A stretch of DNA of 64,000 nucleotides from Pedobacter sp. AK013 (GTDB lineage: Bacteria; Bacteroidota; Bacteroidia; Sphingobacteriales; Sphingobacteriaceae), in assembly GCF_014205835.1 (NCBI RefSeq), contig NZ_JACHCQ010000010.1, positions 1 to 64,000 on the forward strand, in the 5' to 3' direction. The position numbers were made by a program, and so were the translations under genes. Below, piece by piece: positions 1-64,000 of this stretch. Within the stretch, counting starts at the first letter, position 1; each line of letters opens with the position of its first letter. A model generated the notes under the pieces. It made no database searches. It saw only the letters and a program-made list of their open reading frames with translations, and was not told the origin of the DNA.

Positions 1-223
1 GGACCTTAGAAATAGATTTTAAAACATAAACAACCTTAATTAGCCAATAAGCCTTATTTATCTTCAATAATCAATTTTAACCGGACAACAGTGAAATAAA
101 TTCAGCATGACGATTGAAATAAAGGGGAATTAAAAAAGTAATTACATCTTTCATTTTCCAATTGAAAAAATGCATAAAAAATTGCTTCGCCATACTTCCT
201 TTGCAAGGACGAAATAATAATGC
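1..223. other. Intergenic leader of window
   Basis: AT-rich sequence before the 3' end of smc. I see no open reading frame with coding character, no tRNA and no clear terminator. A fragment near 105-118 (cagcatgacgatt) resembles one arm of the CGTCAT palindromic repeats found elsewhere in the window. Confidence 0.5.
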
Positions 224-3200
224 TTACGCTGCTACTTCCCTTAAATCTACCGCTACAACCCTCGAAACACCCTGCTCTACCATGGTTACCCCATAAATGA
301 TATCGGTACTGGCAATGGTGCGTTTATTATGTGATACGATGATAAACTGCGATTGATCAGAGAATTTACGGATAATATTATTGAATTTATCGATGTTAGT
401 ATCATCCAAAGGTGCATCAACCTCATCGAAAATACAGAAAGGTGCGGGTTTTAACAGGTAAAGCGAAAACAACAGGGCCGTAGCCGTCAATGTTTTTTCT
501 CCACCAGATAACTGATTGATAGATAAAGGCCTTTTCCCTTTCGGACGGGCAACAATATCAATATCGGCCTCCAAGGGATTATTAATATCAGATAAAATCA
601 GGTCGCAGCTATCCTCTTCATTAAATAAAGAGCGGAAAACCACAATAAAGTGCTCACGGGCCTGGGTAAAGGCCTGCATAAATTTATCTTTAGCCGTATC
701 GTCTATCTCTTTAATTGTTTGTAAAAGATCGGTTTTGGCTGCATTAAGATCCTTTTTTTGATTCTGGATAAAAGTATAACGTTCTTCCATTTCTTTAAAG
801 GCCTCCATCGCCATAGAGTTAATGGCGCCAAATTCGTCAAGTTGACGTTTCATCCGCTCTACCTTTTGGCGTAGATCGAACTCACTTTCCAAAGCTTCAA
901 TTTCGGTGTCTGTTTCTAAAAGATCATTGATATCGATGTTGAATTCGACGGCTAATCGTTCTTTTAAGGCATTCAGATCTATCTTTAATGCGTTCTTTTT
1001 ATCCTTGATTTCGGTTAATAAGAAATCGGTTTCTTCGCGCGTTTTACGGATATTGGTCAGGTCGTTTTCAACCTCGTTAATGCTCCCCTTGCTTGTGAAA
1101 TAAGCTTGTTCGGCTTCAGCAAGCCCTTTTTCCATCTCTTCACGTTGTTGATACATCTCTAAAAGTGTATCGTCGTTGAGATCAGTGTGCTGTAAAGTTG
1201 CCGTAATTTGGGTCAGTGCTTCCTGTAATTCTTTATCGTTTTGGGCAATCCGCTTATTTAAAGCTTCTTCCTGAACAAAACGATAATCTAAATCTTTTTC
1301 CAAGCCTGATAATTTATTTTGTTGTTGGTGGAAACGGATATTATCCTGGTTATATTTGCCCGCACTTTCGTTTACCTGGTCGGCAATTTCCTGATAATTT
1401 AGTTGTTGCTCCTGCAAATTAATATGAGCTTCCTGCTGGTCTTTTTGCAATTGAACCAATGCAGGCAATTTTTCAGACAAGGCTTTCTCTATTGATACAA
1501 TCTTTTGGGCAATATCTGTTTTACGGTTTTCGCTTGTCGTAATAAACTCCTGATACTGATCGCGACGGGTTTGCACAGAAATATGTTCGTTGTTTAAGCG
1601 GTTCATTTCTTGCTGCAAAGCATTGATCTGATTGATTTTTGAAGCTTCTTTTAATGTAAATATATTATCAGTTTCTGCTTTTATTGCCGCATTATATTGA
1701 TTGATCAACGATTCTGATGCCTTGATTTCTTTTGCCAGATTTTCTAAATTCTTGGCACGACCAATTCTTTTCCCTTCAAATAAACCTACCGATCCACCTG
1801 CCAAAGTGAATTTGGTTTGGGCATATTTTCCGTTCTTAGCCAAAATGGTTAAACTTTCGCTTGGCGTGGTTTTAAATAAATGCTCTTGTTCAGCTACTGC
1901 GATGTACACATTTTGTAAGAGCAGGTTGCAAAGGTGCTGGTATTTTTTGTCGACCTCTATTACCGATAAAGCCGAAATAAGCCCTTCGTGAGTGCCGATA
2001 ACAGGATTTTTATCGGGAACATTCTCTAAAATGAAAAAGTTTGCCCTGCCACGGCTGGCGTCAGTTAAAAGGTTAATGGCCTGTACTGCATCTGCATACT
2101 GATCAACAACGTAGTGATTCATTACCGGTTCCAGGTAATTTTCTATCGCTACGCGGTAATCTTCATTACAGAATAAAATATCAGAAAGGAGCAGGGCACT
2201 TTTAGCAAACGCATTATTCTTCTTTAAAAAACGGATCGATTCTGGGAAACCTTCCAGGCTGTCTACCAGCGATTTCGTGAGGTTATACTCGTTCTGCTTG
2301 GCATCTTTTTTACGGTTTTCTGCCGTAAGTTTTTCTTTGTTTGCACCCAGGTTGATTTCTGAAGCGGCTAATTTTTCTTTTAAGATTTCTTCGGCTTCCG
2401 TTAGGTTTTTAATATTGGCCTGCTTTTCCCTTACCTGAATATCTAGTTCGGCCAAAGCATGATCAAAAGCCTTTAATTCTAACGTTTTGGTTTCGGTATC
2501 ATCAACATTCCGGTTGGTTTCCTGCACCAGAGCATCTTTTTGGATATTCAGGATATCGATTTCCTTTTGCGATTGATATACTTGATTTTGCAACTCGTTA
2601 ACCGATTTGATCAGGTTATCAATTCTGTTCTTTTCGGTTTGCTGCTGCTCGCGTAAAGTATCAAGCGTAGATTTTAAGCTTTTTAAATCAGATTCCAGCC
2701 GGTTAAAAACCTCAGTTTCTGTTAAAACTTCTTCATTTAAACGTTTGATATTGTATTTAATGTGGTTAACCTGATTTTTATCTTTTTCGAGCTCGCCAGA
2801 TAAACGTGTTTCTTTTTCCTGTAAAAAACGCATCTGTTCGTTCTTTACTTTTTTCTCACTCTCGTAAGCACGAATTTTGGAAACAAACTCATTTGTGGCC
2901 TTTTGTTGTACAGAAAGGTTCTTTTCCTGACTGATACTGCCTAATTTAAGTTTTTGCAGCTCAGCTTCACCGGTATCTATTTTGGTGCTGAGTTCTGTGC
3001 GGTTTACCTGCAGATTTTGCTCCTGTGTTTCTAAAGCATTTAAGTCGGTACGGAAGAAGGCAATACGGTGTGTGGCCAACTGAACACTCAGTTCTCGGTA
3101 TTGCTCTTTTAACTTATAATAACGTTCAGCTTTACGTGCCTGATTCTCTAAGGTTTTAAGGTTTTTTTCGATCTCGAAAAGTAAATCCTCAACCCGTTCT

Positions 3201-3763
3201 AAATCAGCTTCGGTATCTTTTAACTTGCTGAAAGTCTGTTTTTTGCGTAATTTATATTTCGAAATTCCCGATGCTTCTTCAAATAAAGAACGACGGCTAT
3301 GTTCTTTGTTGGTAATAATTTCATCAACCATTTTCAACTCAATGATCGAATAACTATCAGAGCCGATTCCGGTATCCAGAAAAAGGTCGGTAATGTCTTT
3401 TAACCTACATTGAACATCGTTTAAGCGATACTCACTATCGCCATTTCTATAGAGTTTACGGGTTACGGTAACCTGCGAGTAGGCTGTAGGAAGGATGTTT
3501 TTTGTATTATCGAAGCTTAATGAAACCTCGGCGAGCTGTGCCTGTTTTCGGTTTTTTGTTCCATTGAAAATGATGTTCTCCATCTTTTCAGAACGAAGTG
3601 CTTTGGTACTCTGCTCGCCCAAAACCCAGCGCATGGCATCAATTACATTAGATTTTCCGCAACCGTTAGGACCAACAATAGCAGTAACACCCTCATTAAA
3701 ATTGATGGTCACTTTATCGCCAAAGCTCTTAAAACCTTTAATTTCTAACCTAGTAAGTTGCAT
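224..3763 (-). CDS. smc: Chromosome segregation protein SMC
   Basis: SMC ATPase, the core subunit of the bacterial condensin that compacts and separates newly replicated chromosomes; acts on the nucleoid, normally with ScpA and ScpB, which are not in this window. The 1179-residue length is typical. Visible architecture: N-terminal ATPase half with Walker A GPNGCGKS at residues 31-38, a long coiled coil, a globular hinge around residues 505-680, a returning coiled coil, then the C-terminal ATPase half with signature LSGGEK near 1085 and Walker B CIFDE near 1110. The ATG at 3763 begins MQLTRLEIKGFKSF, the usual SMC start. Transcribed alone on the minus strand; the next gene upstream, the helicase, also reads minus but is separated by about 250 bp containing a palindromic repeat. 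Identification is secure. Confidence 0.97.
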   Translation of the reverse strand: MQLTRLEIKGFKSFGDKVTINFNEGVTAIVGPNGCGKSNVIDAMRWVLGEQSTKALRSEKMENIIFNGTKNRKQAQLAEVSLSFDNTKNILPTAYSQVTVTRKLYRNGDSEYRLNDVQCRLKDITDLFLDTGIGSDSYSIIELKMVDEIITNKEHSRRSLFEEASGISKYKLRKKQTFSKLKDTEADLERVEDLLFEIEKNLKTLENQARKAERYYKLKEQYRELSVQLATHRIAFFRTDLNALETQEQNLQVNRTELSTKIDTGEAELQKLKLGSISQEKNLSVQQKATNEFVSKIRAYESEKKVKNEQMRFLQEKETRLSGELEKDKNQVNHIKYNIKRLNEEVLTETEVFNRLESDLKSLKSTLDTLREQQQTEKNRIDNLIKSVNELQNQVYQSQKEIDILNIQKDALVQETNRNVDDTETKTLELKAFDHALAELDIQVREKQANIKNLTEAEEILKEKLAASEINLGANKEKLTAENRKKDAKQNEYNLTKSLVDSLEGFPESIRFLKKNNAFAKSALLLSDILFCNEDYRVAIENYLEPVMNHYVVDQYADAVQAINLLTDASRGRANFFILENVPDKNPVIGTHEGLISALSVIEVDKKYQHLCNLLLQNVYIAVAEQEHLFKTTPSESLTILAKNGKYAQTKFTLAGGSVGLFEGKRIGRAKNLENLAKEIKASESLINQYNAAIKAETDNIFTLKEASKINQINALQQEMNRLNNEHISVQTRRDQYQEFITTSENRKTDIAQKIVSIEKALSEKLPALVQLQKDQQEAHINLQEQQLNYQEIADQVNESAGKYNQDNIRFHQQQNKLSGLEKDLDYRFVQEEALNKRIAQNDKELQEALTQITATLQHTDLNDDTLLEMYQQREEMEKGLAEAEQAYFTSKGSINEVENDLTNIRKTREETDFLLTEIKDKKNALKIDLNALKERLAVEFNIDINDLLETDTEIEALESEFDLRQKVERMKRQLDEFGAINSMAMEAFKEMEERYTFIQNQKKDLNAAKTDLLQTIKEIDDTAKDKFMQAFTQAREHFIVVFRSLFNEEDSCDLILSDINNPLEADIDIVARPKGKRPLSINQLSGGEKTLTATALLFSLYLLKPAPFCIFDEVDAPLDDTNIDKFNNIIRKFSDQSQFIIVSHNKRTIASTDIIYGVTMVEQGVSRVVAVDLREVAA

Positions 3764-3892
3764 GGTTTGTAATCGGGAGAACCAGCCTCAATATTAAGGA
3801 TAATTTTGTGTTTTTTCAAGTGATTTTAACCGCAAAGGTTGCGGAAAGAAAAGCATAGAGAGCACTGAGTTGGACATAATTTTAATACCACT

Positions 3893-3964
3893 CGTCATGC
3901 TGAACTTGATTCAGCATCTATTTGTTTTACCTATAAAAGACCCTGAAACAAGTTCAGGATGACG
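3893..3964. repeat. CGTCAT-type palindromic repeat
   Basis: Two 16-base arms (3893-3908 and 3949-3964) are inverted copies of one another with a single mismatch; each begins or ends with CGTCAT/ATGACG. Inside the left arm is a smaller palindrome, CTGAA-cttga-TTCAG. The element lies between smc and the helicase gene and belongs to a family seen again near 6421, 6695 and 61990. It could fold into a long hairpin in RNA or DNA. Confidence 0.75.
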
Positions 3965-4019
3965 AATCAACGTTATTTTCCGTGCATCTGAGTTTTCGTG
4001 GCTAAATGGAAATCTGCGT

Positions 4020-6359
4020 TTATTTTACAATCATCAGTTTTGCAAATTTAAGCAATAATTGCTTGTTGCCTAAACCTTGAAAGAATACAGTGGCTTTTAC
4101 ATCTGGTAAAGCTCCTTCTAAACTGATAATTTTTCCGAAGCCAAATTTTTCGTGTTCTACTTCCATACCGCCCTGAAATTCGTGTGGTTGTGAAGGGGTA
4201 AAGCCAGAGGTTGGTACATGTGCTTTTGCCAGTAGTGATGTAGTTTTTGGACGGGCTGGCGGGGCAGAAGTAGTTGCGCCGGCTGCTGGTTTGGGTTTGC
4301 TAAAGAAATCTCGCGGCTGTGAGGTCCATGTTTTGCGATCATCATCAAAATTACCTTCAAAACTGTTCGATTTGGCTGGTTTAACATCCAATTCTAAAAA
4401 CTTCGGATTAATTTCGTTGATGAAACGGCTTGGTTCGCAGTTGGTTAAGGTTCCCCAGCGGTAACGCGAAGTAGCATAGGTAAGTGTTAATTTTACTTCA
4501 GCACGGGTAATGGCCACATAAAATAAACGACGCTCTTCTTCTAAATCAGTACGATTAGTTAACGACATTTGCGAAGGAAATAGATTTTCTTCCAATCCTA
4601 CTATAAACACGTTTTTAAACTCTAAACCTTTGGCCGAGTGGATGGTCATTAAAGAAACGGTATCCTTATTCTTGTCACCGTCTTTATCATCATTGGTTAA
4701 AAGAGCAACATCCTGCATAAAGATATCCAGTCCTTTTTCCTCAATGTCTTCGCGCTCCGCAAACTCTTTAATACCGTTTAATAGTTCTTGAATATTTTCG
4801 TATCTCGAACGTCCTTCAACACTATCATCGGTATATAATTCTTTTAAAATACCTGCATGCTGGGCAATAAACAAAGCCGTATCATAAGCATCTAGCTTTT
4901 TAGCCTCTGCCTGAAAGCTTTGCACCATCGTGGCAAAATCGTTCAATTGATTGGCTAAACGCCCATCTACATATTCATGTGCATTCGAAATTACATCCCA
5001 CATGGTTTTTCCATGTTGGTCTGCCGCAACAATAATTTTATCAATCGAGGTGTCGCCAATACCACGCTTAGGATAATTAATTACGCGTTTTATAGCCTCT
5101 TCATCCTTAGGATTAAAAGTTAAACGGAAATACGCAATTAAATCTTTAATCTCTTTGCGTTGGTAAAAAGACTGGCCGCCATATATCCGATAGGGAATAT
5201 TTAGCTTGCGTAAACCTTCCTCCATTGCCCTGCTTTGCGCGTTGGTACGGTATAAAATGGCAAAATCGTTATATTGATATCCTTTTGTACTTCGTTCTTG
5301 AATAATGGCTTCGGCAACTAATTTACCCTCCTCATTATCGGTAAAAGCCCGCGAAACCTTAATACGGTCACCAGGTTCGTTGTCTGAAAAAACGTTCTTT
5401 TCGAGCTGGTTTTTATTGTTAGCGATAATACTGCTCGCTGCATCAACAATATTTTGGGTAGAACGATAATTCTGTTCTAATTTATAAACCTTTAAATCAG
5501 GATAATCGCGTTCGAAATTTAAAATATTCTGAATGTTTGCACCACGGAAAGCGTAAATACTCTGTGCATCATCACCCACTACACAAATGTTTTGATAAGC
5601 AGCAGCCAGTTTTTTCACAATGGTATACTGTGAAAAGTTGGTATCCTGGTACTCATCCACCATCAGGTACCTGAATTTCTGTTGATATTTATTTAAAACA
5701 TCAGGGTGTTCTTTTAACAGGATATTGGTTTTGAACAATAAATCGTCGAAATCCATTGCACCCGCCCTAAAACAACGTTTAGCATAGGTTTCGTAAATCT
5801 GACCAATTAAGGGGCGTTTATTCTGAATATCTTCGGCCTGTATCTGATCGTTAGACTGGTATTCGCCCCATGAAATTAAATTATTTTTGGCTGATGAAAT
5901 TCTGTTGAAAACAAAGTTTGCTGCATATAATTTATCATCCAGTTGCATTTCTTTCAAAATTGCACGGATTACACTTTTACTATCATCAGTATCGTAAATG
6001 GTAAAATTACTTGGATAACCTATTTTCTCGGCCTCTACCCGTAAAATTTTTGCAAAAACAGAGTGAAAAGTACCCATCCAGATGTTCTTTGCCTCTGCGC
6101 CAACCACTTTACTAATACGCTCACGCATATCCTTACTCGCTTTATTGGTAAAGGTGAGCACCAAAATATTAAATGGATCGGTGCCGGTTTGAATGAGGTG
6201 GGCTACACGAAAGGTAATTACCCTGGTTTTGCCCGAACCGGCACCCGCAACAATCATTACCGGTCCTTTTGTGTTCTCTACTGCTGCTCTTTGTTGTGGG
6301 TTTAATCCTGCTAAATAATCCAAATCGGCTCCTGTTTTTTTGAGGTTCAAAAATAACAA
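4020..6359 (-). CDS. pcrA: ATP-dependent DNA helicase, PcrA/UvrD type
   Basis: Superfamily 1A 3'-5' DNA helicase for repair and for removing obstacles from DNA. Walker A AGAGSGKTR lies at residues 38-46, followed by motif II VDEYQDTN and the motif IV-VI region (QNYRST, TIHSAKGLEF, VAITRA). The last 50 or so residues form a small beta-rich tail (VEHEKFGFGKI) like the Tudor-type RNA-polymerase-binding tail of PcrA. Start choice is unsure: the frame opens with TTG at 6359 and has no ATG near the N-terminus; a second TTG at 6323 would give MDYLAGLNPQQ, which matches how relatives usually begin, so 6323 is my preferred true start. UvrD is the alternative name; the tail favours PcrA. Confidence 0.93.
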   Translation of the reverse strand: MLFLNLKKTGADLDYLAGLNPQQRAAVENTKGPVMIVAGAGSGKTRVITFRVAHLIQTGTDPFNILVLTFTNKASKDMRERISKVVGAEAKNIWMGTFHSVFAKILRVEAEKIGYPSNFTIYDTDDSKSVIRAILKEMQLDDKLYAANFVFNRISSAKNNLISWGEYQSNDQIQAEDIQNKRPLIGQIYETYAKRCFRAGAMDFDDLLFKTNILLKEHPDVLNKYQQKFRYLMVDEYQDTNFSQYTIVKKLAAAYQNICVVGDDAQSIYAFRGANIQNILNFERDYPDLKVYKLEQNYRSTQNIVDAASSIIANNKNQLEKNVFSDNEPGDRIKVSRAFTDNEEGKLVAEAIIQERSTKGYQYNDFAILYRTNAQSRAMEEGLRKLNIPYRIYGGQSFYQRKEIKDLIAYFRLTFNPKDEEAIKRVINYPKRGIGDTSIDKIIVAADQHGKTMWDVISNAHEYVDGRLANQLNDFATMVQSFQAEAKKLDAYDTALFIAQHAGILKELYTDDSVEGRSRYENIQELLNGIKEFAEREDIEEKGLDIFMQDVALLTNDDKDGDKNKDTVSLMTIHSAKGLEFKNVFIVGLEENLFPSQMSLTNRTDLEEERRLFYVAITRAEVKLTLTYATSRYRWGTLTNCEPSRFINEINPKFLELDVKPAKSNSFEGNFDDDRKTWTSQPRDFFSKPKPAAGATTSAPPARPKTTSLLAKAHVPTSGFTPSQPHEFQGGMEVEHEKFGFGKIISLEGALPDVKATVFFQGLGNKQLLLKFAKLMIVK

Positions 6360-6394
6360 TTCCTATCGCTTTTTGCCAAAGTTGTTAGTAATTA

Positions 6395-6954
6395 GTTAAA
6401 AACCAAAAGTCATATTTTATCGTTCGTCATTCTGAGCTTGTTTCAGAATCTATTGGACAAAGACTTCTGTGTTTACAATGATAATTGAATCATGCTTTAT
6501 GTCGAATTAATTATCACTAAGGTAAATTCTTTACATTGGTTTTTAGAAAAGCTACATCTGTATTTCATCGGCTTCGGTAGTCCTTTGCTTTGCTCATACA
6601 CCTGCAGGCCTTAAGCGCTGGGCCGGTATCCGCTTCGCCAAGGTTTATTTAATTGGGCTTGTGCTACTATTAAGGGTTAAAACCCCAAAGTTATCGTTCG
6701 TCATTCTGAACTTGTTTCAGAATCTATTAGGCAAAGACTTCTGTGCTTACAATGGTAATTGAATCATGTTTTATATCGAATTAATTGTCGCTAAGGTAAA
6801 TTCTTTACATTGGTTTTTAGAAAAGCTACATCTGTATTTCATCGGCTTCGGTAGTCCTTTGCTTTGCTCATACACCTGCAGGCCTTAAGCGCTGGGCCGG
6901 TATCCGCTTCGCCAAGGTTTATTTAATTGGGCTTGTGCTATTATTAGGGTTAAT
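6395..6954. repeat. Tandem duplication of a ~274 bp intergenic segment
   Basis: Two nearly identical copies lie head to tail with a 274 bp offset: cgttcgtcattctga begins at 6421 and again at 6695, and the copies end with gcttgtgct..ttaagggttaa at about 6680 and 6953. Differences are scattered single bases, so the duplication is not brand new. Each copy contains a CGTCATTCTGA palindrome at its left end and a GC-richer stretch (gcaggccttaagcgctgggcc) at its right. No reading frame with coding character. It fills most of the 705 bp gap between the helicase and the DUF493 gene. Confidence 0.85.
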
Positions 6955-7064
6955 GGAAATACCCTCAAAACAATCAAAATCGTAAGATTTTCAATTAAAT
7001 AATGTAGTATGCTGCCAGAATTACACATAGATGGTTTAGGTATGGAATTTGATATAGTCTGCTC

Positions 7065-7388
7065 ATGGAAGAGAAAAGAATAAATAAGGATATTGAATTT
7101 ACAGATATCCCTGATGGAGCAAATACAGATATTTACGCCAATTTAAAAGAGAAACTGGAAAGTGTTGAGCAGTTTCCAGGTGTTTATAATTTTAAATTTA
7201 TTGTCACTGGCGGGCTAGACAAAATACAAGATTTACGTGTTATTTTACCTGATGATGAGTTTATTGAACATGCCTCAAAAACCGGAAAATATGTTTCGAT
7301 TACAGTAAAAAAGCCAGTGCAAAATGCTGATGAAGTTATAGCTGTTTATAAACAAGTGGGTAACATCAAAGGAATTATGATACTGTAG
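7065..7388 (+). CDS. DUF493 (YbeD-like) family protein
   Basis: A 107-residue protein. Residues from about 35 onward (FPGVYNFKFIVTG ... GKYVSITVKKPVQNADEV ... IKGIMIL) show the pattern of the small alpha-beta DUF493/YbeD fold: an F-K-hydrophobic strand, a conserved GKY(V/I)S(I/V)TV strand, a helix with a VIAVYKQV core, and a terminal G-hydrophobic strand. The family's biochemical role is not settled; the fold resembles ACT-type ligand-binding domains, so a regulatory role is plausible but not shown. It stands alone, with long repeat-filled gaps on both sides. The ATG at 7065 is the only sensible start. Confidence 0.75.
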   Translation: MEEKRINKDIEFTDIPDGANTDIYANLKEKLESVEQFPGVYNFKFIVTGGLDKIQDLRVILPDDEFIEHASKTGKYVSITVKKPVQNADEVIAVYKQVGNIKGIMIL

Positions 7389-7722
7389 GCGCTCCCGCAT
7401 ATTTAAAATGATTTTCTTTTGGTTTTAAAAAAGCTCGATTCGTATTTCATTTTGAGGTTGCAGTTTGTAGCTATGCTGTTCCTAACCTGATGGCAGCGAC
7501 AGTCCCGAAGCATGAGGGCTACAGCGAACAGCAGGGCTGCAATCTCCAATGGAAAATTAGCCTTTCATTTCCAATCAATAAAAAAAATAGTCTATTTATC
7601 GTCTAATTTTCTTTTCGGAGCGCAATGACTGTGTAGGTAATCAAGTCGGTTCCGGTGCTTCCCTTTGTCTTGTCTCCTTGCTATAGGGGTAATGCTTCAC
7701 TGAGGTTTATATGATGTGATAA
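7389..7722. other. Non-coding gap with degenerate repeat remnants
   Basis: A 334 bp gap between DUF493 and the HxlR gene. It contains phrases shared with other gaps: the reverse complement of tgcaacctcaaaatgaaa (compare about 36105-36123) and ccgaagcatgagggc (compare about 14155-14170). No open frame or RNA gene is apparent. It reads as a decayed copy of a dispersed intergenic element. Confidence 0.5.
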
Positions 7723-8076
7723 TTAAACAGAGCCATTTTTAATGGCCCAATCTACCATCGAATCTAATACCTGAAATAGATCCTGTCCCGATTTTGTGAG
7801 GCTGTACGCAACTACAGGAGGAATAACGGCTTGCGCATCTCGATGAACAAGGTCATCACTTTGCAATTGCTTTAAGTGCTGTATAAGCATTTTCTCCGTA
7901 ATCTGTGGTATAGCACGTTTTAACTCACTGTAACGTTTTGGCCCACTCATTAAATGAAAAATAATGATCGGCTTCCAATAACCACCAATTTTCTCCATTA
8001 CAAAAGTAACAGGGCAGCTGGTTAATGCTACGCCTTTATTAAAATTACGGGTCGAACTTTCTTTAACAGCTGTCAT
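7723..8076 (-). CDS. HxlR-family transcriptional regulator
   Basis: A 117-residue winged-helix DNA-binding protein of the HxlR family. Visible are the family landmarks: CPVTFVMEKIGGYWKP beginning at Cys21, the recognition-helix region (RYSELKRAIPQITEKML), the HLKQLQSDDLVHR turn and the wing/closing helix (VAYSLTKSGQDL). Cys21 occupies the position used as a redox or electrophile sensor in QorR/YodB/HypR-type members. The gene is transcribed away from the NmrA-type reductase at 8158, an arrangement known for qorR-qorB, so it probably represses that gene and itself in response to quinones, aldehydes or oxidants. That link is inference from context. Confidence 0.9.
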   Translation of the reverse strand: MTAVKESSTRNFNKGVALTSCPVTFVMEKIGGYWKPIIIFHLMSGPKRYSELKRAIPQITEKMLIQHLKQLQSDDLVHRDAQAVIPPVVAYSLTKSGQDLFQVLDSMVDWAIKNGSV

Positions 8077-8092
8077 AGTTACATACTTTGGG

Positions 8093-8131
8093 GTAAGTAC
8101 TTGTATAAAAGTAAGTACAAATATAGCTTTG
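8093..8131 (+). promoter_or_regulatory. Promoter of the NmrA-type gene with candidate HxlR operator
   Basis: A good Bacteroidota promoter: TTG at 8101-8103, a 20 bp spacer, then TAGCTTTG (TAnnTTTG) at 8124-8131. GTAAGTAC occurs twice, at 8093-8100 and 8111-8118, flanking the -33 element. This repeated octamer in the divergent intergenic space is the best candidate for HxlR binding. Confidence 0.6.
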
Positions 8132-8157
8132 TATTCAATATTTAAAAATAAAAAATC

Positions 8158-9042
8158 ATGAAAATAACATTAACAGGATCTACAGGTAATATTACAAAAC
8201 CTTTAGCCGAAATATTGGTGGCTAAAGGTCATGAAGTCACAGTTATTAGCAGTAACGTTGATAGAGCCGAAGAAATTAAATCGCTGGGTGCAATACCTTT
8301 AATTGGTAGTGTAAGTGATACAGAATTTTTAAAAGATGCTTTCGCTGGCGCTGGCGCCATTTACACCATGGTTCCTCCAAATTTTGCAGCACCAAACTTC
8401 AGAGCATATATTAAAGGTATCGGCGAAAATTATGCTGTCGCTATAAAAGAGTCGGGGGTTAAAAAAGTTGTGAATTTAAGTAGTGTAGGTGCAGATCTGC
8501 CGGATGGAACTGGCCCAATTGCTGGTTTGCATGACGTAGAGAATATTTTTGCCGCATTAAATGGGGTAGATGTAAAACATTTGCGTGCCGGTTATTTCTA
8601 TATCAACTTTTTAGCCAACATCGATATGGCCAAACATGCAAACATATTGGGATCTAATTTTGGTGCCGGTGCAAAACTTGTTTTGGTACACCCCCGTAAC
8701 ATTGCCGAGGTAGCAGCCGAGGTATTAGAAAGCAATTTTATAGGTAAAACCTTACAGTATGTAGCAAGCGATGATGAAAGTACTCCTGCTGATGTTGCAA
8801 AAGTATTAGGAACTGCAGTGGGTAAACCAGAATTGCCATGGATAGAATTTAGCGACGAAGATGCATTGAACGGAATGGTAGGAGCAGGTTTACCTGAAGA
8901 AATAGCCAAAAGCTATGTAGAAATGGGCGATGCGATCAGAAGCAATAAACTTTTTGTAGATTATTACAAAAACAGGCCTGTTTTAGGTAACATTAAACTT
9001 AAGGATTTCGCTGCAGATTTTGCTTCAGCATATCATAGCTAA
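8158..9042 (+). CDS. NmrA-type NAD(P)-binding reductase (QorB-like)
   Basis: A 294-residue atypical short-chain dehydrogenase/NmrA-family protein. The N-terminus carries a Rossmann beta-alpha-beta with TGSTGNI at residues 6-12, then a second strand ending in VISSN, as in NAD(P)H-binding NmrA/QorB proteins. The middle contains VKKVVNLSSVGAD, the usual fourth strand with the conserved Ser. The catalytic Tyr-x-x-x-Lys of classical SDRs is not evident, again like NmrA/QorB. The likely role is NAD(P)H-dependent reduction of a quinone or similar electrophile, or redox sensing. It is divergent from a redox-type HxlR regulator, and the two probably form one detoxification module. Gene ends just before a bidirectional terminator. 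Confidence 0.85.
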   Translation: MKITLTGSTGNITKPLAEILVAKGHEVTVISSNVDRAEEIKSLGAIPLIGSVSDTEFLKDAFAGAGAIYTMVPPNFAAPNFRAYIKGIGENYAVAIKESGVKKVVNLSSVGADLPDGTGPIAGLHDVENIFAALNGVDVKHLRAGYFYINFLANIDMAKHANILGSNFGAGAKLVLVHPRNIAEVAAEVLESNFIGKTLQYVASDDESTPADVAKVLGTAVGKPELPWIEFSDEDALNGMVGAGLPEEIAKSYVEMGDAIRSNKLFVDYYKNRPVLGNIKLKDFAADFASAYHS

Positions 9043-9048
9043 TTAAAG

Positions 9049-9088
9049 CATAACAGTTGTTCGGTTTAGCAGTCGGACAACTGTTATG
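9049..9088. terminator. Bidirectional terminator between convergent genes
   Basis: A 15-base inverted repeat (arms 9049-9063 and 9074-9088, one G-T mismatch, 10-base loop) fills the gap between the reductase stop codon and the stop of the convergent PH-domain gene. U-runs are weak on both strands, so it may terminate in combination with other factors. Confidence 0.65.
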
Positions 9089-10594
9089 TTACATCCAATT
9101 CTCGTTTTTAAACTCTACCTGGTATAGCCAGTAATTTACAAGCTGTTTAATTGCGGTATAATTGCCATATTTAAAATGGATCTGACCGGCTGCGGTATGT
9201 AAAGTGAGGTGGCCAACATCCACTCCTTTGTGCCAAGGGTACTGAAAAGTGGTAATGGCCTGAATCTTATTAGGCAGTACAATTTCATTCGAAATATCCC
9301 AAATTCCACTGGTTTTGATAATGAAATCCTGACTTACGGAAATCCGATGCCGGCGATAGCTGATATAAATCATCAAAGTGCCAATGATAAAATAAACAAT
9401 TGATGCAGCTATGTAAGGTTTAACTTCAGGGATATTAAACGCAATGATTAAAAATGCCACAATGGGTAAAATCAGTTTAAAGAAGATGGGTAAATTCAAA
9501 AAACGCCAGTCTGGGATAAATATTTTTGATTTCAAAGGTGTTTGGCCTAATATCATTTTTAACAATTCGTCCCGTTCACCAGCATTGCAGCCCGGAATTT
9601 CCAGGGTGTTTCCCTGCATTTCATGTCCTTTTTTACTTTGGCCAAAATGAGCCTGCTTTAAACTCATATTCAGCAAGTTCATCTTTTTCTGAAAGTAATT
9701 CTGGCTGTATTTTGTAATCTGGACTTTATTTGGGCTAATCAGGGTATTTTTCTTCGCAATCAGTCCTGAAGAGAGTAAGAGCGTGTTTTTATGCTCACTA
9801 ATTTGAAGTTCGAAATACTTGTAAAAGGTTCTAACCAGGTTAATAATTAACAGTACGATTAAAAGGCATGCAATTAAGATAAAAACTGTAACAATGGTTA
9901 ACATACCCGTTACTGTACTCTGAATTTCATCTTTATTAATTTTAAAAGCATCAAGCAACTGTCTTCCTTCGTAAATAACCGTGTAAAAAAAAGCAGCAAG
10001 TAAAGCCAAACTTTGTCCGTAATTAGAGGTTAATCCAACTTTAAACAAAGTCCAGGCACTTATTTTTAAAAAAGGTGCTTCCGCTGTCTTGCCATTTTCT
10101 TGCTCAATTTCCGATTGTGTTTCAATTGCCGCTTTTCCATTTAATAAATGTTCTTTAAGGTCATAGGCCGAAGTTTCGTCAATAGCTCTTATGCTTACTT
10201 CTTCTCCATGAGTACCAGCAGTATCGATTTTTAACCCGTAAACACCAATGATTTTTTGTAGAATATTCTGGTTAATGTTAACCTGTTGTATTTTATCGAG
10301 CTGAATAATGACCTGATCACGACTGAATATCCCCTTATTTACCACAAATTCCTGTTTTTCTTTATCCAGAAAGAAAGTGAATTTTAAATACCATAAATAG
10401 GCGAATATAAAACTGAATACAACGATAGCAGAAATACCTAATATAAGATAGGCAAAAGAAGTGCTAGACATTTTTACAAATGCAACAACGAATAAGAAAA
10501 AGCTCGCCTTACCAATCTTTAGCATGGTATGAGCGCCCATTATAATAATACCAAAGGCCGATTCGCGCTGTGGTTTGCTAAAATCGTTATTCAT
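9089..10594 (-). CDS. PH-domain (bPH2) membrane protein, YdbT-like
   Basis: A multi-spanning membrane protein of about 501 residues with repeated bacterial PH-like (bPH2) modules, resembling YdbT of Bacillus. Each module shows the pattern membrane segment, then a strand-rich stretch such as QVIIQLDKIQQVNINQN, ISPNKVQITKYSQNYF or EIVLPNKIQAITTFQYP, the typical short motif in which a basic residue follows the conserved Pro/Leu. Three such modules are recognisable. An in-frame ATG at 10624 exists, but the ATG at 10594 overlaps the upstream stop codon (ATGAATAA) and is the better start. Translationally coupled to the smaller PH protein upstream. YdbS/YdbT-type pairs are linked to envelope stress or resistance to a bacteriocin in Bacillus; function here is unknown. 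Confidence 0.8.
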   Translation of the reverse strand: MNNDFSKPQRESAFGIIIMGAHTMLKIGKASFFLFVVAFVKMSSTSFAYLILGISAIVVFSFIFAYLWYLKFTFFLDKEKQEFVVNKGIFSRDQVIIQLDKIQQVNINQNILQKIIGVYGLKIDTAGTHGEEVSIRAIDETSAYDLKEHLLNGKAAIETQSEIEQENGKTAEAPFLKISAWTLFKVGLTSNYGQSLALLAAFFYTVIYEGRQLLDAFKINKDEIQSTVTGMLTIVTVFILIACLLIVLLIINLVRTFYKYFELQISEHKNTLLLSSGLIAKKNTLISPNKVQITKYSQNYFQKKMNLLNMSLKQAHFGQSKKGHEMQGNTLEIPGCNAGERDELLKMILGQTPLKSKIFIPDWRFLNLPIFFKLILPIVAFLIIAFNIPEVKPYIAASIVYFIIGTLMIYISYRRHRISVSQDFIIKTSGIWDISNEIVLPNKIQAITTFQYPWHKGVDVGHLTLHTAAGQIHFKYGNYTAIKQLVNYWLYQVEFKNENWM

Positions 10595-11141
10595 TAGGAT
10601 TCGATTCAGTTGTTGGGTTTTCAAGCAGGTCCAATTTTTTCAACAGCAGATCTCTAATACGCTTTGCGTCATCAATTGCGATGCCCGAAATATGGATATG
10701 CCCCGTTTGTCCGCCTGCGGTAAATAGCTGTAATGACCCTAATTTGTACATTCTGGAAAAAATTCCTTCATTTAATTCGATATGCTGAATCCTGTTTAAA
10801 GGAACAATTGTTGTGGATTCCGCGATAATTCCACTCTTATACATTACATCATGTGCGCGGATAGCATAGCCCCGTTTCTTAAAACTGGCGCGATAGAGTA
10901 GCAAAAAGATGGCTAAAAAAACCAGATAAAGCGGAATAATCCATTTTGCATTTGGTTTTAGTTCATCAATAAAAAATAGGAGTATACCAATAGTTATTCC
11001 CACCAGGCCAAAAAAAATCAACAGATTAATACAGATAATTTTCCAGTAATCGGGATGCGGTCGGTTTAACTGAATGTCTTCGTATTTTGGAAGAAGATCA
11101 AGATCAATAACTTCATTGGTGAAAACGGTCTCAGTAGTCAT
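10587..11141 (-). CDS. PH-domain (bPH2) membrane protein, YdbS-like
   Basis: A 184-residue protein with two transmembrane helices (IICINLLIFFGLVGITIGIL and IIPLYLVFLAIFLLLY) followed by one bPH2 module (YKSGIIAESTTIVPLNRIQHIEL ... GSLQLFTAGG ... ISGI). It is the small partner of a YdbS/YdbT-type pair: its stop codon overlaps the start of the larger protein by 8 bases, so the two are very likely translated together and may form one complex. It probably sits in the inner membrane with the PH domain facing the cytoplasm. Function is not established. Confidence 0.8.
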   Translation of the reverse strand: MTTETVFTNEVIDLDLLPKYEDIQLNRPHPDYWKIICINLLIFFGLVGITIGILLFFIDELKPNAKWIIPLYLVFLAIFLLLYRASFKKRGYAIRAHDVMYKSGIIAESTTIVPLNRIQHIELNEGIFSRMYKLGSLQLFTAGGQTGHIHISGIAIDDAKRIRDLLLKKLDLLENPTTESNPNE

Positions 11142-11196
11142 ACTTAAAGATATAAAACATATTAATCTATAAATAGACTCCTGTTTAAATCTTTTG

Positions 11197-12177
11197 TTAC
11201 CTGGCTACAATAAACTTTTTTGCAGAATTGTACTGACCGGAATCGGAAGAGATTTTGAAGAAATAAATACCGGGAACAAAAGTAGAGGTATTGATTTCTA
11301 AAGTGTGTTTGCCGGTATTAAGGTATTCGTTTACTACTGTTTTAACCAATCTGCCCATTAAATCGTAAATCTGCACATTAATCTTATCCGCTTCTGGCAA
11401 AACGATATCAATAAATGTTTGCATTGCTGCAGGATTTGGGTAATTCTGGGTAACGGTAAACTTCAAAAATTTATCAAAAATGGCTTTATTAATAGTGTCG
11501 AAAATAACGTAGCTCACCAATCTATAACCGCGTGCATTTGGATGAAATGCATCCTGATAAAGTGAAAAATCACGCCTCATGGCTGCATTTACATCAGCTA
11601 AATATATTTTATACTCTGTTGCTAATTTTTTGTATGCCGTATTAAGGTTTCTGATGTTGGTATTTACAGCAACATAACCTTTAATAGTCCTATCATCAAC
11701 AAACTGAAGCGTACATAAAATCGGGATTAATTTCTGTTTAAGGCTTGCCGTAATCAAAACGCGCATATTAGCTACGGTTTCAGCTACACTTCCTTTGCCA
11801 GCAGCAATGGCAATAGCATCATTAATGCCCATATCAATCACAATAAAGCCGGTTCTATTGGCTATGGCATTATCAATTCTGAGCAATCCCTGATAAGTAG
11901 TCTGGCCCCCAATACCATGATTGGTAATATCCACTATCTTGTTCGTATAACAATTTAAAAAATTGTTCTGGAGCAGGGTTTGAAAACCAAGGCCTTTTAC
12001 GCCTTCTACCGTACTGGCTCCAAAAGTTACAATATTTATACTGTCTTTAGAATAATATTGGGCTGCTTCTGGGCAACTTACACGGGTTGGGGGTTGAGTT
12101 GTACCTTGAGCGAACGAAGAAATGCGAACAACAAGAAGCAGCAGCAGAGATAGAAAAACTTTTGCGCTAAACTTCAT
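11197..12177 (-). CDS. Secreted SGNH/GDSL hydrolase with T9SS sorting domain
   Basis: An extracellular esterase-type enzyme of 326 residues. After a signal peptide (residues 1 to about 24, ending SFAQ) the SGNH blocks are visible: the nucleophile block TFGAST with Ser55, the Gly block HGIGG around 87-91, the Asn block MGIND at 116-120, and the acid-base pair D209-x-x-H212 in DAFHPN. The last 80 or so residues (NYPNPA ... VQIYDLMGRLV ... TSTFVPGIYFFKI) form a type A Por-secretion C-terminal sorting domain, so the protein should cross the outer membrane through the type IX system. The substrate may be an acetylated or esterified polysaccharide, which cannot be told from sequence. Transcribed alone. 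Confidence 0.88.
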   Translation of the reverse strand: MKFSAKVFLSLLLLLVVRISSFAQGTTQPPTRVSCPEAAQYYSKDSINIVTFGASTVEGVKGLGFQTLLQNNFLNCYTNKIVDITNHGIGGQTTYQGLLRIDNAIANRTGFIVIDMGINDAIAIAAGKGSVAETVANMRVLITASLKQKLIPILCTLQFVDDRTIKGYVAVNTNIRNLNTAYKKLATEYKIYLADVNAAMRRDFSLYQDAFHPNARGYRLVSYVIFDTINKAIFDKFLKFTVTQNYPNPAAMQTFIDIVLPEADKINVQIYDLMGRLVKTVVNEYLNTGKHTLEINTSTFVPGIYFFKISSDSGQYNSAKKFIVAR

Positions 12178-12443
12178 TGTTAAAATTCTTTCGTACAGGA
12201 TTAAGGATATCTGTTATTGGCGCAATTTACAAAAAAGTAAATATAAATAATGCTGTGTTATTCTTTTTTACAACATTAAAACATTTTTTTGTATTTATTA
12301 AAAGACGGTTTTAAGTTTTAAGATAACATATTGATTTAGCGCTTTAAATTTAATTAAACTCATTACCATCTTAACGATAGGCAAAGTTTTATGCCTAAGT
12401 GGGATAATTTAACCGTTTACTGTGCCTTTTATTTGGTAAAGCC

Positions 12444-12451
12444 TATATTTG
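12444..12451 (+). promoter_or_regulatory. -7 element of the M20 dipeptidase gene
   Basis: TATATTTG, an exact match to TAnnTTTG, ends 17 bases before the ATG at 12469. It lies inside a longer upstream extension of the same reading frame, which argues that the extension is not translated and that the short form is the real protein. A clear -33 element is not visible. Confidence 0.55.
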
Positions 12452-12468
12452 CTCAAACTAATTTTGTT

Positions 12469-13839
12469 ATGCAAGAGATTAAAAAATACGTAGAAACGCA
12501 CAAACAACGTTTTTTAGATGAATTGTTTGAGTTATTGCGTTTTCCATCGGTTAGTGCCGATCCTAAATATAAAGGCGATGTTTTAAAAACTGCCGATTAT
12601 GTTGCGCAGAAATTAAGGGATGCAGGTGCTGATCAGGTAGAAATTTGCCCAACCGCAGGGTATCCTATTGTTTATGGCGAAAAAATTATTGATGCTTCTT
12701 TACCAACAGTTTTAATATACGGCCATTACGATGTTCAACCGGCAGATCCGTTAGAACTTTGGCATACACCGCCTTTTGAGCCCACTGTACGCGATGGTAA
12801 AATTTACGCCCGCGGTGCTTGCGATGATAAAGGCCAGTTTTACATGCATGTTAAGGCTTTCGAACTGATGATGCAAACCAATACTTTGGCTTGCAACGTT
12901 AAATTCATGATTGAAGGTGAAGAGGAAGTAGGGTCTGCAAATCTGGGTATTTTTGTAAATGCAAATACAGAGCGTTTAAAAGCCGACGTAGTTTTAATTT
13001 CTGATACTTCGATGATTAGCATGGAACATCCATCAATTGAAACCGGTTTACGAGGTTTAGCTTACATGGAAGTAGAAGTAGTTGGTCCGAACCGCGATTT
13101 ACACTCTGGCGTTTATGGCGGGGCAGTAGCCAATCCGGCAACTATCCTTTGCAAAATGATTGCTTCTTTACACGATGAAAATAACCACATCACCATCCCT
13201 GCTTTTTACGATAAAGTTGTAGAATTATCAGATGAAGAGAAAAAGGCCTTAAATTCAGCACCTTACGATGAAGCAGAATATAAAAAGGATCTTGATATTG
13301 AAGAAGTTTGGGGGGAGAAAGGTTATACGACCCTGGAGCGCACAGGTACCCGCCCAACTTTAGAAGTAAACGGAATTTGGAGTGGTTATATTGGCGAGGG
13401 CGCAAAAACCGTATTACCTAGTAAAGCCAATGCAAAAATTTCTATGCGTTTGGTTCCACATCAAAGCTCAGAAGAAATTGCCGAGATTTTTACCAAACAT
13501 TTCGAAAGCATTGCGCCTAAAAATGTAAAGGTAAAAGTTACGCCTCACCATGGTGGCGAACCAGTGGTTACCCCAACTGATAGTATCGCGTATCAGGCAG
13601 CGGAAAAAGCAATTGAAGATAGTTTTGGTAAAAAAGCTATTCCAACACGAGGTGGGGGTAGTATTCCTATTGTAGCGCTGTTCGAAGATGTATTGGGTAT
13701 TAAATCGGTACTTTTCGGCTTCGGTTTAGATAGCGATGCATTACACTCTCCAAATGAGAAATATGATATTTACAATTATTATAAAGGAATAGAAACCTTG
13801 CCGTTATTCCATAAATATTTCGCAGAGCTGAGCAAATAA
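12469..13839 (+). CDS. M20-family metallodipeptidase
   Basis: A 456-residue zinc dipeptidase (M20A, CNDP/carnosinase-like) that cleaves dipeptides or short peptides in the cytoplasm. Visible metal-site motifs: GHYDVQP (His and Asp ligands), ARGACDDKGQ with the bridging Asp, EGEEEVGS with the catalytic Glu-Glu, a later Asp in LISDTS, and a C-terminal His in DALHSPNE. The dimerisation (lid) domain shows the DLHSGVYGG motif. The frame is open up to an ATG at 12391, but the promoter at 12444 and the typical family start MQEIKKYVETH make 12469 the better start. A strong terminator follows at 13907. It fits a pathway in which secreted proteases of this region release peptides for uptake. Confidence 0.93.
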   Translation: MQEIKKYVETHKQRFLDELFELLRFPSVSADPKYKGDVLKTADYVAQKLRDAGADQVEICPTAGYPIVYGEKIIDASLPTVLIYGHYDVQPADPLELWHTPPFEPTVRDGKIYARGACDDKGQFYMHVKAFELMMQTNTLACNVKFMIEGEEEVGSANLGIFVNANTERLKADVVLISDTSMISMEHPSIETGLRGLAYMEVEVVGPNRDLHSGVYGGAVANPATILCKMIASLHDENNHITIPAFYDKVVELSDEEKKALNSAPYDEAEYKKDLDIEEVWGEKGYTTLERTGTRPTLEVNGIWSGYIGEGAKTVLPSKANAKISMRLVPHQSSEEIAEIFTKHFESIAPKNVKVKVTPHHGGEPVVTPTDSIAYQAAEKAIEDSFGKKAIPTRGGGSIPIVALFEDVLGIKSVLFGFGLDSDALHSPNEKYDIYNYYKGIETLPLFHKYFAELSK

Positions 13840-13906
13840 AAAAAACGTCATTTCAAGCAAAGCGCGGCGTAGTCGAAAATGTCAGTCTGATCGGAGTCGA
13901 AGACCA

Positions 13907-13940
13907 TCCCTGCCTATTTTAATAAGCAGGGATTTTTTTT
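13907..13940 (+). terminator. Rho-independent terminator of the dipeptidase gene
   Basis: TCCCTGC (13907-13913) pairs with GCAGGGA (13926-13932), followed at once by a run of eight T (13933-13940). Direction plus. Confidence 0.8.
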
Positions 13941-13941
13941 G

Positions 13942-14490
13942 GAAATGAGCGGTTTGTCTTTCATAGGTACTTTAGTCCCGCCATCGCTTATAGTCCTCAT
14001 TTCGTTACACTTCATTCCGGGCTATTTAGCTTTGTCGGGTTTATTTAACAGCGGTTTGTTCTTCGAGGCAGAGCCTGTTCCTACATGCGCTATAAAACTT
14101 AAATAGTATTGCCAATCTTACCACCTAAACCCGACCGTAGTGTAAAACCCGCAGGCCGAAGCATGAGGGCGAGGATTTGAAACACAGGCCGGGGCAGGTT
14201 TGACCGAATTGCTACAGATTTTGCTTTCCAAAACAACTTAATAAAATTAATTTTTAAGCGGAATTAAAAGGCCTATCTCATTTACTAAGCAGGTTTATTT
14301 GACTGAGAAATGAGCGGTTTGTCTTTCATAGGTTCTGTAGTCCTGCCATTCGCTTATAGTCCTCGCTGCGCTGCGGGCTATTTAGCTTTGTCGGGTTTAT
14401 TTAACAGTGGTTGGTTCTTCGAAACAGAGCCTGTTCCTACATTCGTTATAAAACTTAAATAGTATTGCCAATCTTGCCACCTAAACCCGA
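13942..14490. repeat. Pair of ~190 bp direct repeats in an 846 bp gap
   Basis: Copies at 13942-14134 and 14307-14490 share gaaatgagcggtttgtcttt at the left, tttagctttgtcgggtttat in the middle and gccaatctt.ccacctaaac at the right, with scattered differences and a short deletion. A GC-rich interior with tatagtcctc ... cgggcta recalls other gap elements in the window. The 172 bp between the copies and the rest of 13840-14685 show no coding character. The start of the gap (13848-13905) also holds a degenerate CGTCAT element. Confidence 0.75.
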
Positions 14491-14685
14491 TTTTAGTGGA
14501 TGCTCCCGATTTTTCATCGGAGCAGGAACGGGAGCGGGGCTATCGAAACCGATAAGCACTGCAGTTGCTTTCCAAAAAATATTCTTAAATTTGAATCAGT
14601 GTTCTTTGCGCCTTTTCTTCGTGCATTTTGCAGTTAAACCTGACGCTAAATTTTTTTACCACGGATTTTTTTCTAAATTGGTGCC

Positions 14686-15666
14686 ATGAAATACCTATTC
14701 TCATCTCTTTTACTTTTATCTGGGCTTACTTCTTTTGCTCAGGATACTAAAACGATTAATCAGTCTGGAAACCCAATATTTCAAGGTTGGTATGCAGACC
14801 CTGATGCTGCTATTTTTAACAATAAGTATTGGATTTATCCTACCTATTCAGCTAAATATAGGGAACAGGTTTTTTTAGATGCCTTTTCATCAGATGACTT
14901 GGTAAAATGGAAGAAACATCCTCATATTTTGGATACTGCTGCCATAAAATGGGCCAATAAAGCCATGTGGGCGCCTGCAATTGTTCAAAAAGATAAAAAA
15001 TATTATCTGTTTTTCGGTGCCAACGATATCCAGAACGATAACGAGATTGGAGGGATAGGGGTAGCTGTTGCCGATAAACCAGAAGGACCGTATAAAGACC
15101 ACTTGGGAAAACCTCTGGTAGATAAATTTTATAATGGCGCCCAACCTATAGATCAGTTTGTGTTTAAAGATAAAGATGGTCAGTACTATTTAATTTATGG
15201 TGGCTGGAAACACTGTAATATTGCCAAGTTGAATAAAGATTTTACTGGCTTTTTGCCATTTGAAGATGGCAAAACCTTTAAAGAAATTACGCCTGATAAC
15301 TATGTAGAAGGGCCATATATGTTCATCAGAGATGGGAAATACTATTTTATGTGGAGCGAAGGCGGCTGGACCGGCCCAGATTATTCAGTAGCATATGCTG
15401 TTGGCGATTCGCCTTTCGGTCCGTTTAAAAGGGTAGGTAAAATTTTAAAGCAAGATGCTGCAATTGCTACCGGAGCCGGCCATCACTCTGTAATTATTAA
15501 CGAGAAAAAAGGAAAGTACTACATTGTTTACCACCGCAGGCCTTTAACCGAAACTGATGGTAACCATCGCGTAACCTGTATCGATGAAATGAAGTTTGAT
15601 GCAGATGGTAATATTCTTCCTGTAAAAATTACAAACGAAGGTGTAAAAGCCCAGAAAGTTAAATAA
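14686..15666 (+). CDS. Secreted glycoside hydrolase family 43 enzyme
   Basis: A 326-residue five-bladed beta-propeller hydrolase, probably an arabinofuranosidase or xylosidase acting on plant hemicellulose side chains. It has a signal peptide (cleavage after TSFAQ, about residue 19). The GH43 catalytic triad can be placed: general base Asp38 in WYADPDAAIF, pKa-modulating Asp156 in AQPIDQFVF, and general acid Glu208 in YVEGPYMF. No C-terminal sorting domain or lipobox is seen, so it is probably periplasmic. It is a stand-alone gene and not part of a SusC/D locus within this window, so substrate assignment stays open. Confidence 0.9.
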   Translation: MKYLFSSLLLLSGLTSFAQDTKTINQSGNPIFQGWYADPDAAIFNNKYWIYPTYSAKYREQVFLDAFSSDDLVKWKKHPHILDTAAIKWANKAMWAPAIVQKDKKYYLFFGANDIQNDNEIGGIGVAVADKPEGPYKDHLGKPLVDKFYNGAQPIDQFVFKDKDGQYYLIYGGWKHCNIAKLNKDFTGFLPFEDGKTFKEITPDNYVEGPYMFIRDGKYYFMWSEGGWTGPDYSVAYAVGDSPFGPFKRVGKILKQDAAIATGAGHHSVIINEKKGKYYIVYHRRPLTETDGNHRVTCIDEMKFDADGNILPVKITNEGVKAQKVK

Positions 15667-15686
15667 TTGCTGCTCGGCTGGAGGTT

Positions 15687-16934
15687 TTATTCAATTTCCA
15701 ACTGGGCTTCACTTTTTTGTAAAACAGTTTTTATCTGCTTTTTATTAAGTGTATTAAATCCCCATGTGCATAGTAAAAGCATTGCGGCAAGCCCCAGCCA
15801 AAGCCAGTTGTAGCCGAATTTTTTGGCAACTAAAAAGCCCAGATATGGACCTGCGAGTTGTGCAAACGACCAACTCAACGTATAACCTGCTGCATATAAC
15901 CCTCTGTTGTGCGGATTACTTCTACTGATTACAATGGTATTGATAAAGGGCAATGTAAGCATCTCCCCACAAGTAAATACGACAATGGTTAATATTGCCA
16001 TCACAATGTGAAGACTAACCGGCGCACTTAATATAGTATACGAAATTGAAAATAAGATTGCCCCAACAATAATAAAAAACATTGGCGATCTTTTTGCTTC
16101 AATTTTATTGATCATCACCATCTCAAACAGGGCAATAACAGCACCATTGATCCCGATTATGAGGCCGATTGCAAATTCGTCAATATGCCATTCTTGTTTA
16201 AAAAATACTGGCACAATCCTGAACATTAAAAAAGCGCAAGTAATAAAAACAGTAGTAAGCAAAATGAATTTTACATAGAAAACATCTTCCCATGGTTTCA
16301 TTATGATCATAGTATTGGCCGTCTCTTTTGCTTTTTTGATAAAACCTTTCACCTGTGGCAAAAATGATAGTATCAATAAACCCACAATAATGCTTACAAC
16401 ACCTTCAACGATAAAAAGCAGTCGATAGTTAATGGAAGCAATTATACCCGCAAAACTAATTCCAATAGACCAGCCCATGTTTGTGGCCAACCTGTTTAAA
16501 GAATATGATCTTGTTAAAGTACCTTCTGCCGCATAATGGGCAACTGCTGTAAAGTTGGCCGGTCGGAAAGCTTCAGAAAAAAAACTGATCACCACAGCCA
16601 GTATACATAGACTGTAAAAGTGGGTTAGGGTAGAAAATAGGATAAATAGCAGGCCACTTATAATGGAAGACAAGACCTGTACAGGGCGGAAGCCGATCAT
16701 ATCGGTCAGTTTACCACCTGTTGCTGAGCCCAGCACTGAACCCACACCAAATAAAATGATGATTAAACCTGCATCTGTTACAGATCGATGTAAACTTTGG
16801 GTAACGAATAGCCCCATAAACGGAACCGACATGCTTCCAAACCTATTAAAGAGTATCACAAAGCTTAAAAGCCAAGTTTCTCTGCTTAATCCGCTAAATG
16901 ATGTTTTGTAGGTATTGAAAATAAGTTTGAACAT
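15687..16934 (-). CDS. Major facilitator superfamily transporter
   Basis: A 12-helix MFS permease of about 415 residues. Hydrophobic segments alternate with short basic loops; the characteristic loop 2-3 motif is present as GKLTDMIGFRP. The frame extends to an ATG at 16970, but the start at 16934 (MFKLIFNTYKTSF) puts an amphipathic, positively charged N-terminus directly before helix 1 and fits family habits better. It lies convergent with GH43, with only 20 bp between stop codons, and is not obviously co-regulated with it. Substrate is unknown; overall character is that of a drug or metabolite exporter. Confidence 0.85.
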   Translation of the reverse strand: MFKLIFNTYKTSFSGLSRETWLLSFVILFNRFGSMSVPFMGLFVTQSLHRSVTDAGLIIILFGVGSVLGSATGGKLTDMIGFRPVQVLSSIISGLLFILFSTLTHFYSLCILAVVISFFSEAFRPANFTAVAHYAAEGTLTRSYSLNRLATNMGWSIGISFAGIIASINYRLLFIVEGVVSIIVGLLILSFLPQVKGFIKKAKETANTMIIMKPWEDVFYVKFILLTTVFITCAFLMFRIVPVFFKQEWHIDEFAIGLIIGINGAVIALFEMVMINKIEAKRSPMFFIIVGAILFSISYTILSAPVSLHIVMAILTIVVFTCGEMLTLPFINTIVISRSNPHNRGLYAAGYTLSWSFAQLAGPYLGFLVAKKFGYNWLWLGLAAMLLLCTWGFNTLNKKQIKTVLQKSEAQLEIE

Positions 16935-17074
16935 AGTGTATTTAGATGTTGTAAAAATAACAAAAGGCAAATATTAATTAATCATCTGAATTCAATATCC
17001 GCTTGTTAGGTTAAAAAATATGGGCAAAAAAATATCCCATAATTTTTACAAATTTGCATCCGGAAACCGATCAA

Positions 17075-17971
17075 ATGCCGCCAGAGAAAAGAACCCCAAT
17101 AAACAAAAAAACAGTTACCAGAAAACCTGCCGTTAGGAAACCTGCAGCCAGAAAATCCACAACAGGCAAAAAAAAGCAGGGTGGTATTTCGGTTCAGCTT
17201 AAACTGGTTATTGCAGGTTTATTGTTGATTTTGCTATCTCCATTTTACTACGGTTATGTATTAAGAAGTTTTGTAGCTACCTGGCGCTGGGTTAAAGATT
17301 GGGGGCAAGATCCTAATTACAGAACCTACGAAAGTTTTAACATCAAAATCCCTAAAAAATATACAGTTCATGGTATCGACGTTTCCTATTATCAAGGTAA
17401 AATTAACTGGCAAAAAGTAAAGGAAATGAAAGAGGATGAAGTGAGTATCCGTTTTGCCTTTATCAAAGCTACAGAAGGATTAATGCTGGTTGATCCATAT
17501 TTTCAACGCAATTGGCGTGAGGCTCCAAAAGTAGGGATTATTTGCGGTGCATATCATTTTTTCAGACCAAAAAAGGATGGTAAAACACAAGCTAAATTTT
17601 TTTTACAAGTGGTAAATATCGAGAAAGGTGATTTACCACCAGTTGTGGACATTGAATCTTTAGATGGCGTTTCGCCCCTAAAAATGAGGGCAGAATTGTC
17701 CGATTTTCTCAATTATGTAGAAATGAAAACCAAAGTAAGACCAATTATCTACACCGGGCTTAAATTTTACGAAGATTATTTAGTTGATTATTTTGATGAT
17801 TATCCTTTGTGGATTGCCCATTATTATCAGCCAAAATTAAGGATGGATAAAAGCCGGTGGAAATTCTGGCAGCATTCTGATAAAGCCAAAATTAACGGTA
17901 TTGGCCATGTGGTAGATTTTAATGCCTTTAATGGCGATAGTTTGGCGTTGGATAAGTTGTTAGTTCATTAG
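17075..17971 (+). CDS. Membrane-anchored GH25 lysozyme with basic N-terminal tail
   Basis: A 298-residue muramidase. The catalytic domain starts at VHGIDVSYYQGKINW and contains the GH25 landmarks FIKATEG, GAYHFF, the catalytic D-x-E in VVDIES, PIIYTG, PLWIAHY and a final WQHS. In front lies one transmembrane helix (LKLVIAGLLLILLSPFYYGY), and before that about 40 residues rich in Lys, Arg, Ala and Pro (KPAVRKPAARKS) resembling histone-H1-like tails. The enzyme is thus probably an inner-membrane protein with its domain in the periplasm, acting on peptidoglycan. The frame opens with TTG at 17054; the ATG at 17075 is preferred, because a near-consensus -7 element (CAAATTTG) overlaps the TTG. Confidence 0.88.
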   Translation: MPPEKRTPINKKTVTRKPAVRKPAARKSTTGKKKQGGISVQLKLVIAGLLLILLSPFYYGYVLRSFVATWRWVKDWGQDPNYRTYESFNIKIPKKYTVHGIDVSYYQGKINWQKVKEMKEDEVSIRFAFIKATEGLMLVDPYFQRNWREAPKVGIICGAYHFFRPKKDGKTQAKFFLQVVNIEKGDLPPVVDIESLDGVSPLKMRAELSDFLNYVEMKTKVRPIIYTGLKFYEDYLVDYFDDYPLWIAHYYQPKLRMDKSRWKFWQHSDKAKINGIGHVVDFNAFNGDSLALDKLLVH

Positions 17972-18204
17972 TCATCGGTTCATTAGTCATTGGTTCATTG
18001 GGTATTAGTTCTTAGGCATGATAACCGTCTTCGTCATTGCAAGAAGGCTTTTTCAGGCGATGAAGCAACCTGGTTAGTAGTTTCTAGAGGTCGTTAATCA
18101 GATAATAAATCGGTGCTTAATCATTGATTAATTCTTCAAACCAGCTAATCGATAAGGCGCCAGGCAGGAAAACCAATGAACTATTGACCAATGAACCATT
18201 GAAC
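17961..18204. repeat. Inverted 15-mer arrays at two convergent stop codons
   Basis: After and across the GH25 stop codon lie three 15-base units of the type GTTCATTAGTCATNG (17963-17977, 17978-17992, 17993-18007). Next to the convergent epimerase stop codon lie two units ACCAATGAACNATTG (18172-18186, 18187-18201), which are the reverse-complement type. The two arrays could pair across the 170 bp gap. The same phrase (TAGTTCATTTGTTCATTAGTCA) follows the nitroreductase stop codon at 28943. Confidence 0.65.
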
Positions 18205-19301
18205 TAAACCGTCCAGCTTTCACATTCCGCTAAGAAAAATTCATCAGCTTCAGCGCCGATACCGATTTCTTCAGGAACATCAAGAAAGTAACCATTGTAA
18301 GTTAGGCCACCAACAACCGGATCGACCAAATGCCCCAATAAAGCAGTATCGAGGTCGAAGAATTCAACATTAGGACTGGCATAAGCAAAATGGAGATTCG
18401 CACTTAAGGCAATTCTGGTTTCGAGCATACTTCCAATCATACATTTTACGCCCCGTTGTAAGGCTTCTTCATGAATTTTTTGCGCTTCTAAAATACCCCC
18501 GGATTTTGAAAATTTAATGTTTAAATAAGTGGTAGACTGGCTATTAATCAGTTTCCGGGCATCATGGTGGTTATAACAGCTTTCATCGGCCATTAATTTA
18601 ATTGGCGAATTTACATTCAGCTCTGGTAATTTATCATCGTACCAGGTGCGCATGGGTTGTTCGCAAAACTCAATATTGTATTTTTCCAGTTCGCCTAAAG
18701 CAAATAAAGCATCATCAAAACTCCAGCCCTGGTTGGCATCCAGGCGCAAAATCAAATCTTCGCCTACTGCAGCGCGGATATGTTTTACCCTTTCTATATC
18801 ATCATGTACTTTTTTGCCCAGCTTAATTTTTATAATCCGGCAACCCTGGCTTTTATATTTCAATGCTGTTGTAGCCATTCCCTCTGGTGTGTCTATGCCG
18901 ATGGTCATATCGGTTTCGATGCTGCGTTTCGTTCCTCCAAGAAATTTATACAATGGCAATTTGGCATTTTTCGCTGCAATATCAAATAATGCCATATCGA
19001 AAGCACTTTTAATAGTACTGTTATGATCAGCATAGCCCAATAAATCGTTCATCCGTTCCGGAATTTCTAAAGGATCTTTACCTTTTAAAATAGCAGCAAA
19101 ATCTTTAGCCATGGCAATACAGGTTTCCTGGGTTTCGCCTACAATCATCGGGAAAGCAGAGCACTCTCCAATGCCGTGAATACCTGTATCGGTATAAATC
19201 CTCACTAATACATTCTGGGCAAAGTGCATGGTTCCTGTGGCAATTACAAAAGGTTCCATGGGGATGCTAAAGCGGTATATTTCTGTATGGGTGATTTTCA
19301 T
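18204..19301 (-). CDS. Dipeptide epimerase (enolase superfamily)
   Basis: A 365-residue member of the mandelate racemase/muconate lactonizing group, most like L-Ala-D/L-Glu and related dipeptide epimerases that recycle murein peptides. The N-terminal capping domain (residues 1 to about 120) precedes a barrel showing the catalytic Lys pair in IIKIKLG, the metal ligands in LRLDANQGW, then a Glu and ADES, and the opposing Lys in LNIKFSKSGG. The dipeptide-binding C-terminal motif is FFDLDTALLGHL. Its neighbour is a GH25 lysozyme on the other strand, so the two could both serve peptidoglycan turnover. Start ATG at 19301; a CCTTNNN heptamer array lies just upstream. Confidence 0.88.
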   Translation of the reverse strand: MKITHTEIYRFSIPMEPFVIATGTMHFAQNVLVRIYTDTGIHGIGECSAFPMIVGETQETCIAMAKDFAAILKGKDPLEIPERMNDLLGYADHNSTIKSAFDMALFDIAAKNAKLPLYKFLGGTKRSIETDMTIGIDTPEGMATTALKYKSQGCRIIKIKLGKKVHDDIERVKHIRAAVGEDLILRLDANQGWSFDDALFALGELEKYNIEFCEQPMRTWYDDKLPELNVNSPIKLMADESCYNHHDARKLINSQSTTYLNIKFSKSGGILEAQKIHEEALQRGVKCMIGSMLETRIALSANLHFAYASPNVEFFDLDTALLGHLVDPVVGGLTYNGYFLDVPEEIGIGAEADEFFLAECESWTV

Positions 19302-19307
19302 TTTTTA

Positions 19308-19338
19308 GGGTTAAGGATAAAAGGCTTAAGGTTTAAGA
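19308..19338 (-). repeat. CCTTNNN heptamer array in the epimerase leader
   Basis: Read on the minus strand, the leader contains TCTTAAA-CCTTAAG-CCTTTTA followed by TCCTTAACCCT, ending six bases before the ATG. The 14-mer CCTTAAGCCTTTTA is identical to one in the nitroreductase leader at 28341-28354. The remainder of the 258 bp gap up to 19559 shows nothing else recognisable. Confidence 0.6.
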
Positions 19339-19559
19339 TTTATTAATCAAAGGGTAGTCAGTTTGTGTAGTTTAAATTCTTGAGCCACTGTGTCAAATTT
19401 TCGGATAAACAACTCATTTTTGCTCAAATCCATTCATCCAGATAGATTTCTAACTAAAGTATAAAAACAAAAACTAAATCGAAACAGGTTTGTAGATTAT
19501 TAATAGCTTTACGTTTCAAATTAAATTCGATTCCCCATTATATTTTACACCACGCGACC

Positions 19560-21569
19560 ATGTCAGAAACCAATAATTTAATCCATGCTTCATCACCTTA
19601 TTTGCTGCAACATGCCCATAACCCGGTTAATTGGTACGAATGGGGGACTGAAGCATTAGCAAAAGCCAAGGCCGAAAACAAACTGATTTTAGTAAGTATC
19701 GGTTACTCGGCCTGCCACTGGTGCCACGTAATGGAGCGCGAAAGTTTCGAAAACCACGAAGTTGCTGAAGTGATGAACAGGCATTTTATCTGTATTAAAG
19801 TTGATCGCGAGGAACGTCCGGATATTGACCAGATTTATATGTATGCCATCCAACTCATGACGGGTAGCGGTGGTTGGCCTTTAAACTGTATTTGCTTGCC
19901 AGATCAGCGTCCAATCTATGGCGGAACTTATTTCAGGAAAAATGATTGGATCAATATTCTGGAAAACGTGGCTGCTTTATGGGCAAATGAGCCTGATAAA
20001 GCCATTCAATATGCTGAAAGGTTAACTTCGGGCATTAAAGACAGTGAAAAGATAATCCCAGCAGTAACTGCAGAAGAATATACCCAGGAGCGTTTAACTG
20101 AAATTATCGATCCTTGGAAACGTCATTTCGATATTGGTTATGGAGGTTATAATCGCGCTCCAAAATTTCCTTTGCCCAATAATTGGGTCTTTTTATTGCG
20201 TTATGGTTTTTTAAAAGATGATGAATCTGTTTTTACAGCGGTTTGCCATACGCTCGAAGAAATGAGTAGAGGCGGTATTTATGATCAGATTGGTGGAGGT
20301 TTTGCCCGTTATTCGGTTGATGATAGATGGCATGTGCCACATTTTGAAAAGATGCTTTACGATAATGCACAATTGATCAGTTTATATGCAGAAGCCTATC
20401 AGTGTACCAAATTTGACGCTTTTAAACAGACTGTTGTAGAAACCATTAATTGGGTTTTTGACGAAATGACCTCTACAGATGGATTGTTTTATTCGGCATT
20501 GGATGCAGATAGCGAAGGGATAGAAGGTAAGTACTATGTTTGGGACAAAGCAGAATTCGATCAGGTTTTGGGAGACGATGCTCAACTAATGGGCGCTTAT
20601 TATAATATTACAGAAGATGGTAATTGGGAAGAAGAACAAACTAATATCCTGCGTAAAACAATCAGTGATGATGATTTACTGGCGAAATTTAACATTACGG
20701 CTGAGGTACTTTATGACAAGGTAAACTCCGCCAAAACAAAATTGATGGCTGTTCGCAGCAAAAGAGTTAGGCCAGGTTTGGATGATAAATGTTTAACCGC
20801 CTGGAATGGCATGATGATTAAAGCTTTGGCTGATGCTGCAGCCGTATTGAATCACAGACACTATTATGAAAGAGCCTCAACTGCAGCCAGTTTTATTTTA
20901 AACCACTTAAAAGCTAAAAATGGTGGCTTATACCGTAATTATAAAAATGGAAAGGCCTCTATTACGGGCTTCTTGGATGATTATGCTTTTTTTATTGAAG
21001 CGTTAATTGCCTTGTACGAAGCTGATTTTAATGAAAAATGGTTGGAAGAGGCAAAATCGTTAACTGATTATGTAATCGCTAATTTTACGGATGCAGATTC
21101 GTCCATGTTTTTTTATACCTCAGCAGAAAGCGAAGATTTAATTGCCCGTAAACATGAAGTGATGGATAATGTTATTCCGGCTTCAAATTCTACCATGGCG
21201 CAGAATTTAAAAAAACTGGGTTTGCTTTTTGATGTTGAACAATATATCGAAAAAGCTGCAGAAATGCTTGCTGCGGTTCATCCGAAGATCAAAAGTTATG
21301 GTTCTGCTTATTCAAACTGGGCCATTCAATTGTTAAACGAAATTTACGGCATAAACGAAATTGCCATTACCGGTTTAGAAACCGATAATATTAAATTAGC
21401 ATTAAGCGGATATTATATTCCGAACAAAATTACATTGGGTGGAACAAAAAGTAACCTGCCGCTGTTAAAAGGTAAGCAAAGCAACGAAACAAAAGTTTAT
21501 ATTTGCCGAAATAAAGTATGCCAGTTGCCGGTTAACACTGTTGAGGACGCATTAGGGTATTTACAATAA
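19560..21569 (+). CDS. Thioredoxin-domain protein, YyaL/SSP411 family
   Basis: A 669-residue protein of the DUF255/YyaL (spermatogenesis-associated 20) family. The N-terminal 150 residues form a thioredoxin-like domain beginning [17 protein letters not shown], with the redox motif Cys52-His-Trp-Cys55 in [14 protein letters not shown]. The remainder is an (alpha/alpha)6 barrel resembling N-acylglucosamine 2-epimerase-type enzymes ([37 protein letters not shown]). Its substrate is not known; a cytoplasmic location is expected since no signal peptide is seen. It is followed after 10 bp by the SlyD-type isomerase, so the two probably share a transcript and may both concern protein folding or thiol state. 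Confidence 0.92.
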
Positions 21570-21579
21570 ATTAATTTAA

Positions 21580-22086
21580 ATGAATATTTCACCAAACTCT
21601 GTAGTAGCGTTAACTTACGAATTACATACTACTAACGAAGAAGGACAACAAGTTTTTGTAGAAAAAGCTGACGAACAAAATCCTTTAGTATTTTTATATG
21701 GCGTTGGCATGATGTTGCCTAAATTTGAAGAGCATTTAACCGGTTTGAAAACTGGTGATGAATATGGCTTTGAGCTATCTGCTGCAGATGGTTATGGCGA
21801 TATTGATCCAGGTGCTTTTGCAGATCTACCAAAAACAATGTTTACTGAAGCAGGAGGCGAATTGCCAAATGTTGGTGATGTGATTCCATTGCAAGATAAT
21901 AATGGCAACCAGTTTAGAGCAGGTGTTACTGCTGTTCACGATGAAACCATCTCAGTAGATTTAAACCATCCAATGGCTGGTAAAAACTTATTGTTTAGCG
22001 GTGTGATTTTAAATGTACGTGAGGCTACTCAAGATGAATTGGCTCATGGCCATGCGCACGGAGCTGATGGTCACTCAGGTCACTAA
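21580..22086 (+). CDS. slyD: SlyD-type FKBP peptidyl-prolyl isomerase
   Basis: A 168-residue FKBP-type prolyl isomerase with an inserted chaperone flap. The FKBP frame is visible as VALTYELHT ... PLVFLYGVGMMLPKFEEHLTGL and a late DLNHPMAGKNLLFSGVIL, the SlyD signature. The insert-in-flap domain lies between them. The tail after residue 155 is rich in His and Gly (HGHAHGADGHSGH), as in nickel-binding SlyD, so metal binding is likely. It is cytoplasmic and second in a two-gene unit after the YyaL-type gene, ended by a terminator at 22113-22159. Confidence 0.92.
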   Translation: MNISPNSVVALTYELHTTNEEGQQVFVEKADEQNPLVFLYGVGMMLPKFEEHLTGLKTGDEYGFELSAADGYGDIDPGAFADLPKTMFTEAGGELPNVGDVIPLQDNNGNQFRAGVTAVHDETISVDLNHPMAGKNLLFSGVILNVREATQDELAHGHAHGADGHSGH

Positions 22087-22112
22087 TTAATCGATATAAA
22101 CGATTTTCAAAG

Positions 22113-22159
22113 AAGTCAAGTTTTAAATAGCAATTTTGCCGTTTAAACTTGACTTTTTT
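22113..22159 (+). terminator. Rho-independent terminator after slyD
   Basis: AAGTCAAGTTT (22113-22123) pairs with AAACTTGACTT (22145-22155), and a T-run continues to 22159. The stem is 11 bp with a 21-base loop that has some inner pairing potential. Confidence 0.7.
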
Positions 22160-22176
22160 CGTTAATATGTCAAAGT

Positions 22177-22815
22177 TTAATCTTGAAAAACCTCATCCAG
22201 GACAAGTTTAAAGCCAGGCAATATCGCTGTGGTTACCTCTTCGCCCTCAGTAAGCAGTTTGGTAGGCTGAAACTTGCCGTTATCATCAAGGATATACCTG
22301 AAAAATGTTTTGTCAGATGGACTTACGATCCAATATTCTTTAACACCTGCTTCTTCGTAGACTTCATATTTGTTGATTAGTTCTTTTTTATTATTGCCTG
22401 GAGATAAAATTTCGACAACAATATCTGGTGCACCAATACAGCCACGCTTATCTAATTTAGTCGGATCGCAAACTATCACAATATCGGGCTGCACCACAGT
22501 AAAAACTTCTCTGTCATCTTGAGTCTTTTTAGCCAAACGTACATCAAAGGGTGCAGTGTAAACACGGCAGGATTTGCCTTGGAGCGCATTGTAAATTGGC
22601 CCAAAAATATTGGTTAAAATACCCTGGTGGATCCTAGAAGGAGCGGGGCTCATTTCAAAAATGTAGCCTTTAATAATCTCTAAGCGCTCTTCAAATTCGA
22701 AGCGCATATAATCTGCATAACTGTAAATAGCAGAAAAATCTACCTCGTTAAGGGTTTTAATGGGAGGTAACTCCTCTTCGGTAGGGTATGGCTTGATATT
22801 TTTCATATGAGGCAT
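22177..22815 (-). CDS. Uma2-family (PD-(D/E)XK) endonuclease-like protein
   Basis: A 212-residue protein of the Uma2/DUF820 family, which has the restriction-endonuclease fold. The core motif is present: QPDIVIVCD (first acid), then GAPDIVVEILSPGN with the D ... E-x-hydrophobic pattern, followed by the helix KYEVYEEAGVKEYWIV. Members are common in cyanobacteria and Bacteroidota, usually as lone genes or in multiple copies; some are thought to be transposon-derived or defence-related, but their activity is poorly known. It stands alone here between slyD and the anti-sigma gene, with no methylase or transposase partner. A start at the second Met (22806) is also possible. Confidence 0.85.
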   Translation of the reverse strand: MPHMKNIKPYPTEEELPPIKTLNEVDFSAIYSYADYMRFEFEERLEIIKGYIFEMSPAPSRIHQGILTNIFGPIYNALQGKSCRVYTAPFDVRLAKKTQDDREVFTVVQPDIVIVCDPTKLDKRGCIGAPDIVVEILSPGNNKKELINKYEVYEEAGVKEYWIVSPSDKTFFRYILDDNGKFQPTKLLTEGEEVTTAILPGFKLVLDEVFQD

Positions 22816-22847
22816 TTAACCAAATATACTAAATATCTTAGTTTTTT

Positions 22848-24077
22848 TTAAAAATCAATTTTCAACCGCAGTCCACCATTAGTGAGGTTAAGGTTTTCCT
22901 TAGAGAAAGTTTTCATAGGCAACCTTAAAAAGGGCTCGATAGCTATGTTATTCTTTTTGGAAATTTTCTGCTTATAGCCCAAAGAGAAATTGTAGAACCC
23001 GATATATCTATCAGGATTTATGCTCTCCTCGGGTTGCGGCTCAACCGTTTTTTCTTTAACAATCATGGTTTTAGAATCTGCATAACCATTTACCGCCGGA
23101 GAAGAAAAGCTTTGAACCTGATTTACGATATAACTGTTTTGCTGCGAATTATTTAAAACAGCTAGCGCAGATACCCCAACATTGGTATAAAGTTTATCAC
23201 TTATATTGTACTTTAATTCTAAAGGAACATTAATTCCACGCACTTTAGCATCAACTGAAGCTAAGTTTTTGCCTGATAAGGTTTGTGGTGCAGTGGCATC
23301 TAACGATTCCGTTGTACTAATAGAAGCATATGATACACCAGAACTTATTGACAATTTATTGGCAATGGCATACGACAAAGAAAATCCATAATTCATGGTT
23401 ACTTTATTGTCGTTACCCATAGCAGGGGCAATGTATAGGTCAGGTTGCCATTTAGAGCTCCCGCTCGTTTTATCGGCAGGTTTGTGCTGGTTTACATAAC
23501 TATCATGAGCAAGCAACTTTTCAAAGTTTGTTTGTGGGCTGGGTTGAGGCTTGTTCTTTTCTGTTAAAATATTAAATTCTTTTGATTTTAAATTTGAAAG
23601 ATTTGTACCAGAAAGTTTATTATCCAATAAATTGTTATTAATTGGATTTAATTCTTCCGATGTATTGATAAATCCATAGCTATGCTGTTGTTCCAATATC
23701 GGTTTTAAATTTTCTGTAACCTTGGTAGAGTAATTACCAGCTAAATTATTTACTGCAGTGGTATGGTTGTTAATATTATTGTTTAATGGTGGCTTAATAT
23801 TTTTTGGCGAAATTAGGATATCTGTATTTCCATGAACAGGACTATGGTCTGCTTTAGATTTAGCTATTGTAGCATTTTTTTTCTGATCTATATTGTTTTG
23901 CGCAAAAAATACAGCTCCGAAGATGAAAATTAAGGCAGCAGCAGCCCATAAAGGCCAGTAAGCAATGCCTCGTTTCTTATTTTTTTTCTCCGAAAAGCGC
24001 TCCCAGGCACCATCAGGGTATGTTTCCTCATGGTTTTGGAGTTGCGCGGTAATATGCTCAATTAATTCCTTATCCAT
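22848..24077 (-). CDS. Membrane anti-sigma-like protein with C-terminal beta-barrel
   Basis: A 409-residue protein in three parts. Residues 1 to about 35 are charged and cytoplasmic in character (MDKELIEHITAQLQNHEETY ... WERFSEKK). One transmembrane helix follows (YWPLWAAAALIFIFGAVFFA). A long Asn/Ser-rich linker leads to a C-terminal region of amphipathic strands (YGFSLSYAIANKLSISSGVSYA, ... LKIDF) like a small outer-membrane barrel, ending in Phe. It overlaps the ECF sigma gene by 8 bases, so it is very likely its regulator. Joining an inner-membrane helix to a barrel-like domain is topologically odd; such proteins recur beside Bacteroidota sigma genes. How it senses a signal is unknown. 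Confidence 0.75.
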   Translation of the reverse strand: MDKELIEHITAQLQNHEETYPDGAWERFSEKKNKKRGIAYWPLWAAAALIFIFGAVFFAQNNIDQKKNATIAKSKADHSPVHGNTDILISPKNIKPPLNNNINNHTTAVNNLAGNYSTKVTENLKPILEQQHSYGFINTSEELNPINNNLLDNKLSGTNLSNLKSKEFNILTEKNKPQPSPQTNFEKLLAHDSYVNQHKPADKTSGSSKWQPDLYIAPAMGNDNKVTMNYGFSLSYAIANKLSISSGVSYASISTTESLDATAPQTLSGKNLASVDAKVRGINVPLELKYNISDKLYTNVGVSALAVLNNSQQNSYIVNQVQSFSSPAVNGYADSKTMIVKEKTVEPQPEESINPDRYIGFYNFSLGYKQKISKKNNIAIEPFLRLPMKTFSKENLNLTNGGLRLKIDF

Positions 24078-24654
24078 TTTTTTCGTATGAATTAACCATG
24101 GTATTTAGGTAAAGGGTACGTAACTTATTTTTAGAACGTGTGAGGTAAACACGACTGGAACTTTCCGGAATGTTTAACATCTTCGAAATTTCATCGTGGG
24201 CAAAGCCCTCAATTTCATATAAGTTAAATACCAGTCTCTGCGTATCTGGTAAGTGATTTAGTAAATTCAAAATATCATTAACGTGTAGTTCCGAAGCAAT
24301 CGAAACCTGGGTAACAGGATGTTCACTTTCTGCTAAATCATCAACATAAAACTGAACCTTAGCACTCCGAATCTTATCTATCGCCGTTCGCGAAGCAATC
24401 TGGGCAATCCAACCTTTAAACGATCGTTGTAATTCTTCCGGATTCTTTGGTGCTTTGAAGCCACCAACATGTTTGAAAATCTTGATAAAGCTATCATTTA
24501 CAAGCTCTTCACTATCCGAAGGATTCTTGGTATACCTTAAAATTATGCCCATTAAATAGCCATAAAATGATTTATACATCATTTCTTTACAGCTATTGTC
24601 GTTTTTTACACAGCCTTTTAAAATTTCCTCAAAACTGAGTATTTTTTTTATCAC
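24070..24654 (-). CDS. ECF-type RNA polymerase sigma factor
   Basis: A 194-residue sigma-70 family factor of the extracytoplasmic group. Region 2 is visible as YTKNPSDSEELVNDSFIKIF and FKGWIAQIASRTAIDKIR; region 4 as LPDTQRLVFNLYEIEGF followed by the helix-turn-helix HDEISKMLNIPESSSRVYL. It directs polymerase to a small set of stress or envelope promoters and is held in check by a partner, almost certainly the overlapping downstream gene at 22848. The start is a GTG at 24654; no ATG lies near the N-terminus until residue 24, inside region 2, so GTG is needed for a complete factor. Confidence 0.92.
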   Translation of the reverse strand: MIKKILSFEEILKGCVKNDNSCKEMMYKSFYGYLMGIILRYTKNPSDSEELVNDSFIKIFKHVGGFKAPKNPEELQRSFKGWIAQIASRTAIDKIRSAKVQFYVDDLAESEHPVTQVSIASELHVNDILNLLNHLPDTQRLVFNLYEIEGFAHDEISKMLNIPESSSRVYLTRSKNKLRTLYLNTMVNSYEKNG

Positions 24655-24717
24655 TCCTGTAAAGGACTATTTATTAAAGGTTTATCATGATTAATTATTG
24701 CAAATTTAAGAAAAATA

Positions 24718-24742
24718 ACACCACCCAATTTTTGGGTGATGT
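24718..24742 (-). terminator. Terminator of the DUF4397 lipoprotein gene
   Basis: An 11-base inverted repeat (24718-24728 and 24732-24742, one G-T pair, three-base loop). On the minus strand it is followed by TTATTTTT. Confidence 0.65.
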
Positions 24743-24776
24743 CAGTTTCCGTTTCCACAGGTAGAGTGAAATATTT

Positions 24777-25472
24777 TTATTTGTTCGTCATCACTGATAA
24801 ACCAACGCCCGTACTATCGGTTTTGCTCGATAAGCCTTTAGCCCAGATGGTATAAATTTTGCCTTTTTCGATTTTAACGGCTGGTAAGCTAACCTTAACT
24901 GCTCCACCCTGTTTTAATTGGAAAGTATAGCTGTCATTTGGTGCAATATTGCTAAAAGTGGTAAACTCTTTAAATGCTTTAGCAGTAAATAAAGGTGCAT
25001 CAGTACCTGCAACTGCTAAATCAAACGGAGCAGAACCCGGACTTAAGTTTACAAAACGAACTTTAGCCTTATCAGTTTCAGGTGCTTTTAAATCATCTTC
25101 AAGGATCAAAAGTTTTGTAGATTTTAAAGTATCAACCACGAAAACCGAATAAAAGAATCCCGATTTTAATGTAGCTGTAGTATTTGTTAAATATTTTAAA
25201 GAATCTTTTTTAGCAACACCTACCAATCTTGTTCCAGGATAAGCTGCATAATATCCCAAATCTTTAGTGTAAGTAAAGCTGTTTATTTTTTGGTTATCCA
25301 ATATAAAATCCAAAGGACCTGTTCCGGGCGATGCATGAACAAAACCAATGCCCGCTGCTTCTATCGGATCGTTATTGAAATCCTTTTTACAAGCTGAAAT
25401 AGTTAAAGTTATTGCAAATAGAGAGAGTATAATTTTTACTGTACTGCTAAAATTTTTCAAATCCGTTTTCAT
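24777..25472 (-). CDS. DUF4397 lipoprotein
   Basis: A 231-residue surface or periplasmic lipoprotein. The N-terminus ends in a lipobox (TLTISAC, lipidated Cys at about residue 27). The rest contains two similar beta-rich modules that begin with phrases such as GFVHASPGTGPLDF and RFVNLSPGSAPFDL; this H/N-(A/L)-SP pattern is the hallmark of DUF4397, which has an immunoglobulin- or transthyretin-like fold. Function is unknown; roles in adhesion or surface structure are guesses. It has its own terminator and no obvious operon partner; the sigma gene downstream has a separate start region. Confidence 0.85.
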   Translation of the reverse strand: MKTDLKNFSSTVKIILSLFAITLTISACKKDFNNDPIEAAGIGFVHASPGTGPLDFILDNQKINSFTYTKDLGYYAAYPGTRLVGVAKKDSLKYLTNTTATLKSGFFYSVFVVDTLKSTKLLILEDDLKAPETDKAKVRFVNLSPGSAPFDLAVAGTDAPLFTAKAFKEFTTFSNIAPNDSYTFQLKQGGAVKVSLPAVKIEKGKIYTIWAKGLSSKTDSTGVGLSVMTNK

Positions 25473-25591
25473 TTTAATGTTTTAAATCAATTTTTAAACA
25501 AAATTGGTTAATGGCCATTAACGCTTTTTTCCTGTAAAACGATTAACGGAACGAAAACGCTACACCTGTGCTCATTTTTTTATAAAAGAAA

Positions 25592-25615
25592 AGCCACATG
25601 GGGGTGCATGTGGCT
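25592..25615 (-). terminator. Terminator of the ABC-F gene
   Basis: AGCCACATG (25592-25600) pairs with CATGTGGCT (25607-25615) with a six-base loop; on the minus strand it is followed by TTTCTTTTATAAAA. Confidence 0.65.
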
Positions 25616-25639
25616 ATAAAGCAAATATTTTAAGTGTAA

Positions 25640-27262
25640 TTAAGAATACATCTCTTCTCTTAATTTCGCAACATCACTGCTGTTAATGTATTCATCATAA
25701 GTCATTAACTTATCAATAGTACCCTTTGGTGTAATTTCGATAATGCGGTTGGCAACGGTTTCTGTTAACTGGTGATCTCGTGAGGTAAATAATATGGTAC
25801 CTTTAAAATCCTTCATACCATTGTTCAATGCTTCGATCGATTCTAAGTCCAAGTGGTTGGTTGGCTCATCAAACATTAATAAGTTAGCTTGTTGTAACAT
25901 CATTCTGGAGAACATACAGCGCATTTTCTCTCCTCCTGAAAGCACTTTTACGTTTTTGAGTACTTCTTCACCTGAGAATAACATACGGCCTAAAAAGCTA
26001 CGTACAAATTGTTCATCAGCATCAGTACCAGAGTACTCGCGCAGCCAATCTACCAGGTTTTCATCTTTACCGGCGAAATATTCAGAGTTATCATTCGGAA
26101 TATCTGCTGTACTGATGGTAACACCCCATTTAAATTCGCCTTTATGGTCTGTATCTCTGCCTGTTAAAACATCGTAAAATGCAGCGGTGGCTAAACTATT
26201 CTGAGATAATATGGCAATTTTATCGCCTTTATTAACCATGAAAGTAATTTTATCGAATAATACACCATCATTTCCGTTTTTGCCCAGGTTTTCTACCTGT
26301 AAAATCTGGTCGCCAGCCTCACGACCGGTATTGTTGAATATAATGGCCGGGTATTTTCTACTTGATGCTTTAATTTCAGTAATATCAATCTTATCTAAAG
26401 CTTTTTTACGTGAAGTAGCCTGTTTTGATTTAGAAGCATTTGCACTAAACCTGCGGATAAATTCCTGCAGCTCTTTCACCTTATCTTCCATTTTCTTATT
26501 CTGGTCGCTGCGTTGTTTTAGTGCCAGTTGACTAGATTCGTACCAGAAGGTATAGTTACCGGTATAAATGCTCATTTTAGCGAAATCGATATCCACAATA
26601 TGTGTACATACCGCATCTAAAAAGTGCCTGTCGTGCGATACTACCAATACAATGTTCTGATAATCGGCCAAAAAATTCTCTAACCAGGCAATGGTTTCAA
26701 TATCCAAATCGTTGGTAGGCTCATCCAGCAGTAAAATATCTGGGTTGCCAAACAGGGCCTGCGCCAATAATACACGTACTTTTTGTGTATTATCGAGTTC
26801 CTTTAACAGTTTATAGTGGTTATCTTCGGTTATACCCAAATTGCTCAGCATGGTTGCTGCATTGCTTTCCATGTTCCAGCCATCCATTTCTGCAAACAGA
26901 TTTTCAAGCTCTCCGGCGCGTTCGCCATCTTTCTCAGAGAAATCTTCTTTCATGTAAATGGCGTCTTTCTCTTTCATAATGGCATAAAGTTCTTTATGAC
27001 CAATCATTACGGTTTCTAATACCGAAAACTCATCAAACTCGTAGTGATTTTGTTTTAAAACCGCCATTCTTTCGCCTGGAGTAAAAGCCACGCTACCAGA
27101 GGTCTGACTCACTTCTCCTGATAAAATTTTTAGAAAAGTAGATTTACCTGCGCCGTTAGCCCCAATTACACCATAGCAGTTGCCCTGGGTAAATTTTAAG
27201 TTAACATCTTCAAATAATGTGCGTTTGCCGTATCGTAACGATAAATTAGAAACTGAAATCAT
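25640..27262 (-). CDS. ybiT: ABC-F translation factor, YbiT-like
   Basis: A 540-residue cytoplasmic protein with two ABC ATPase domains and no membrane segments, as in ABC-F proteins that bind the ribosomal E site and relieve stalled translation. Domain 1 has Walker A GANGAGKST and Walker B LLLDEPTNDLD; domain 2 has LSGGEKMRC and MFDEPTNHLD. Between them is the P-site tRNA interaction motif region (a basic helical linker with SANASKSKQATSRKK). The signature loop of domain 1 reads LDNTQKVRVLLAQALF instead of LSGGQ, which is also how E. coli YbiT differs (PGWKLRVLLAQALF); this is why I favour YbiT over EttA or Uup. Resistance-type ABC-F is less likely given the family pattern. Confidence 0.9.
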   Translation of the reverse strand: MISVSNLSLRYGKRTLFEDVNLKFTQGNCYGVIGANGAGKSTFLKILSGEVSQTSGSVAFTPGERMAVLKQNHYEFDEFSVLETVMIGHKELYAIMKEKDAIYMKEDFSEKDGERAGELENLFAEMDGWNMESNAATMLSNLGITEDNHYKLLKELDNTQKVRVLLAQALFGNPDILLLDEPTNDLDIETIAWLENFLADYQNIVLVVSHDRHFLDAVCTHIVDIDFAKMSIYTGNYTFWYESSQLALKQRSDQNKKMEDKVKELQEFIRRFSANASKSKQATSRKKALDKIDITEIKASSRKYPAIIFNNTGREAGDQILQVENLGKNGNDGVLFDKITFMVNKGDKIAILSQNSLATAAFYDVLTGRDTDHKGEFKWGVTISTADIPNDNSEYFAGKDENLVDWLREYSGTDADEQFVRSFLGRMLFSGEEVLKNVKVLSGGEKMRCMFSRMMLQQANLLMFDEPTNHLDLESIEALNNGMKDFKGTILFTSRDHQLTETVANRIIEITPKGTIDKLMTYDEYINSSDVAKLREEMYS

Positions 27263-27675
27263 GCTATAATTGAAATAAGCCGCAAAGATACGGAAAAAGG
27301 TTGAGGGTAGGAAAGTGTTTAATGGTTTGCTTGCCGGAAAGTTTTAGTACAGAAATATTATAAGTTGGAAGGGTTAAGAAATGTAGGGGCTGGTTCTTGG
27401 TTGCGGGTGAAGCCCCGTTATCCGCTTTACTCCGTTACACTCCGTGTTCGCTGCTACCGGGTTTATTTTACAAAGGGGAGAAGCTTTTGAGCTAAAGGCT
27501 AAAAACTTAGTTCCCGAAAATTAAAACTTATTAAGCAAATTAAATTAAGGGGTACGTCATTCCCGCGTAGGCGGGAATCTTAACACAATATGCCGTATGC
27601 ATTAAGATTCGCAATCGAGTTGGGAATGAGGACCTATCTCAAAATACTTTATCCTAAAATATTTATTTTAGCCTC
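27263..27675. other. Non-coding gap with repeat remnants
   Basis: The first part (about 27380-27480) contains gcgggtgaagccccgttatccgctttactccg-like phrases similar to the other GC-richer gap elements. The second part is a palindromic element, listed separately. No gene is visible. Confidence 0.5.
27553..27629. repeat. Nested palindromic element, CGTCATTCCCGC type
   Basis: ATTCCCGC (27559-27566) and GCGGGAAT (27571-27578) form a tight hairpin with loop GTAG. ATCTTAA (27577-27583) can pair with TTAAGAT (27602-27608), and the outer CATTCCC with GGGAATG near 27622-27628. The same TCATTCCCGC..GCGGGAAT hairpin is common as dispersed repeats in many bacteria. Confidence 0.65.
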
Positions 27676-28239
27676 ATGCTAAATCAAACCTTGCTCGAAA
27701 ACATTAAAACAACTCTTCAAAAAAGTAAAGTAGAAAAATTGGCAGCCATAGCCTCGGAAGACGCCTTTTCGGTAAAAGATTTGATCAATTTAAGCTTTTA
27801 TCAGGATGAACAGATTGGTTTTAGGGCTGCATGGATTTTAGAAAATGTATTTACTAACCATCAGCATAGATTTTTGCCCTGTGCGCTTTATTTTTTGGAG
27901 AAACTTCCGCAACAAAGCAATTTATCGGCATTGAGGCATTATGTTAAAATTCTCGCCTTAATGACTAAGAAAAATGCCTCAGTGGAAATTAAGAAAATCC
28001 TTGCCGATTATGATACCAACCATTTGGTAGAAGTTGTTTTCGCCTGGTTAATTGATGCGCAGATTCCGGTAGCTGTAAAATCACATTGTTTAAATATTTT
28101 GGCCAATTTAAATGCCAGGCACAACTGGATTAAAGAAGAATTGTTGCAAACGATGGATTTTCTGGTGGATAAAGAAAGTATTGCCTTTTTCGCGAAAGTT
28201 AAACAGATTAGGAAGCAGTTATCAGTTCGCAATTTTTAG
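27676..28239 (+). CDS. Alpha-helical repeat protein of unknown function
   Basis: A 187-residue, mostly helical, cytoplasmic protein with no signal peptide. Phrases such as QIGFRAAWILENVF, FLPCALYFLEKL, LRHYVKILALMTKK and VKSHCLNILANL have the spacing of HEAT/ARM-like helical pairs; the opening DAFSVKDLINLSFYQDEQIGFRAAWIL recalls adenylosuccinate-lyase-adjacent hypothetical proteins of Bacteroidota, which I cannot place in a named family. It is the first of four small plus-strand genes (to 29907) with intergenic spaces of 50-130 bp; each may have its own promoter. Function cannot be assigned. Confidence 0.7.
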   Translation: MLNQTLLENIKTTLQKSKVEKLAAIASEDAFSVKDLINLSFYQDEQIGFRAAWILENVFTNHQHRFLPCALYFLEKLPQQSNLSALRHYVKILALMTKKNASVEIKKILADYDTNHLVEVVFAWLIDAQIPVAVKSHCLNILANLNARHNWIKEELLQTMDFLVDKESIAFFAKVKQIRKQLSVRNF

Positions 28240-28303
28240 TTGATGTTTCTTAGCCCTCAACTTTTTCTTCGGTTAACGCAAAGTCAAATCTTTGTGCTTT
28301 TAG

Positions 28304-28361
28304 CCTTAAACCTTAAACCTTCAACTTCCGCCTTATCTAACCTTAAGCCTTTTACCTTATA
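28304..28361 (+). repeat. CCTTNNN heptamer array in the nitroreductase leader
   Basis: Seven-base units with a CCTT core occupy 28304-28324 (CCTTAAA, CCTTAAA, CCTTCAA) and 28341-28361 (CCTTAAG, CCTTTTA, CCTTATA), joined by an out-of-phase stretch. The array ends nine bases before the nitroreductase ATG. A related array precedes the epimerase gene at 19308. Confidence 0.65.
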
Positions 28362-28369
28362 TTTACCAA

Positions 28370-28945
28370 ATGAGTACAACATACGATATCATTTCAAAAG
28401 TTATAAAAGAACGTCGCAGTATTTTTCCTGCAAGCTATATCAAAAAAGAAATCCCTGTAGAAGTAATTAACCAGATTTTGGAAACAGCTAATTATGCGCC
28501 AACGCATAAGTTAACCCAGCCCTGGCGCTTCGTTGTGATCAGAAAGGCGGGATTAACAAAACTTGGTGAAGAATTGGGAAAATTATATAAGGAATTGGTT
28601 AGCCCCCAACAGTTTTTACAGAAAAAGTACGACAGCTTTGCTGAGAAAACGAGCCAGGCTGATTGCATTATTGCAATAAACATGCAGGTTAGTGGTAAAA
28701 TACCCGAATGGGAAGAGTTGGCCGCTGTTTCCTGCGCTGTTCAAAATATGGCTTTAACTGCCGAAAGTTTAAAAGTTGGCGCATATTGGAGTTCTCCACC
28801 ATTAATTGATGATTTAGGCAATTTCTTAGGCCTGGGTGAAAATGAAAAGTGCATCGGCTTATTTTACATGGGCTATCATAACGAAAAACCATGGGCGCCA
28901 AACCGGACTTCGATGGAAGAAAAGGTGAGGTGGATAGAAGGGTAG
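28370..28945 (+). CDS. Nitroreductase-family flavoprotein
   Basis: A 191-residue FMN-dependent oxidoreductase of the YdjA/NfnB-like nitroreductase fold. Landmarks: the FMN-phosphate-binding ERRS in VIKERRSIFPASY, the Asn/His-containing NYAPTHKLTQPWRFVVI motif, the central helix AVSCAVQNMALTAESLKVGAYWS, and the late GLFYMGYHNEKPW. The short length is typical of the YdjA subgroup. It would reduce nitroaromatics, quinones or enones with NAD(P)H; the natural substrate is not known. Its leader carries the heptamer array at 28304 and its stop codon lies inside a TAGTTCATT repeat phrase. Confidence 0.88.
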   Translation: MSTTYDIISKVIKERRSIFPASYIKKEIPVEVINQILETANYAPTHKLTQPWRFVVIRKAGLTKLGEELGKLYKELVSPQQFLQKKYDSFAEKTSQADCIIAINMQVSGKIPEWEELAAVSCAVQNMALTAESLKVGAYWSSPPLIDDLGNFLGLGENEKCIGLFYMGYHNEKPWAPNRTSMEEKVRWIEG

Positions 28946-28999
28946 TTCATTTGTTCATTAGTCAAAGGTTAAGTGGTAGATGCGGTTAACCGGTTAATC

Positions 29000-29034
29000 G
29001 ACTTTAGACTACGGACTGAAGACTATAGACTATC
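29000..29034 (+). repeat. GACTNNN heptamer array (five units)
   Basis: Five perfectly phased units: GACTTTA, GACTACG, GACTGAA, GACTATA, GACTATC at 29000, 29007, 29014, 29021 and 29028. The array lies 23 bases upstream of the DUF1801 start codon. Confidence 0.7.
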
Positions 29035-29057
29035 TCCATCTAACATCATCTAAAATT

Positions 29058-29402
29058 ATGCTAAGTCCGTTGGATAATTATTTCGAAAAAAAAGATGAGC
29101 CTATTAAAAGTTGCCTTCAATATTTAAGGTCGCTTTTAATGGATTATGCCGATATTACTGAACACTGGAAATACGGAATGCCTTTTTATTATCATAAAGG
29201 AAAAATGTTCTGCTATCTTTGGATACATAAAAAGCTCCATCAGCCTTACATTGGTTTGGTTGATGGAAATAAAATTGAACACAAAGATTTGTTGCAGGAG
29301 AAAAGGGCCAGAATGAAAATTTTATTGATCAACCACCTCAAAGATATTCCCAAAAAGAAAATCGAATCTATTTTAATACAGGCCTTTGCCTTAAGGAGAT
29401 AG
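29058..29402 (+). CDS. DUF1801 domain protein
   Basis: A 114-residue single-domain protein. The pattern LQYLRSLLMDYADITEHWKYGMPFYYHKGKMFCYLW followed by IGLVDGNKI and a C-terminal helix matches DUF1801 (YdhG-like), whose members adopt a fold related to frataxin/TBP-type proteins. No catalytic residues are known, and the function is unknown. It has no signal peptide. The gene sits between nitroreductase and the Gre-like gene, 53 bp before the latter, and carries a five-unit heptamer array in its leader. Confidence 0.82.
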   Translation: MLSPLDNYFEKKDEPIKSCLQYLRSLLMDYADITEHWKYGMPFYYHKGKMFCYLWIHKKLHQPYIGLVDGNKIEHKDLLQEKRARMKILLINHLKDIPKKKIESILIQAFALRR

Positions 29403-29454
29403 TCTGTCTTCCATTAATATCATCCGTTTTACATTTTCCATTACTAACTATTAT

Positions 29455-29907
29455 ATGTCAGCCTTAAAATCAAAACTTTATCAGCTTTGTTTAACATTTA
29501 TTCAAAATAGGATAGAAAATATTGAATATTCTCTGCAGCAGGCCAGGCAAGCTTCTAATGATGATACAAAAAGTAGTGCAGGCGATAAATACGAAACGAC
29601 GCGCGAAATGATGCAGCAGGAGATGGACCGGAACAGTAAGTTGCTGTACGAAGCAGGGCAACAGAAAATTGCATTACAGCAGATCGAAAATGTAGAATCG
29701 GACCACTTGGTTAAAAACGGAAGTTTGGTTTTAACCTCAGCAGGTAATTTTTATATCAGCATTAGTGCAGGTGAATTAAATACCGATGGGCAAAAATTCT
29801 TTGCAGTATCGCAGGCTTCGCCAATCGGGCGGTTTTTGATCGGAAAAGCTATAAATGAAAGTTTTAAGTTTAATGGAAAAGATTATATTGTGAAAGAGAT
29901 ATTATAA
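29455..29907 (+). CDS. GreA/GreB-like factor (Gfh-type)
   Basis: A 150-residue protein with two parts as in GreA: an N-terminal helical hairpin (to about residue 80) and a C-terminal FKBP-like domain, ending SQASPIGRFLIGKAINESFKF..KDYIVKEI, very like the SPxxxxLIGK ending of GreA. At the hairpin tip GreA has D-L-S-E-N-A-E-Y-H-A-A-R-E; here the aligned stretch is K-S-S-A-G-D-K-Y-E-T-T-R-E, so the acidic pair that drives RNA cleavage is missing, although two Asp lie just before. Similar Bacteroidota proteins are often labelled 3-oxoacyl-ACP synthase, which the sequence does not support. It probably binds RNA polymerase through the secondary channel without promoting cleavage. Confidence 0.7.
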   Translation: MSALKSKLYQLCLTFIQNRIENIEYSLQQARQASNDDTKSSAGDKYETTREMMQQEMDRNSKLLYEAGQQKIALQQIENVESDHLVKNGSLVLTSAGNFYISISAGELNTDGQKFFAVSQASPIGRFLIGKAINESFKFNGKDYIVKEIL

Positions 29908-30038
29908 AGTTTTCAGTTGATCGATTAACAAATAAATTTCCGGCTGATTTAAGATGATGAACGCAGAAGCAGTTGGCAGTTTGAAATTCACAGTTGACCG
30001 ATTGAAGCAATTAACTGATTAATCAATATCCTAAAATC

Positions 30039-30073
30039 AACTGTAAACTGATAACCGCCAATTGCCAACTATT
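30039..30073. repeat. AACTNNN heptamer array at a stop codon
   Basis: Five phased seven-base units: AACTGTA, AACTGAT, AACCGCC, AATTGCC, AACTATT, the last overlapping the stop codon of the RsiV-like gene. Less regular related words (cagttgaccg, ttaactgatt) precede it from about 29988. Confidence 0.6.
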
Positions 30074-31235
30074 TAATTCCCATCCGCTTTGCAAAAGCAG
30101 GCACCAAATAGGTCTTTAAATCCGAATAAGGTACAAAAACCACAATCTGCCCTTGGGCATAACTGGCTACTTCATATGGATTATACATAAAAGCGATACC
30201 ATTGGCATTAAAATAAAAGTTGTTATTTGGTTTTATAAAGTCGTCAAAAAGAACGGTGCTCAGTGCATCTTTGGCTTTAATATTATATTCTTTACGAAGA
30301 TTGCGTTCTAAAATGCTTTGTAAGGTATTCGAATCTATTTTTATGATATCGTTTAGCGCCAATTGCTTTTTGTTCATCACATCTAAACAAAACATTGTGC
30401 TACTATAATTGCCATGTGCGCCACCGGTATAAGAATCAGCCAGGAAATCGATTACTATATAACCATTATCGTTATAATTAACCGATTGCTGACTGTTTTC
30501 GGTATAATTCATCCATGCCTGGAAATCATTGTCGCGGCCATTTTTTTGTTCCTCGGCAACCTGGGTTTTATAGTCTTTGAAATAAGCAGCTGCAATATTT
30601 TTGAAACCTATTGGGCGATCGGCCTGCGATTTTAATCCTGAAATTTTTTTAAGTTCTGAGTTTAGCCAGTTGCCATATTCATCATTGCTTTTGCTTTCCA
30701 GGTATTCAAAGCTGATTTCCGCTGTAGGAGATTTTGGCTGGTCGGCAAATGCTTTAATAGCATCTTTGTAAATTCCGGCATTGAAAGGATAGCTGCCCTC
30801 AGGATATTTTTCTGTCAAGGCTATCGGGTATTTTTTGGTTTTATCGCCACTTTCCCAATGCCCACTGAAGCCATTTCCATTCCATTTTAAAGCTAAATGA
30901 GGCGATTTAAAATCGGGCGAAAAGTATGATTCATAAAAACTATATTCAGTAAGTACGATGCTATCTTTCCCGATTAAAGTATCAGTTGATAGGTTAAGCC
31001 ATGCACCGTCGTAATAGTAAGTTCCGCTCACATCATCATCCACTTTTTGCAGGTGCAGCACAACTTTTTTGCCTGCAATGGTACCTTCAAGCCTCTTATA
31101 AAAACTATCGCTGAGTTCGGTTTTTATAGGTGTTGCGTTATTTGTAGCTTCGGTGTTATTGGCGCTGTTTTTAGGATTGTTACAGGCTGATATGATCAAT
31201 AATCCGGAAAGAAAACAAAGAAAAAAATATTTCAT
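30069..31235 (-). CDS. DUF3298/RsiV-like lipoprotein
   Basis: A 388-residue lipoprotein with a lipobox at LIISACNN (Cys about residue 18). The C-terminal half (YIVIDFLADSYTGGAHGN ... KQLALNDIIKID ... FYFNANGIAFMYNPYEVASYAQG) is the DUF4163/DUF3298 pair found in the extracellular part of RsiV, the lysozyme-sensing anti-sigma factor; here there is no transmembrane anti-sigma part, only the sensor-like domain on a lipid anchor. The N-terminal 150 residues are beta-rich and not recognised. It probably faces the periplasm and may bind peptidoglycan fragments or a hydrolase; that is inference. It lies directly downstream of two polysaccharide deacetylases on the same strand, which would fit a cell-wall role. 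Confidence 0.8.
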   Translation of the reverse strand: MKYFFLCFLSGLLIISACNNPKNSANNTEATNNATPIKTELSDSFYKRLEGTIAGKKVVLHLQKVDDDVSGTYYYDGAWLNLSTDTLIGKDSIVLTEYSFYESYFSPDFKSPHLALKWNGNGFSGHWESGDKTKKYPIALTEKYPEGSYPFNAGIYKDAIKAFADQPKSPTAEISFEYLESKSNDEYGNWLNSELKKISGLKSQADRPIGFKNIAAAYFKDYKTQVAEEQKNGRDNDFQAWMNYTENSQQSVNYNDNGYIVIDFLADSYTGGAHGNYSSTMFCLDVMNKKQLALNDIIKIDSNTLQSILERNLRKEYNIKAKDALSTVLFDDFIKPNNNFYFNANGIAFMYNPYEVASYAQGQIVVFVPYSDLKTYLVPAFAKRMGIK

Positions 31236-31299
31236 AGGGCGGTTGTTACAGGGGTTTTTAATGTTAAAGGATTTCAGCTTCTAATCATTAACCCCTCTA

Positions 31300-32160
31300 C
31301 TAAGGTTTTGTTTTATTAAAACTCTTGTTAATACTATAATATAGATTTTTTGCCGTGTATCTTCCAGGATCAATTATTCTCCTAATGGTATAAAGTGGAT
31401 AATTTTCATCCCGCGCTGTTGAAAGTATAAATGCTGCTTTAAAGCCATGCTCTTTCAGTTTGTGTAAAGTTGAAGCTTTAAAAACGCCGTAGGGAAAGGC
31501 AAAATACTCCACTTTTTTGCCTGTAATTTCTTCCAGTTTTTTAGTTGGCGCATCAATTTGGGTTGTCCAGTCCTCGTCAGTAAATTGAGCAAAGTTTTTA
31601 TGATCGTAGGTATGGCTGGCAATCGTATTTCCCTCGTCAGATAATTGTTTAATCTGCTCCTTGGTCATATAATTAATCCGCCCTTTTCTGCCTATTGATA
31701 CCGTCATGATAAAATAAACGCCTTTAAAACCGTACTTTTTCAATGTTGTATTCCCAATGGTAAATTGATCTTCATCTGTATCATCAAAAGTGATAATAAT
31801 TGGCTTTTCGGGTAATTTAGCACCGTAAACAAGGTAATTGTACAGCTGATCGGGTAAAATAGAATGATAACCGCTATCGGCCAGCATTTTCATGTGTTCC
31901 TTAAATTTATCAGGGGCAATAATATCGTCATGAGCTCTTTTACTATCGCTGGCAATATTGTTTCTAATCTGATGGTAACACAGAACGGGTACCTCTCTCC
32001 GCGCCAAAATGGTTTTGTTATCGGCAGGTTTGGTATTTGCAGAGTCTATTTTAACCGTTTCGGTAGTATCTGCAGCTTCTTTTTCTTTTGAAGCCTTAGA
32101 AGGCTGGCAAGAGGTTAAAAGTAATGTAGAAACTGCACCATAGAGCAAGAAACTTTTCAT
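31300..32160 (-). CDS. Polysaccharide deacetylase lipoprotein (copy 2)
   Basis: A 286-residue NodB-domain carbohydrate esterase (CE4-like) with a lipobox at LLLTSCQ. Motif 1 is TFDDTDEDQ with the metal-binding Asp, motif 2 SHTYDHKNF with the two His ligands, and the fold closes with FAFPYGVF. A conserved front piece, ARREVPVLCYHQIRNN, is typical of the PgaB-like subgroup. It probably removes acetyl groups from envelope glycans in the periplasm. It is 16 bp downstream of a close paralogue (32177) and shares most motifs with it, so the pair arose by tandem duplication and is surely one transcript. Confidence 0.9.
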   Translation of the reverse strand: MKSFLLYGAVSTLLLTSCQPSKASKEKEAADTTETVKIDSANTKPADNKTILARREVPVLCYHQIRNNIASDSKRAHDDIIAPDKFKEHMKMLADSGYHSILPDQLYNYLVYGAKLPEKPIIITFDDTDEDQFTIGNTTLKKYGFKGVYFIMTVSIGRKGRINYMTKEQIKQLSDEGNTIASHTYDHKNFAQFTDEDWTTQIDAPTKKLEEITGKKVEYFAFPYGVFKASTLHKLKEHGFKAAFILSTARDENYPLYTIRRIIDPGRYTAKNLYYSINKSFNKTKP

Positions 32161-32176
32161 AATGTAGCGATCTTGT

Positions 32177-33055
32177 TTAAAAGCTGTTTTTAATGCTGTT
32201 ACTTAATGTTTTTGGCGACCAATAACCGCTGGCAATAATTCTGCGGATGGTAAACAACGGATCTTTTTCATCACGTTTGGTCGATAACTGATAAGCCATT
32301 CTAAAACCACGCTTTTTAAGCTCAGGAATACCTTCCGCATTCCATAAACCAAAAGGGTAGGCAAATTCTGTCATCTTTTTACCTGTAATTTCTTCCAGTT
32401 TTTTGGTTGGTTTGTCTAATTGCTCTTCCCAATCTTTACCAGCATATTTTTTGAAATTTTTATGATCGTAAGTATGGCTGCCGATCACATTTCCTTCGTC
32501 AGAAAGTTGTTTGATCTGCTCTTTCGTCATATAATCCACAAACTTGCCTTTTCTACCGATCGAAACCGTCATGATAAAATAAACAGCTTTATAGCCCAGT
32601 TTATCTAAAGTTGGGCGTACAACGGTAAACTGGTCCATGTCGGTATCATCAAAAGTTAACATAATCGGTTTACTAGGTAGGGCAGCACCAGTATTTAAGT
32701 AAGCGTACAGCTGATCTGGTAAAATGGTATGATAACCGCTATCGGCCAACATTTTCATCTGATCTTTAAAGTTCTGGATTTCTACAATATAATCTTTACC
32801 TACTTTGCCATCAGTTGGTTTCCAGTTTCTTACCTGGTGGTAACATAAAATTGGAACTTGTTTTCTGGCTAGGATGGTTTTCGCATCAGCCACTTTTATT
32901 TTCGAAACATCAACTGGTGTTCCGGAGCTTGCTGCAGTTTTGTTGCTTTGCGCAGAAGAATCTTTAGTGGCAGAATTTTCTGTCTGAGATTTAGATTGGC
33001 AGCTGGCAAATAAGATTACTCCGGCTGTTATCAGTGTTAAAAAGCTGTATTTCAT
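32177..33055 (-). CDS. Polysaccharide deacetylase lipoprotein (copy 1)
   Basis: A 292-residue paralogue of the preceding gene, with lipobox LFASCQ, then a Ser/Thr/Lys-rich spacer and the NodB domain: ARKQVPILCYHQVRNW, motif 1 TFDDTDMDQF, ITMTVSIGRKG-type middle part, motif 2 SHTYDHKNF, and FAYPFGLW. First gene of the two-gene unit. Differences from copy 2 concentrate in the linker and in the segment before motif 1, suggesting the two have different substrate reach. It should act on peptidoglycan or an exopolysaccharide such as poly-N-acetylglucosamine, but no polysaccharide synthesis genes are nearby. Confidence 0.9.
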   Translation of the reverse strand: MKYSFLTLITAGVILFASCQSKSQTENSATKDSSAQSNKTAASSGTPVDVSKIKVADAKTILARKQVPILCYHQVRNWKPTDGKVGKDYIVEIQNFKDQMKMLADSGYHTILPDQLYAYLNTGAALPSKPIMLTFDDTDMDQFTVVRPTLDKLGYKAVYFIMTVSIGRKGKFVDYMTKEQIKQLSDEGNVIGSHTYDHKNFKKYAGKDWEEQLDKPTKKLEEITGKKMTEFAYPFGLWNAEGIPELKKRGFRMAYQLSTKRDEKDPLFTIRRIIASGYWSPKTLSNSIKNSF

Positions 33056-33231
33056 TATTAGGATATATAGCTACAAAACTATAAAATCCATTAATTATTT
33101 ATCCATCAAAATAAATTGTGTTAATAATTAATTTTAGTTGCAGGAAATTACACTAACTATCGCATTTATTACATATCAAAATCTGCTTAATATCCTTTAA
33201 TTAAATAATTTAGCGGCTCAAACAAATTTTA

Positions 33232-35739
33232 ATGAATAAACTTTATAAACTCCTGTTGGGTGCACAGTTTTTATCTCTAACTGTTACTGCACAAAATAAA
33301 ACATTTACCATTACCGAAAATATTCAGCAACAACCTAAAGCAAATTATCAGCTTGCTTCGCGTTTTTCGCCAAATAAATTGAAAAAAATGGTTTATTCTA
33401 CTGCTGTAGACCCACATTGGCTAAAATTGAGCAACCGTTTTTGGTATACTTTTGAAAGTCCAAAAGGAAAGTTTTGGTACTTGGTAGATCCTGCATCAAA
33501 AAGCAAAAAAATAATGTTTGATAATGCTAAACTAGCAGCAGATATTACCCTGATTGTTCGCGATCCATTTGATGCAGAACATTTGCCACTCGAAAACTTA
33601 AAATTTGCAGCCGACGAAAAAAGTATTTCTTTTGAAATAAAAAGTACAATTGATGAACTAAAAAAAGATAGAAAAGATAAAAAAGCTGCAGATTCTATGC
33701 AGAAGAAAATATTTTCTTTCAAATACGAACTGGCAAGTGCAAAATTAACTGAAGTACCGAATTTCAGTAAACCAAAACCAAAACCATCATGGGGATCGGT
33801 AGCCCCCGATTCTTCAGCCATTATCTTTTCCCGTAATTACAACTTGTATTGGATGGATAAAGAGAATTACAAAAAAGCTGTTAAAAATGAAGATGATAGT
33901 ACCATTGTAGAGCATCAGCTTACTAAAGATGGGGTTAAATTCTATTCTTATGGAAGCGATGGCGATGGCGAAAACAATGTAGAAAACGAAAAAAACAATA
34001 AAAAACGTCGCGGTGCTTATGTGCTTTGGTCGCCGAATTCGAAATATTTTGTATTGGATAGGACTGATTCGCGTAAGGTTAAAGATCTTTGGGTAATTAA
34101 TAGTGTTACACCTGGTCGCCCAACTTTAGAAACCTATAAATACCAAATGCCAGGAGAGGCCGAAGCCCCTCAGGATGAGGTTTTGTTATTCGATTTTGCT
34201 GCAAAATCTTATAAAAAACTCAATGTTTCGGCTTTTAAAGATCAAAGTGTTTCGGTTTGGAGCAAACCATCATTAAATAAAGACCGTGATAACGAATTCC
34301 GCCCGTCTATTTGGCTGGGTAATGATAGCCGGTTCTATTTTTCACGTACCAGCCGCGATTTAAAACGTATAGACATTGGTACCGTTGATATTGCTACGGG
34401 GAAAGTAACACCTTTAATCGACGAACGTTTTAATACTTATGTTGAAGTTAACCGCCCAGGCTTGGTAAATGATGGTAAAGAATTAATTCACTGGAGCGAG
34501 CGCGATGGTTGGGCACATTTTTATCTTTTTGACGAAAATGGCAAGCTAAAAAACCAGATTACAAAAGGCGCTTTCCACTGTGAGAATATCGTAAATATTG
34601 ACGAGAAAAAACGTATCCTTTATTTCACCGCAAATGGTAGGGAAGGCAAAGAAGATCCTTATTACTTACATTTATATAGCATCAATTTTGATGGTTCAAA
34701 CATGAAATTGTTAAATGCAGGTGATTTTGACCATGTGGCGAATATGAATGATAACAATACTTTCTTTGTAGATAATTATTCGAGAGTAAATACTGCGCCA
34801 AAAGCTACACTTTATGATGGAGCAGGCAAAAAAGTAATGGATCTTGAAACTACAGATCTTTCATTGCTTATAGCGGCAGGCTACAAATTTCCTGAGCCTT
34901 TCAAAGTAAAAGCAGATGATGGAATAACTGATCTGTATGGCGTAATGTATAAACCTTTCGATTTCGATCCCAATAAAAAATATCCGATTATCGAGTATGT
35001 TTACCCAGGGCCACAAACCGAAGCTGTAAACAAAGCTTTCAGCAAAAGTATGGACCGTACCGAACGTTTGGCACAATTTGGATATATCGTAATTACAGTA
35101 GGAAACCGCGGTGGAAACCCTTCGCGGTCTAAATGGTACCATACTTACGGTTACGGCAATTTGCGCGATTACGGTTTAGCAGATAAGAAAACGGCTATAG
35201 AGCAATTGGCTGCAAAGTATTCATACATAGACGAATCTAAAGTGGGCATTACCGGCCATTCTGGCGGTGGATTTATGTCGACAGCAGCTATGTTGGTTTA
35301 TCCAGATTTCTTTAAAGTTGCGGTTTCGAATGCAGGAAACCACGATAATAGCATTTACAACCGCTGGTGGAGCGAAAAACACCATGGCGTAAAAGAAACC
35401 ATTTCGTTAAAAGGCGATACCTCATTTAAATACAGCATTGATAAAAATCCTGATCTGGCCAAAAATCTAAAGGGTCATTTGTTATTGATGCATGGCGATG
35501 TAGACAATAATGTGCATCCAGCAAACTCAATCCGTGTAGCCAATGCACTAATGAAAGCAGGTAAACGTTTCGATTTCTTGATTATTCCCGGTCAGCGCCA
35601 TGGTTTTGGAGATATGACGGAGTATGCTTTCTGGAAACTGGCCGATCATTTTAACAAATATTTAATCGGCGATTTTTCTGAACCAAGTGATGTTGATCTG
35701 GTAGAAATGGATAGGGATATTGAGCAGAATGGCAAGTAA
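33232..35739 (+). CDS. Dipeptidyl peptidase IV-type S9 serine peptidase
   Basis: An 835-residue secreted prolyl-oligopeptidase-family enzyme. A signal peptide (to about LTVTAQ, residue 20) is followed by a beta-propeller of about 500 residues and an alpha/beta-hydrolase domain of about 270. The catalytic triad is visible: Ser in ITGHSGGGFMS, Asp in MHGDVDNNVHP, His in PGQRHGFG. DPP-IV family enzymes release dipeptides from peptide N-termini, usually after Pro or Ala. The insert KKRRGAYVLWSPNSKYF shows the typical propeller Ser/Pro motif. It probably acts in the periplasm, giving dipeptides that enzymes such as the M20 peptidase could finish. A strong terminator follows. Confidence 0.93.
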   Translation: MNKLYKLLLGAQFLSLTVTAQNKTFTITENIQQQPKANYQLASRFSPNKLKKMVYSTAVDPHWLKLSNRFWYTFESPKGKFWYLVDPASKSKKIMFDNAKLAADITLIVRDPFDAEHLPLENLKFAADEKSISFEIKSTIDELKKDRKDKKAADSMQKKIFSFKYELASAKLTEVPNFSKPKPKPSWGSVAPDSSAIIFSRNYNLYWMDKENYKKAVKNEDDSTIVEHQLTKDGVKFYSYGSDGDGENNVENEKNNKKRRGAYVLWSPNSKYFVLDRTDSRKVKDLWVINSVTPGRPTLETYKYQMPGEAEAPQDEVLLFDFAAKSYKKLNVSAFKDQSVSVWSKPSLNKDRDNEFRPSIWLGNDSRFYFSRTSRDLKRIDIGTVDIATGKVTPLIDERFNTYVEVNRPGLVNDGKELIHWSERDGWAHFYLFDENGKLKNQITKGAFHCENIVNIDEKKRILYFTANGREGKEDPYYLHLYSINFDGSNMKLLNAGDFDHVANMNDNNTFFVDNYSRVNTAPKATLYDGAGKKVMDLETTDLSLLIAAGYKFPEPFKVKADDGITDLYGVMYKPFDFDPNKKYPIIEYVYPGPQTEAVNKAFSKSMDRTERLAQFGYIVITVGNRGGNPSRSKWYHTYGYGNLRDYGLADKKTAIEQLAAKYSYIDESKVGITGHSGGGFMSTAAMLVYPDFFKVAVSNAGNHDNSIYNRWWSEKHHGVKETISLKGDTSFKYSIDKNPDLAKNLKGHLLLMHGDVDNNVHPANSIRVANALMKAGKRFDFLIIPGQRHGFGDMTEYAFWKLADHFNKYLIGDFSEPSDVDLVEMDRDIEQNGK

Positions 35740-35765
35740 TTTTTAATACAATAAGTGATTACAAT

Positions 35766-35792
35766 GGCCTGTGGAAACGCAGGCCTTTTTTT
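35766..35792 (+). terminator. Rho-independent terminator of the S9 peptidase gene
   Basis: GGCCTGTG (35766-35773), tetraloop GAAA, CGCAGGCC (35778-35785), then seven T. Strong and clearly plus-oriented. Confidence 0.88.
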
Positions 35793-36343
35793 CTCTCACC
35801 GTGGTTCATGTCCTCATGAAACACTTTATTTTTTTACCAATTTTTGTTTTTAGAAAAGCAGGCTCCGGTAATTCTTTTGTTGTTCCAGTTCTACTATTGC
35901 CCATAGTCCCGATTTGAATCTTTTTAAATACACTTTTGTTCTAAATCGGGAGCTATTTGGCGCTATCAGGTTTGCTTAATTTGGGTTGTTTTCCAAATAC
36001 AAGCCTTCAATTGCAAAGTTTTTCTTTTCCTTTGCTATGATTCGTATCCTCACGGATCATATTCTTTTCGGTTATTTTAGTACTGTTATCAGGTTAGGCA
36101 CCCCTGCAACCTCAAAAATGAAATGCTGCCTTAGCCACCTAGCCCCGGTTGCAGTGATACCCTGCAGCAACGAGGTACGAGGCAGTGAAGCGTATAAGCG
36201 TAAAACGGGAAAAAGCTTATTGTCTTGTAGAAGCCTTGCGCTCCAAACCAAAACTCAACATTAATAAGCCCTTATTCTTTTATTAGCGTTGATCGAGTTT
36301 GTTTAATGCATCTTCTTATAATTTGTATCGTTAATTTTCTTTT
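35793..36343. other. Non-coding gap with repeat remnants
   Basis: Contains degenerate intergenic-repeat phrases (cggttgcagtgatacc, tgcaacctcaaaaatgaaa, aaatcgggagctatttggcgc) that recur near 7440 and 13950-14170. An open frame at 35986-36264 reads as repeat DNA with no protein character, and is not called. Confidence 0.5.
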
Positions 36344-36377
36344 TAAAAAAAGCCTCCCGATTTTTACATCGGGAGGC
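36344..36377 (-). terminator. Terminator of the HEIGH/M57 peptidase gene
   Basis: On the minus strand GCCTCCCGAT, a six-base loop and ATCGGGAGGC (36352-36361 and 36368-36377), followed by seven or eight T. A textbook 10 bp stem. Confidence 0.88.
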
Positions 36378-36413
36378 CATATCTTAAGTTTAGGTAATCC
36401 TTGTTTTTTGATC

Positions 36414-37250
36414 TTATTTGTAAAGGTAATTTACTGCAATTACATCATTTGCATTGAAAGTGCGGTTACCACCATTAGAACAAGCTAGCATAAATGAACC
36501 AGCATCAGGAGTTGAAGGAGTTCCTGGTATTCTAATTGCACCCACATTTGATGCACCTTCGTTACCTGCACCACTTGCGCCACAGCTAAACGCGCGGTCC
36601 ATGTAGTCGGTATGGCGGAAACCGATGCAGTGGCCAACTTCATGCTGAATTACAGAAGCCAGGTACAATAAATTAGGATTGGAACCATAGGCGGCTGAAT
36701 TGGTGTTCATTCTGATCTGGTTAAATGGCTGACCTGATGAAGTAGGGAAACCAGCAGAGCCTAAGGTGATAAAACCACCGCTCGGACCTTCGTTAAAACC
36801 TACCACATTAATGTTTCCGGTTGTACCTGCGCTTGCCCTTTGGAAAGTGATACGTAAACCTAATGAGTTGTATCTCGAAATCATTGTATTTACAGCATCA
36901 CTATATACCTGAGGAAGGTTAGTTACTGAAACGGTAATTACACGTGGTAATGATTTAACCAGATTTGTGGTTCGGTACTGTTCGGTTTCGGCAATGTTTA
37001 AATTTGCACCGGTAGAAGTTTCAGTTAGGTTATCCTCAGTTAAAAGAATGTCACCCTCTATCAAATATCCTTCGTCTATTTTACGGATGTTATTGGTGTT
37101 GAAGCCTAAAGATTTGATCTGTGATAACTTATCTGCTGAGATGTCAGTTTTGCTTTCTACTGCATTTTCTGTATTATTACTCTTACATGAGTATAGGTTA
37201 GTGATTAAGAAGCATGCGGCTGCAATCGATAAAAATTTGTTTGTTTTCAT
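36414..37250 (-). CDS. HEIGH/M57-type zinc metallopeptidase lipoprotein
   Basis: A 278-residue lipoprotein (lipobox LITNLYSC, Cys21). The zinc motif is HEVGHCIGFRH, i.e. H-E-x-x-H-x-x-G-x-x-H of the metzincin type, with a preceding LYLASVIQ helix; the family is the dual-action HEIGH peptidases (PF12388, M57 group). The middle contains two beta stretches, RVITVSVTNLPQ and NINVVGFNEGPSG, then FPTSSGQPFNQIRMN. It probably faces the cell exterior or the periplasm and cleaves protein substrates. It is divergently oriented from the S8 protease gene (122 bp between), which might share regulation. Own terminator follows. Confidence 0.87.
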   Translation of the reverse strand: MKTNKFLSIAAACFLITNLYSCKSNNTENAVESKTDISADKLSQIKSLGFNTNNIRKIDEGYLIEGDILLTEDNLTETSTGANLNIAETEQYRTTNLVKSLPRVITVSVTNLPQVYSDAVNTMISRYNSLGLRITFQRASAGTTGNINVVGFNEGPSGGFITLGSAGFPTSSGQPFNQIRMNTNSAAYGSNPNLLYLASVIQHEVGHCIGFRHTDYMDRAFSCGASGAGNEGASNVGAIRIPGTPSTPDAGSFMLACSNGGNRTFNANDVIAVNYLYK

Positions 37251-37372
37251 CTTGAATAGAATTAAATTAGTTTAGGTTGAATAAGTTAGTTAATAAAATT
37301 TGTGGATTACCTTATAAATCCTAATTTAGAGAAGATAAATGATGTAAACAAAATTTTATAATAAAATAATTT

Positions 37373-40198
37373 TTGAAAGTCAACACTGTATTTTTATTTA
37401 TATGCTTTTGTCTGTCTGTTCTTAGTTTAAATGCACAGGTACAACCTGGTGGAATGGAAAAATATTTTGAAAAATATATTTCAAAAACAGGCAACACTTT
37501 AAAACCAAGCGGCGATCAGCCTATTTTGGTAAGGTTCAACCGTACTTTAACAGCTGCCGAAATTCAATTGTTGAAACCCAAAAAACGTCTTTCAGGTGAT
37601 TATTTTATTGTCGAAAAATCGAATGTTTCTAGCTTTTCTAACAGTATAGTTTCTCAGGAACAAGCCAATGGACTTTGGAAGGTTAGCGATAGATTGATGA
37701 AAGTATTAAGTAAAACCAATAAAAAGAACGATTCTATCCTGGTTCGGCTGGCTTTCAAAAATATAAATGCGTTACCAAAGGCTGTTGCAAACCTAAAGAT
37801 AAAATCAGCCGATAACGTAAACAACATTTGTACTGCTTACCTATTGCCGGCAGATTTAATGTTGTTGTTAGAACTTGGCGATGTTTTATACGCCGATGTT
37901 TTGCCTGTAGCCAAAGAGGAAGTGGTAATTAATGGACTGGACCTGGCTTTAAACCAAATTTCTAACGCCCGAAATCTTTTTCCCGGTGTTGATGGCACAG
38001 GTATAAATGTTTCATTTAAAGAAGGGATGTACGATGCTACTGATCTTGATTTATTAGGAAAAACCGTTACAGGGGCCACTATTGGTAAAACGCCAACTAC
38101 CCACGCCACTATTATGGCTACTTTAGCATTAGGAAACGGTAATTCCTTTATCCGGGGTTTAGGCGCGGCACCAAAGGCCAAACTTGCCTATTCGGATTTC
38201 ACTAATCTGATGCCCGATCTGGTAACCGATTTAAACAAACTTCAGATTAACGTTCAAAATCATTCTTATGGTACTGATATAGATAACGATTACGGAATGG
38301 AGGCGGCAGCATACGATAAACAGATCTTCGAAACCGATACTTTGATGCATGTTTTTTCTGCCGGAAATAAAGGAACAAGCACACCTTCTGTAGGATTTTA
38401 TCAAGGCATGACTGCTCGTGCCAATTTAACGGGAAATTTTAAGCAGGCGAAAAATTTATTAGTAATAGGAGGTATCAACAGAGAAAACATTTCCGAAAAT
38501 CTGAGCAGTAAAGGCCCTGCCTACGATGGTCGTGTAAAACCAGAACTTGTTGCTTTAGGCGAAGACGGAACATCAGGCGCTGCAGCAACTACCAGTGGGT
38601 CGATTGCTTTGTTGGAACAATTTTATCAGCAGAAATATAAAAAAACTGCTCCCGCTTCACTAATCAGGGCAACAGTAATTAATTCTGCCGATGATTTAGG
38701 CACACCACAGGTTGATTTTGTGTACGGTTATGGAAAACTCAATGTAGCACAATCGTTAAAAACTTTAGATGAAAATAGGGCGTTATTATACGAAGTAGCC
38801 AAAAATCAGGATCTGCTTATTCCCTTAGCTATTCCGGCTAATGTAGCTGAAGTGAAACTGACTATTGCCTGGAACGATCCTCCTGCTGTTGTAAATGCAG
38901 CCCAAAGTTTGGTTAATGGACTAGATTTAAGTCTCGAAAATCCTGCAGGAAATTTAACGCTACCTTGGGTATTAAGCAGTTTTCCTCATTTAGATTCACT
39001 CTCAAAACCAGCAGTGCGTAAGGCAGATGTTATCAATAATATTCAACAGGTTACGCTTGATAATCCCACTGCAGGTGTTTATAATATTCATGTTAAGGGT
39101 AATAGGATAGTGCAAGGCAATAACCAGCCATTTGCATTGGCTTATCGTTACATATTCAAAAACACTTTTTCCTTTATTAGTCCTGAAAAAAACGAATACT
39201 TTTTTGCCAATGAAGGTAACTACATCAGGTGGGAGAATACTTATACCAGCAAAACCGGAAATCTATCCGTGAGTTATGATGAGGGTGTCACGTGGAAATC
39301 AATTGTCACCAATGTCGATTTAAGTAAAGGTTTTTACCATTGGAATACGCCAGATTTGTTTGCTAAAGCAATAGTTAAAATGGAAGTGGAAGGAAATGTA
39401 ATATTGAGCCGGACATTTGTAATTTCGAAGCCAAGGGCATTGCAGGTGGGTTATGTTTGCAAAGATGGAATTGTATTAAACTGGAACCCTCAGCCTGGGG
39501 CTAAAGACTATACTTTGTACAATATAGTAGATAATAGCCTTTCTCCGGTGTTAACCCTTGCTGATACCGTAGTTAAGCTTGATGCAGGCAAGATCAATAG
39601 CAGGTATTTTGCGGTGGCAGCAAACGGTACAGATTTTACAGGTTTAAAAAGCTACACCATTGATTATACGCAACAGGGAGTAGCCTGTTATGTGAAAAAT
39701 TTATTTGCATCAGTAGCGGATGATAACCGGATAAGGGTTGATCTGAGTATAGGCAGTACGCTGGATTTAAAGAACATTATCTGGGAAAAACAGACAGGCC
39801 CAAATACTTTTAGTATTTTACAGCAGACCAAACCAATTTCAAATCAACTCGATTATACAATTTTTGATGAAAAACCAAAAGATGGAATCCAGTTTTACCG
39901 TGTTACTTTCCAAACAGCCAACGGCCAGGTACAGAGTGATCTGGTTTCGGTGGTGTTTCTTAAAGAAAATGAATTTACGTTCTTCCCCAATCCGGTAGCC
40001 GATTATTTAACCGTTCTGAGTGGATCATTTGAAGATTACAACCTATCGATTTTTAATATCTTAGGGCAAAAGGTTTTTGAAGAAAAAGCTACAAGCTCCA
40101 ATCGGTTTTTGCTCAATGCTTTATCAACGGGTGTTTATGTCGGTGTGATTAATAAAAACGGGCAGCAATTGAAGAAATTTAAGCTGATTAAGAAATAA
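37373..40198 (+). CDS. Secreted subtilisin-like S8 protein with T9SS domain; Glu at the catalytic Asp site
   Basis: A 941-residue secreted protein. The start is a TTG at 37373, giving MKVNTVFLFICFCLSVLSLNA, a good signal peptide. The peptidase S8 domain occupies about residues 185-475. His244 (TTHATIMATL), the oxyanion Asn296 in NHSYG, the SSKGPAYDGRVKPEL block, and Ser401 in EDGTSGAAAT are recognisable. In the position of the catalytic Asp (usual pattern V-G-V-W-D-G), the sequence reads V-S-F-K-E217-G, so Asp appears replaced by Glu. Then follow a CUB-like or propeptide-type domain (about 475-600), fibronectin-like repeats, and a Por sorting domain (FFPNPVADYLTV ... LSTGVYVGVI). Activity is doubtful. 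Confidence 0.85.
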   Translation: MKVNTVFLFICFCLSVLSLNAQVQPGGMEKYFEKYISKTGNTLKPSGDQPILVRFNRTLTAAEIQLLKPKKRLSGDYFIVEKSNVSSFSNSIVSQEQANGLWKVSDRLMKVLSKTNKKNDSILVRLAFKNINALPKAVANLKIKSADNVNNICTAYLLPADLMLLLELGDVLYADVLPVAKEEVVINGLDLALNQISNARNLFPGVDGTGINVSFKEGMYDATDLDLLGKTVTGATIGKTPTTHATIMATLALGNGNSFIRGLGAAPKAKLAYSDFTNLMPDLVTDLNKLQINVQNHSYGTDIDNDYGMEAAAYDKQIFETDTLMHVFSAGNKGTSTPSVGFYQGMTARANLTGNFKQAKNLLVIGGINRENISENLSSKGPAYDGRVKPELVALGEDGTSGAAATTSGSIALLEQFYQQKYKKTAPASLIRATVINSADDLGTPQVDFVYGYGKLNVAQSLKTLDENRALLYEVAKNQDLLIPLAIPANVAEVKLTIAWNDPPAVVNAAQSLVNGLDLSLENPAGNLTLPWVLSSFPHLDSLSKPAVRKADVINNIQQVTLDNPTAGVYNIHVKGNRIVQGNNQPFALAYRYIFKNTFSFISPEKNEYFFANEGNYIRWENTYTSKTGNLSVSYDEGVTWKSIVTNVDLSKGFYHWNTPDLFAKAIVKMEVEGNVILSRTFVISKPRALQVGYVCKDGIVLNWNPQPGAKDYTLYNIVDNSLSPVLTLADTVVKLDAGKINSRYFAVAANGTDFTGLKSYTIDYTQQGVACYVKNLFASVADDNRIRVDLSIGSTLDLKNIIWEKQTGPNTFSILQQTKPISNQLDYTIFDEKPKDGIQFYRVTFQTANGQVQSDLVSVVFLKENEFTFFPNPVADYLTVLSGSFEDYNLSIFNILGQKVFEEKATSSNRFLLNALSTGVYVGVINKNGQQLKKFKLIKK

Positions 40199-40330
40199 CC
40201 GGTATTATATTCTACTTGATCCTGCATTAAATATACTTTCTCCTGCAGATTTAAGAGAATAAAGACTGAAACTCCTAATTTCTTCGTAATTTTCAGCAAT
40301 GCATTTTTATTAAAATCCAATTCTTTATAA

Positions 40331-41983
40331 ATGAAAAAACTTCTCCTACTTTCCAGTTGCGCGCTCCTTTTCTTTGGTTCCTGCAAGCAAGGTGTAAAAA
40401 GCACTGATGTTAGCGCCGATTCTTTGGCCATAAAAGCCATTAACGATTCGAGTTTAACCCAATATCTATCGGTAATTGCGGCTGATAGTTTACAGGGGAG
40501 AAAACCGTTTACCAATGGAGAAACGAAAACCATTAATTATTTAAAAACACAGTTCGAAAAACTGGGTTTGCAACCTGGTAATGGAGATAGTTTCTTTCAA
40601 GAGGTACCCATGGTAGAGATTAAATCTGTTCCAGAAGATAAAATGGTGCTTAAAGGAAAAACAGCATCCTTAACCTTAAATTATTTAACCGATTTTGTGG
40701 CTGGTACCCGCCATGTGCAAGATGAGGTAAGCATTAGTAACTCACCACTGGTTTTTGCTGGCTATGGTATTGTGGCACCCGAGTACGGCTGGAACGATTA
40801 TGCGGATCTTGATGTAAAGGGAAAAACGGTGGTGGTGTTGATTAACGATCCTGGCTTTGCGGATTCTACCTTATTTAAAGGTAAAAATATGACTTACTAT
40901 GGCAGATGGACCTATAAATTTGAAGAGGCGGCCCGGCAGGGTGCTACCGGTATTATTATTGTTCATGATACCGAGCCAGCGGCTTACCCCTGGACAGTTG
41001 TTCGGAGCGGATGGTCGAAATCTAAGCTTACCTTGCAAAGCGAAGACAATGGAATGAGCAGGGCTGTAGTAGAAGGCTGGATTACTTTAGATAAGGCGAA
41101 ACAATTATTTGCGCTGGATGGGAAATCATTTGATCAATTGGCTTTAAGTGCCCGTAAAAAAGGTTTTAAAGCTGTCGATTTAAATATTACCACCTCACTA
41201 AAAGTTAAAAATACGATCAAAAAATCAGTTACTTATAATGTTCTGGCTAAAATACCTGGCGATAAACGTAAAGATGAAGCTATTATTTATTCGGCACATT
41301 GGGATCATTTAGGTGTAGGAGAGAAAATACAAGGCGATTCTATTTATAATGGTGCGGTTGATAATGCAACAGGTGTAGCGGCCTTGTTCGAAATTGCTTC
41401 GGCCTTTAAAAAGTTGCCTAAAGTACCTGGACGTACTATTTTGTTTATTTCTTATACAGCAGAAGAACAAGGCCTTTTAGGATCTGAATATTATGCCAAA
41501 CATCCTGTTTTTCCATTAGCTAAAACTGTTGCCAATATTAATATGGATATGATGGGCATAGCAGGTAAAACGAAAGATATTGTCGTGTATGGTTTTGGCC
41601 AGTCAGAACTCGAAGATTATGCTGCTGCGGCGGCTAAAAAGCAGGGGCGGGTAATTGTTCCAGATCCTGTTCCATCATCGGGATTATACTACCGTTCAGA
41701 TCATTTTAATCTGGCTAAAGTTGGTGTGCCTTCATTGTTTACGGGTTCTGGAGTAGATAACATTAAAAATGGTAGGGAATGGGGATTAAAGCAGGTAGCC
41801 GATTTTACCAAATTCCGCTACCATTCGCCACAAGATAATTTTGATGCCAAAACATGGGATTTATCTGGTATCGTAGAAGATGTTAGAATGCTTTTTAATA
41901 TGGGATATCGCATCAGCAATGAAGATTCGTATCCTAAGTGGAAAGACGGATCTGAATTTAAAGCCATCCGGGAAAAGAAATAA
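40331..41983 (+). CDS. M28-family zinc aminopeptidase lipoprotein with PA domain
   Basis: A 550-residue lipoprotein with lipobox LLFFGSCKQ. The M28 zinc-site motifs are in order: AHWDHLG (His ligand), GAVDNATGVA (bridging Asp), AEEQGLLGSEYY (catalytic Glu-Glu), NINMDMMG (Asp) and RSDHFN (His). Between residues 130 and 280 an inserted protease-associated domain (VFAGYGIVAPEYGW ... KTVVVLINDPGF ... GATGIIIVHD) is present, common in this family. It removes N-terminal amino acids from peptides, probably in the periplasm or at the cell surface. It follows the S8 gene on the same strand by 133 bp and is likely an independent unit. Confidence 0.92.
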   Translation: MKKLLLLSSCALLFFGSCKQGVKSTDVSADSLAIKAINDSSLTQYLSVIAADSLQGRKPFTNGETKTINYLKTQFEKLGLQPGNGDSFFQEVPMVEIKSVPEDKMVLKGKTASLTLNYLTDFVAGTRHVQDEVSISNSPLVFAGYGIVAPEYGWNDYADLDVKGKTVVVLINDPGFADSTLFKGKNMTYYGRWTYKFEEAARQGATGIIIVHDTEPAAYPWTVVRSGWSKSKLTLQSEDNGMSRAVVEGWITLDKAKQLFALDGKSFDQLALSARKKGFKAVDLNITTSLKVKNTIKKSVTYNVLAKIPGDKRKDEAIIYSAHWDHLGVGEKIQGDSIYNGAVDNATGVAALFEIASAFKKLPKVPGRTILFISYTAEEQGLLGSEYYAKHPVFPLAKTVANINMDMMGIAGKTKDIVVYGFGQSELEDYAAAAAKKQGRVIVPDPVPSSGLYYRSDHFNLAKVGVPSLFTGSGVDNIKNGREWGLKQVADFTKFRYHSPQDNFDAKTWDLSGIVEDVRMLFNMGYRISNEDSYPKWKDGSEFKAIREKK

Positions 41984-41990
41984 AACAAAA

Positions 41991-42017
41991 AGCGTCCCGA
42001 TGGTAAACCGGGACGCT
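41991..42017. terminator. Bidirectional terminator between M28 and barrel gene
   Basis: AGCGTCCCG (41991-41999) pairs with CGGGACGCT (42009-42017), loop of nine. On the minus strand it is followed by TTTTGTTTT; on the plus strand by CTTCGAAAAAAAA. It serves the convergent barrel gene best. Confidence 0.75.
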
Positions 42018-42065
42018 CTTCGAAAAAAAAGTCATTTTATTAAATTTCCCTTAAGGGAGAATTAA

Positions 42066-42668
42066 TTAAAAGTAGAACTGTACACCTAATCTTGGTGCAA
42101 AAGTATCAGCGTTTAAGCCAAAAGTATTGGTTTTAACTTTAGCGCCAGTTCCTTCAGCTTTAACAGTGTAATTGTCGTAGCTTAAACCTTTAACTGAAAG
42201 TTCGATACCGATTTTTTTAGTTGGGAAGAAAGCAAAACCTGGAGCAACTTCTACACCGATTTTGGTCGTGGTACCCACTTTAACTGCGTTATCGCCGTTA
42301 GCATCTGTTGCTTTTAATTGACCGAAAGCCAATGGTACTGATAATTGTCCGAAGAATTTAAATTGATCAGATAAACCAACATAGTAACGACCGAAAGGAG
42401 CAACTTTAAATGCACCATTCTCTGTTCTGCTGCTTACTTTTTTATCATATTCGTAACCAACACCTGTACCGATAGCAAAATTATTGCTGATAAAATAACC
42501 AACACTTGGTAATACGCTAAAGCTGAAATCTGCTTTTGGAGCGCCGTCTACTTTTGTAGAGTTTACACCTACATTACCACCTAACATAAAATTTCCTTTT
42601 TCAGTTTGTGCTTGTGCACCATAAACTAAACCTGCTACTGCTACTAAAGATAATAATAGTTTTTTCAT
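42066..42668 (-). CDS. Small outer-membrane beta-barrel protein
   Basis: A 200-residue outer-membrane protein of the OmpA/OmpX-like porin family. The signal peptide ends at GAQAQ and the mature part begins TEKGNFMLGGNVG, a start also seen in the barrels at 44571 and 46061. Alternating-residue strands (FSFSVLPSVGYFISNNFAIGTG, GVEVAPGFAFFPTKKIGIEL) and the final aromatic (LGVQFYF) fit an eight-stranded barrel recognised by the Bam machinery. Its role is unknown, perhaps envelope stability. Stands alone with a shared terminator. It is one of three paralogues within 4.7 kb. Confidence 0.85.
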   Translation of the reverse strand: MKKLLLSLVAVAGLVYGAQAQTEKGNFMLGGNVGVNSTKVDGAPKADFSFSVLPSVGYFISNNFAIGTGVGYEYDKKVSSRTENGAFKVAPFGRYYVGLSDQFKFFGQLSVPLAFGQLKATDANGDNAVKVGTTTKIGVEVAPGFAFFPTKKIGIELSVKGLSYDNYTVKAEGTGAKVKTNTFGLNADTFAPRLGVQFYF

Positions 42669-42986
42669 CTTTTTTATTATTTATTTGTTATTAAAATATA
42701 GTCAATTTTACTTTTTTAATTTCTGACTATATTTGAATAAAAGTCAACACTTGTGCCAAAAAACTTTGTCTGCGTCATCAAAAAATCAGTTTTTGGTCAA
42801 CTGTCTAATTGATAAAGAGATATAAAATTAATGTTAAGTCAATATTATTTTCGTGTGACTAAAAATTAATCGACTGATTAATTTTTTAGACATGACAGAT
42901 TGACAATCTGACTTTTTTTGTATAAATGTCAGATTTTATTATGTCTAAAATGGCAGATCTTGTAGAAGAGTTGTTGTGGTTTTGGA

Positions 42987-43232
42987 TTAGACCTTACAGG
43001 CAGAAATTAAATTTTCTATTTTCTTTTTAATAATATCGATGCTTCTCTCGTCTGTCAGATTTCCTTCAGTATCGAATTTGTTTTGAGCTTGCGCAATTAA
43101 AACTTCCGGTTGTAAAACCGGATTCATATTTAAAAAGGTAAAAATGCGGTTTGAATTCTAACTGTTCCCCACATTCCATAATTATATTCTTCCGCATAAA
43201 CCAACAATTTTTCTGTTCTTTTCCATAGTTAT
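42987..43232 (-). pseudogene. Frameshifted C-terminal remnant of an NAD(P)H-dependent FMN reductase
   Basis: The minus strand encodes a piece in two frames. Frame 1 (43232 to about 43130) reads ... EEYNYGMWGTVRIQTAFLPF then stops; frame 2 (about 43136 to 42987) reads FLNMNPVLQPEVLIAQAQ, then NKFDTEGNLTDERSI and a terminal helix. Together they match the flavin-reductase ending, with LNxxPVxQPEVxIAxA and FDxxGNLTDE. One T missing from a five-T run at 43132-43136 explains the shift (a six-T run would give PFLNM in one frame). Only about 80 of the usual 180 residues remain, so the gene is decayed. The identification rests on the C-terminal pattern; the upstream part is too short to be sure. Confidence 0.6.
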
Positions 43233-43302
43233 AAAACCAAAACTTTATCAAAATGTTGGTTTTTACAAGGACATATCGTGTAGTTTAAAAAATTATAATC
43301 GC

Positions 43303-43327
43303 TATTTTTGACGGTATAAGATACCGT
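43303..43327 (+). promoter_or_regulatory. Promoter and palindromic operator of the Fsr-like gene
   Basis: TATTTTTG (TAnnTTTG) at 43303-43310 is followed immediately by a palindrome, ACGGTAT-AAG-ATACCGT (43311-43327), one base before the ATG at 43329. The palindrome would cover the transcription start and is a likely repressor site. No strong -33 is seen. Confidence 0.55.
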
Positions 43328-43328
43328 T

Positions 43329-44531
43329 ATGACTGAGAATACTACTACCACATCAATTATTGAAAAAACCGTTTTTCCCATTCTTTTTGCTTTAAGTTTT
43401 TCGCATCTGTTAAATGATACCATACAATCATTAATTCCGGCGATTTATCCGATTATCAAAACCAGTTATCATTTAAGTTTTTCGCAGATTGGTTTAATTA
43501 CGCTTACTTTTCAATTGGCTGCTTCCTTATTACAGCCATTTGTAGGTTTGTATACAGATAAAAAACCTCAGCCATATTCGTTGGCGGTAGGGATGGGGTT
43601 TACCCTGATCGGTTTGATTTCGCTTTCCCAATCGACACATTTTTATACCATTTTGCTTTCTGTGTGTTTTATCGGAATTGGTTCTTCTATATTTCATCCC
43701 GAAGCCTCAAGGATGGCACATGCCGCATCTGGGGGAAAGAGGGGACTGGCACAGTCTGTTTTCCAGTTGGGTGGTAATGCAGGCAGTTCTTTAGGTCCAT
43801 TATTGGCGGCCTGGATTATTGTGCCATATGGGCAATTCAGCGTGATCTGGTTTTCGGTAATTGCACTTTTAGCTATTATTATTTTAACCTATGTAGGTAA
43901 CTGGTACAAAGGATTTATGCTTTCGAGAAGTAAAAAGATCAATATTCAAACTGTTGTGAATCAATTTTCGAGAGGAAAGGTAATCTTTTCGGTGTGTATT
44001 TTACTCTTATTAATTTTCTCGAAATATTTTTATATGGCGAGTTTGACTAATTATTTTACCTTTTATCTGATCGATAAATTCCATGTTTCGGTGCAAACCT
44101 CACAGATTTATTTATTTGTATTTTTATTCTCGGTAGCTGCCGGAACGTTGCTGGGCGGGCCAATAGGTGATAAAATAGGCCGGAAATATGTAATATGGGC
44201 GTCCATATTGGGTACTGCACCGTTTGCATTATTGCTTCCGCATGCCAGTTTATTTTGGGTAGGTGTTCTTATTGTTCCTATTGGGATGATTTTGGCATCT
44301 GCTTTCTCTGCAATTCTGGTTTATGCACAAGAATTGATTCCTGGAAAGGTAGGCTTGGTTGCCGGTTTGTTTTTTGGCTTTGCCTTTGGAATGGGCGGCA
44401 TTGGGTCGGCTTTATTGGGGAAACTAGCTGATTCTACTAGTATAGAATACGTATTTAATGTTTGTGCGTTTCTGCCTTTAATCGGGTTATTAACCGGTTT
44501 CTTGCCTAATATAGAAACGAAGAAGAAATAA
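43329..44531 (+). CDS. fsr: Fosmidomycin-resistance-type MFS transporter
   Basis: A 400-residue, 12-helix MFS exporter like Fsr of E. coli. Helix 1 is preceded by VFPILFALSFSHLLNDTIQSLIPAIYP, the family's characteristic start with H-L-x-N-D. The loop 2-3 region includes YTDKKPQPYSL, and a later loop has GDKIGRKYVIW, the second A-motif. IFHPEASRMAH is also a shared Fsr feature. It pumps small molecules (fosmidomycin or other drugs in relatives); the substrate here is unknown. A palindrome over the start site suggests substrate-linked repression. It lies between two barrel genes with which it shares only a terminator. Confidence 0.87.
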   Translation: MTENTTTTSIIEKTVFPILFALSFSHLLNDTIQSLIPAIYPIIKTSYHLSFSQIGLITLTFQLAASLLQPFVGLYTDKKPQPYSLAVGMGFTLIGLISLSQSTHFYTILLSVCFIGIGSSIFHPEASRMAHAASGGKRGLAQSVFQLGGNAGSSLGPLLAAWIIVPYGQFSVIWFSVIALLAIIILTYVGNWYKGFMLSRSKKINIQTVVNQFSRGKVIFSVCILLLLIFSKYFYMASLTNYFTFYLIDKFHVSVQTSQIYLFVFLFSVAAGTLLGGPIGDKIGRKYVIWASILGTAPFALLLPHASLFWVGVLIVPIGMILASAFSAILVYAQELIPGKVGLVAGLFFGFAFGMGGIGSALLGKLADSTSIEYVFNVCAFLPLIGLLTGFLPNIETKKK

Positions 44532-44536
44532 AAATT

Positions 44537-44565
44537 AGCGCCATCTTTAGCAAAGATGGCGCTAT
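44537..44565. terminator. Bidirectional terminator between the MFS and barrel genes
   Basis: A perfect 13 bp stem, TAGCGCCATCTTT (44537-44549) with AAAGATGGCGCTA (44553-44565), loop AGC. On the minus strand ATTTTTATTTC follows, and the plus-strand side has ATCCGATTT. Confidence 0.85.
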
Positions 44566-44570
44566 CCGAT

Positions 44571-45263
44571 TTAAAAATGTAAGTTAACTCCGACGCTTGG
44601 CGTGAAAGAACTAAAGCCAAATGTAAATGATTTATTGCTTGAGGCTTGAGAATTTGAATTTACACCATCATCTTTCACATTTTGTTTGCTATAAGAAAGT
44701 AAAGGAAAAGAAAGCTCAACGGCCCATTTTTTAGTTGGGAAGAACGCAAATCCAGGGTCTATAGAAGCCTGATAATAGGTACTTTTATAATTGGTGGTTT
44801 CATTAATGTAATTACCTAATGATGTTAGGGTATACTTGCTTTTACCCCAAGCCATTCCAATATTTGCCTGGTTGAAAAATTTAAATTTATCAACAATATC
44901 TACGTAGTACCTTAAATACGGTATAATATTGAAGGAATGACTTTTACTAACTGAATTGATGTATTGTGGACTGCCGCTTCCCAGAAAATATACTGATTGG
45001 GATTCCGACTTATTTCCGCCATATCCAACCTGTAAACCTAGCGCTAGGTTTTTTCCAAAAAAATGTCCAAATCGTGGTGAAATATTAAAGGATTTTGAAT
45101 TGCCGGTAGTAAAAGTATTATTAGAATTTAATGGCTCTTGTTTGTTATAATTAAATCCAATAGCACCACCAATTAAATTATCTCCTTTTTCTGTTTGAGC
45201 ATTGGCTCCAATCATGATAGTACATACCGCTACCAACGTTAATAGTTGTTTTTTCATTTTCAT
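44571..45263 (-). CDS. Small outer-membrane beta-barrel protein
   Basis: A 230-residue barrel paralogous to the genes at 42066 and 46061. Signal peptide to GANAQ; the mature part starts TEKGDNLIGGAIGFNY. Strands such as FNISPRFGHFFGKNLALGLQVGYG and IDPGFAFFPTKKWAVELSFPLLSY and a terminal SVGVNLHF identify an outer-membrane barrel. The leader just before the start codon (GAATACACAAAAACACAAATG) is almost the same as that of the 46061 gene, so both promoters or leaders were probably duplicated with the genes. No ligand is known. Confidence 0.83.
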   Translation of the reverse strand: MKMKKQLLTLVAVCTIMIGANAQTEKGDNLIGGAIGFNYNKQEPLNSNNTFTTGNSKSFNISPRFGHFFGKNLALGLQVGYGGNKSESQSVYFLGSGSPQYINSVSKSHSFNIIPYLRYYVDIVDKFKFFNQANIGMAWGKSKYTLTSLGNYINETTNYKSTYYQASIDPGFAFFPTKKWAVELSFPLLSYSKQNVKDDGVNSNSQASSNKSFTFGFSSFTPSVGVNLHF

Positions 45264-45362
45264 TTGTGTTTTTGTGTATTCAATAATAGCATAAAAAACC
45301 GATATTAACTATTTGTTTAGTTTATTTGTTTTTTAAGTGATTGATCGTCAGGTATAAAAAAA

Positions 45363-45392
45363 AACACCAATCTAAATTATTGGATTGGTGTT
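45363..45392 (-). terminator. Terminator of the repeat-protein unit
   Basis: AACACCAATC (45363-45372) and GATTGGTGTT (45383-45392) form a 10 bp stem; on the minus strand it is followed by a run of about nine T. It ends the two-gene unit of barrel (46061) and repeat protein (45420). Confidence 0.85.
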
Positions 45393-45419
45393 GATTAATA
45401 AGAATGACTAGATTGTATT

Positions 45420-46049
45420 TTACTTCGAATTTGCGTTCAGGATAAAATAATACAGTTCAGTAGGCGAAAAATTGAAGGCACTACCTGTTTCACCTCTAAT
45501 TGATTTGAGCTTTCCATTTTCCTCAGGAAAAATGCTTCTGTAGTATTCGATCTGTGCGCTACCTATGGATTTAATCTTTCCATTTTCTTCAGGAAAAATG
45601 CTTCTGTAATATTCGATGACAACATTACCAATTGATTTGATTTTTCCATCTTCCTCAGGGAAGATGCTTCTATAATATTCGATTGGCATATCACCGATTG
45701 ATTTTACCTTTCCATTTTCTTCGGGAAAGATACTTTTGAAATATTCTATTTTTTTATCGCCGACAGATTTAATTTTACCATTTTCTTCAGGGAAAATACT
45801 TCTATAATATTCAAATTTTTTATCACCGATTGATTTAATCTTCCCATTTTCTTCAGGGAAAATACTTTTGTAGTATTCAAAATTGGTATTACCGATTGAT
45901 TTGATCTTTCCGTTTTCTTCGGGGAAAATGCTTCTGTAATATTTTATTTCGGTGCTCGCTGTAGTTTGTGCTTTTACATTAACTGTATAAGTTAAAAGCA
46001 TGGTTAAGCTTAAAACCTTTAAGCTTAACCTGCTGAATATATTTTTCAT
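45420..46049 (-). CDS. Secreted protein of seven 22-residue repeats
   Basis: A 209-residue protein with a signal peptide (residues 1-28, ending VNVKAQ) and seven tandem units of 22 residues (about residues 36-189), consensus xYYRSIFPEENGKIKSIGxx. Units differ mainly at the four residues following SIG (NTNF, DKKF, DKKI, DMPI, NVVI, SAQI), and at R/K and N/D. At DNA level the units differ at many third positions, so the protein sequence is being conserved rather than freshly copied. Alternating strand-like YYRSI and KIKSI parts around the turn FPEENGK suggest a beta-hairpin repeat. I do not recognise a named family. It is 11 bp after the barrel gene at 46061 and co-transcribed with it. Confidence 0.85.
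   Translation of the reverse strand: MKNIFSRLSLKVLSLTMLLTYTVNVKAQTTASTEIKYYRSIFPEENGKIKSIGNTNFEYYKSIFPEENGKIKSIGDKKFEYYRSIFPEENGKIKSVGDKKIEYFKSIFPEENGKVKSIGDMPIEYYRSIFPEEDGKIKSIGNVVIEYYRSIFPEENGKIKSIGSAQIEYYRSIFPEENGKLKSIRGETGSAFNFSPTELYYFILNANSK
45483..45944 (-). repeat. 66-base tandem coding repeat (seven units)
   Basis: DNA for the seven 22-residue units. The repeated core encodes SIFPEENGKIKSIG. Third-position changes separate neighbouring units (for example cattttcttcaggaaaaat versus catcttcctcagggaagat, plus strand), which indicates long-standing repeats rather than recent slippage. Confidence 0.85.
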
Positions 46050-46060
46050 TTTATTAAATA

Positions 46061-46714
46061 TTAAAAGTGATAATTGAAGGTAAATGTTGGTGTGAAATTT
46101 TGCAGGGCGAGCTTCAGGTTATTGGTTTTGTCATAGTTGTAGAGCGATTCTTCAGCATAGTAATTTTGATGGAAGAAAGATACAACCGGTAATGAAAATT
46201 CCAAGGCTGAATGTTTCGATATGAAATAACTAAAGCCAGGACTTACGCTTGCACCCCATCCCTTTATCTTAGCATCGGTACGGATCAGGTAACCTTCATT
46301 GTCAATACGGTTAAAAGTGTTTACCTGTAGGAGCAGGTTGGCTTGCATGAAAAACTTAAAGCGATCTTTAACGTCGATGTATTTGCGTATGAAAGGAGAA
46401 AAACCAAAGCTAAATTCTTTTACCCCAAGCTGTTCTTCGTAATACCCGTATTCTTCATTCCATGCGATATAATTTTCACCCCTGAGCTTCGAAAGATTTA
46501 AGGGGATTTCTAAACCAATGGCAAAATTATTGGCTAAAAAATAACCTCCTCTTGGCGTTAGGGTAAACGTGTTTAAGCTAGGTGATGAGCTGTTTTGCTT
46601 AGAAGTTCCAAAACTCAGACTTCCGCCAATAAATCCGGTTCCTTTTTCAGTTTGGGCATAGCTGCGCCAACTGATGGCGCATAGCAGCGCCATGATGATT
46701 AATTTAGGTTTCAT
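46061..46714 (-). CDS. Small outer-membrane beta-barrel protein
   Basis: A 217-residue barrel, third paralogue of the group. The mature part after the signal peptide (ISWRSYAQ) begins TEKGTGFIGGSLSFGT; strands include LTPRGGYFLANNFAIGLEIPL and SVSPGFSYFISKHSALEFSLP; the C-terminus is FTFNYHF. A longer frame opens with TTG at 46741, but that stretch (TTGATTACACACAAAAACAC) matches the non-coding leader of the 44571 gene, so the ATG at 46714 is the start. It is followed after 11 bp by the repeat-protein gene, forming a two-gene unit, which suggests that the repeat protein is a partner or cargo of the barrel. Confidence 0.83.
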   Translation of the reverse strand: MKPKLIIMALLCAISWRSYAQTEKGTGFIGGSLSFGTSKQNSSSPSLNTFTLTPRGGYFLANNFAIGLEIPLNLSKLRGENYIAWNEEYGYYEEQLGVKEFSFGFSPFIRKYIDVKDRFKFFMQANLLLQVNTFNRIDNEGYLIRTDAKIKGWGASVSPGFSYFISKHSALEFSLPVVSFFHQNYYAEESLYNYDKTNNLKLALQNFTPTFTFNYHF

Positions 46715-46741
46715 TTTATTTGTGTTTTTGTGTGTAATCAA

Positions 46742-47035
46742 TAATAATCATTATTGAAACAAAAAACAAGAAAACGAACTATTATGTTAGTTACATAAAG
46801 CGGGCTTGGTGAGTGAATTATGAATTCACAGTTCGCGGGGCTGTATTGCAAATCCAGACCAACTTGAAGCAAATGCAGGGACTACATAAGTATTCAGCGA
46901 AGCTAAATCTATCTAGAGGCAGATCTCTCCGCTCCACTGCGTTGCGGTCGAGATGACGGCCTTTTTAGCTAATTAACTAGCTTTAAATAAAAAAATCCCA
47001 TAGAAATTAATCTATGGGATTTGATGATTATGTAT
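46742..47035. other. Gap with degenerate CGTCAT-type repeat and terminator
   Basis: Around 46915-46962 lies agatctctccgctccactgcg ... gtcgagatgacg, which is the degenerate GTCATCTCGAC...GGAGAGATCT repeat often seen between Bacteroidota genes. The clpB terminator, listed separately, closes the gap. No gene is visible. Confidence 0.5.
46993..47022 (-). terminator. Terminator of clpB
   Basis: AAATCCCATAGA (46993-47004) pairs with TCTATGGGATTT (47011-47022), six-base loop; on the minus strand the stem runs straight into TTTTTTTATTT. Confidence 0.85.
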
Positions 47036-49636
47036 TTAATCCGCTTTTTGGTTCAGGAACACAAAATTATGATCAAACATATCCAACTTAATTTTGCTGT
47101 CTTTATCTATCTTACCCGCCAATATCTCTTTCGACAACTCATTTAAGATTCTTTTTTGGATCACTCTTTTTAATGGTCTGGCACCAAACTGAGGATCGTA
47201 ACCCAATTGTGCCAACCAATCTAAAGCTTCATCACTGGCTTCCATTTCTATACCCATTTCGGCCAATGTTTGCTGTACATGTTTAAACTGTAAGCTTACA
47301 ATATTTCTGATTTCGCTGCGGTTTAACGGGGTAAACATAATCAGCTCATCAATCCTGTTCAAAAATTCCGGACGAATGGTCTGTTTTAGTACCTCGAACA
47401 ACTCGTTTTTGGTTTTCGCAATTACTTCCTCGCGGTTTTCATCGTTTAAGTTTTTGAAATTATCTTGAATTAAATGCGCACCAATGTTTGAGGTCATGAT
47501 GATAATGGTGTTTTTAAAATTCACCGTTCTACCTTTATTGTCCGTTAAACGTCCATCATCCAATACCTGTAACAGAATGTTAAATACATCAGGATGTGCT
47601 TTTTCAATCTCATCAAGCAATACCACCGAATAAGGTTTACGCCTAACGGCTTCAGTTAACTGTCCGCCTTCATCATAACCCACATATCCTGGAGGTGCTC
47701 CAATTAAACGTGAAACTGCATGACGCTCCTGGTATTCGCTCATATCGATACGGGTTAAGGCATTTTCATCGTTGAATAAAAATTCGGCCAGGGCTTTTGC
47801 AAGCTCCGTTTTACCTACACCAGTAGTACCTAAAAAGATGAAAGATCCAATTGGCTTACGTTTATCCTGCAAGCCTGCACGCGAGCGGCGAATGGCATCA
47901 GAAATGGCTTCAATTGCTTCATCCTGACCAGCCACACGCTGGTGTAATTCTTCTTCTAAATGAAGTAATTTTTCGCGCTCGCTGGCTATCAGTTTCGTAA
48001 CCGGAATGCCTGTCCAACGGCCTACTACGCCTGCAATATCATCAGCAGTAACCTCTTCCTTAAGCATACGGCTATTGCTTTGCTGGCTTTCTAAATCGGT
48101 TTTAAGTTTTTCAACCTTATCTTGGGCTTCCTTGATTTTTCCGTAACGGATTTCGGCAACTTTACCGTAATCGCCTGCGCGTTCAGCTTGTTCTGCTTCT
48201 AATTTGTAGTGCTCAATTTGCTCCAGTTCGTTATTTACGGCATCTACCAAGTCTTTCTCACCTTGCCATTTCGCTTTAAATTCATCACGTTCTGCTGATA
48301 GATTAGCAATTTCTTCTGAAAGTTCTTTAACCTTCCTATCGTCTTTTTCCCGTTTAATGGCTTCACGTTCAATTTCTAAACGCATAATCTCACGGTCTAG
48401 AGCATCCACATTTTCAGGCACGCTGTCCATCTCCATACGTAATTTAGATGCAGCTTCATCCATTAAATCGATGGCCTTATCTGGCAAGAAACGGTCCGAA
48501 ATATATCGCTGACTCATTTCTACGGCTGCGATAATGGCTTCATCTTTAATCCTTACTTTATGGTGTGTTTCATAACGTTCTTTTAAACCACGGAGGATAG
48601 AAATGGCATCCTGGGTATCAGGTTCTTCAACCATAACCTTTTGGAAACGACGTTCCAAAGCTTTATCTTTTTCTAAATATTTTTGATATTCATCTAAAGT
48701 TGTTGCACCAATGGCACGCAGTTCTCCACGCGCAAGGGCAGGTTTTAAAATGTTGGCTGCATCCATAGCGCCTTCACCGCCACCGGCACCCACCAAAGTG
48801 TGGATCTCATCGATAAACAGGATAATATCACCATCGCTTTGGGTAACCTCTTTAACTACAGCTTTTAAACGCTCTTCAAATTCGCCTTTGTATTTTGCTC
48901 CTGCAATTAAAGCACCCATATCGAGTGAATAAACCACTTTGCTTTTTAAATTTTCAGGTACATCACCTTTTATAATCCTAAAAGCAATTCCTTCGGCAAT
49001 GGCGGTTTTACCCACACCAGGTTCGCCAATTAAAATAGGATTGTTCTTGGTTCTGCGTGATAAGATCTGTATTACCCGGCGGATTTCCTCATCGCGCCCA
49101 ATTACAGGATCTAGTTTTCCGCTTTCTGCGTATTCGTTTAAATTCCTGGCATATTTGCTCAGGGCCTGATAGGTGGCCTCGGCATTTTGATCGGTTACAC
49201 GGTTATCACCACGCAGCTCAATAATGGCTTTTTTAAGGTCTTTTTCGTTAACACCCTGTTCTTTTAGTAATTTAGAAGTGCTATCGTTAACGGCTAGGAT
49301 ACCCAATAATAGATGCTCTACAGATACAAATTCATCTTTAAACTCTTTTAAAAACGTCTGCGCTTTTTGTAAAACGCTATTTGCGTTAGATGACAGATAG
49401 ACATTGCTTCCACTCACTTTCGGGAACTTGGCAATCTCTGCATCTAAATTTTGATTTAATGAATTTAGATTGACGTTTAATTTCTTTAAAACATAAGAAA
49501 CCACGTTTTCATCAACAGTAAGCAAACCTTTAAGCAGGTGTGCCGTTTCAATAGCCTGTTGCTGATTGCCTTGGGCTATTTCAGAAGCCTGTTGAACTGC
49601 TTCCTGGGCTTTTATAGTAAAATTGTTGAAGTTCAT
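47036..49636 (-). CDS. clpB: ATP-dependent disaggregase ClpB
   Basis: An 866-residue Hsp100 chaperone that, with DnaK, pulls aggregated proteins apart in the cytoplasm. All parts are visible: N-terminal Clp repeat domain ([20 protein letters not shown]), first AAA domain with Walker [14 protein letters not shown] and Walker [18 protein letters not shown], the middle coiled-coil domain (about 410-530), second AAA domain with [16 protein letters not shown] and [14 protein letters not shown], and the sensor-2 motif GARPLKR. The length is standard. A lone gene with its own terminator. No CIRCE inverted repeat is seen upstream; control in Bacteroidota is commonly through a sigma factor instead. 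Confidence 0.97.
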
Positions 49637-50281
49637 ATCCCTTTTAAGTCAAAACAAATGCCACGGCCATTTTGATTTTACAATCGGAAATTTTGTCGGT
49701 AATATTTTTATTTTTATGACTAAATTGCTGATTTATAGTGTTTTGTGCTGAAATTTTGTCGTGTTAGAATTGCCAATTGCTAACTGCCGAACCGATTGGA
49801 CATTAAACAAGCTTTATAATTATTATTAACCACCTAAGCCATCTTAGTGCATCTAAGTGATATGGTTAACTGTTTAGTAGGTTTGTATTAACTGCTTATG
49901 GATTTAGACACCATAGGTTTCAACAAACTTAAGGCCTAAGCAAAAGATTCTTCACTGCGTTCAGAATGACAAAGCTGTTCAAAACCTGTGAGGGGTGAGA
50001 AACGACAATATGAAATGCAGGACCCTGTAAAATAAACCTGATAGAACGGAAAGTCCGCAGCGAAGAATGTGGAGTGAGGACTTGAAGAGATAGCAGGGCT
50101 TTCATGGCCCAAAAGCACCGAACCCTGCTTTTCAAAATAATATTGACCACCTAAGTCACCTGAGTGCATGCAAGTGAGGCGTTTAACTAATATTGTTTTA
50201 GACCTCACAGGTTTTATAGTAAAAGTCGTCATCTCGACTTCGTTGCAGTTCACTCGAAATGAATGTATCTAGTATGCCAGA
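49637..50281. repeat. 645 bp gap with direct repeats and repeat remnants
   Basis: Two copies of a phrase beginning CCACCTAAG lie at 49830-49870 and 50147-50189 (accacctaagccatcttagtg versus accacctaagtcacctgagtg). Between them is a GC-richer stretch with aagtccgcagcgaag and gtgaggacttgaag similar to the other gap elements. A CGTCATCTCGAC fragment lies at 50227-50260. No gene. Confidence 0.55.
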
Positions 50282-52957
50282 TTAATTTTTTGCTTTATGC
50301 TCAATCACATATTTACCAGCTGCTAAATTTATTTTTCCAATGTTGTTTATCCTGCCATTTATATAATTATCCATTCCACGCGTAAGTGGGAGGTTAATAG
50401 TGGCTGTAGAATTTGCAGGAATGGTAATATCGTACCTGATTCCATTGTTAATTCTTTTCCATGCACTTACAATTTTACCATATGGACCAATGTGACTGGC
50501 TTCAAAAGAATTTAGGCCCTCCATAATATGCGGATCCAATATCACATGTTTAAAGCCAGGCTGTTTTTCATCTGGCTTAATACCACCTGGCGATTTGTAT
50601 AACCAAGCCCCAATTTCACCGAACATAATATGGTTCATAGAAATATCCGATTTTGCATCTATAGGCCAGTTTTCGTACAAGGTAGTAGCGCCATTTTCCA
50701 TCCACCAGCCCCAGCTTGGATAGGTTTTCTGAGCGGCAACTCTATAAGCAATATCACTATAGCCGTTTTCACTCAATGCATTTAAAATGGCCTTTGTGCC
50801 CAATAAACCAACATCCAAATGGAAACCATCAGCCTCTACGCGTTTGGCCAGGTTTTCGGCAACAAGGGCAATCGATTCTTCAGGAACAATTTTCCAGTAC
50901 AACGGAACGCTCATTTCGGTCTGGATACCAGTGTGGTAAATTCCTTTTTCTTTATTCAGGTATTTTGCATTAAAAGCGTTTTTAATTTTTTTTGCGAGAG
51001 TGATATACTTTTCATAATCATCATTTTTACCTAAAATTTTTGCTGCCTTTGCCAAAATAACCACATCAGCATAATAATAACAGGTAGAGGTAAGTTCGAC
51101 AGGAGATTTAGATTTCACCGGAATCCAATCGCCCAAGCCCCAGGTAGTTAAGCCAGTTGGGTAAGTTTCGTCAATGTGGTTTACATATTTTCTGATATTT
51201 TCATAACAATCAGCAAGTAGTTTTTTGTCGCCATAAAACAGGTAAATGTTCCATGGTATAATGGCAATGGTACTGGTCCAATCGGGTCCGTTGCCCCATT
51301 CGTAACCCCAGCCATCGGTAGGGATAATGGAAGGTAAAACACCATTTGGTTGTTGTTCATCACGGTGATCTGCGAGCCATTTCTCGTAAACGGTAATGCC
51401 GTCAAATCCGTAAAGACCCGTTTCTATCGCAATCTGAGCATCGCCCGTCCACCCATTTTTCTCTCTCTGCGGACAATCTGTAGGGTAGCCAAAAAGATTC
51501 GACAGGTAAGAATTATTGGTAGCGTAATAGATTTTATTAATGATCGACTCTGAAGATTTAACATTACCCACAACCGGGACATCACTATGCATAAAGTAAC
51601 CCACCAGATTTTCTTTTTTCAATTCAATAGGGGCAGAACTGCTTACTTCTACATATTGAAAACCTTTATAATTAAAATGTGGCATAAAACTTTGTTCTCC
51701 TTTTCCGTTTAAAATCAAAATGTCGGTTTGGAAAGGATCAGTATCATCGGTTGGGCGGTAATGGGCATCAATATTCGATATATCCACATGCCCATTGGTA
51801 TATAAACGCTCTCCGTGTTTCAGTTTTATCAGCGTTCCTGCAGGGCCACTTAGCGTGATTTTGCTTACCCCTGAAATATTTCTGCCCAGATCGAACAGGT
51901 ATGTGGTATCGTTAAATTTCCTTAAACTTTTGCTGGCTATCTCTTCAATATTGCGGATAGGGTGTATGGCCTGTGCCACAATATTTTTAGACGGTGCTGA
52001 ACGGTAAATCACATTTTTCCAATCTGTATCGTCGAAATTTGGCATGTTCCAACCTGCTTTTTCCAGGCGGGCATCGTAGTGTTCGGCGGTATAAATACTA
52101 TTAAAAATAATCGGACTTAAAGCTGTTTTCCATTCTTTACCCGATTTAATGATTTCGGTTGTGCCATCTTCATAAGTAATATGTACGTCGAGGCAAAAAG
52201 TTGGTCTGTTGCGCCATGGTGCACGGTCGAAATACCAAACTGCAGTAGATTGGTGGTTGTACCAACCATTGCCTAACAATACGCCAATAGCATTTTTGCC
52301 TTGACTGATGGCCTGGGCTACATCGTAAGTAACGTATAATGTTCGTCTATCAAAACGGGTGTACATCGGGTCCATTCGATGATTGCCAATTTTTTTACCG
52401 TTAATAGAGAGTTCGTACAAGCCAGCTGCGGCGATGTATGCCCTGGCCGACCTGATTTTTTTATTTACGGTAAAGGTCTTTCTGAAATAGGGGGCGGGTT
52501 TAAGCTGGGTATTCTCGGTATCCGAAATCCAGGCGCCCTGCCAGTTTTCCATTTTCATCATGCCTGTTTCGAAGCTGGCGATATATGCCCTGTTTGATTT
52601 CTTTTGCCCTCCATCAGCAATATCTACCCTCCAGAAATATTTAGTAAAAGGTTTTAGTGGCTGGCCCGAATAAATAACCAGATTATTATCTGATTTAACC
52701 CAGCCCGTATTCCAAAGTTTTGCATTGGCTTTAACAAGCAAGGCCGAATCGGTATCTAAAAGAATGCGGTAAGCTGTTTGTTTGGCACCTTGGCTGGTAT
52801 CGTTCATTTGCCAGGTAAAACGTGGGCTAGGATTATCTAAGCCGATGGGGTTAACCAAATATTCGGTTTTTAAAGCGGTAAGTGATTGAGCAAATGTTTT
52901 GGAAAGAGGAGCAAGAGCAAAAAATAAAGTAGTTACCTGAAGAAATCTGAGGTTCAT
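50282..52957 (-). CDS. Secreted GH78 alpha-L-rhamnosidase
   Basis: An 891-residue enzyme that removes terminal L-rhamnose from plant glycosides or pectin (RG-I) side chains. After a signal peptide (to LSKTFAQ, about residue 24) the order of domains is an N-terminal Ig-like domain (LKTEYLVNPIGLDNPSPRFTW), a rhamnosidase N-domain (RKTFTVNKKIRSARAYIAAAGLYEL, GNGWY), a concanavalin-like region (DLGRNISGVSKI) and an (alpha/alpha)6 barrel with YPTDCPQREKNGWTGDAQ, the catalytic region typical of GH78, then a C-terminal beta-domain. It probably works in the periplasm. No SusC/D pair or transporter is next to it. Confidence 0.92.
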   Translation of the reverse strand: MNLRFLQVTTLFFALAPLSKTFAQSLTALKTEYLVNPIGLDNPSPRFTWQMNDTSQGAKQTAYRILLDTDSALLVKANAKLWNTGWVKSDNNLVIYSGQPLKPFTKYFWRVDIADGGQKKSNRAYIASFETGMMKMENWQGAWISDTENTQLKPAPYFRKTFTVNKKIRSARAYIAAAGLYELSINGKKIGNHRMDPMYTRFDRRTLYVTYDVAQAISQGKNAIGVLLGNGWYNHQSTAVWYFDRAPWRNRPTFCLDVHITYEDGTTEIIKSGKEWKTALSPIIFNSIYTAEHYDARLEKAGWNMPNFDDTDWKNVIYRSAPSKNIVAQAIHPIRNIEEIASKSLRKFNDTTYLFDLGRNISGVSKITLSGPAGTLIKLKHGERLYTNGHVDISNIDAHYRPTDDTDPFQTDILILNGKGEQSFMPHFNYKGFQYVEVSSSAPIELKKENLVGYFMHSDVPVVGNVKSSESIINKIYYATNNSYLSNLFGYPTDCPQREKNGWTGDAQIAIETGLYGFDGITVYEKWLADHRDEQQPNGVLPSIIPTDGWGYEWGNGPDWTSTIAIIPWNIYLFYGDKKLLADCYENIRKYVNHIDETYPTGLTTWGLGDWIPVKSKSPVELTSTCYYYADVVILAKAAKILGKNDDYEKYITLAKKIKNAFNAKYLNKEKGIYHTGIQTEMSVPLYWKIVPEESIALVAENLAKRVEADGFHLDVGLLGTKAILNALSENGYSDIAYRVAAQKTYPSWGWWMENGATTLYENWPIDAKSDISMNHIMFGEIGAWLYKSPGGIKPDEKQPGFKHVILDPHIMEGLNSFEASHIGPYGKIVSAWKRINNGIRYDITIPANSTATINLPLTRGMDNYINGRINNIGKINLAAGKYVIEHKAKN

Positions 52958-53034
52958 AGTTTAAAGGTTATAAAACTAAGGTATTAAAATAATGTGCTGT
53001 TATAAGAACGCAATAGAATTTTTACGCATAAAAA

Positions 53035-53056
53035 AAGACGAGGATTAACTCGTCTT
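53035..53056 (-). terminator. Terminator of the pyrE-SRPBCC unit
   Basis: AAGACGAG (53035-53042) pairs with CTCGTCTT (53049-53056), six-base loop; on the minus strand TTTTTTATGCG follows. Confidence 0.75.
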
Positions 53057-53095
53057 CTTTATCTGTGTAATCAATTAAATCTGTGCAATCACTTT

Positions 53096-53494
53096 TTAAC
53101 CTAAGATCTCTTTCAGCTTTTCTGTTTGATGATCAGCCAATTTTTGTAGCGGACCAGATGCCAACATTTTCATCATCATGTTCAGATCAGCTGAGATAAT
53201 GTGTTTGGCCGTAGTTGTTCCATTTCCGTTATCGGTAACCGTCCATTTTAATTCTACATCAAAAGGTGCTTTTTCGCTCGGAATTGCTGTTATTTCTTGG
53301 TTTTCGATACGGCTAGAAATCTTAATAGCCAATTTTGCCATATTCTGTATGGTAAACCGTGCATCATCTTCTGTAGATTCCCAGTTGTAAATATTTTCTG
53401 GCATCAGTTGCTGATGATTATTCATATTGGATAGAAATGCATAAACCTCTGTAACCGGTTTATTTACCTCTACTGTGCTTTCAATAACAGTCAT
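53096..53494 (-). CDS. SRPBCC-family (START-like) protein
   Basis: A 132-residue protein of the helix-grip SRPBCC fold. It begins TVIESTVEVNKPVTEVYAFLSNMNNHQQLMP, the first strand and helix pair of polyketide-cyclase/START-like proteins, and ends in the long C-terminal helix (LNMMMKMLASGPLQKLADHQTEKLKEIL) that covers the ligand groove. Such proteins bind lipids or other hydrophobic ligands; no catalytic residues are known here. It follows pyrE on the same strand after 37 bp and a shared terminator closes the unit, an arrangement common in Bacteroidota, though no functional link to pyrimidine synthesis is evident. Confidence 0.85.
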   Translation of the reverse strand: MTVIESTVEVNKPVTEVYAFLSNMNNHQQLMPENIYNWESTEDDARFTIQNMAKLAIKISSRIENQEITAIPSEKAPFDVELKWTVTDNGNGTTTAKHIISADLNMMMKMLASGPLQKLADHQTEKLKEILG

Positions 53495-53531
53495 TATATA
53501 TTTTTTATTGGTTTTTGTTTTTATTCAAAAC

Positions 53532-54197
53532 TTAAGACTCCGAACTCAAAACTTGTCCTTGTCCCCATTCTGAAGGGTTTAAACGCCATTTGCCTAATAA
53601 TTCCATATCACTTTTGGCAATAATGCTGTGCTCGGCAGCATAATCGATTAAAGCGCCATAGTTTGATAGGGTTAAGTAACGGCATTTTGCAGCGGCGAAA
53701 TTTTCGTCTGCTTTTTCGAAACCATAAGTGAAAATTGCTGCTAAACCAGCTACCGATAAGCCTGCAGCTCTTAGTGCTTCAACAGCCTGTAAACTGCTTT
53801 TTCCGGTTGAAATTAAATCTTCGATTACTACCACACGTTGACCTTCTACCACTTCGCCTTCAATTAAACTTCCGGTGCCATGTTCTTTGGCCTTCGCTCT
53901 TACATAAATAAAAGGTAAACCAAGCTCTTGAGCTACTAAAACGCCCTGTGGGATACCTGCGGTTGCAACACCTGCAATAACATCTACTGAACCAAACTCT
54001 TCTTGTATGGCCTGTGCCAGTTTCTGACGGATGTAAGTTCTAACTTGAGGGTGGGAAAGAGTAATTCTATTGTCGCAATAAATTGGCGATTTCCAGCCTG
54101 ATGCCCAAGTGAAGGGATTGTTTGGCTGTAATTTAATTGCTTTTATCTGTAATAAAAATTCCGCTACCTTTAATTCAATATCACTTTTATTATACAT
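53532..54197 (-). CDS. pyrE: Orotate phosphoribosyltransferase
   Basis: A 221-residue enzyme that joins orotate and PRPP to make orotidine 5'-phosphate, the fifth step of pyrimidine synthesis; cytoplasmic dimer. The PRPP-binding motif is VVVIEDLISTGKSS. Other landmarks are FTWASGWKSPIYCDNR (orotate-site region) and IAGVATAGIPQGVLVA. The length and the start MYNKSDIELKVAEFLLQIKAIKL are typical. First gene in a two-gene unit with the SRPBCC protein. A possible -7 element (TAATTTTG, 54202-54209) lies right against the start, which would make the transcript almost leaderless, but no -33 is seen. Confidence 0.96.
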   Translation of the reverse strand: MYNKSDIELKVAEFLLQIKAIKLQPNNPFTWASGWKSPIYCDNRITLSHPQVRTYIRQKLAQAIQEEFGSVDVIAGVATAGIPQGVLVAQELGLPFIYVRAKAKEHGTGSLIEGEVVEGQRVVVIEDLISTGKSSLQAVEALRAAGLSVAGLAAIFTYGFEKADENFAAAKCRYLTLSNYGALIDYAAEHSIIAKSDMELLGKWRLNPSEWGQGQVLSSES

Positions 54198-54515
54198 GGC
54201 TCAAAATTACAGATTTATTTGTGTTTGTCATAACGTTTATTAAGCCCCTTTGTTTTACATTGGGGAAAGAAAATTGTAGGAATCGGGATTTGATTTCGAC
54301 ATTCCAATACTACAAATATCGGAAATTTTGATGGATGCTAAAAGCTATTTCTTGCCACTTCCTGTAAATCAGCCAAATAAAGAATCGATAGGATTGAAAA
54401 TGTATTAAAAATATAACCACCTACAACTGTAACCACTATACAGATGGTGCGTGTGGTTTTGTTCCGATTTTTACAATTTTGCCATTTAGTATTGCCTTAA
54501 ATTTACGATCTTGTA
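54198..54515. other. Non-coding gap between pyrE and the AraC gene
   Basis: A 318 bp divergent gap. It contains two probable promoters in AT-rich sequence, but I can define neither with certainty. A 25-codon frame at about 54331-54408 is too short and lacks support. No repeat family member is obvious apart from ccacctacaactgtaacc near 54417. Confidence 0.4.
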
Positions 54516-55340
54516 ATGATTAAGGATATGGAATTTAAACAGTTTGTACCTTCAGATACTTTAAAGCCTTATATCAGGCATTATTACATTTTTAAATCGG
54601 ATGTTGATTCTGTTTTTGAAGATGTGGTGTTTCCTAGCGGGGATATGGAGGTGATATTTAACCTTGGCAATGGAAGTTGGGAGTCTTTTGTAGATAATAG
54701 CTTTAAGAAAACCCCGAAGGTTGAATTATGGGGACAGATCACCAAACCTTTATCCATTAGATCAACAGGTAAACACGTTATGTTGGGCATCAAATTTTAC
54801 ACGCATTCTGCATCATACTTTTTTAATGAGCAAATGGGGCTCTTTAATGATTGTATTACCGATCTGCAGGATGTAATAGGAGGTAATGCAAATACCATCC
54901 ATCAAAAATTATTAGAAACCGAAGACGAGCAGAACAGGATTGATCTGTTAGAAGCGTTTCTTTTAAAAAGATTGATCAGCCAAGAAAAAAAGTCCTTTCA
55001 TATTACTAAAGTGGCCGATATTTTAAATAGTATTTTAAAAGATGCTTCGATTAGTAATATCACCAATATTGCCTCAAGACACAATATTACTACGCGTTAT
55101 CTACAGCGGCTATTACAGCAGCATACCGGGCTTTCGCCAAAATCATACGATAAGATTAACCGTTTTCAGCAGAGTTTAAAAATGATCTCTAAAAATGATC
55201 AGCCATTTACTGCCATTGCCTATGCTTGTGGATATTTTGATCAATCACACTTTATCAGAGATTTTAAATCTTTCACGGGGCTTACTCCTTCGAGTTATCT
55301 GGATAACCTTACTCCAGTAAATCAATTGCTTTTTCCATAA
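54516..55340 (+). CDS. AraC-family transcriptional regulator
   Basis: A 274-residue regulator. The N-terminal 160 residues (FVPSDTLKPYIRHYYIFKSD ... VVFPSGDMEVIFNLG) are the DUF6597-type cupin-like sensing domain common in Bacteroidota AraC proteins. The C-terminal 110 residues hold two helix-turn-helix units: VADILNSILKDASISNITNIASRHNITTRYLQRLLQQ and the second with FTAIAYACGYFDQSHFIRDFK followed by FTGLTPSSYL. It probably controls the next two plus-strand genes (55425 and 56214), which have a promoter directly after it; that link is inference. An alternative start is the second Met (54528). Confidence 0.9.
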   Translation: MIKDMEFKQFVPSDTLKPYIRHYYIFKSDVDSVFEDVVFPSGDMEVIFNLGNGSWESFVDNSFKKTPKVELWGQITKPLSIRSTGKHVMLGIKFYTHSASYFFNEQMGLFNDCITDLQDVIGGNANTIHQKLLETEDEQNRIDLLEAFLLKRLISQEKKSFHITKVADILNSILKDASISNITNIASRHNITTRYLQRLLQQHTGLSPKSYDKINRFQQSLKMISKNDQPFTAIAYACGYFDQSHFIRDFKSFTGLTPSSYLDNLTPVNQLLFP

Positions 55341-55352
55341 CTTTTAATCTGT

Positions 55353-55380
55353 TCGGATTTGTACAATCCGATGCTTTTTT
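55353..55380 (+). terminator. Terminator of the AraC gene
   Basis: TCGGATT (55353-55359) and AATCCGA (55365-55371) with a five-base loop, followed by TGC and six T. Confidence 0.6.
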
Positions 55381-55387
55381 AGTGATA

Positions 55388-55395
55388 TATCTTTG
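55388..55395 (+). promoter_or_regulatory. -7 element of the PEP-mutase/SnoaL unit
   Basis: TATCTTTG, an exact TAnnTTTG match, 29 bases before the ATG at 55425 and just after the AraC terminator. A matching -33 at the ideal distance is not clear. Confidence 0.55.
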
Positions 55396-55424
55396 GTTTA
55401 TAATCAATTAAAACAAGATATAAC

Positions 55425-56195
55425 ATGAATTCTTTTGAGACATTTAAACAACTGCACAAAAACAGCGGTCCGCTTTTAATAGGGAATGTATGGGATGTGA
55501 AAAGTGCCGAAACCTTTCAATCGGCAGGCTTTAAAGCGATTGGTATTTCCAGTCAGGCCATTTCTAATGCGCTTGGCTATCCAGATGGTGAAAATCTACC
55601 TTTCGAAGATCTGCTCCGCATCAGCCAACGTATTACAAAGGTAGTTGATCTTCCGCTAACGGTTGATATGGAAGCGGGGTACAGCCGCAATTTGGATGGT
55701 ATTTTGAAAAATATCGAAAAATTGCATGATCGCGGTGCCGTAGGTATTAACCTCGAAGATACCATACCTGGAGAAAAGAGAAGCTTAACACCGGCAGCTT
55801 CTTTTGCGGAGACCATTGCTGCTGTAGCGGGACACATCATACAGAAAAGATTGAATATTTTCCTCAACATCCGTACTGATGCTTTTCTGTTGGGATTGCC
55901 CAATGCACTGGAAGAAACCCAAAAACGTATTAAACTATATCAGAAAGCAGGCGCCGATGGCATTTTTGTACCTTGTATTACCAAAAGTGAGGACATTGCA
56001 ACTGTAGTTCAATCTAGTTCCCTACCCATTAATGTAATGTGTATGCCCGATCTCCCAGGCTTTAAAGAACTGGAGTTGCTAGGCGTTAAGCGCATTAGTA
56101 TGGGCGGTTTCTTTTTCAATAAAGTATACGATTATGCAGGTGTACTTGCCCGCAAAATATTGGCGGAGCAAGAATTTTCCGACATTTTTTCTTAA
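55425..56195 (+). CDS. Isocitrate lyase/PEP mutase-superfamily protein
   Basis: A 256-residue (beta/alpha)8 enzyme of the PEP mutase/isocitrate lyase superfamily. Landmarks are the first strand LLIGNVWDVKSAETFQ, the substrate-loop SSQAISNALGYPDGE, the metal-binding DMEAGYS in VDMEAGYSRN, VGINLEDTIPG with the metal-binding Glu-Asp, and IRTDAF. The Cys of the isocitrate-lyase catalytic KKCGH motif is absent; the family includes phosphonopyruvate hydrolases, 2,3-dimethylmalate lyases and many with unknown substrate, so it probably breaks or makes a C-C or C-P bond next to an alpha-keto acid. It is followed after 18 bp by a SnoaL-like protein in the same unit and preceded by an AraC regulator. 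Confidence 0.88.
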   Translation: MNSFETFKQLHKNSGPLLIGNVWDVKSAETFQSAGFKAIGISSQAISNALGYPDGENLPFEDLLRISQRITKVVDLPLTVDMEAGYSRNLDGILKNIEKLHDRGAVGINLEDTIPGEKRSLTPAASFAETIAAVAGHIIQKRLNIFLNIRTDAFLLGLPNALEETQKRIKLYQKAGADGIFVPCITKSEDIATVVQSSSLPINVMCMPDLPGFKELELLGVKRISMGGFFFNKVYDYAGVLARKILAEQEFSDIFS

Positions 56196-56213
56196 ATATT
56201 AATAAATATCGAT

Positions 56214-56606
56214 ATGAATTTACCAAAAAGGGCAGAAGATGCCCACTCAGCATTAGCTGCCGCATTTAACACGGGCGATTTGGCCACTGTTCTTAGTATG
56301 TACGATACATCAGGCATCATTGTTCCTGAACCTGGGAAACCTGTATCAGGGCGAGTGGAATTTGAAGAAGCGGTTAAAGCAATCTTAGCTATTAAAGGAA
56401 CAATGGAAATTAAGACCGTTTATTGTCTGCAAGCCGGAAACCTTGCAGTGGGAAGATCGGAGTGGAATATCACCGATGGAGATGAAGTGAAAATAAAGGC
56501 AAAAGGGATCGAACTGATGAAACAAGGTGAAGATGGGATATGGAAAATTGTGATCGACCATGCTTTTGGAGCGGAAAGCAGATCTGATCGCTTAGATTAC
56601 CAATAA
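56214..56606 (+). CDS. SnoaL/NTF2-like protein
   Basis: A 130-residue protein of the NTF2-like cone fold (SgcJ/EcaC, DUF4440 type). Signs are the opening double helix EDAHSALAAAFNTGDLATVLSMYDTSGIIVPEPGKPVSGRVEF and the four-strand end MEIKTVYCLQAGNLAVGRSEWNI ... KGIELMKQGEDGIWKIVIDHAFG. Members bind small hydrophobic ligands or act as enzymes. It is the second gene of a two-gene unit with the PEP-mutase-type enzyme, and might remove or accept its product; no more can be said. Confidence 0.85.
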   Translation: MNLPKRAEDAHSALAAAFNTGDLATVLSMYDTSGIIVPEPGKPVSGRVEFEEAVKAILAIKGTMEIKTVYCLQAGNLAVGRSEWNITDGDEVKIKAKGIELMKQGEDGIWKIVIDHAFGAESRSDRLDYQ

Positions 56607-56613
56607 GGCAAAG

Positions 56614-56735
56614 AATCGTCATTTCGAGCAGCGTGCAACGGAGGCTGGAACCACGTAGAACTCAGTGAAGCTTATCTGTTTATATAGATTTTTCTCCCGA
56701 AAGTTCGGAACTAAGCTTCAGCCGAAATGACGATT
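56614..56735. repeat. Palindromic element with perfect 13-base terminal repeats
   Basis: AATCGTCATTTCG (56614-56626) and CGAAATGACGATT (56723-56735) are perfect inverted ends around about 96 bases, and inner words (ctggaaccacg, ggaactaagcttcagcc) add further pairing. T-rich sequence follows (TTTTTCTTTTT), so it could act as the terminator of the SnoaL gene. Same CGTCAT family as elsewhere. Confidence 0.7.
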
Positions 56736-56883
56736 TTTCTTTTTAATATATTGTTATGAATTTGATTCAAATTTCTGTATTTCAGGTGAATATAATCATT
56801 ATGTAAGCTTAATTTCAGTTCCGATTCATCCTATTTTAGCGCCTTTAGTACCAGTAATTTTAACCATAATAAAAAGATATATT

Positions 56884-57363
56884 ATGAAAACAAACAAGAT
56901 TTTATTGGCCACTTTACTCCTGATTATAGTTTGCCAAACCAAGAATATTTTGGGTCCGGAAATAAGAAAAATACGCTTAGATAAACAAAAATTATATGAA
57001 GTAACAGCAAGATTTGGTAAGGATTTAGCTGTATTCGAAAAAGAAAGAACATCAAAAACAATTATCCATTTTATGGGAGAAGATGGTGCCTGCAAAAGTA
57101 TTTGCCTGAGTTTTAAACTACCATTTACCTATTTGAATATTGTAACATTATTTGGTACTGACCGTCTTAATCAAAATCTTAAATTTATGATCGTTTTAAA
57201 ATCAGATTACTTCAGTTCGCATGAACGCCTTACCCGCTTTATTAACGAAAACCACATTAAACGTGAAGATATTTTAGCCATTACACAAGCTCCCAGCTGC
57301 CTGACCATCTTTTTCTATGCTGATGATGCTGTTGAAGAAATTACACATGGATTGTTCTCGTGA
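56884..57363 (+). CDS. Short exported or membrane-anchored hypothetical protein
   Basis: A 159-residue protein I do not recognise. The first 24 residues (MKTNKILLATLLLIIVCQTKN) form a hydrophobic helix that could be a signal peptide or an anchor; a Cys sits at about 17 but without a clear lipobox spacing. The remaining part is mixed alpha/beta with a moderately conserved-looking ending (SCLTIFFYADDAVEEI). Transcribed separately, with the gene convergent to the DeoR gene; 18 bp between stop codons. No repeat or catalytic motif was seen. It is called as a gene because the frame is long, has balanced codon use and starts properly. Confidence 0.55.
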   Translation: MKTNKILLATLLLIIVCQTKNILGPEIRKIRLDKQKLYEVTARFGKDLAVFEKERTSKTIIHFMGEDGACKSICLSFKLPFTYLNIVTLFGTDRLNQNLKFMIVLKSDYFSSHERLTRFINENHIKREDILAITQAPSCLTIFFYADDAVEEITHGLFS

Positions 57364-57381
57364 TAAGAATCTTTCGTAATC

Positions 57382-58134
57382 TTAAACGGTTACCGAAAGC
57401 ACGGATATACCTTTTGAACCGAATTCGGTTACTTCAGGTCCATTATAATCGCTAACTAAAATATCTACGAGCGATAAATCATTAAACTTTAAGTAGGATG
57501 TTTTTCCTATTTTGCTGGCATCGCAAAGCATATAAACACAATCGCTTTGCGATGCCATAGCTAAAGTATTTGAAGCCTCATGCTCACTGCCTGCATATAA
57601 TCCCTCAGCAGCGATCCCATCTACACCTAAAAAGGCTTTCGAAGCGTGATATCTGGCAATATGTTCGTATGCCATCGTTCCATGAACAGCTTGTCTAGTT
57701 GTATCAACCTCACCTCCAATAAGGTTGATGGTTACTGTGCTGTGCTGTAATTCATTTACTACCGGTAGAGAATTGGTAATTACCTTTATTTTTTTGTTTT
57801 TGATAAACTGGCATAACCTAAAAGCTGTACTCCCGCAATCGATAAATATAACATCACCATCAATAATGTCTTCTGCAGCCCTTTTACAGATTGCATCTTT
57901 TGCTTTTAAATTTACTGCAGCTTTATTGGCAAATGATACAGGTTTTATCAATTCGCTTATTTTCATAGCCCCACCATGGGTGCGGTAAAGCAATCCGTCT
58001 TTAGCCATGCTTGCGAGGTCTCTTCTTACCGTCACTTCAGAAACGCCTATTTCTGTCGCCAATTGACGGATCTCAACTTCTCCATGGTGCTCTAAAAGTT
58101 CGAGAATTTTATGTGTCCTTTTTTGAAATGTCAT
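57382..58134 (-). CDS. DeoR-family transcriptional regulator
   Basis: A 250-residue repressor of sugar or nucleoside metabolism. The N-terminal helix-turn-helix is FQKRTHKILELLEHHGEVEIRQLATEIGVSEVTVRRDLASM; the C-terminal domain of the DeoR/GlpR sensor type shows FIDCGSTAFRLCQFI (sugar-phosphate-binding GST region), VITNSLPVVNEL, and AFLGVDGIAAEGLY. A longer frame starts with ATG at 58167, but that ATG lies inside the direct-repeat operator and upstream of the -7 element (58155-58162, TATTTTTG on the minus strand), so 58134 (MTFQKRTHKILE) is the start. It is divergent from a Nudix gene and probably regulates it and itself in response to a phosphorylated sugar. Confidence 0.9.
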   Translation of the reverse strand: MTFQKRTHKILELLEHHGEVEIRQLATEIGVSEVTVRRDLASMAKDGLLYRTHGGAMKISELIKPVSFANKAAVNLKAKDAICKRAAEDIIDGDVIFIDCGSTAFRLCQFIKNKKIKVITNSLPVVNELQHSTVTINLIGGEVDTTRQAVHGTMAYEHIARYHASKAFLGVDGIAAEGLYAGSEHEASNTLAMASQSDCVYMLCDASKIGKTSYLKFNDLSLVDILVSDYNGPEVTEFGSKGISVLSVTV

Positions 58135-58151
58135 AAAAAATGATTTAATTC

Positions 58152-58186
58152 GATCAAAAATAATCATAATTGATCAAAAATAATCA
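58152..58186. promoter_or_regulatory. Direct-repeat operator between deoR and Nudix genes
   Basis: GATCAAAAATAATCA occurs twice, exactly 20 bp apart (58152-58166 and 58172-58186). On the minus strand each copy contains TATTTTTG, the -7 consensus. Two identical sites on the same DNA face fit a DeoR-family dimer or tetramer and autoregulation. Confidence 0.65.
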
Positions 58187-58188
58187 AA

Positions 58189-58767
58189 ATGAAAAATATT
58201 AATATATTAAATACACAAATTCTATCGGATAATTGGTATATACTTAAAAAAGTAAGTTTCGAAATGACGGCAATCGATGGTTCTAAAACCATTTTAGAAC
58301 GCGAAGCTTATGACAGGGGAAATGGTGCTACAATATTATTATATAATAAAGAGCGCAAAACCGTTGTGCTTACCCGGCAATTTAGAATCCCGACTTTTAT
58401 TAATGGAAATGATACAGGTTACCTGATTGAGTGCTGCGCCGGACTATTGGATGAGGACAATGCGGAAGATTGTATCAGAAGAGAAACTGAAGAAGAAACA
58501 GGGTTTAAAATTGATCATGTAGAAAAAATTTTTGAGGCCTATATGTCGCCCGGCTCGGTTACGGAGCTGTTATACTTTTTTGTTGCAGCATATTCGCATG
58601 ATATGAAACTACATGATGGGGGTGGGGTGCAAGAAGAAAATGAAGATATAGAAGTTTTAGAACTGCCCTTTGAAAAAACGCTTGAAATGGTCAGATCAGG
58701 TGAAATAAAGGATGGTAAAACCATTATGCTGCTACAGTACGCCCAGTTAAAGGGATTAATGTTGTAG
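58189..58767 (+). CDS. nudK: Nudix hydrolase, NudK (GDP-mannose pyrophosphatase)-like
   Basis: A 192-residue Nudix enzyme that probably hydrolyses a nucleoside diphosphate sugar such as GDP-mannose to GMP and sugar phosphate. The Nudix box is AGLLDEDNAEDCIRRETEEETGF, very near to that of NudK, with the metal-binding REx-EE part intact. The pattern FRIPTFINGNDTGYLIECCAG and, behind the box, FEAYMSPGSVTELLYFFVAAY are also typical of NudK. It is divergent from a DeoR regulator, with a shared operator. Regulation by a sugar-phosphate-type signal would therefore make sense. I am less sure of the exact substrate. Confidence 0.88.
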   Translation: MKNINILNTQILSDNWYILKKVSFEMTAIDGSKTILEREAYDRGNGATILLYNKERKTVVLTRQFRIPTFINGNDTGYLIECCAGLLDEDNAEDCIRRETEEETGFKIDHVEKIFEAYMSPGSVTELLYFFVAAYSHDMKLHDGGGVQEENEDIEVLELPFEKTLEMVRSGEIKDGKTIMLLQYAQLKGLML

Positions 58768-58865
58768 TTGATTGTTTGAATTTTGCAATGATTTATTTGA
58801 TTTGCGTAATTATTCTTAACAAACTGCTGTTTACATTTGTTGTGGTTTAATTAATTTAAATTTTT

Positions 58866-59909
58866 ATGATAGCAACAAAAGGATATGCGGCGCAAAATGC
58901 CGAAACTGATCTTGCACCCTGGAATTTTGAGCGCAGGGAAGTAGGGCCCCATGATGTGCAGTTCGAAATACTTTTCTGTGGGGTTTGCCACTCAGATCTA
59001 CACCAGATACAAAATGATTGGTTTCCGGGAATATTCCCAATGGTTCCCGGGCACGAAATTGTGGGCAGGGTAGTAAAGGTTGGAGATCACGTTAAGAAAT
59101 TTAAGGTGGGCGATCTTGCCGGTACAGGTTGTATGGTAGATTCTTGTCAGGTTTGCGAAAACTGTAAGCAAGATTTAGAACAATATTGTTTAGAAGGAAA
59201 TACACAAACATATAATAGTTTAGAAAGAGATGGTAAAACACCAACTTATGGTGGTTATTCTGATACGATTGTAGTAAGGGAAGAATTTGTACTTCATGTA
59301 TCAGATAAATTAAATCTTGCTGCTGTAGCACCACTTTTATGCGCAGGTATTACCACTTATTCGCCTTTAAAACACTGGAAAGTAGGAGAAGGTCATAAAC
59401 TGGCTGTATTGGGCTTAGGTGGTTTAGGGCATATGGCGGTGAAATTTGGTGTAGCTTTTGGCGCTGAGGTAACGGTATTAAGTACTTCACCAAAAAAAGA
59501 AGCGGATGCCAAAAAATTAGGTGCGCACCATTTTGTGGTAACTACCGATCCGGCACAGGTTAAAGCAGCAAGAGGCACATTCGATTTTATATTAGATACG
59601 GTATCTGCAGAACATGATTTTAATATGTATCTTTCTTTATTGAGAACCAATGGTATACACATTTGTGTAGGTGTTCCACCTAAACCCGCAGAAATTGCCG
59701 CTTTCAGTTTATTGGGCGGTAGAAAAAGCCTTGCAGGATCGGGCATAGGAGGTATTGCTGAAACTCAGGAAATGTTAGATTTCTGTGCAGAGCACAATAT
59801 TGTATCAGACATTGAAATAATCGATATAAAGGATATCCACCACGCCTACGAACGTATGGAAAAAGGTGATGTACGCTATCGTTTCGTAATTGATATGGCT
59901 ACGCTGTAG
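58866..59909 (+). CDS. Zinc-dependent alcohol dehydrogenase, YahK/CAD type
   Basis: A 347-residue medium-chain alcohol/aldehyde dehydrogenase. The catalytic zinc ligands are in CGVCHSDLHQ (Cys, His-Glu pair in GHEIVG), and the structural zinc site is four Cys in CQVCENCKQDLEQYC. The NADP-binding turn is GLGGLGH, followed by a Ser-rich strand STSPKKE that suits NADPH. The type is closest to YahK/cinnamyl-alcohol dehydrogenases, which reduce broad aldehydes to alcohols. It lies 98 bp behind the Nudix gene and could belong to its transcript, or have its own promoter. A likely weak terminator follows at 59932. Confidence 0.93.
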   Translation: MIATKGYAAQNAETDLAPWNFERREVGPHDVQFEILFCGVCHSDLHQIQNDWFPGIFPMVPGHEIVGRVVKVGDHVKKFKVGDLAGTGCMVDSCQVCENCKQDLEQYCLEGNTQTYNSLERDGKTPTYGGYSDTIVVREEFVLHVSDKLNLAAVAPLLCAGITTYSPLKHWKVGEGHKLAVLGLGGLGHMAVKFGVAFGAEVTVLSTSPKKEADAKKLGAHHFVVTTDPAQVKAARGTFDFILDTVSAEHDFNMYLSLLRTNGIHICVGVPPKPAEIAAFSLLGGRKSLAGSGIGGIAETQEMLDFCAEHNIVSDIEIIDIKDIHHAYERMEKGDVRYRFVIDMATL

Positions 59910-59931
59910 CTGTAAATATCAGATTGTAATT

Positions 59932-59975
59932 AATAGGGGTTTAGAGACTGAAATAAAGGTTTCTAAATCCCTATT
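59932..59975 (+). terminator. Probable terminator of the dehydrogenase gene
   Basis: AATAGGGGTTTAGA (59932-59945) pairs imperfectly with TCTAAATCCCTATT (59962-59975), with a 16-base loop, then TTGTTTATC. The loop is long and the T-run weak, so moderate support only. Confidence 0.5.
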
Positions 59976-60015
59976 TGTTTATCAAACAAATAATTTTCTC
60001 TAGGCCCGTGTAATT

Positions 60016-60867
60016 TTATTTTACAAATTCTGAGATAGAGATGTTATGCTCAGATTCTACTTTGGCAATTTGTTTTTTGTTTTCTCTGAACAGATTTTGG
60101 AGTGTACCTAGTGAATCTTTAAGGTAAGAGATGGATAACATGTATGAAATCCTGCTTTTGACCTTTTCGGCAAGCAACAATTCGATCAGGATTAGTGCGA
60201 TTAAAAAAATATAATGGGTAAAGATCAGCTTATTGGTATTCTTGCTTAAAGCAGGCAATCCTAAAGATATTAAAATCATATCTACTATTAGCGGAATACC
60301 GATAATGACAATAATTGAGATCGCATTTGCTTTGAGTCTAATGCGTTTTTCAGCCAGTTTTATCTGATCGTTAAAAGCTGAAAATTTATTGTTAAGGGGA
60401 GTATTTCTGTTGTTTTGTTGCTGTTCTAGCTTCTGAAGGTCTTTCCCATATGCTATATCTATTTTTCTAACCTGCTCTACTATAGCTGATTCTGCATTGT
60501 TAAGCTTTTCTTGATCCTCAACAATAGATTCTTGCTCAGCTATAATTTTGTCCATCACCATCAAATCATCGGGTATGCCATGACGTAACTTTTGCTCTGC
60601 GGCAACAATACGGTTATCTAATTGTTTAAACTGTCTTTTAAGTTCAGCAATTTCTTTATTATAATGTTCTTTTTTAGCAGCGTAACTGTTTTCCAAACTT
60701 TGCAGTTCGGATGTGTACTCGAAACTTGCCAACAACTGTTCATTGCCGGCAAAACGCTGATAAAGCCCGGTTAATGTGATAAAGAGCACTTCTGTTGATT
60801 TTTCTGGATTAGAAAGATCATTTTGGTAGGCTTCCAGATCTTTTTCTGATAATGAAGGTATGGGCAT
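60016..60867 (-). CDS. Coiled-coil membrane protein of unknown function
   Basis: A 283-residue protein with no recognised family. Residues 50-180 are heptad-rich and charged (SLENSYAAKKEHYNKEIAEL, LKRQFKQLDNRIVAAEQKL, AESAIVEQVRKIDIAYG), typical of a coiled coil. Two transmembrane helices follow (AISIIVIIGIPLIVDMILISL and YIFLIALILIELLLAEKV), then a short amphipathic tail. It has no signal peptide, so the coiled coil is probably cytoplasmic, anchored at the inner membrane. It stands alone between the dehydrogenase and the small-RNA locus. Similar architecture occurs in phage-shock or scaffold-type proteins, but no specific match is recognised. Confidence 0.65.
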   Translation of the reverse strand: MPIPSLSEKDLEAYQNDLSNPEKSTEVLFITLTGLYQRFAGNEQLLASFEYTSELQSLENSYAAKKEHYNKEIAELKRQFKQLDNRIVAAEQKLRHGIPDDLMVMDKIIAEQESIVEDQEKLNNAESAIVEQVRKIDIAYGKDLQKLEQQQNNRNTPLNNKFSAFNDQIKLAEKRIRLKANAISIIVIIGIPLIVDMILISLGLPALSKNTNKLIFTHYIFLIALILIELLLAEKVKSRISYMLSISYLKDSLGTLQNLFRENKKQIAKVESEHNISISEFVK

Positions 60868-61111
60868 GGTAGATTAAAAAGCTAAAATTATGAAAAATAT
60901 TTATCGTTGAAGGAATTATAAGCGTTGTTTTCCCTTTAAACATTCCATTATTACTATTAAACCATTTTTTTTACAATCTAGTGTATCAAGAGTTTGATGG
61001 TGTAAGATTTTTTTTGAAAACACAAGCTGTTAGCATTCAATTGTTTAAGATCAGTATTTTGATATGTCCGAAATATTTTTTGATTTTTTTTATCAGTTTA
61101 ATAAATTATTC

Positions 61112-61119
61112 TATATTTG
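61112..61119 (+). promoter_or_regulatory. -7 element of the small RNA locus
   Basis: TATATTTG, an exact TAnnTTTG match, with transcription expected to start about 61125. No good TTTG at -33 was found. Confidence 0.5.
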
Positions 61120-61120
61120 T

Positions 61121-61211
61121 ACCAAGCAAGGGGTGAGAGCCTTGCATCAATCTTTGATTGAGAGCGTTAATTTAGATAAGGTTACAACATTAATTGTTGT
61201 AACCTTTTTTT
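61121..61211 (+). ncRNA. Candidate three-hairpin small RNA
   Basis: From a -7 box to a strong intrinsic terminator lie about 90 bases with no open frame. Hairpin 1: GCAAGG (61126-61131) pairs with CCTTGC (61140-61145), loop GGTGAGAG. Hairpin 2: TCAATC (61147-61152), loop TTT, GATTGA (61156-61161). Hairpin 3: AAGGTTACAACA (61178-61189) pairs with TGTTGTAACCTT (61195-61206), loop of five, followed by seven T, a perfect terminator. Three hairpins in a row, with a promoter and a terminator but no gene, is what a small regulatory RNA looks like; a premature-termination leader of the next gene (61363) is the alternative. Does not match SRP, tmRNA, 6S or TPP riboswitch as far as I can tell. Confidence 0.55.
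61178..61211 (+). terminator. Strong intrinsic terminator of the small RNA
   Basis: A perfect 12 bp stem (61178-61189 with 61195-61206) with a five-base loop; T-run 61205-61211. It lies about 150 bases before the Nudix start codon, so it belongs to the upstream RNA. Confidence 0.9.
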
Positions 61212-61362
61212 ATATCCTATAAATAACCCAACAATTTTTCTACTTTTAGAGCATTGCAAAATATATAGGTTTCGCAGAAAGAACTCTTTAAATGTAATCG
61301 GGAAAGGAGCGGGTTGCTATAAAAAAAAGCACCATTCTCTATTTAATGTGTGTTAAAAATAT

Positions 61363-61974
61363 ATGCCAAGAAATTATAGAATTTATATCAACGATAACAC
61401 TTTGTTTATATCAGATTTTTTGCCAGAGCAAAAAGAAAAAATCCAACAATTAGAATTTCAGGATTTCAATCTGCAAACGTTCTACAAAAAACTAAAAAAT
61501 GGTTCTAAAAAGAGTTATATTTTCTTGACAAAAAATCCTCAGGAAACCTTTAAAAAATTGAAGAAAGATTGCACCATTATTAAAGCCGCTGGTGGCCTGG
61601 TAGAGAGTGCAAATGGTAATTTTTTGTTTATTTTTAGGAATAAAAAATGGGATCTACCCAAAGGAAAGCTAGAAGAAGGTGAAAAAATGAAGGAAGCCGC
61701 TGTCCGTGAGGTAGAGGAGGAGTGTGGAATCAGGGTTTTTAAGCGCGAAGAAAAACTTTGTAAAACCTATCATGTTTACCCCATTGGTACTAAAATGGTG
61801 ATCAAGAAAACCAACTGGTACAAAATGAAGGTTAAAGGCGAACCAAAATTGATACCGCAAAAAGAGGAAGGCATTGATGAAGCAGTTTGGCTGGATAAAA
61901 ATCACATTTCGCCGGTAGTTAAAAATACTTTTCCATCAATTATGGATGTGCTGAGGGCTGGCGGGATTTTGTAG
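61363..61974 (+). CDS. Nudix-domain protein with N-terminal extension
   Basis: A 203-residue protein. About 75 residues of unassigned mixed alpha/beta sequence (NYRIYINDNTLFISD ... FYKKLKNGSKKSYIFLTKNP) precede a Nudix domain: AAGGLVESANGNFLFIFRNKKWDLPKGKLEEGEKMKEAAVREVEEECGI. The Nudix box GKLEEGE...REVEEECG is intact with both metal-binding Glu pairs. Because it is the KWDLPKGKLE type, it resembles MutT/NUDT3-like diphosphate hydrolases. Substrate (a modified nucleotide, polyphosphate or capped RNA) cannot be told. It stands alone behind the small RNA locus; the N-terminal extension may be a regulatory or recognition part. A CGTCAT-type repeat fragment follows at about 61990. Confidence 0.85.
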   Translation: MPRNYRIYINDNTLFISDFLPEQKEKIQQLEFQDFNLQTFYKKLKNGSKKSYIFLTKNPQETFKKLKKDCTIIKAAGGLVESANGNFLFIFRNKKWDLPKGKLEEGEKMKEAAVREVEEECGIRVFKREEKLCKTYHVYPIGTKMVIKKTNWYKMKVKGEPKLIPQKEEGIDEAVWLDKNHISPVVKNTFPSIMDVLRAGGIL

Positions 61975-61984
61975 ATTTCTATAT

Positions 61985-62015
61985 TGCTACCGCGATACTG
62001 AACTTGTTTCAGCAT
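61985..62015. repeat. CTGAACTTGTTTCAG repeat fragment
   Basis: The palindromic core ctgaacttgtttcagcatct follows the Nudix gene. It is a partial copy of the same family as at 3893, 6421 and 6695, here without the CGTCAT edge. Confidence 0.55.
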
Positions 62016-62162
62016 CTTTTTACTGCAGATAAAAAGAATGAACACAGATCTCATCTTTTTTAGCGGTGTGTCAGATATTTCTATCTGGCACAGAACGGAA
62101 CAATTATAGGTGGAATTTTAATATACTTTAATACTCAGATGGTAACAGCTAACAGCACAGAT

Positions 62163-62768
62163 TTATTCATAATCCAACTCATCAACTACTTTTTTAACCA
62201 GCTTTAAATACTTGCCATAGTAATACCAAGCCCATAGTTCGGTAATTACTCCGATAATCAGAATGGTAATAAAACAGTTTAATAAGATGTAAACGGGTGA
62301 AAGCCTGGCTAAAATTTTATTGAAAATAGAAGCCTTTTCTATAAATAAATAAACGGTAATGAATGCGATGCCGATAAAGGCAATAATGTAGGTAAGGGCC
62401 TTATATAGTTCGATATTGAGTTTCATTTCGTAGAAAAACCAGAGGATGTTTTTGCGCGTATCTAAACTCATATCGTAAGAGTTTTTATAGAACAGGTAAA
62501 ACTTAAAAAAATAATAAGCTGTAAATCCGCAGGTGATGGCATAAAACATTAAAAATACCTGATTCATTACGGATGAGAAACCAAAAAGGTAAGGAACAAA
62601 GGCCATGAGTATCAAAAAAAAGATCTGGTAGAAAAACTCATGTTTCATTTTCCCTCTTATTTTATCAATTGGGGTATGTGCCTGCTTTATTTTAAGCATA
62701 TCGGTTGAAATGATGTTTCCTTCTGGACTTTCAGCATTCCATTCATTTTTTATTTCGTCAAAATTCAT
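62163..62768 (-). CDS. Four-helix membrane protein, putative anti-sigma partner
   Basis: A 201-residue membrane protein. A charged N-terminal part of about 45 residues (NFDEIKNEWNAESPEGN ... MLKIKQAHTPIDKI) precedes four hydrophobic helices (FFYQIFFLILMAFVPYLFGF, FLMFYAITCGFTAYYFF, ALTYIIAFIGIAFITVYLFI and FITILIIGVITELWAWYYY). It overlaps the ECF sigma gene at 62758 by 11 bases, the usual arrangement of a sigma and its inner-membrane regulator. It contains no zinc-anti-sigma motif, so its mode of binding is unknown. The role as anti-sigma factor is inferred from position and topology. Confidence 0.7.
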   Translation of the reverse strand: MNFDEIKNEWNAESPEGNIISTDMLKIKQAHTPIDKIRGKMKHEFFYQIFFLILMAFVPYLFGFSSVMNQVFLMFYAITCGFTAYYFFKFYLFYKNSYDMSLDTRKNILWFFYEMKLNIELYKALTYIIAFIGIAFITVYLFIEKASIFNKILARLSPVYILLNCFITILIIGVITELWAWYYYGKYLKLVKKVVDELDYE

Positions 62769-63261
62769 AACCGTTTTTCTTTATGATGAATTGTAATTTT
62801 TCTTTAGTTCTGTTGAGTTTAACCCGCGCATTTACTTCGCTGATGCCCAGGTTTTCGGCAATTTCGCGATGAGATTGATTTTCGAGGAAGAGAAATATCA
62901 ATGCTTTTTCTATAACATTCAGCTCTTGCATGGCAGTATACAGATAGGCCAGTTTTTCTTCCTTTTCGGCACTTTCATTTACATCTATTATATCAATATT
63001 TTCATCCAATGGTGTTTTGTCTACTTTTCTGTTGTCCTTTTTAAAATAGATTAAAGCCGTATTTAAACAGACACGGTACATCCAGGTGGTAAATTTGGCC
63101 TTACCCTTAAAAGTAGGATAGGCTTTCCATAGCTGTAACACGATTTCCTGAAACAGATCACGCTGTTCTTCGGCATTGTTCATATACATTTTAGAAATCT
63201 TATGTATAATCGCTTTGTGCTGATTGATCAGGGTGAGGAATGTATTTTCTGTTTCTTTCAT
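62758..63261 (-). CDS. ECF-type RNA polymerase sigma factor
   Basis: A 167-residue extracytoplasmic-function sigma factor. Region 2 is visible as HKIKMYMNNAEEQRDLFQEIVLQLWKAYPTF-like sequence, then FTTWMYRVCLNTALIYFKK; region 4 as LNVIEKALIFLFLENQSHREIAENLGISEVNARVKLNRTKEKL with the helix-turn-helix. It is a second, distinct ECF unit in the window, unrelated in sequence to the 24070 gene. Overlap with the membrane protein downstream suggests control by that protein. Target promoters are unknown. Confidence 0.93.
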   Translation of the reverse strand: MKETENTFLTLINQHKAIIHKISKMYMNNAEEQRDLFQEIVLQLWKAYPTFKGKAKFTTWMYRVCLNTALIYFKKDNRKVDKTPLDENIDIIDVNESAEKEEKLAYLYTAMQELNVIEKALIFLFLENQSHREIAENLGISEVNARVKLNRTKEKLQFIIKKNGYEF

Positions 63262-63515
63262 TTAATATATATCCAATTGGTAACTGATTTTTAAAAACGT
63301 TACATTTTTTTTGAAATAAATTGTGGTGTCAGATATTTCTATCTGAGACAAATGATTCAGTATAGAAATAATTATGTCTTAGCGAGACGCTAAGATTAGT
63401 TGCGGAGATTAGGTATGTTAAGTAAATAAAACACCCCGTTCTGCGGATACCCTCTGGAAGAGGGGAATACGTATTTACCATTCAGGTGGTAAAACCTGAA
63501 TGGACATTATAAGAA
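63262..63515. other. Intergenic region between coaD and the sigma gene
   Basis: Contains two GC-richer fragments (ttctgcggataccctctggaagagggg, ttcaggtggtaaaacctgaat); the second is an imperfect inverted repeat (TTCAGGT-gg-taaaACCTGAA, 63481-63500) just after the coaD stop and may be its terminator. A tgtcagatatttctatctg word occurs at 63330-63350 and is also found near 62070-62090. Confidence 0.45.
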
Positions 63516-63977
63516 CTATAAAAAATTAAGTGCTTCTTTTGGTACAAATGGACTTACATCGCCATTGTTTCTTAAAATATCGCGGACAATGGTAGAGCTA
63601 ATGGCAGAATATTCGGGTTTGCTTAAAAGTAAAATGGTTTCTACTTCGGGCATCATGGTCTGGTTGATCTGCGCGATGGCTCTTTCATACTCAAAATCGG
63701 CAGCTGAACGGATACCTCTCACCATATATGTGGCATCAATTTTTCGGCAGAAATCTACAGTTAAGCCTTCGTAAGTTTGGATTTCGATATTTTGATAGTC
63801 TTTAAAAACAGTTTGTAAAATCTGGAGACGCTGCTCCGCACTTAAAAAATTCTGTTTAGAACTGTTGAGTCCGATGCCCACTACAATTTTATCGAAAAGT
63901 GGGGTGGCACGTTGTAAAATGTTTACATGAGCAATGGTGATCGGATCAAAGGAGCCAGGAAATAGCGCTATCTTCAT
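63516..63977 (-). CDS. coaD: Phosphopantetheine adenylyltransferase
   Basis: A 153-residue enzyme that moves AMP from ATP to 4'-phosphopantetheine, the penultimate step of coenzyme A synthesis; cytoplasmic hexamer. The nucleotide-binding motif GSFDPITIAH has Ala where GxH is more common (usually TxGH), the second motif YMVRGIRSAADFEYERAIAQIN is standard, and the end carries SAISSTIVRDI. Length is typical. The start is MKIALFPGSFDP. The window ends 23 bases beyond its start, so upstream neighbours are not visible. Confidence 0.96.
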   Translation of the reverse strand: MKIALFPGSFDPITIAHVNILQRATPLFDKIVVGIGLNSSKQNFLSAEQRLQILQTVFKDYQNIEIQTYEGLTVDFCRKIDATYMVRGIRSAADFEYERAIAQINQTMMPEVETILLLSKPEYSAISSTIVRDILRNNGDVSPFVPKEALNFL

Positions 63978-64000
63978 TATTCAAATATAGATTTTTATGC

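Follow-up and report, generated by a model that had tools for sequence, protein, structure and literature searches.

The window analysed here, a 64,000-nt stretch of the genome of Pedobacter sp. AK013, very probably contains at positions 61112–61211 of its forward strand a real small RNA gene, of which this genome has about a dozen copies; a transcript has not been observed. The copies, whose transcription is inferred and for which no target class is claimed, most likely belong to a multicopy family of trans-acting sRNAs that is also carried by phages and is comparable to FopS of Bacteroides. Overall, we favour, with some reserve, a free-standing sRNA gene belonging to a multicopy family of Pedobacter and related genera and acting in trans. 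As read from the letters, members of the family have a near-invariant 18-nt core, which is predicted to be largely unpaired, with an intrinsic terminator after it, and many have one of three putative promoter types. Other copies have covarying hairpins in front, and the core is shared by phages of several kinds.

Sequence and predicted fold of the element

The element opens with the box TATATTTG (61112–61119), which matches TAnnTTTG and which we take to be the Bacteroidetes housekeeping −7 promoter box of that consensus; an earlier note on this DNA had already pointed to it. A transcript of ~88 nt (61124–61211) is predicted from the promoter spacing in other copies and from the terminator, and the start of the RNA is inferred to lie ~5 nt past the box. 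Hairpin 1 (61126–61145) pairs GCAAGG (61126–61131) with CCTTGC (61140–61145) around the loop GGTGAGAG (61132–61139). Hairpin 2 (61147–61161) pairs TCAATC (61147–61152) with GATTGA (61156–61161) around a TTT loop, and its 3′ end shares two bases with the start of the conserved core GAGAGCGTTAATTTAGAT (61160–61177), a mostly single-stranded stretch of 18 nt located directly before the terminator. The intrinsic terminator (61178–61211) is composed of a 12-bp stem, AAGGTTACAACA (61178–61189) with TGTTGTAACCTT (61195–61206), a 5-nt loop, and a T tract that runs to 61211. All these features are on the forward strand. The TTT loop and the perfect 12-bp terminator can be read in the letters as the earlier note had them. 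Its three short hairpins followed by a terminator have to be recounted, the hairpins and the terminator being present but the terminator hairpin itself being the third. The stretch 61160–61177, which recurs in the genome and in relatives, had escaped it.

The predicted folding energy of the element is −29.9 kcal/mol, as compared with −16.2 ± 2.83 kcal/mol in 200 shuffled sequences, none of which folded as well (z-score −4.84). The gap was correctly described as free of genes, as no ORF of at least 60 aa overlaps the element. Its neighbours, both outside the RNA, are a 283-aa ORF of unknown function upstream (60016–60867, reverse strand; no Pfam match over the cut-off) and a Nudix gene downstream (61363–61974, forward strand; PF00293, E 2.3e-13). 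The proposed absence of an Rfam class was borne out by a search with Rfam 15 (4227 models), in which nothing reached the gathering score anywhere in the window; eight sub-threshold matches to the element (E 0.58–8.9) were all to unrelated families. Pedo-repair, listed as RF01715 in the part of PMC2864571 that was accessible, had no match in the window in this search. At 11 further loci with other copies, Rfam gave only the tRNA and tmRNA of phage contig L263.

Copies of the core in the genome of AK013

The genome of AK013 was searched with the pattern GAGAGCGTTAATTTAGAT at up to three mismatches, the reversed pattern being the control, which gave 22 and 8 matches, respectively. Twelve of the 22 are copies with their own strong terminator within a few bases, 11 being exact and one having one mismatch, and the terminators differ among them. 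The other 10, with two or three mismatches, have no such terminator when read by eye. The 10-mer GAGAGCGTTA alone gave 19 matches, 12 of which precede terminators and share the remaining eight bases, 11 of them exactly; since these 12 continue with the rest of the core, its conservation is not merely an artefact of the query. The two-hairpin form of the window element (window form) is found in three of the 12 copies.

One copy (L040; C5 near 137965) is surrounded by phage-type genes, namely an exonuclease and phage families without an assigned function, and the hairpin ahead of its core is similar to the one in phage contig L261; this is probably a prophage copy. Another (L045) retains a lipoprotein neighbour, ending like FPSELGCYE, that is seen in sister genera. 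Three core copies (L037–L039; C3:82358, 84087 and 84397) are located within ~2 kb, with a spacing of 310 nt between two of the copies, and an ORF amid the three presumably encodes a ribose-5-phosphate isomerase, as it reads like one.

Putative terminators and promoters, and the mostly unpaired core

The surroundings of the core were compared in 242 unique contexts (211 cellular and 31 viral), which are not independent, because all were picked by the exact core and orthologues were included. By a lenient test, 231 of the 242 are terminator-like, as compared with 223 of 968 random sites. The 11 contexts that failed have mostly bulged hairpins or short T runs, and phage copy L236 is without a clear terminator. 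The median MFE of the 42 nt past the core is −19.5 kcal/mol, as compared with −4.3 kcal/mol at random sites, none of 1000 random sites being as low, and a run of at least four T is present past the core in 221 contexts. The strand order is the same across copies, the core coming before the terminator.

Three classes of promoter-like sequence precede the core. The first has TAnnTTTG, whose end is 4–5 nt away from the core in all 28 contexts. The motif xGTAWAA, which we assume to resemble ECF-sigma promoters, is placed 6 nt before the core in 16 of 19, all 16 having GAAAC/GTAAC-like letters 16–17 nt further up. The third motif, CGTYTAW, is 6 nt before the core in 55 of 62, with an AATA box 14–15 nt further up in 39. 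As unlike promoters are set at a fixed distance to one base, the RNA should begin GAGAGCG in those copies; in many copies, the core should be the 5′ end of an RNA made from one of three promoter types, as far as can be predicted from spacing. The window form accounts for 56 of the other contexts, and no strict promoter pattern fits 77 of the 242 (52 cellular and 25 viral); of the unclassed contexts listed, many come close to a pattern or are phage copies preceded by a hairpin.

The mean unpairedness of the core is 0.73, as compared with 0.66 for a shuffled core, and it is higher in 167 of the 242 contexts. A paired exception is AGA near the end of the core, which is able to pair with the T tract. 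What defines the gene of a trans-acting base-pairing sRNA, i.e. a free-standing position with a promoter and a terminator of its own, is met here at the level of sequence only.

Covariation and gene neighbours of the window form

In 34 of the 56 window-form contexts, TAnnTTTG ends 10–12 nt before GGTGAGAG; with this spacing, the RNA of the window form should begin at the base of hairpin 1, which would leave the core inside it. Covariation was assessed in 29 distinct window-form sequences against 500 shuffles. In hairpins 1 and 2, 95.9% of cells pair (84.2 ± 0.9% shuffled), 53 cells are changed on both sides (16.9 ± 4.2 shuffled), and the covariation score is 0.461 (0.217 ± 0.017 shuffled), values that were reached in none of the shuffles. 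Two other measures were unremarkable, with 6 double-change pairs vs 4.9 and 13 pair types vs 13.6. Hairpin 1 has 96.6% of cells paired and both-side changes in three of six pairs, and hairpin 2, of which five pairs were counted, has 95.2% and three of five, respectively. Pairing of the hairpins was lost when the partners were slid by 1–3 columns. Conservation of both upstream hairpins among relatives, which had been named as a check, was confirmed by their covariation in this set. The number of copies, the covariation, and the promoters and terminators support the earlier suggestion of a new small RNA without an Rfam family. The invariance of GGTGAGAG proves nothing, as it formed part of the selection pattern. 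UGAGAGC occurs twice in the window form, in the core and in the loop of hairpin 1, and it is inferred that this loop may be a second contact.

The element had alternatively been considered as a regulatory leader of the Nudix gene, which is located on the same strand 150 nt downstream; the order of 283-aa ORF, RNA and Nudix gene is kept at all 24 loci of the window site (own genome and 23 others). However, the 12-bp terminator as well as the 150 nt intervene between the RNA and the gene, and other window-form copies do without it. None of six window-form loci of other species (L029–L034) has a Nudix gene in the ~3 kb examined, nor do the own copies L035 and L043 in ~3 kb, and the 283-aa ORF is also missing from the DNA examined at these loci. 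Among the loci checked, the RNA has a Nudix neighbour only at the orthologous site of the window. Furthermore, the core is found at many unrelated loci, no Rfam riboswitch was matched, and the copies do not lie upstream of one gene, as those of a riboswitch or leader should. A leader role of the window element is unlikely, to the point of being barely tenable, and a free-standing sRNA gene remains the preferred reading.

Distribution among genomes

The element was searched for in 145 genomes of the same genus, 24 of which, the own genome included, have a nearly identical copy at this site. Many partial matches were obtained in addition, a large part of which covered ~61160–61177, the others falling in the terminator or in AT-rich flanks. 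With at most one mismatch, the core was found in 147 of 399 genomes of the family, representing 11 of 25 genera. As counted by hand, all 105 genomes of the own genus were positive, with 2–15 matches each; in other genera, 42 of 294 genomes were positive, for the most part with a single match, and the reversed control gave four matches over the family genomes. Not every match in this count was read for a terminator; the match in genome G326, the sole positive of its genus, is without one and is probably due to chance. The window form was restricted to the own genus, being present in 37 of the 399 genomes, with no match to the control.

Outside the family, 40 of 248 genomes of the class had one or two matches at up to two mismatches, and 27 had a match to the reversed control (row count). 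There were no exact cores in these genomes and one match with a single mismatch (G454), and of 30 outside-family loci, none of the 26 listed has a terminator when read by eye. A scan of named genomes gave at least 119 stretches; among the matches listed, nearly all were from Pedobacter, the rest including Desertivirga and Arcticibacter. Copies in sister genera often have an ECF-like promoter and lie 3′ of a comF-like gene or of a lipoprotein gene ending like FPSELGCYE, and copies in this setting adjoin a response-regulator or glyA-like gene; the names comF-like, response-regulator and glyA-like are our presumption from the sequences.

Two loci (L159 and L191) from records titled 'Flavobacteriaceae bacterium PS02338' have an exact core, all other exact cores found being from Sphingobacteriaceae-type genomes or from phages. 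The name of these records may be wrong.

Copies in phage contigs

The exact 18-mer was found in 31 IMG/VR contigs, the reversed pattern in none; a core variant ending GAA is present in two viral contigs, as compared with 31 for the GAT ending. As judged by a crude ORF map, 29 of the 31 viral copies lie between ORFs, and the other two overlap small ORFs only. PHROGs scans of 25 proteins of these contigs revealed capsid, portal, protease, tail, helicase, and Rep proteins in many; in one batch of 10, four had no match, and some proteins matched only families of unknown function. No host was assigned to the viral contigs.

Contigs L241, L248 and L260 (5.0, 4.5 and 5.6 kb, respectively), all from one metagenome, were identified as microviruses by their capsid and Rep genes, between which TAnnTTTG, the core and a terminator are located. 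In a blastn search of the microvirus sRNA stretch against named phages, 43 records gave partial matches, none of them over more than 80% of the query. The 183-kb phage contig L263 carries a window-form RNA with the full core and hairpins. It is the only one of five viral matches to the window-form pattern with these features, and the other four look like chance. L263 also has a tmRNA gene (tag GTPVYRMAA) and several tRNAs (10698–11056 and 2319–2633).

A tentative reading, for which the support falls somewhat short of even, is that the identical 18-nt RNA core is a regulatory key shared by a bacterial family and its phages and steers the same host target during infection. On this reading, which is held no more firmly for its parts, ~5-kb microviruses, tailed phages and the 183-kb contig would carry a minimal promoter-core-terminator gene or its hairpin variant.

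A few phage copies adjoin tRNA genes. This, together with the occurrence of the 18-mer in phages and in the prophage-like region of L040, would also be compatible with an element acting at the DNA level, such as an attachment site, a repeat of a mobile element or part of a terminator cassette, and with no regulatory RNA at all. Such an element is hard to reconcile with promoters of three types at fixed distance, with compensatory changes in RNA hairpins, or with a single conserved strand order of core and terminator. We consider it improbable and retain an RNA as the inferred product of these genes.

Searches for targets and RNA-binding proteins

Exact antisense sites of 10 nt in the own genome numbered seven besides the RNAs and eight for the reversed control, i.e. 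there was no excess. One of the seven is located at about codon 20 of a TonB-receptor-like ORF (L272), and the other six are unlike start-region targets. In 30 of 56 susC leaders, the mean duplex energy was −9.21, as compared with −9.23 ± 0.64 for shuffled seeds. Among k-mers in 863 leaders, TTAACGC was weakly enriched (8 vs 2.7 permuted); rows of the k-mer table with an sd of 0 are meaningless because of too few permutations. Positions −24 to −11 of an accessory lipoprotein gene (L050 1501–1524; C7:81127–81144), which has an HExxH motif and no Pfam family, are perfectly complementary to 14 nt of the core. This gene was ruled out as a conserved target, as relatives are present in only 14 of 144 genomes of the genus.

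Duplexes of −13 kcal/mol or lower were predicted for 20 of 677 leaders in a first sample from the own genome, as compared with 9.3 ± 4.4 for shuffled seeds (reached in 0 of 30 shuffles), and eight signal-peptide genes were found vs 1.7 ± 1.4. The same test at other Pedobacter loci gave a deficit, with 7 of 735 leaders vs 13.7 ± 7.5 (26 of 30 shuffles reaching this), and a pre-specified replication with own leaders gave no excess, with 10 of 620 vs 9.4 ± 5.9 (86 of 200 shuffles). Therefore, no target class is claimed. Pairing of the core with the rRNA operon was at chance, and no conserved mRNA target of the core was found in the searches made.

No Hfq was detected over the PF17209 cut-off in 151 genomes of the family, with one match below it, while 5 of 14 control genomes were positive; the requirement of an Hfq-dependent sRNA that the genome encode Hfq is not met in these 151 genomes. 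Only one RRM_1 protein was found in the own genome (L404; C5:95670–95882).

The core might be a binding site for a protein rather than an antisense seed, the RNAs binding or titrating a host RNA-binding protein, e.g. RRM_1, and the phage copies acting as sponges. All 18 nt are near-invariant in host and phage copies, the target searches failed, an RRM_1 protein is present in the own genome, and UGAGAGC is found twice in the window form, as would be expected. On the other hand, there are no binding data, and under three promoter types the core is predicted to be at the very 5′ end, which is the usual place of the seed in an sRNA, FopS included. A protein-binding core is a serious rival, albeit one to which we give a minor share of belief, and an antisense seed is retained as the simplest function of the core.

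The gene for the RRM_1 protein is located ~3 kb from the sRNA copy at C5:98651.

Comparison with known small RNAs

By analogy, the RNA would work most like FopS of Bacteroides, and it has not been shown to be FopS. According to the parts of PMC11697453 that were accessible, FopS RNAs are short, have 12–15 copies per genome, a conserved 5′ end, and their own promoters and terminators; a copy is reported in a Caudovirales phage, there is no Hfq-based mechanism, and an RRM_1 protein is encoded in the genome. The same source gives canonical sigmaABfr promoters, susC leaders as targets, and binding by the RRM protein RbpB (PMC11697453). As far as these parts allow a comparison, the Pedobacter RNAs are likewise multicopy and short, with a conserved stretch, own promoters and terminators, a phage copy, no Hfq, and an RRM_1 protein. 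With 12 copies in the own genome, they fit a FopS-type set of about a dozen paralogous short sRNAs with a common stretch and a terminator. They differ in having three promoter types instead of the canonical sigmaABfr promoters, in the occurrence of the core in microviruses, and in that pairing with susC leaders (30 of 56) was not supported. The own RRM_1 protein could play the role that RbpB has for FopS, an analogy for which there are no binding data. None of the 248 class genomes outside the family had more than two core matches at up to two mismatches; it is not stated whether Bacteroidaceae were included, and the letters of FopS were not compared.

In envelope-stress sRNAs of enterobacteria of the RybB/MicA type, which are Hfq-dependent, an ECF-sigma-type promoter sets the seed as the 5′ end. 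The xGTAWAA class with GAAAC/GTAAC is similarly placed so that the core would be the 5′ end; unlike RybB/MicA, no Hfq exceeds the cut-off in 151 family genomes, and no envelope target class was confirmed. GibS of Bacteroides, in what could be consulted of PMC7366714, resembles the RNA in an unstructured conserved 5′ seed part and a 3′ terminator and differs in its length of ~145 nt and in being described as a single sRNA. Phage-encoded sRNAs such as AgvB and IpeX, which act on host regulation according to the portion of a review that was available (PMC12197685), provide a parallel for phage genes for small RNAs. The identical core common to the host and many phage contigs is a difference from AgvB and IpeX as presented there, and a term search did not find 'microvir' in the main text of this review, so far as it was accessible (PMC12197685). 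The letters of the core were not found in the literature searched, and no account of this RNA was found in the literature on sRNA in Pedobacter or Sphingobacteriaceae, subscription papers being mostly outside both searches.

In the mechanism proposed, the RNA would be transcribed and would act in trans, both of which are inferred. Its active surface would be the core, which in the simplest case would pair as an antisense seed with a single host RNA or a small number of them. Through the different promoters on the copies, several signals would feed one regulon, and the phage copies would push the same regulon during infection. If this is true, the RNA would offer a handle on post-transcriptional control in the Sphingobacteriaceae, and it would be remarkable for a single-stranded DNA phage with a genome of 5 kb to keep a regulatory RNA. 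Given a near-invariant core under several promoter types, in the absence of Hfq and in unlike phages, it would become testable which host function phages find worth controlling.
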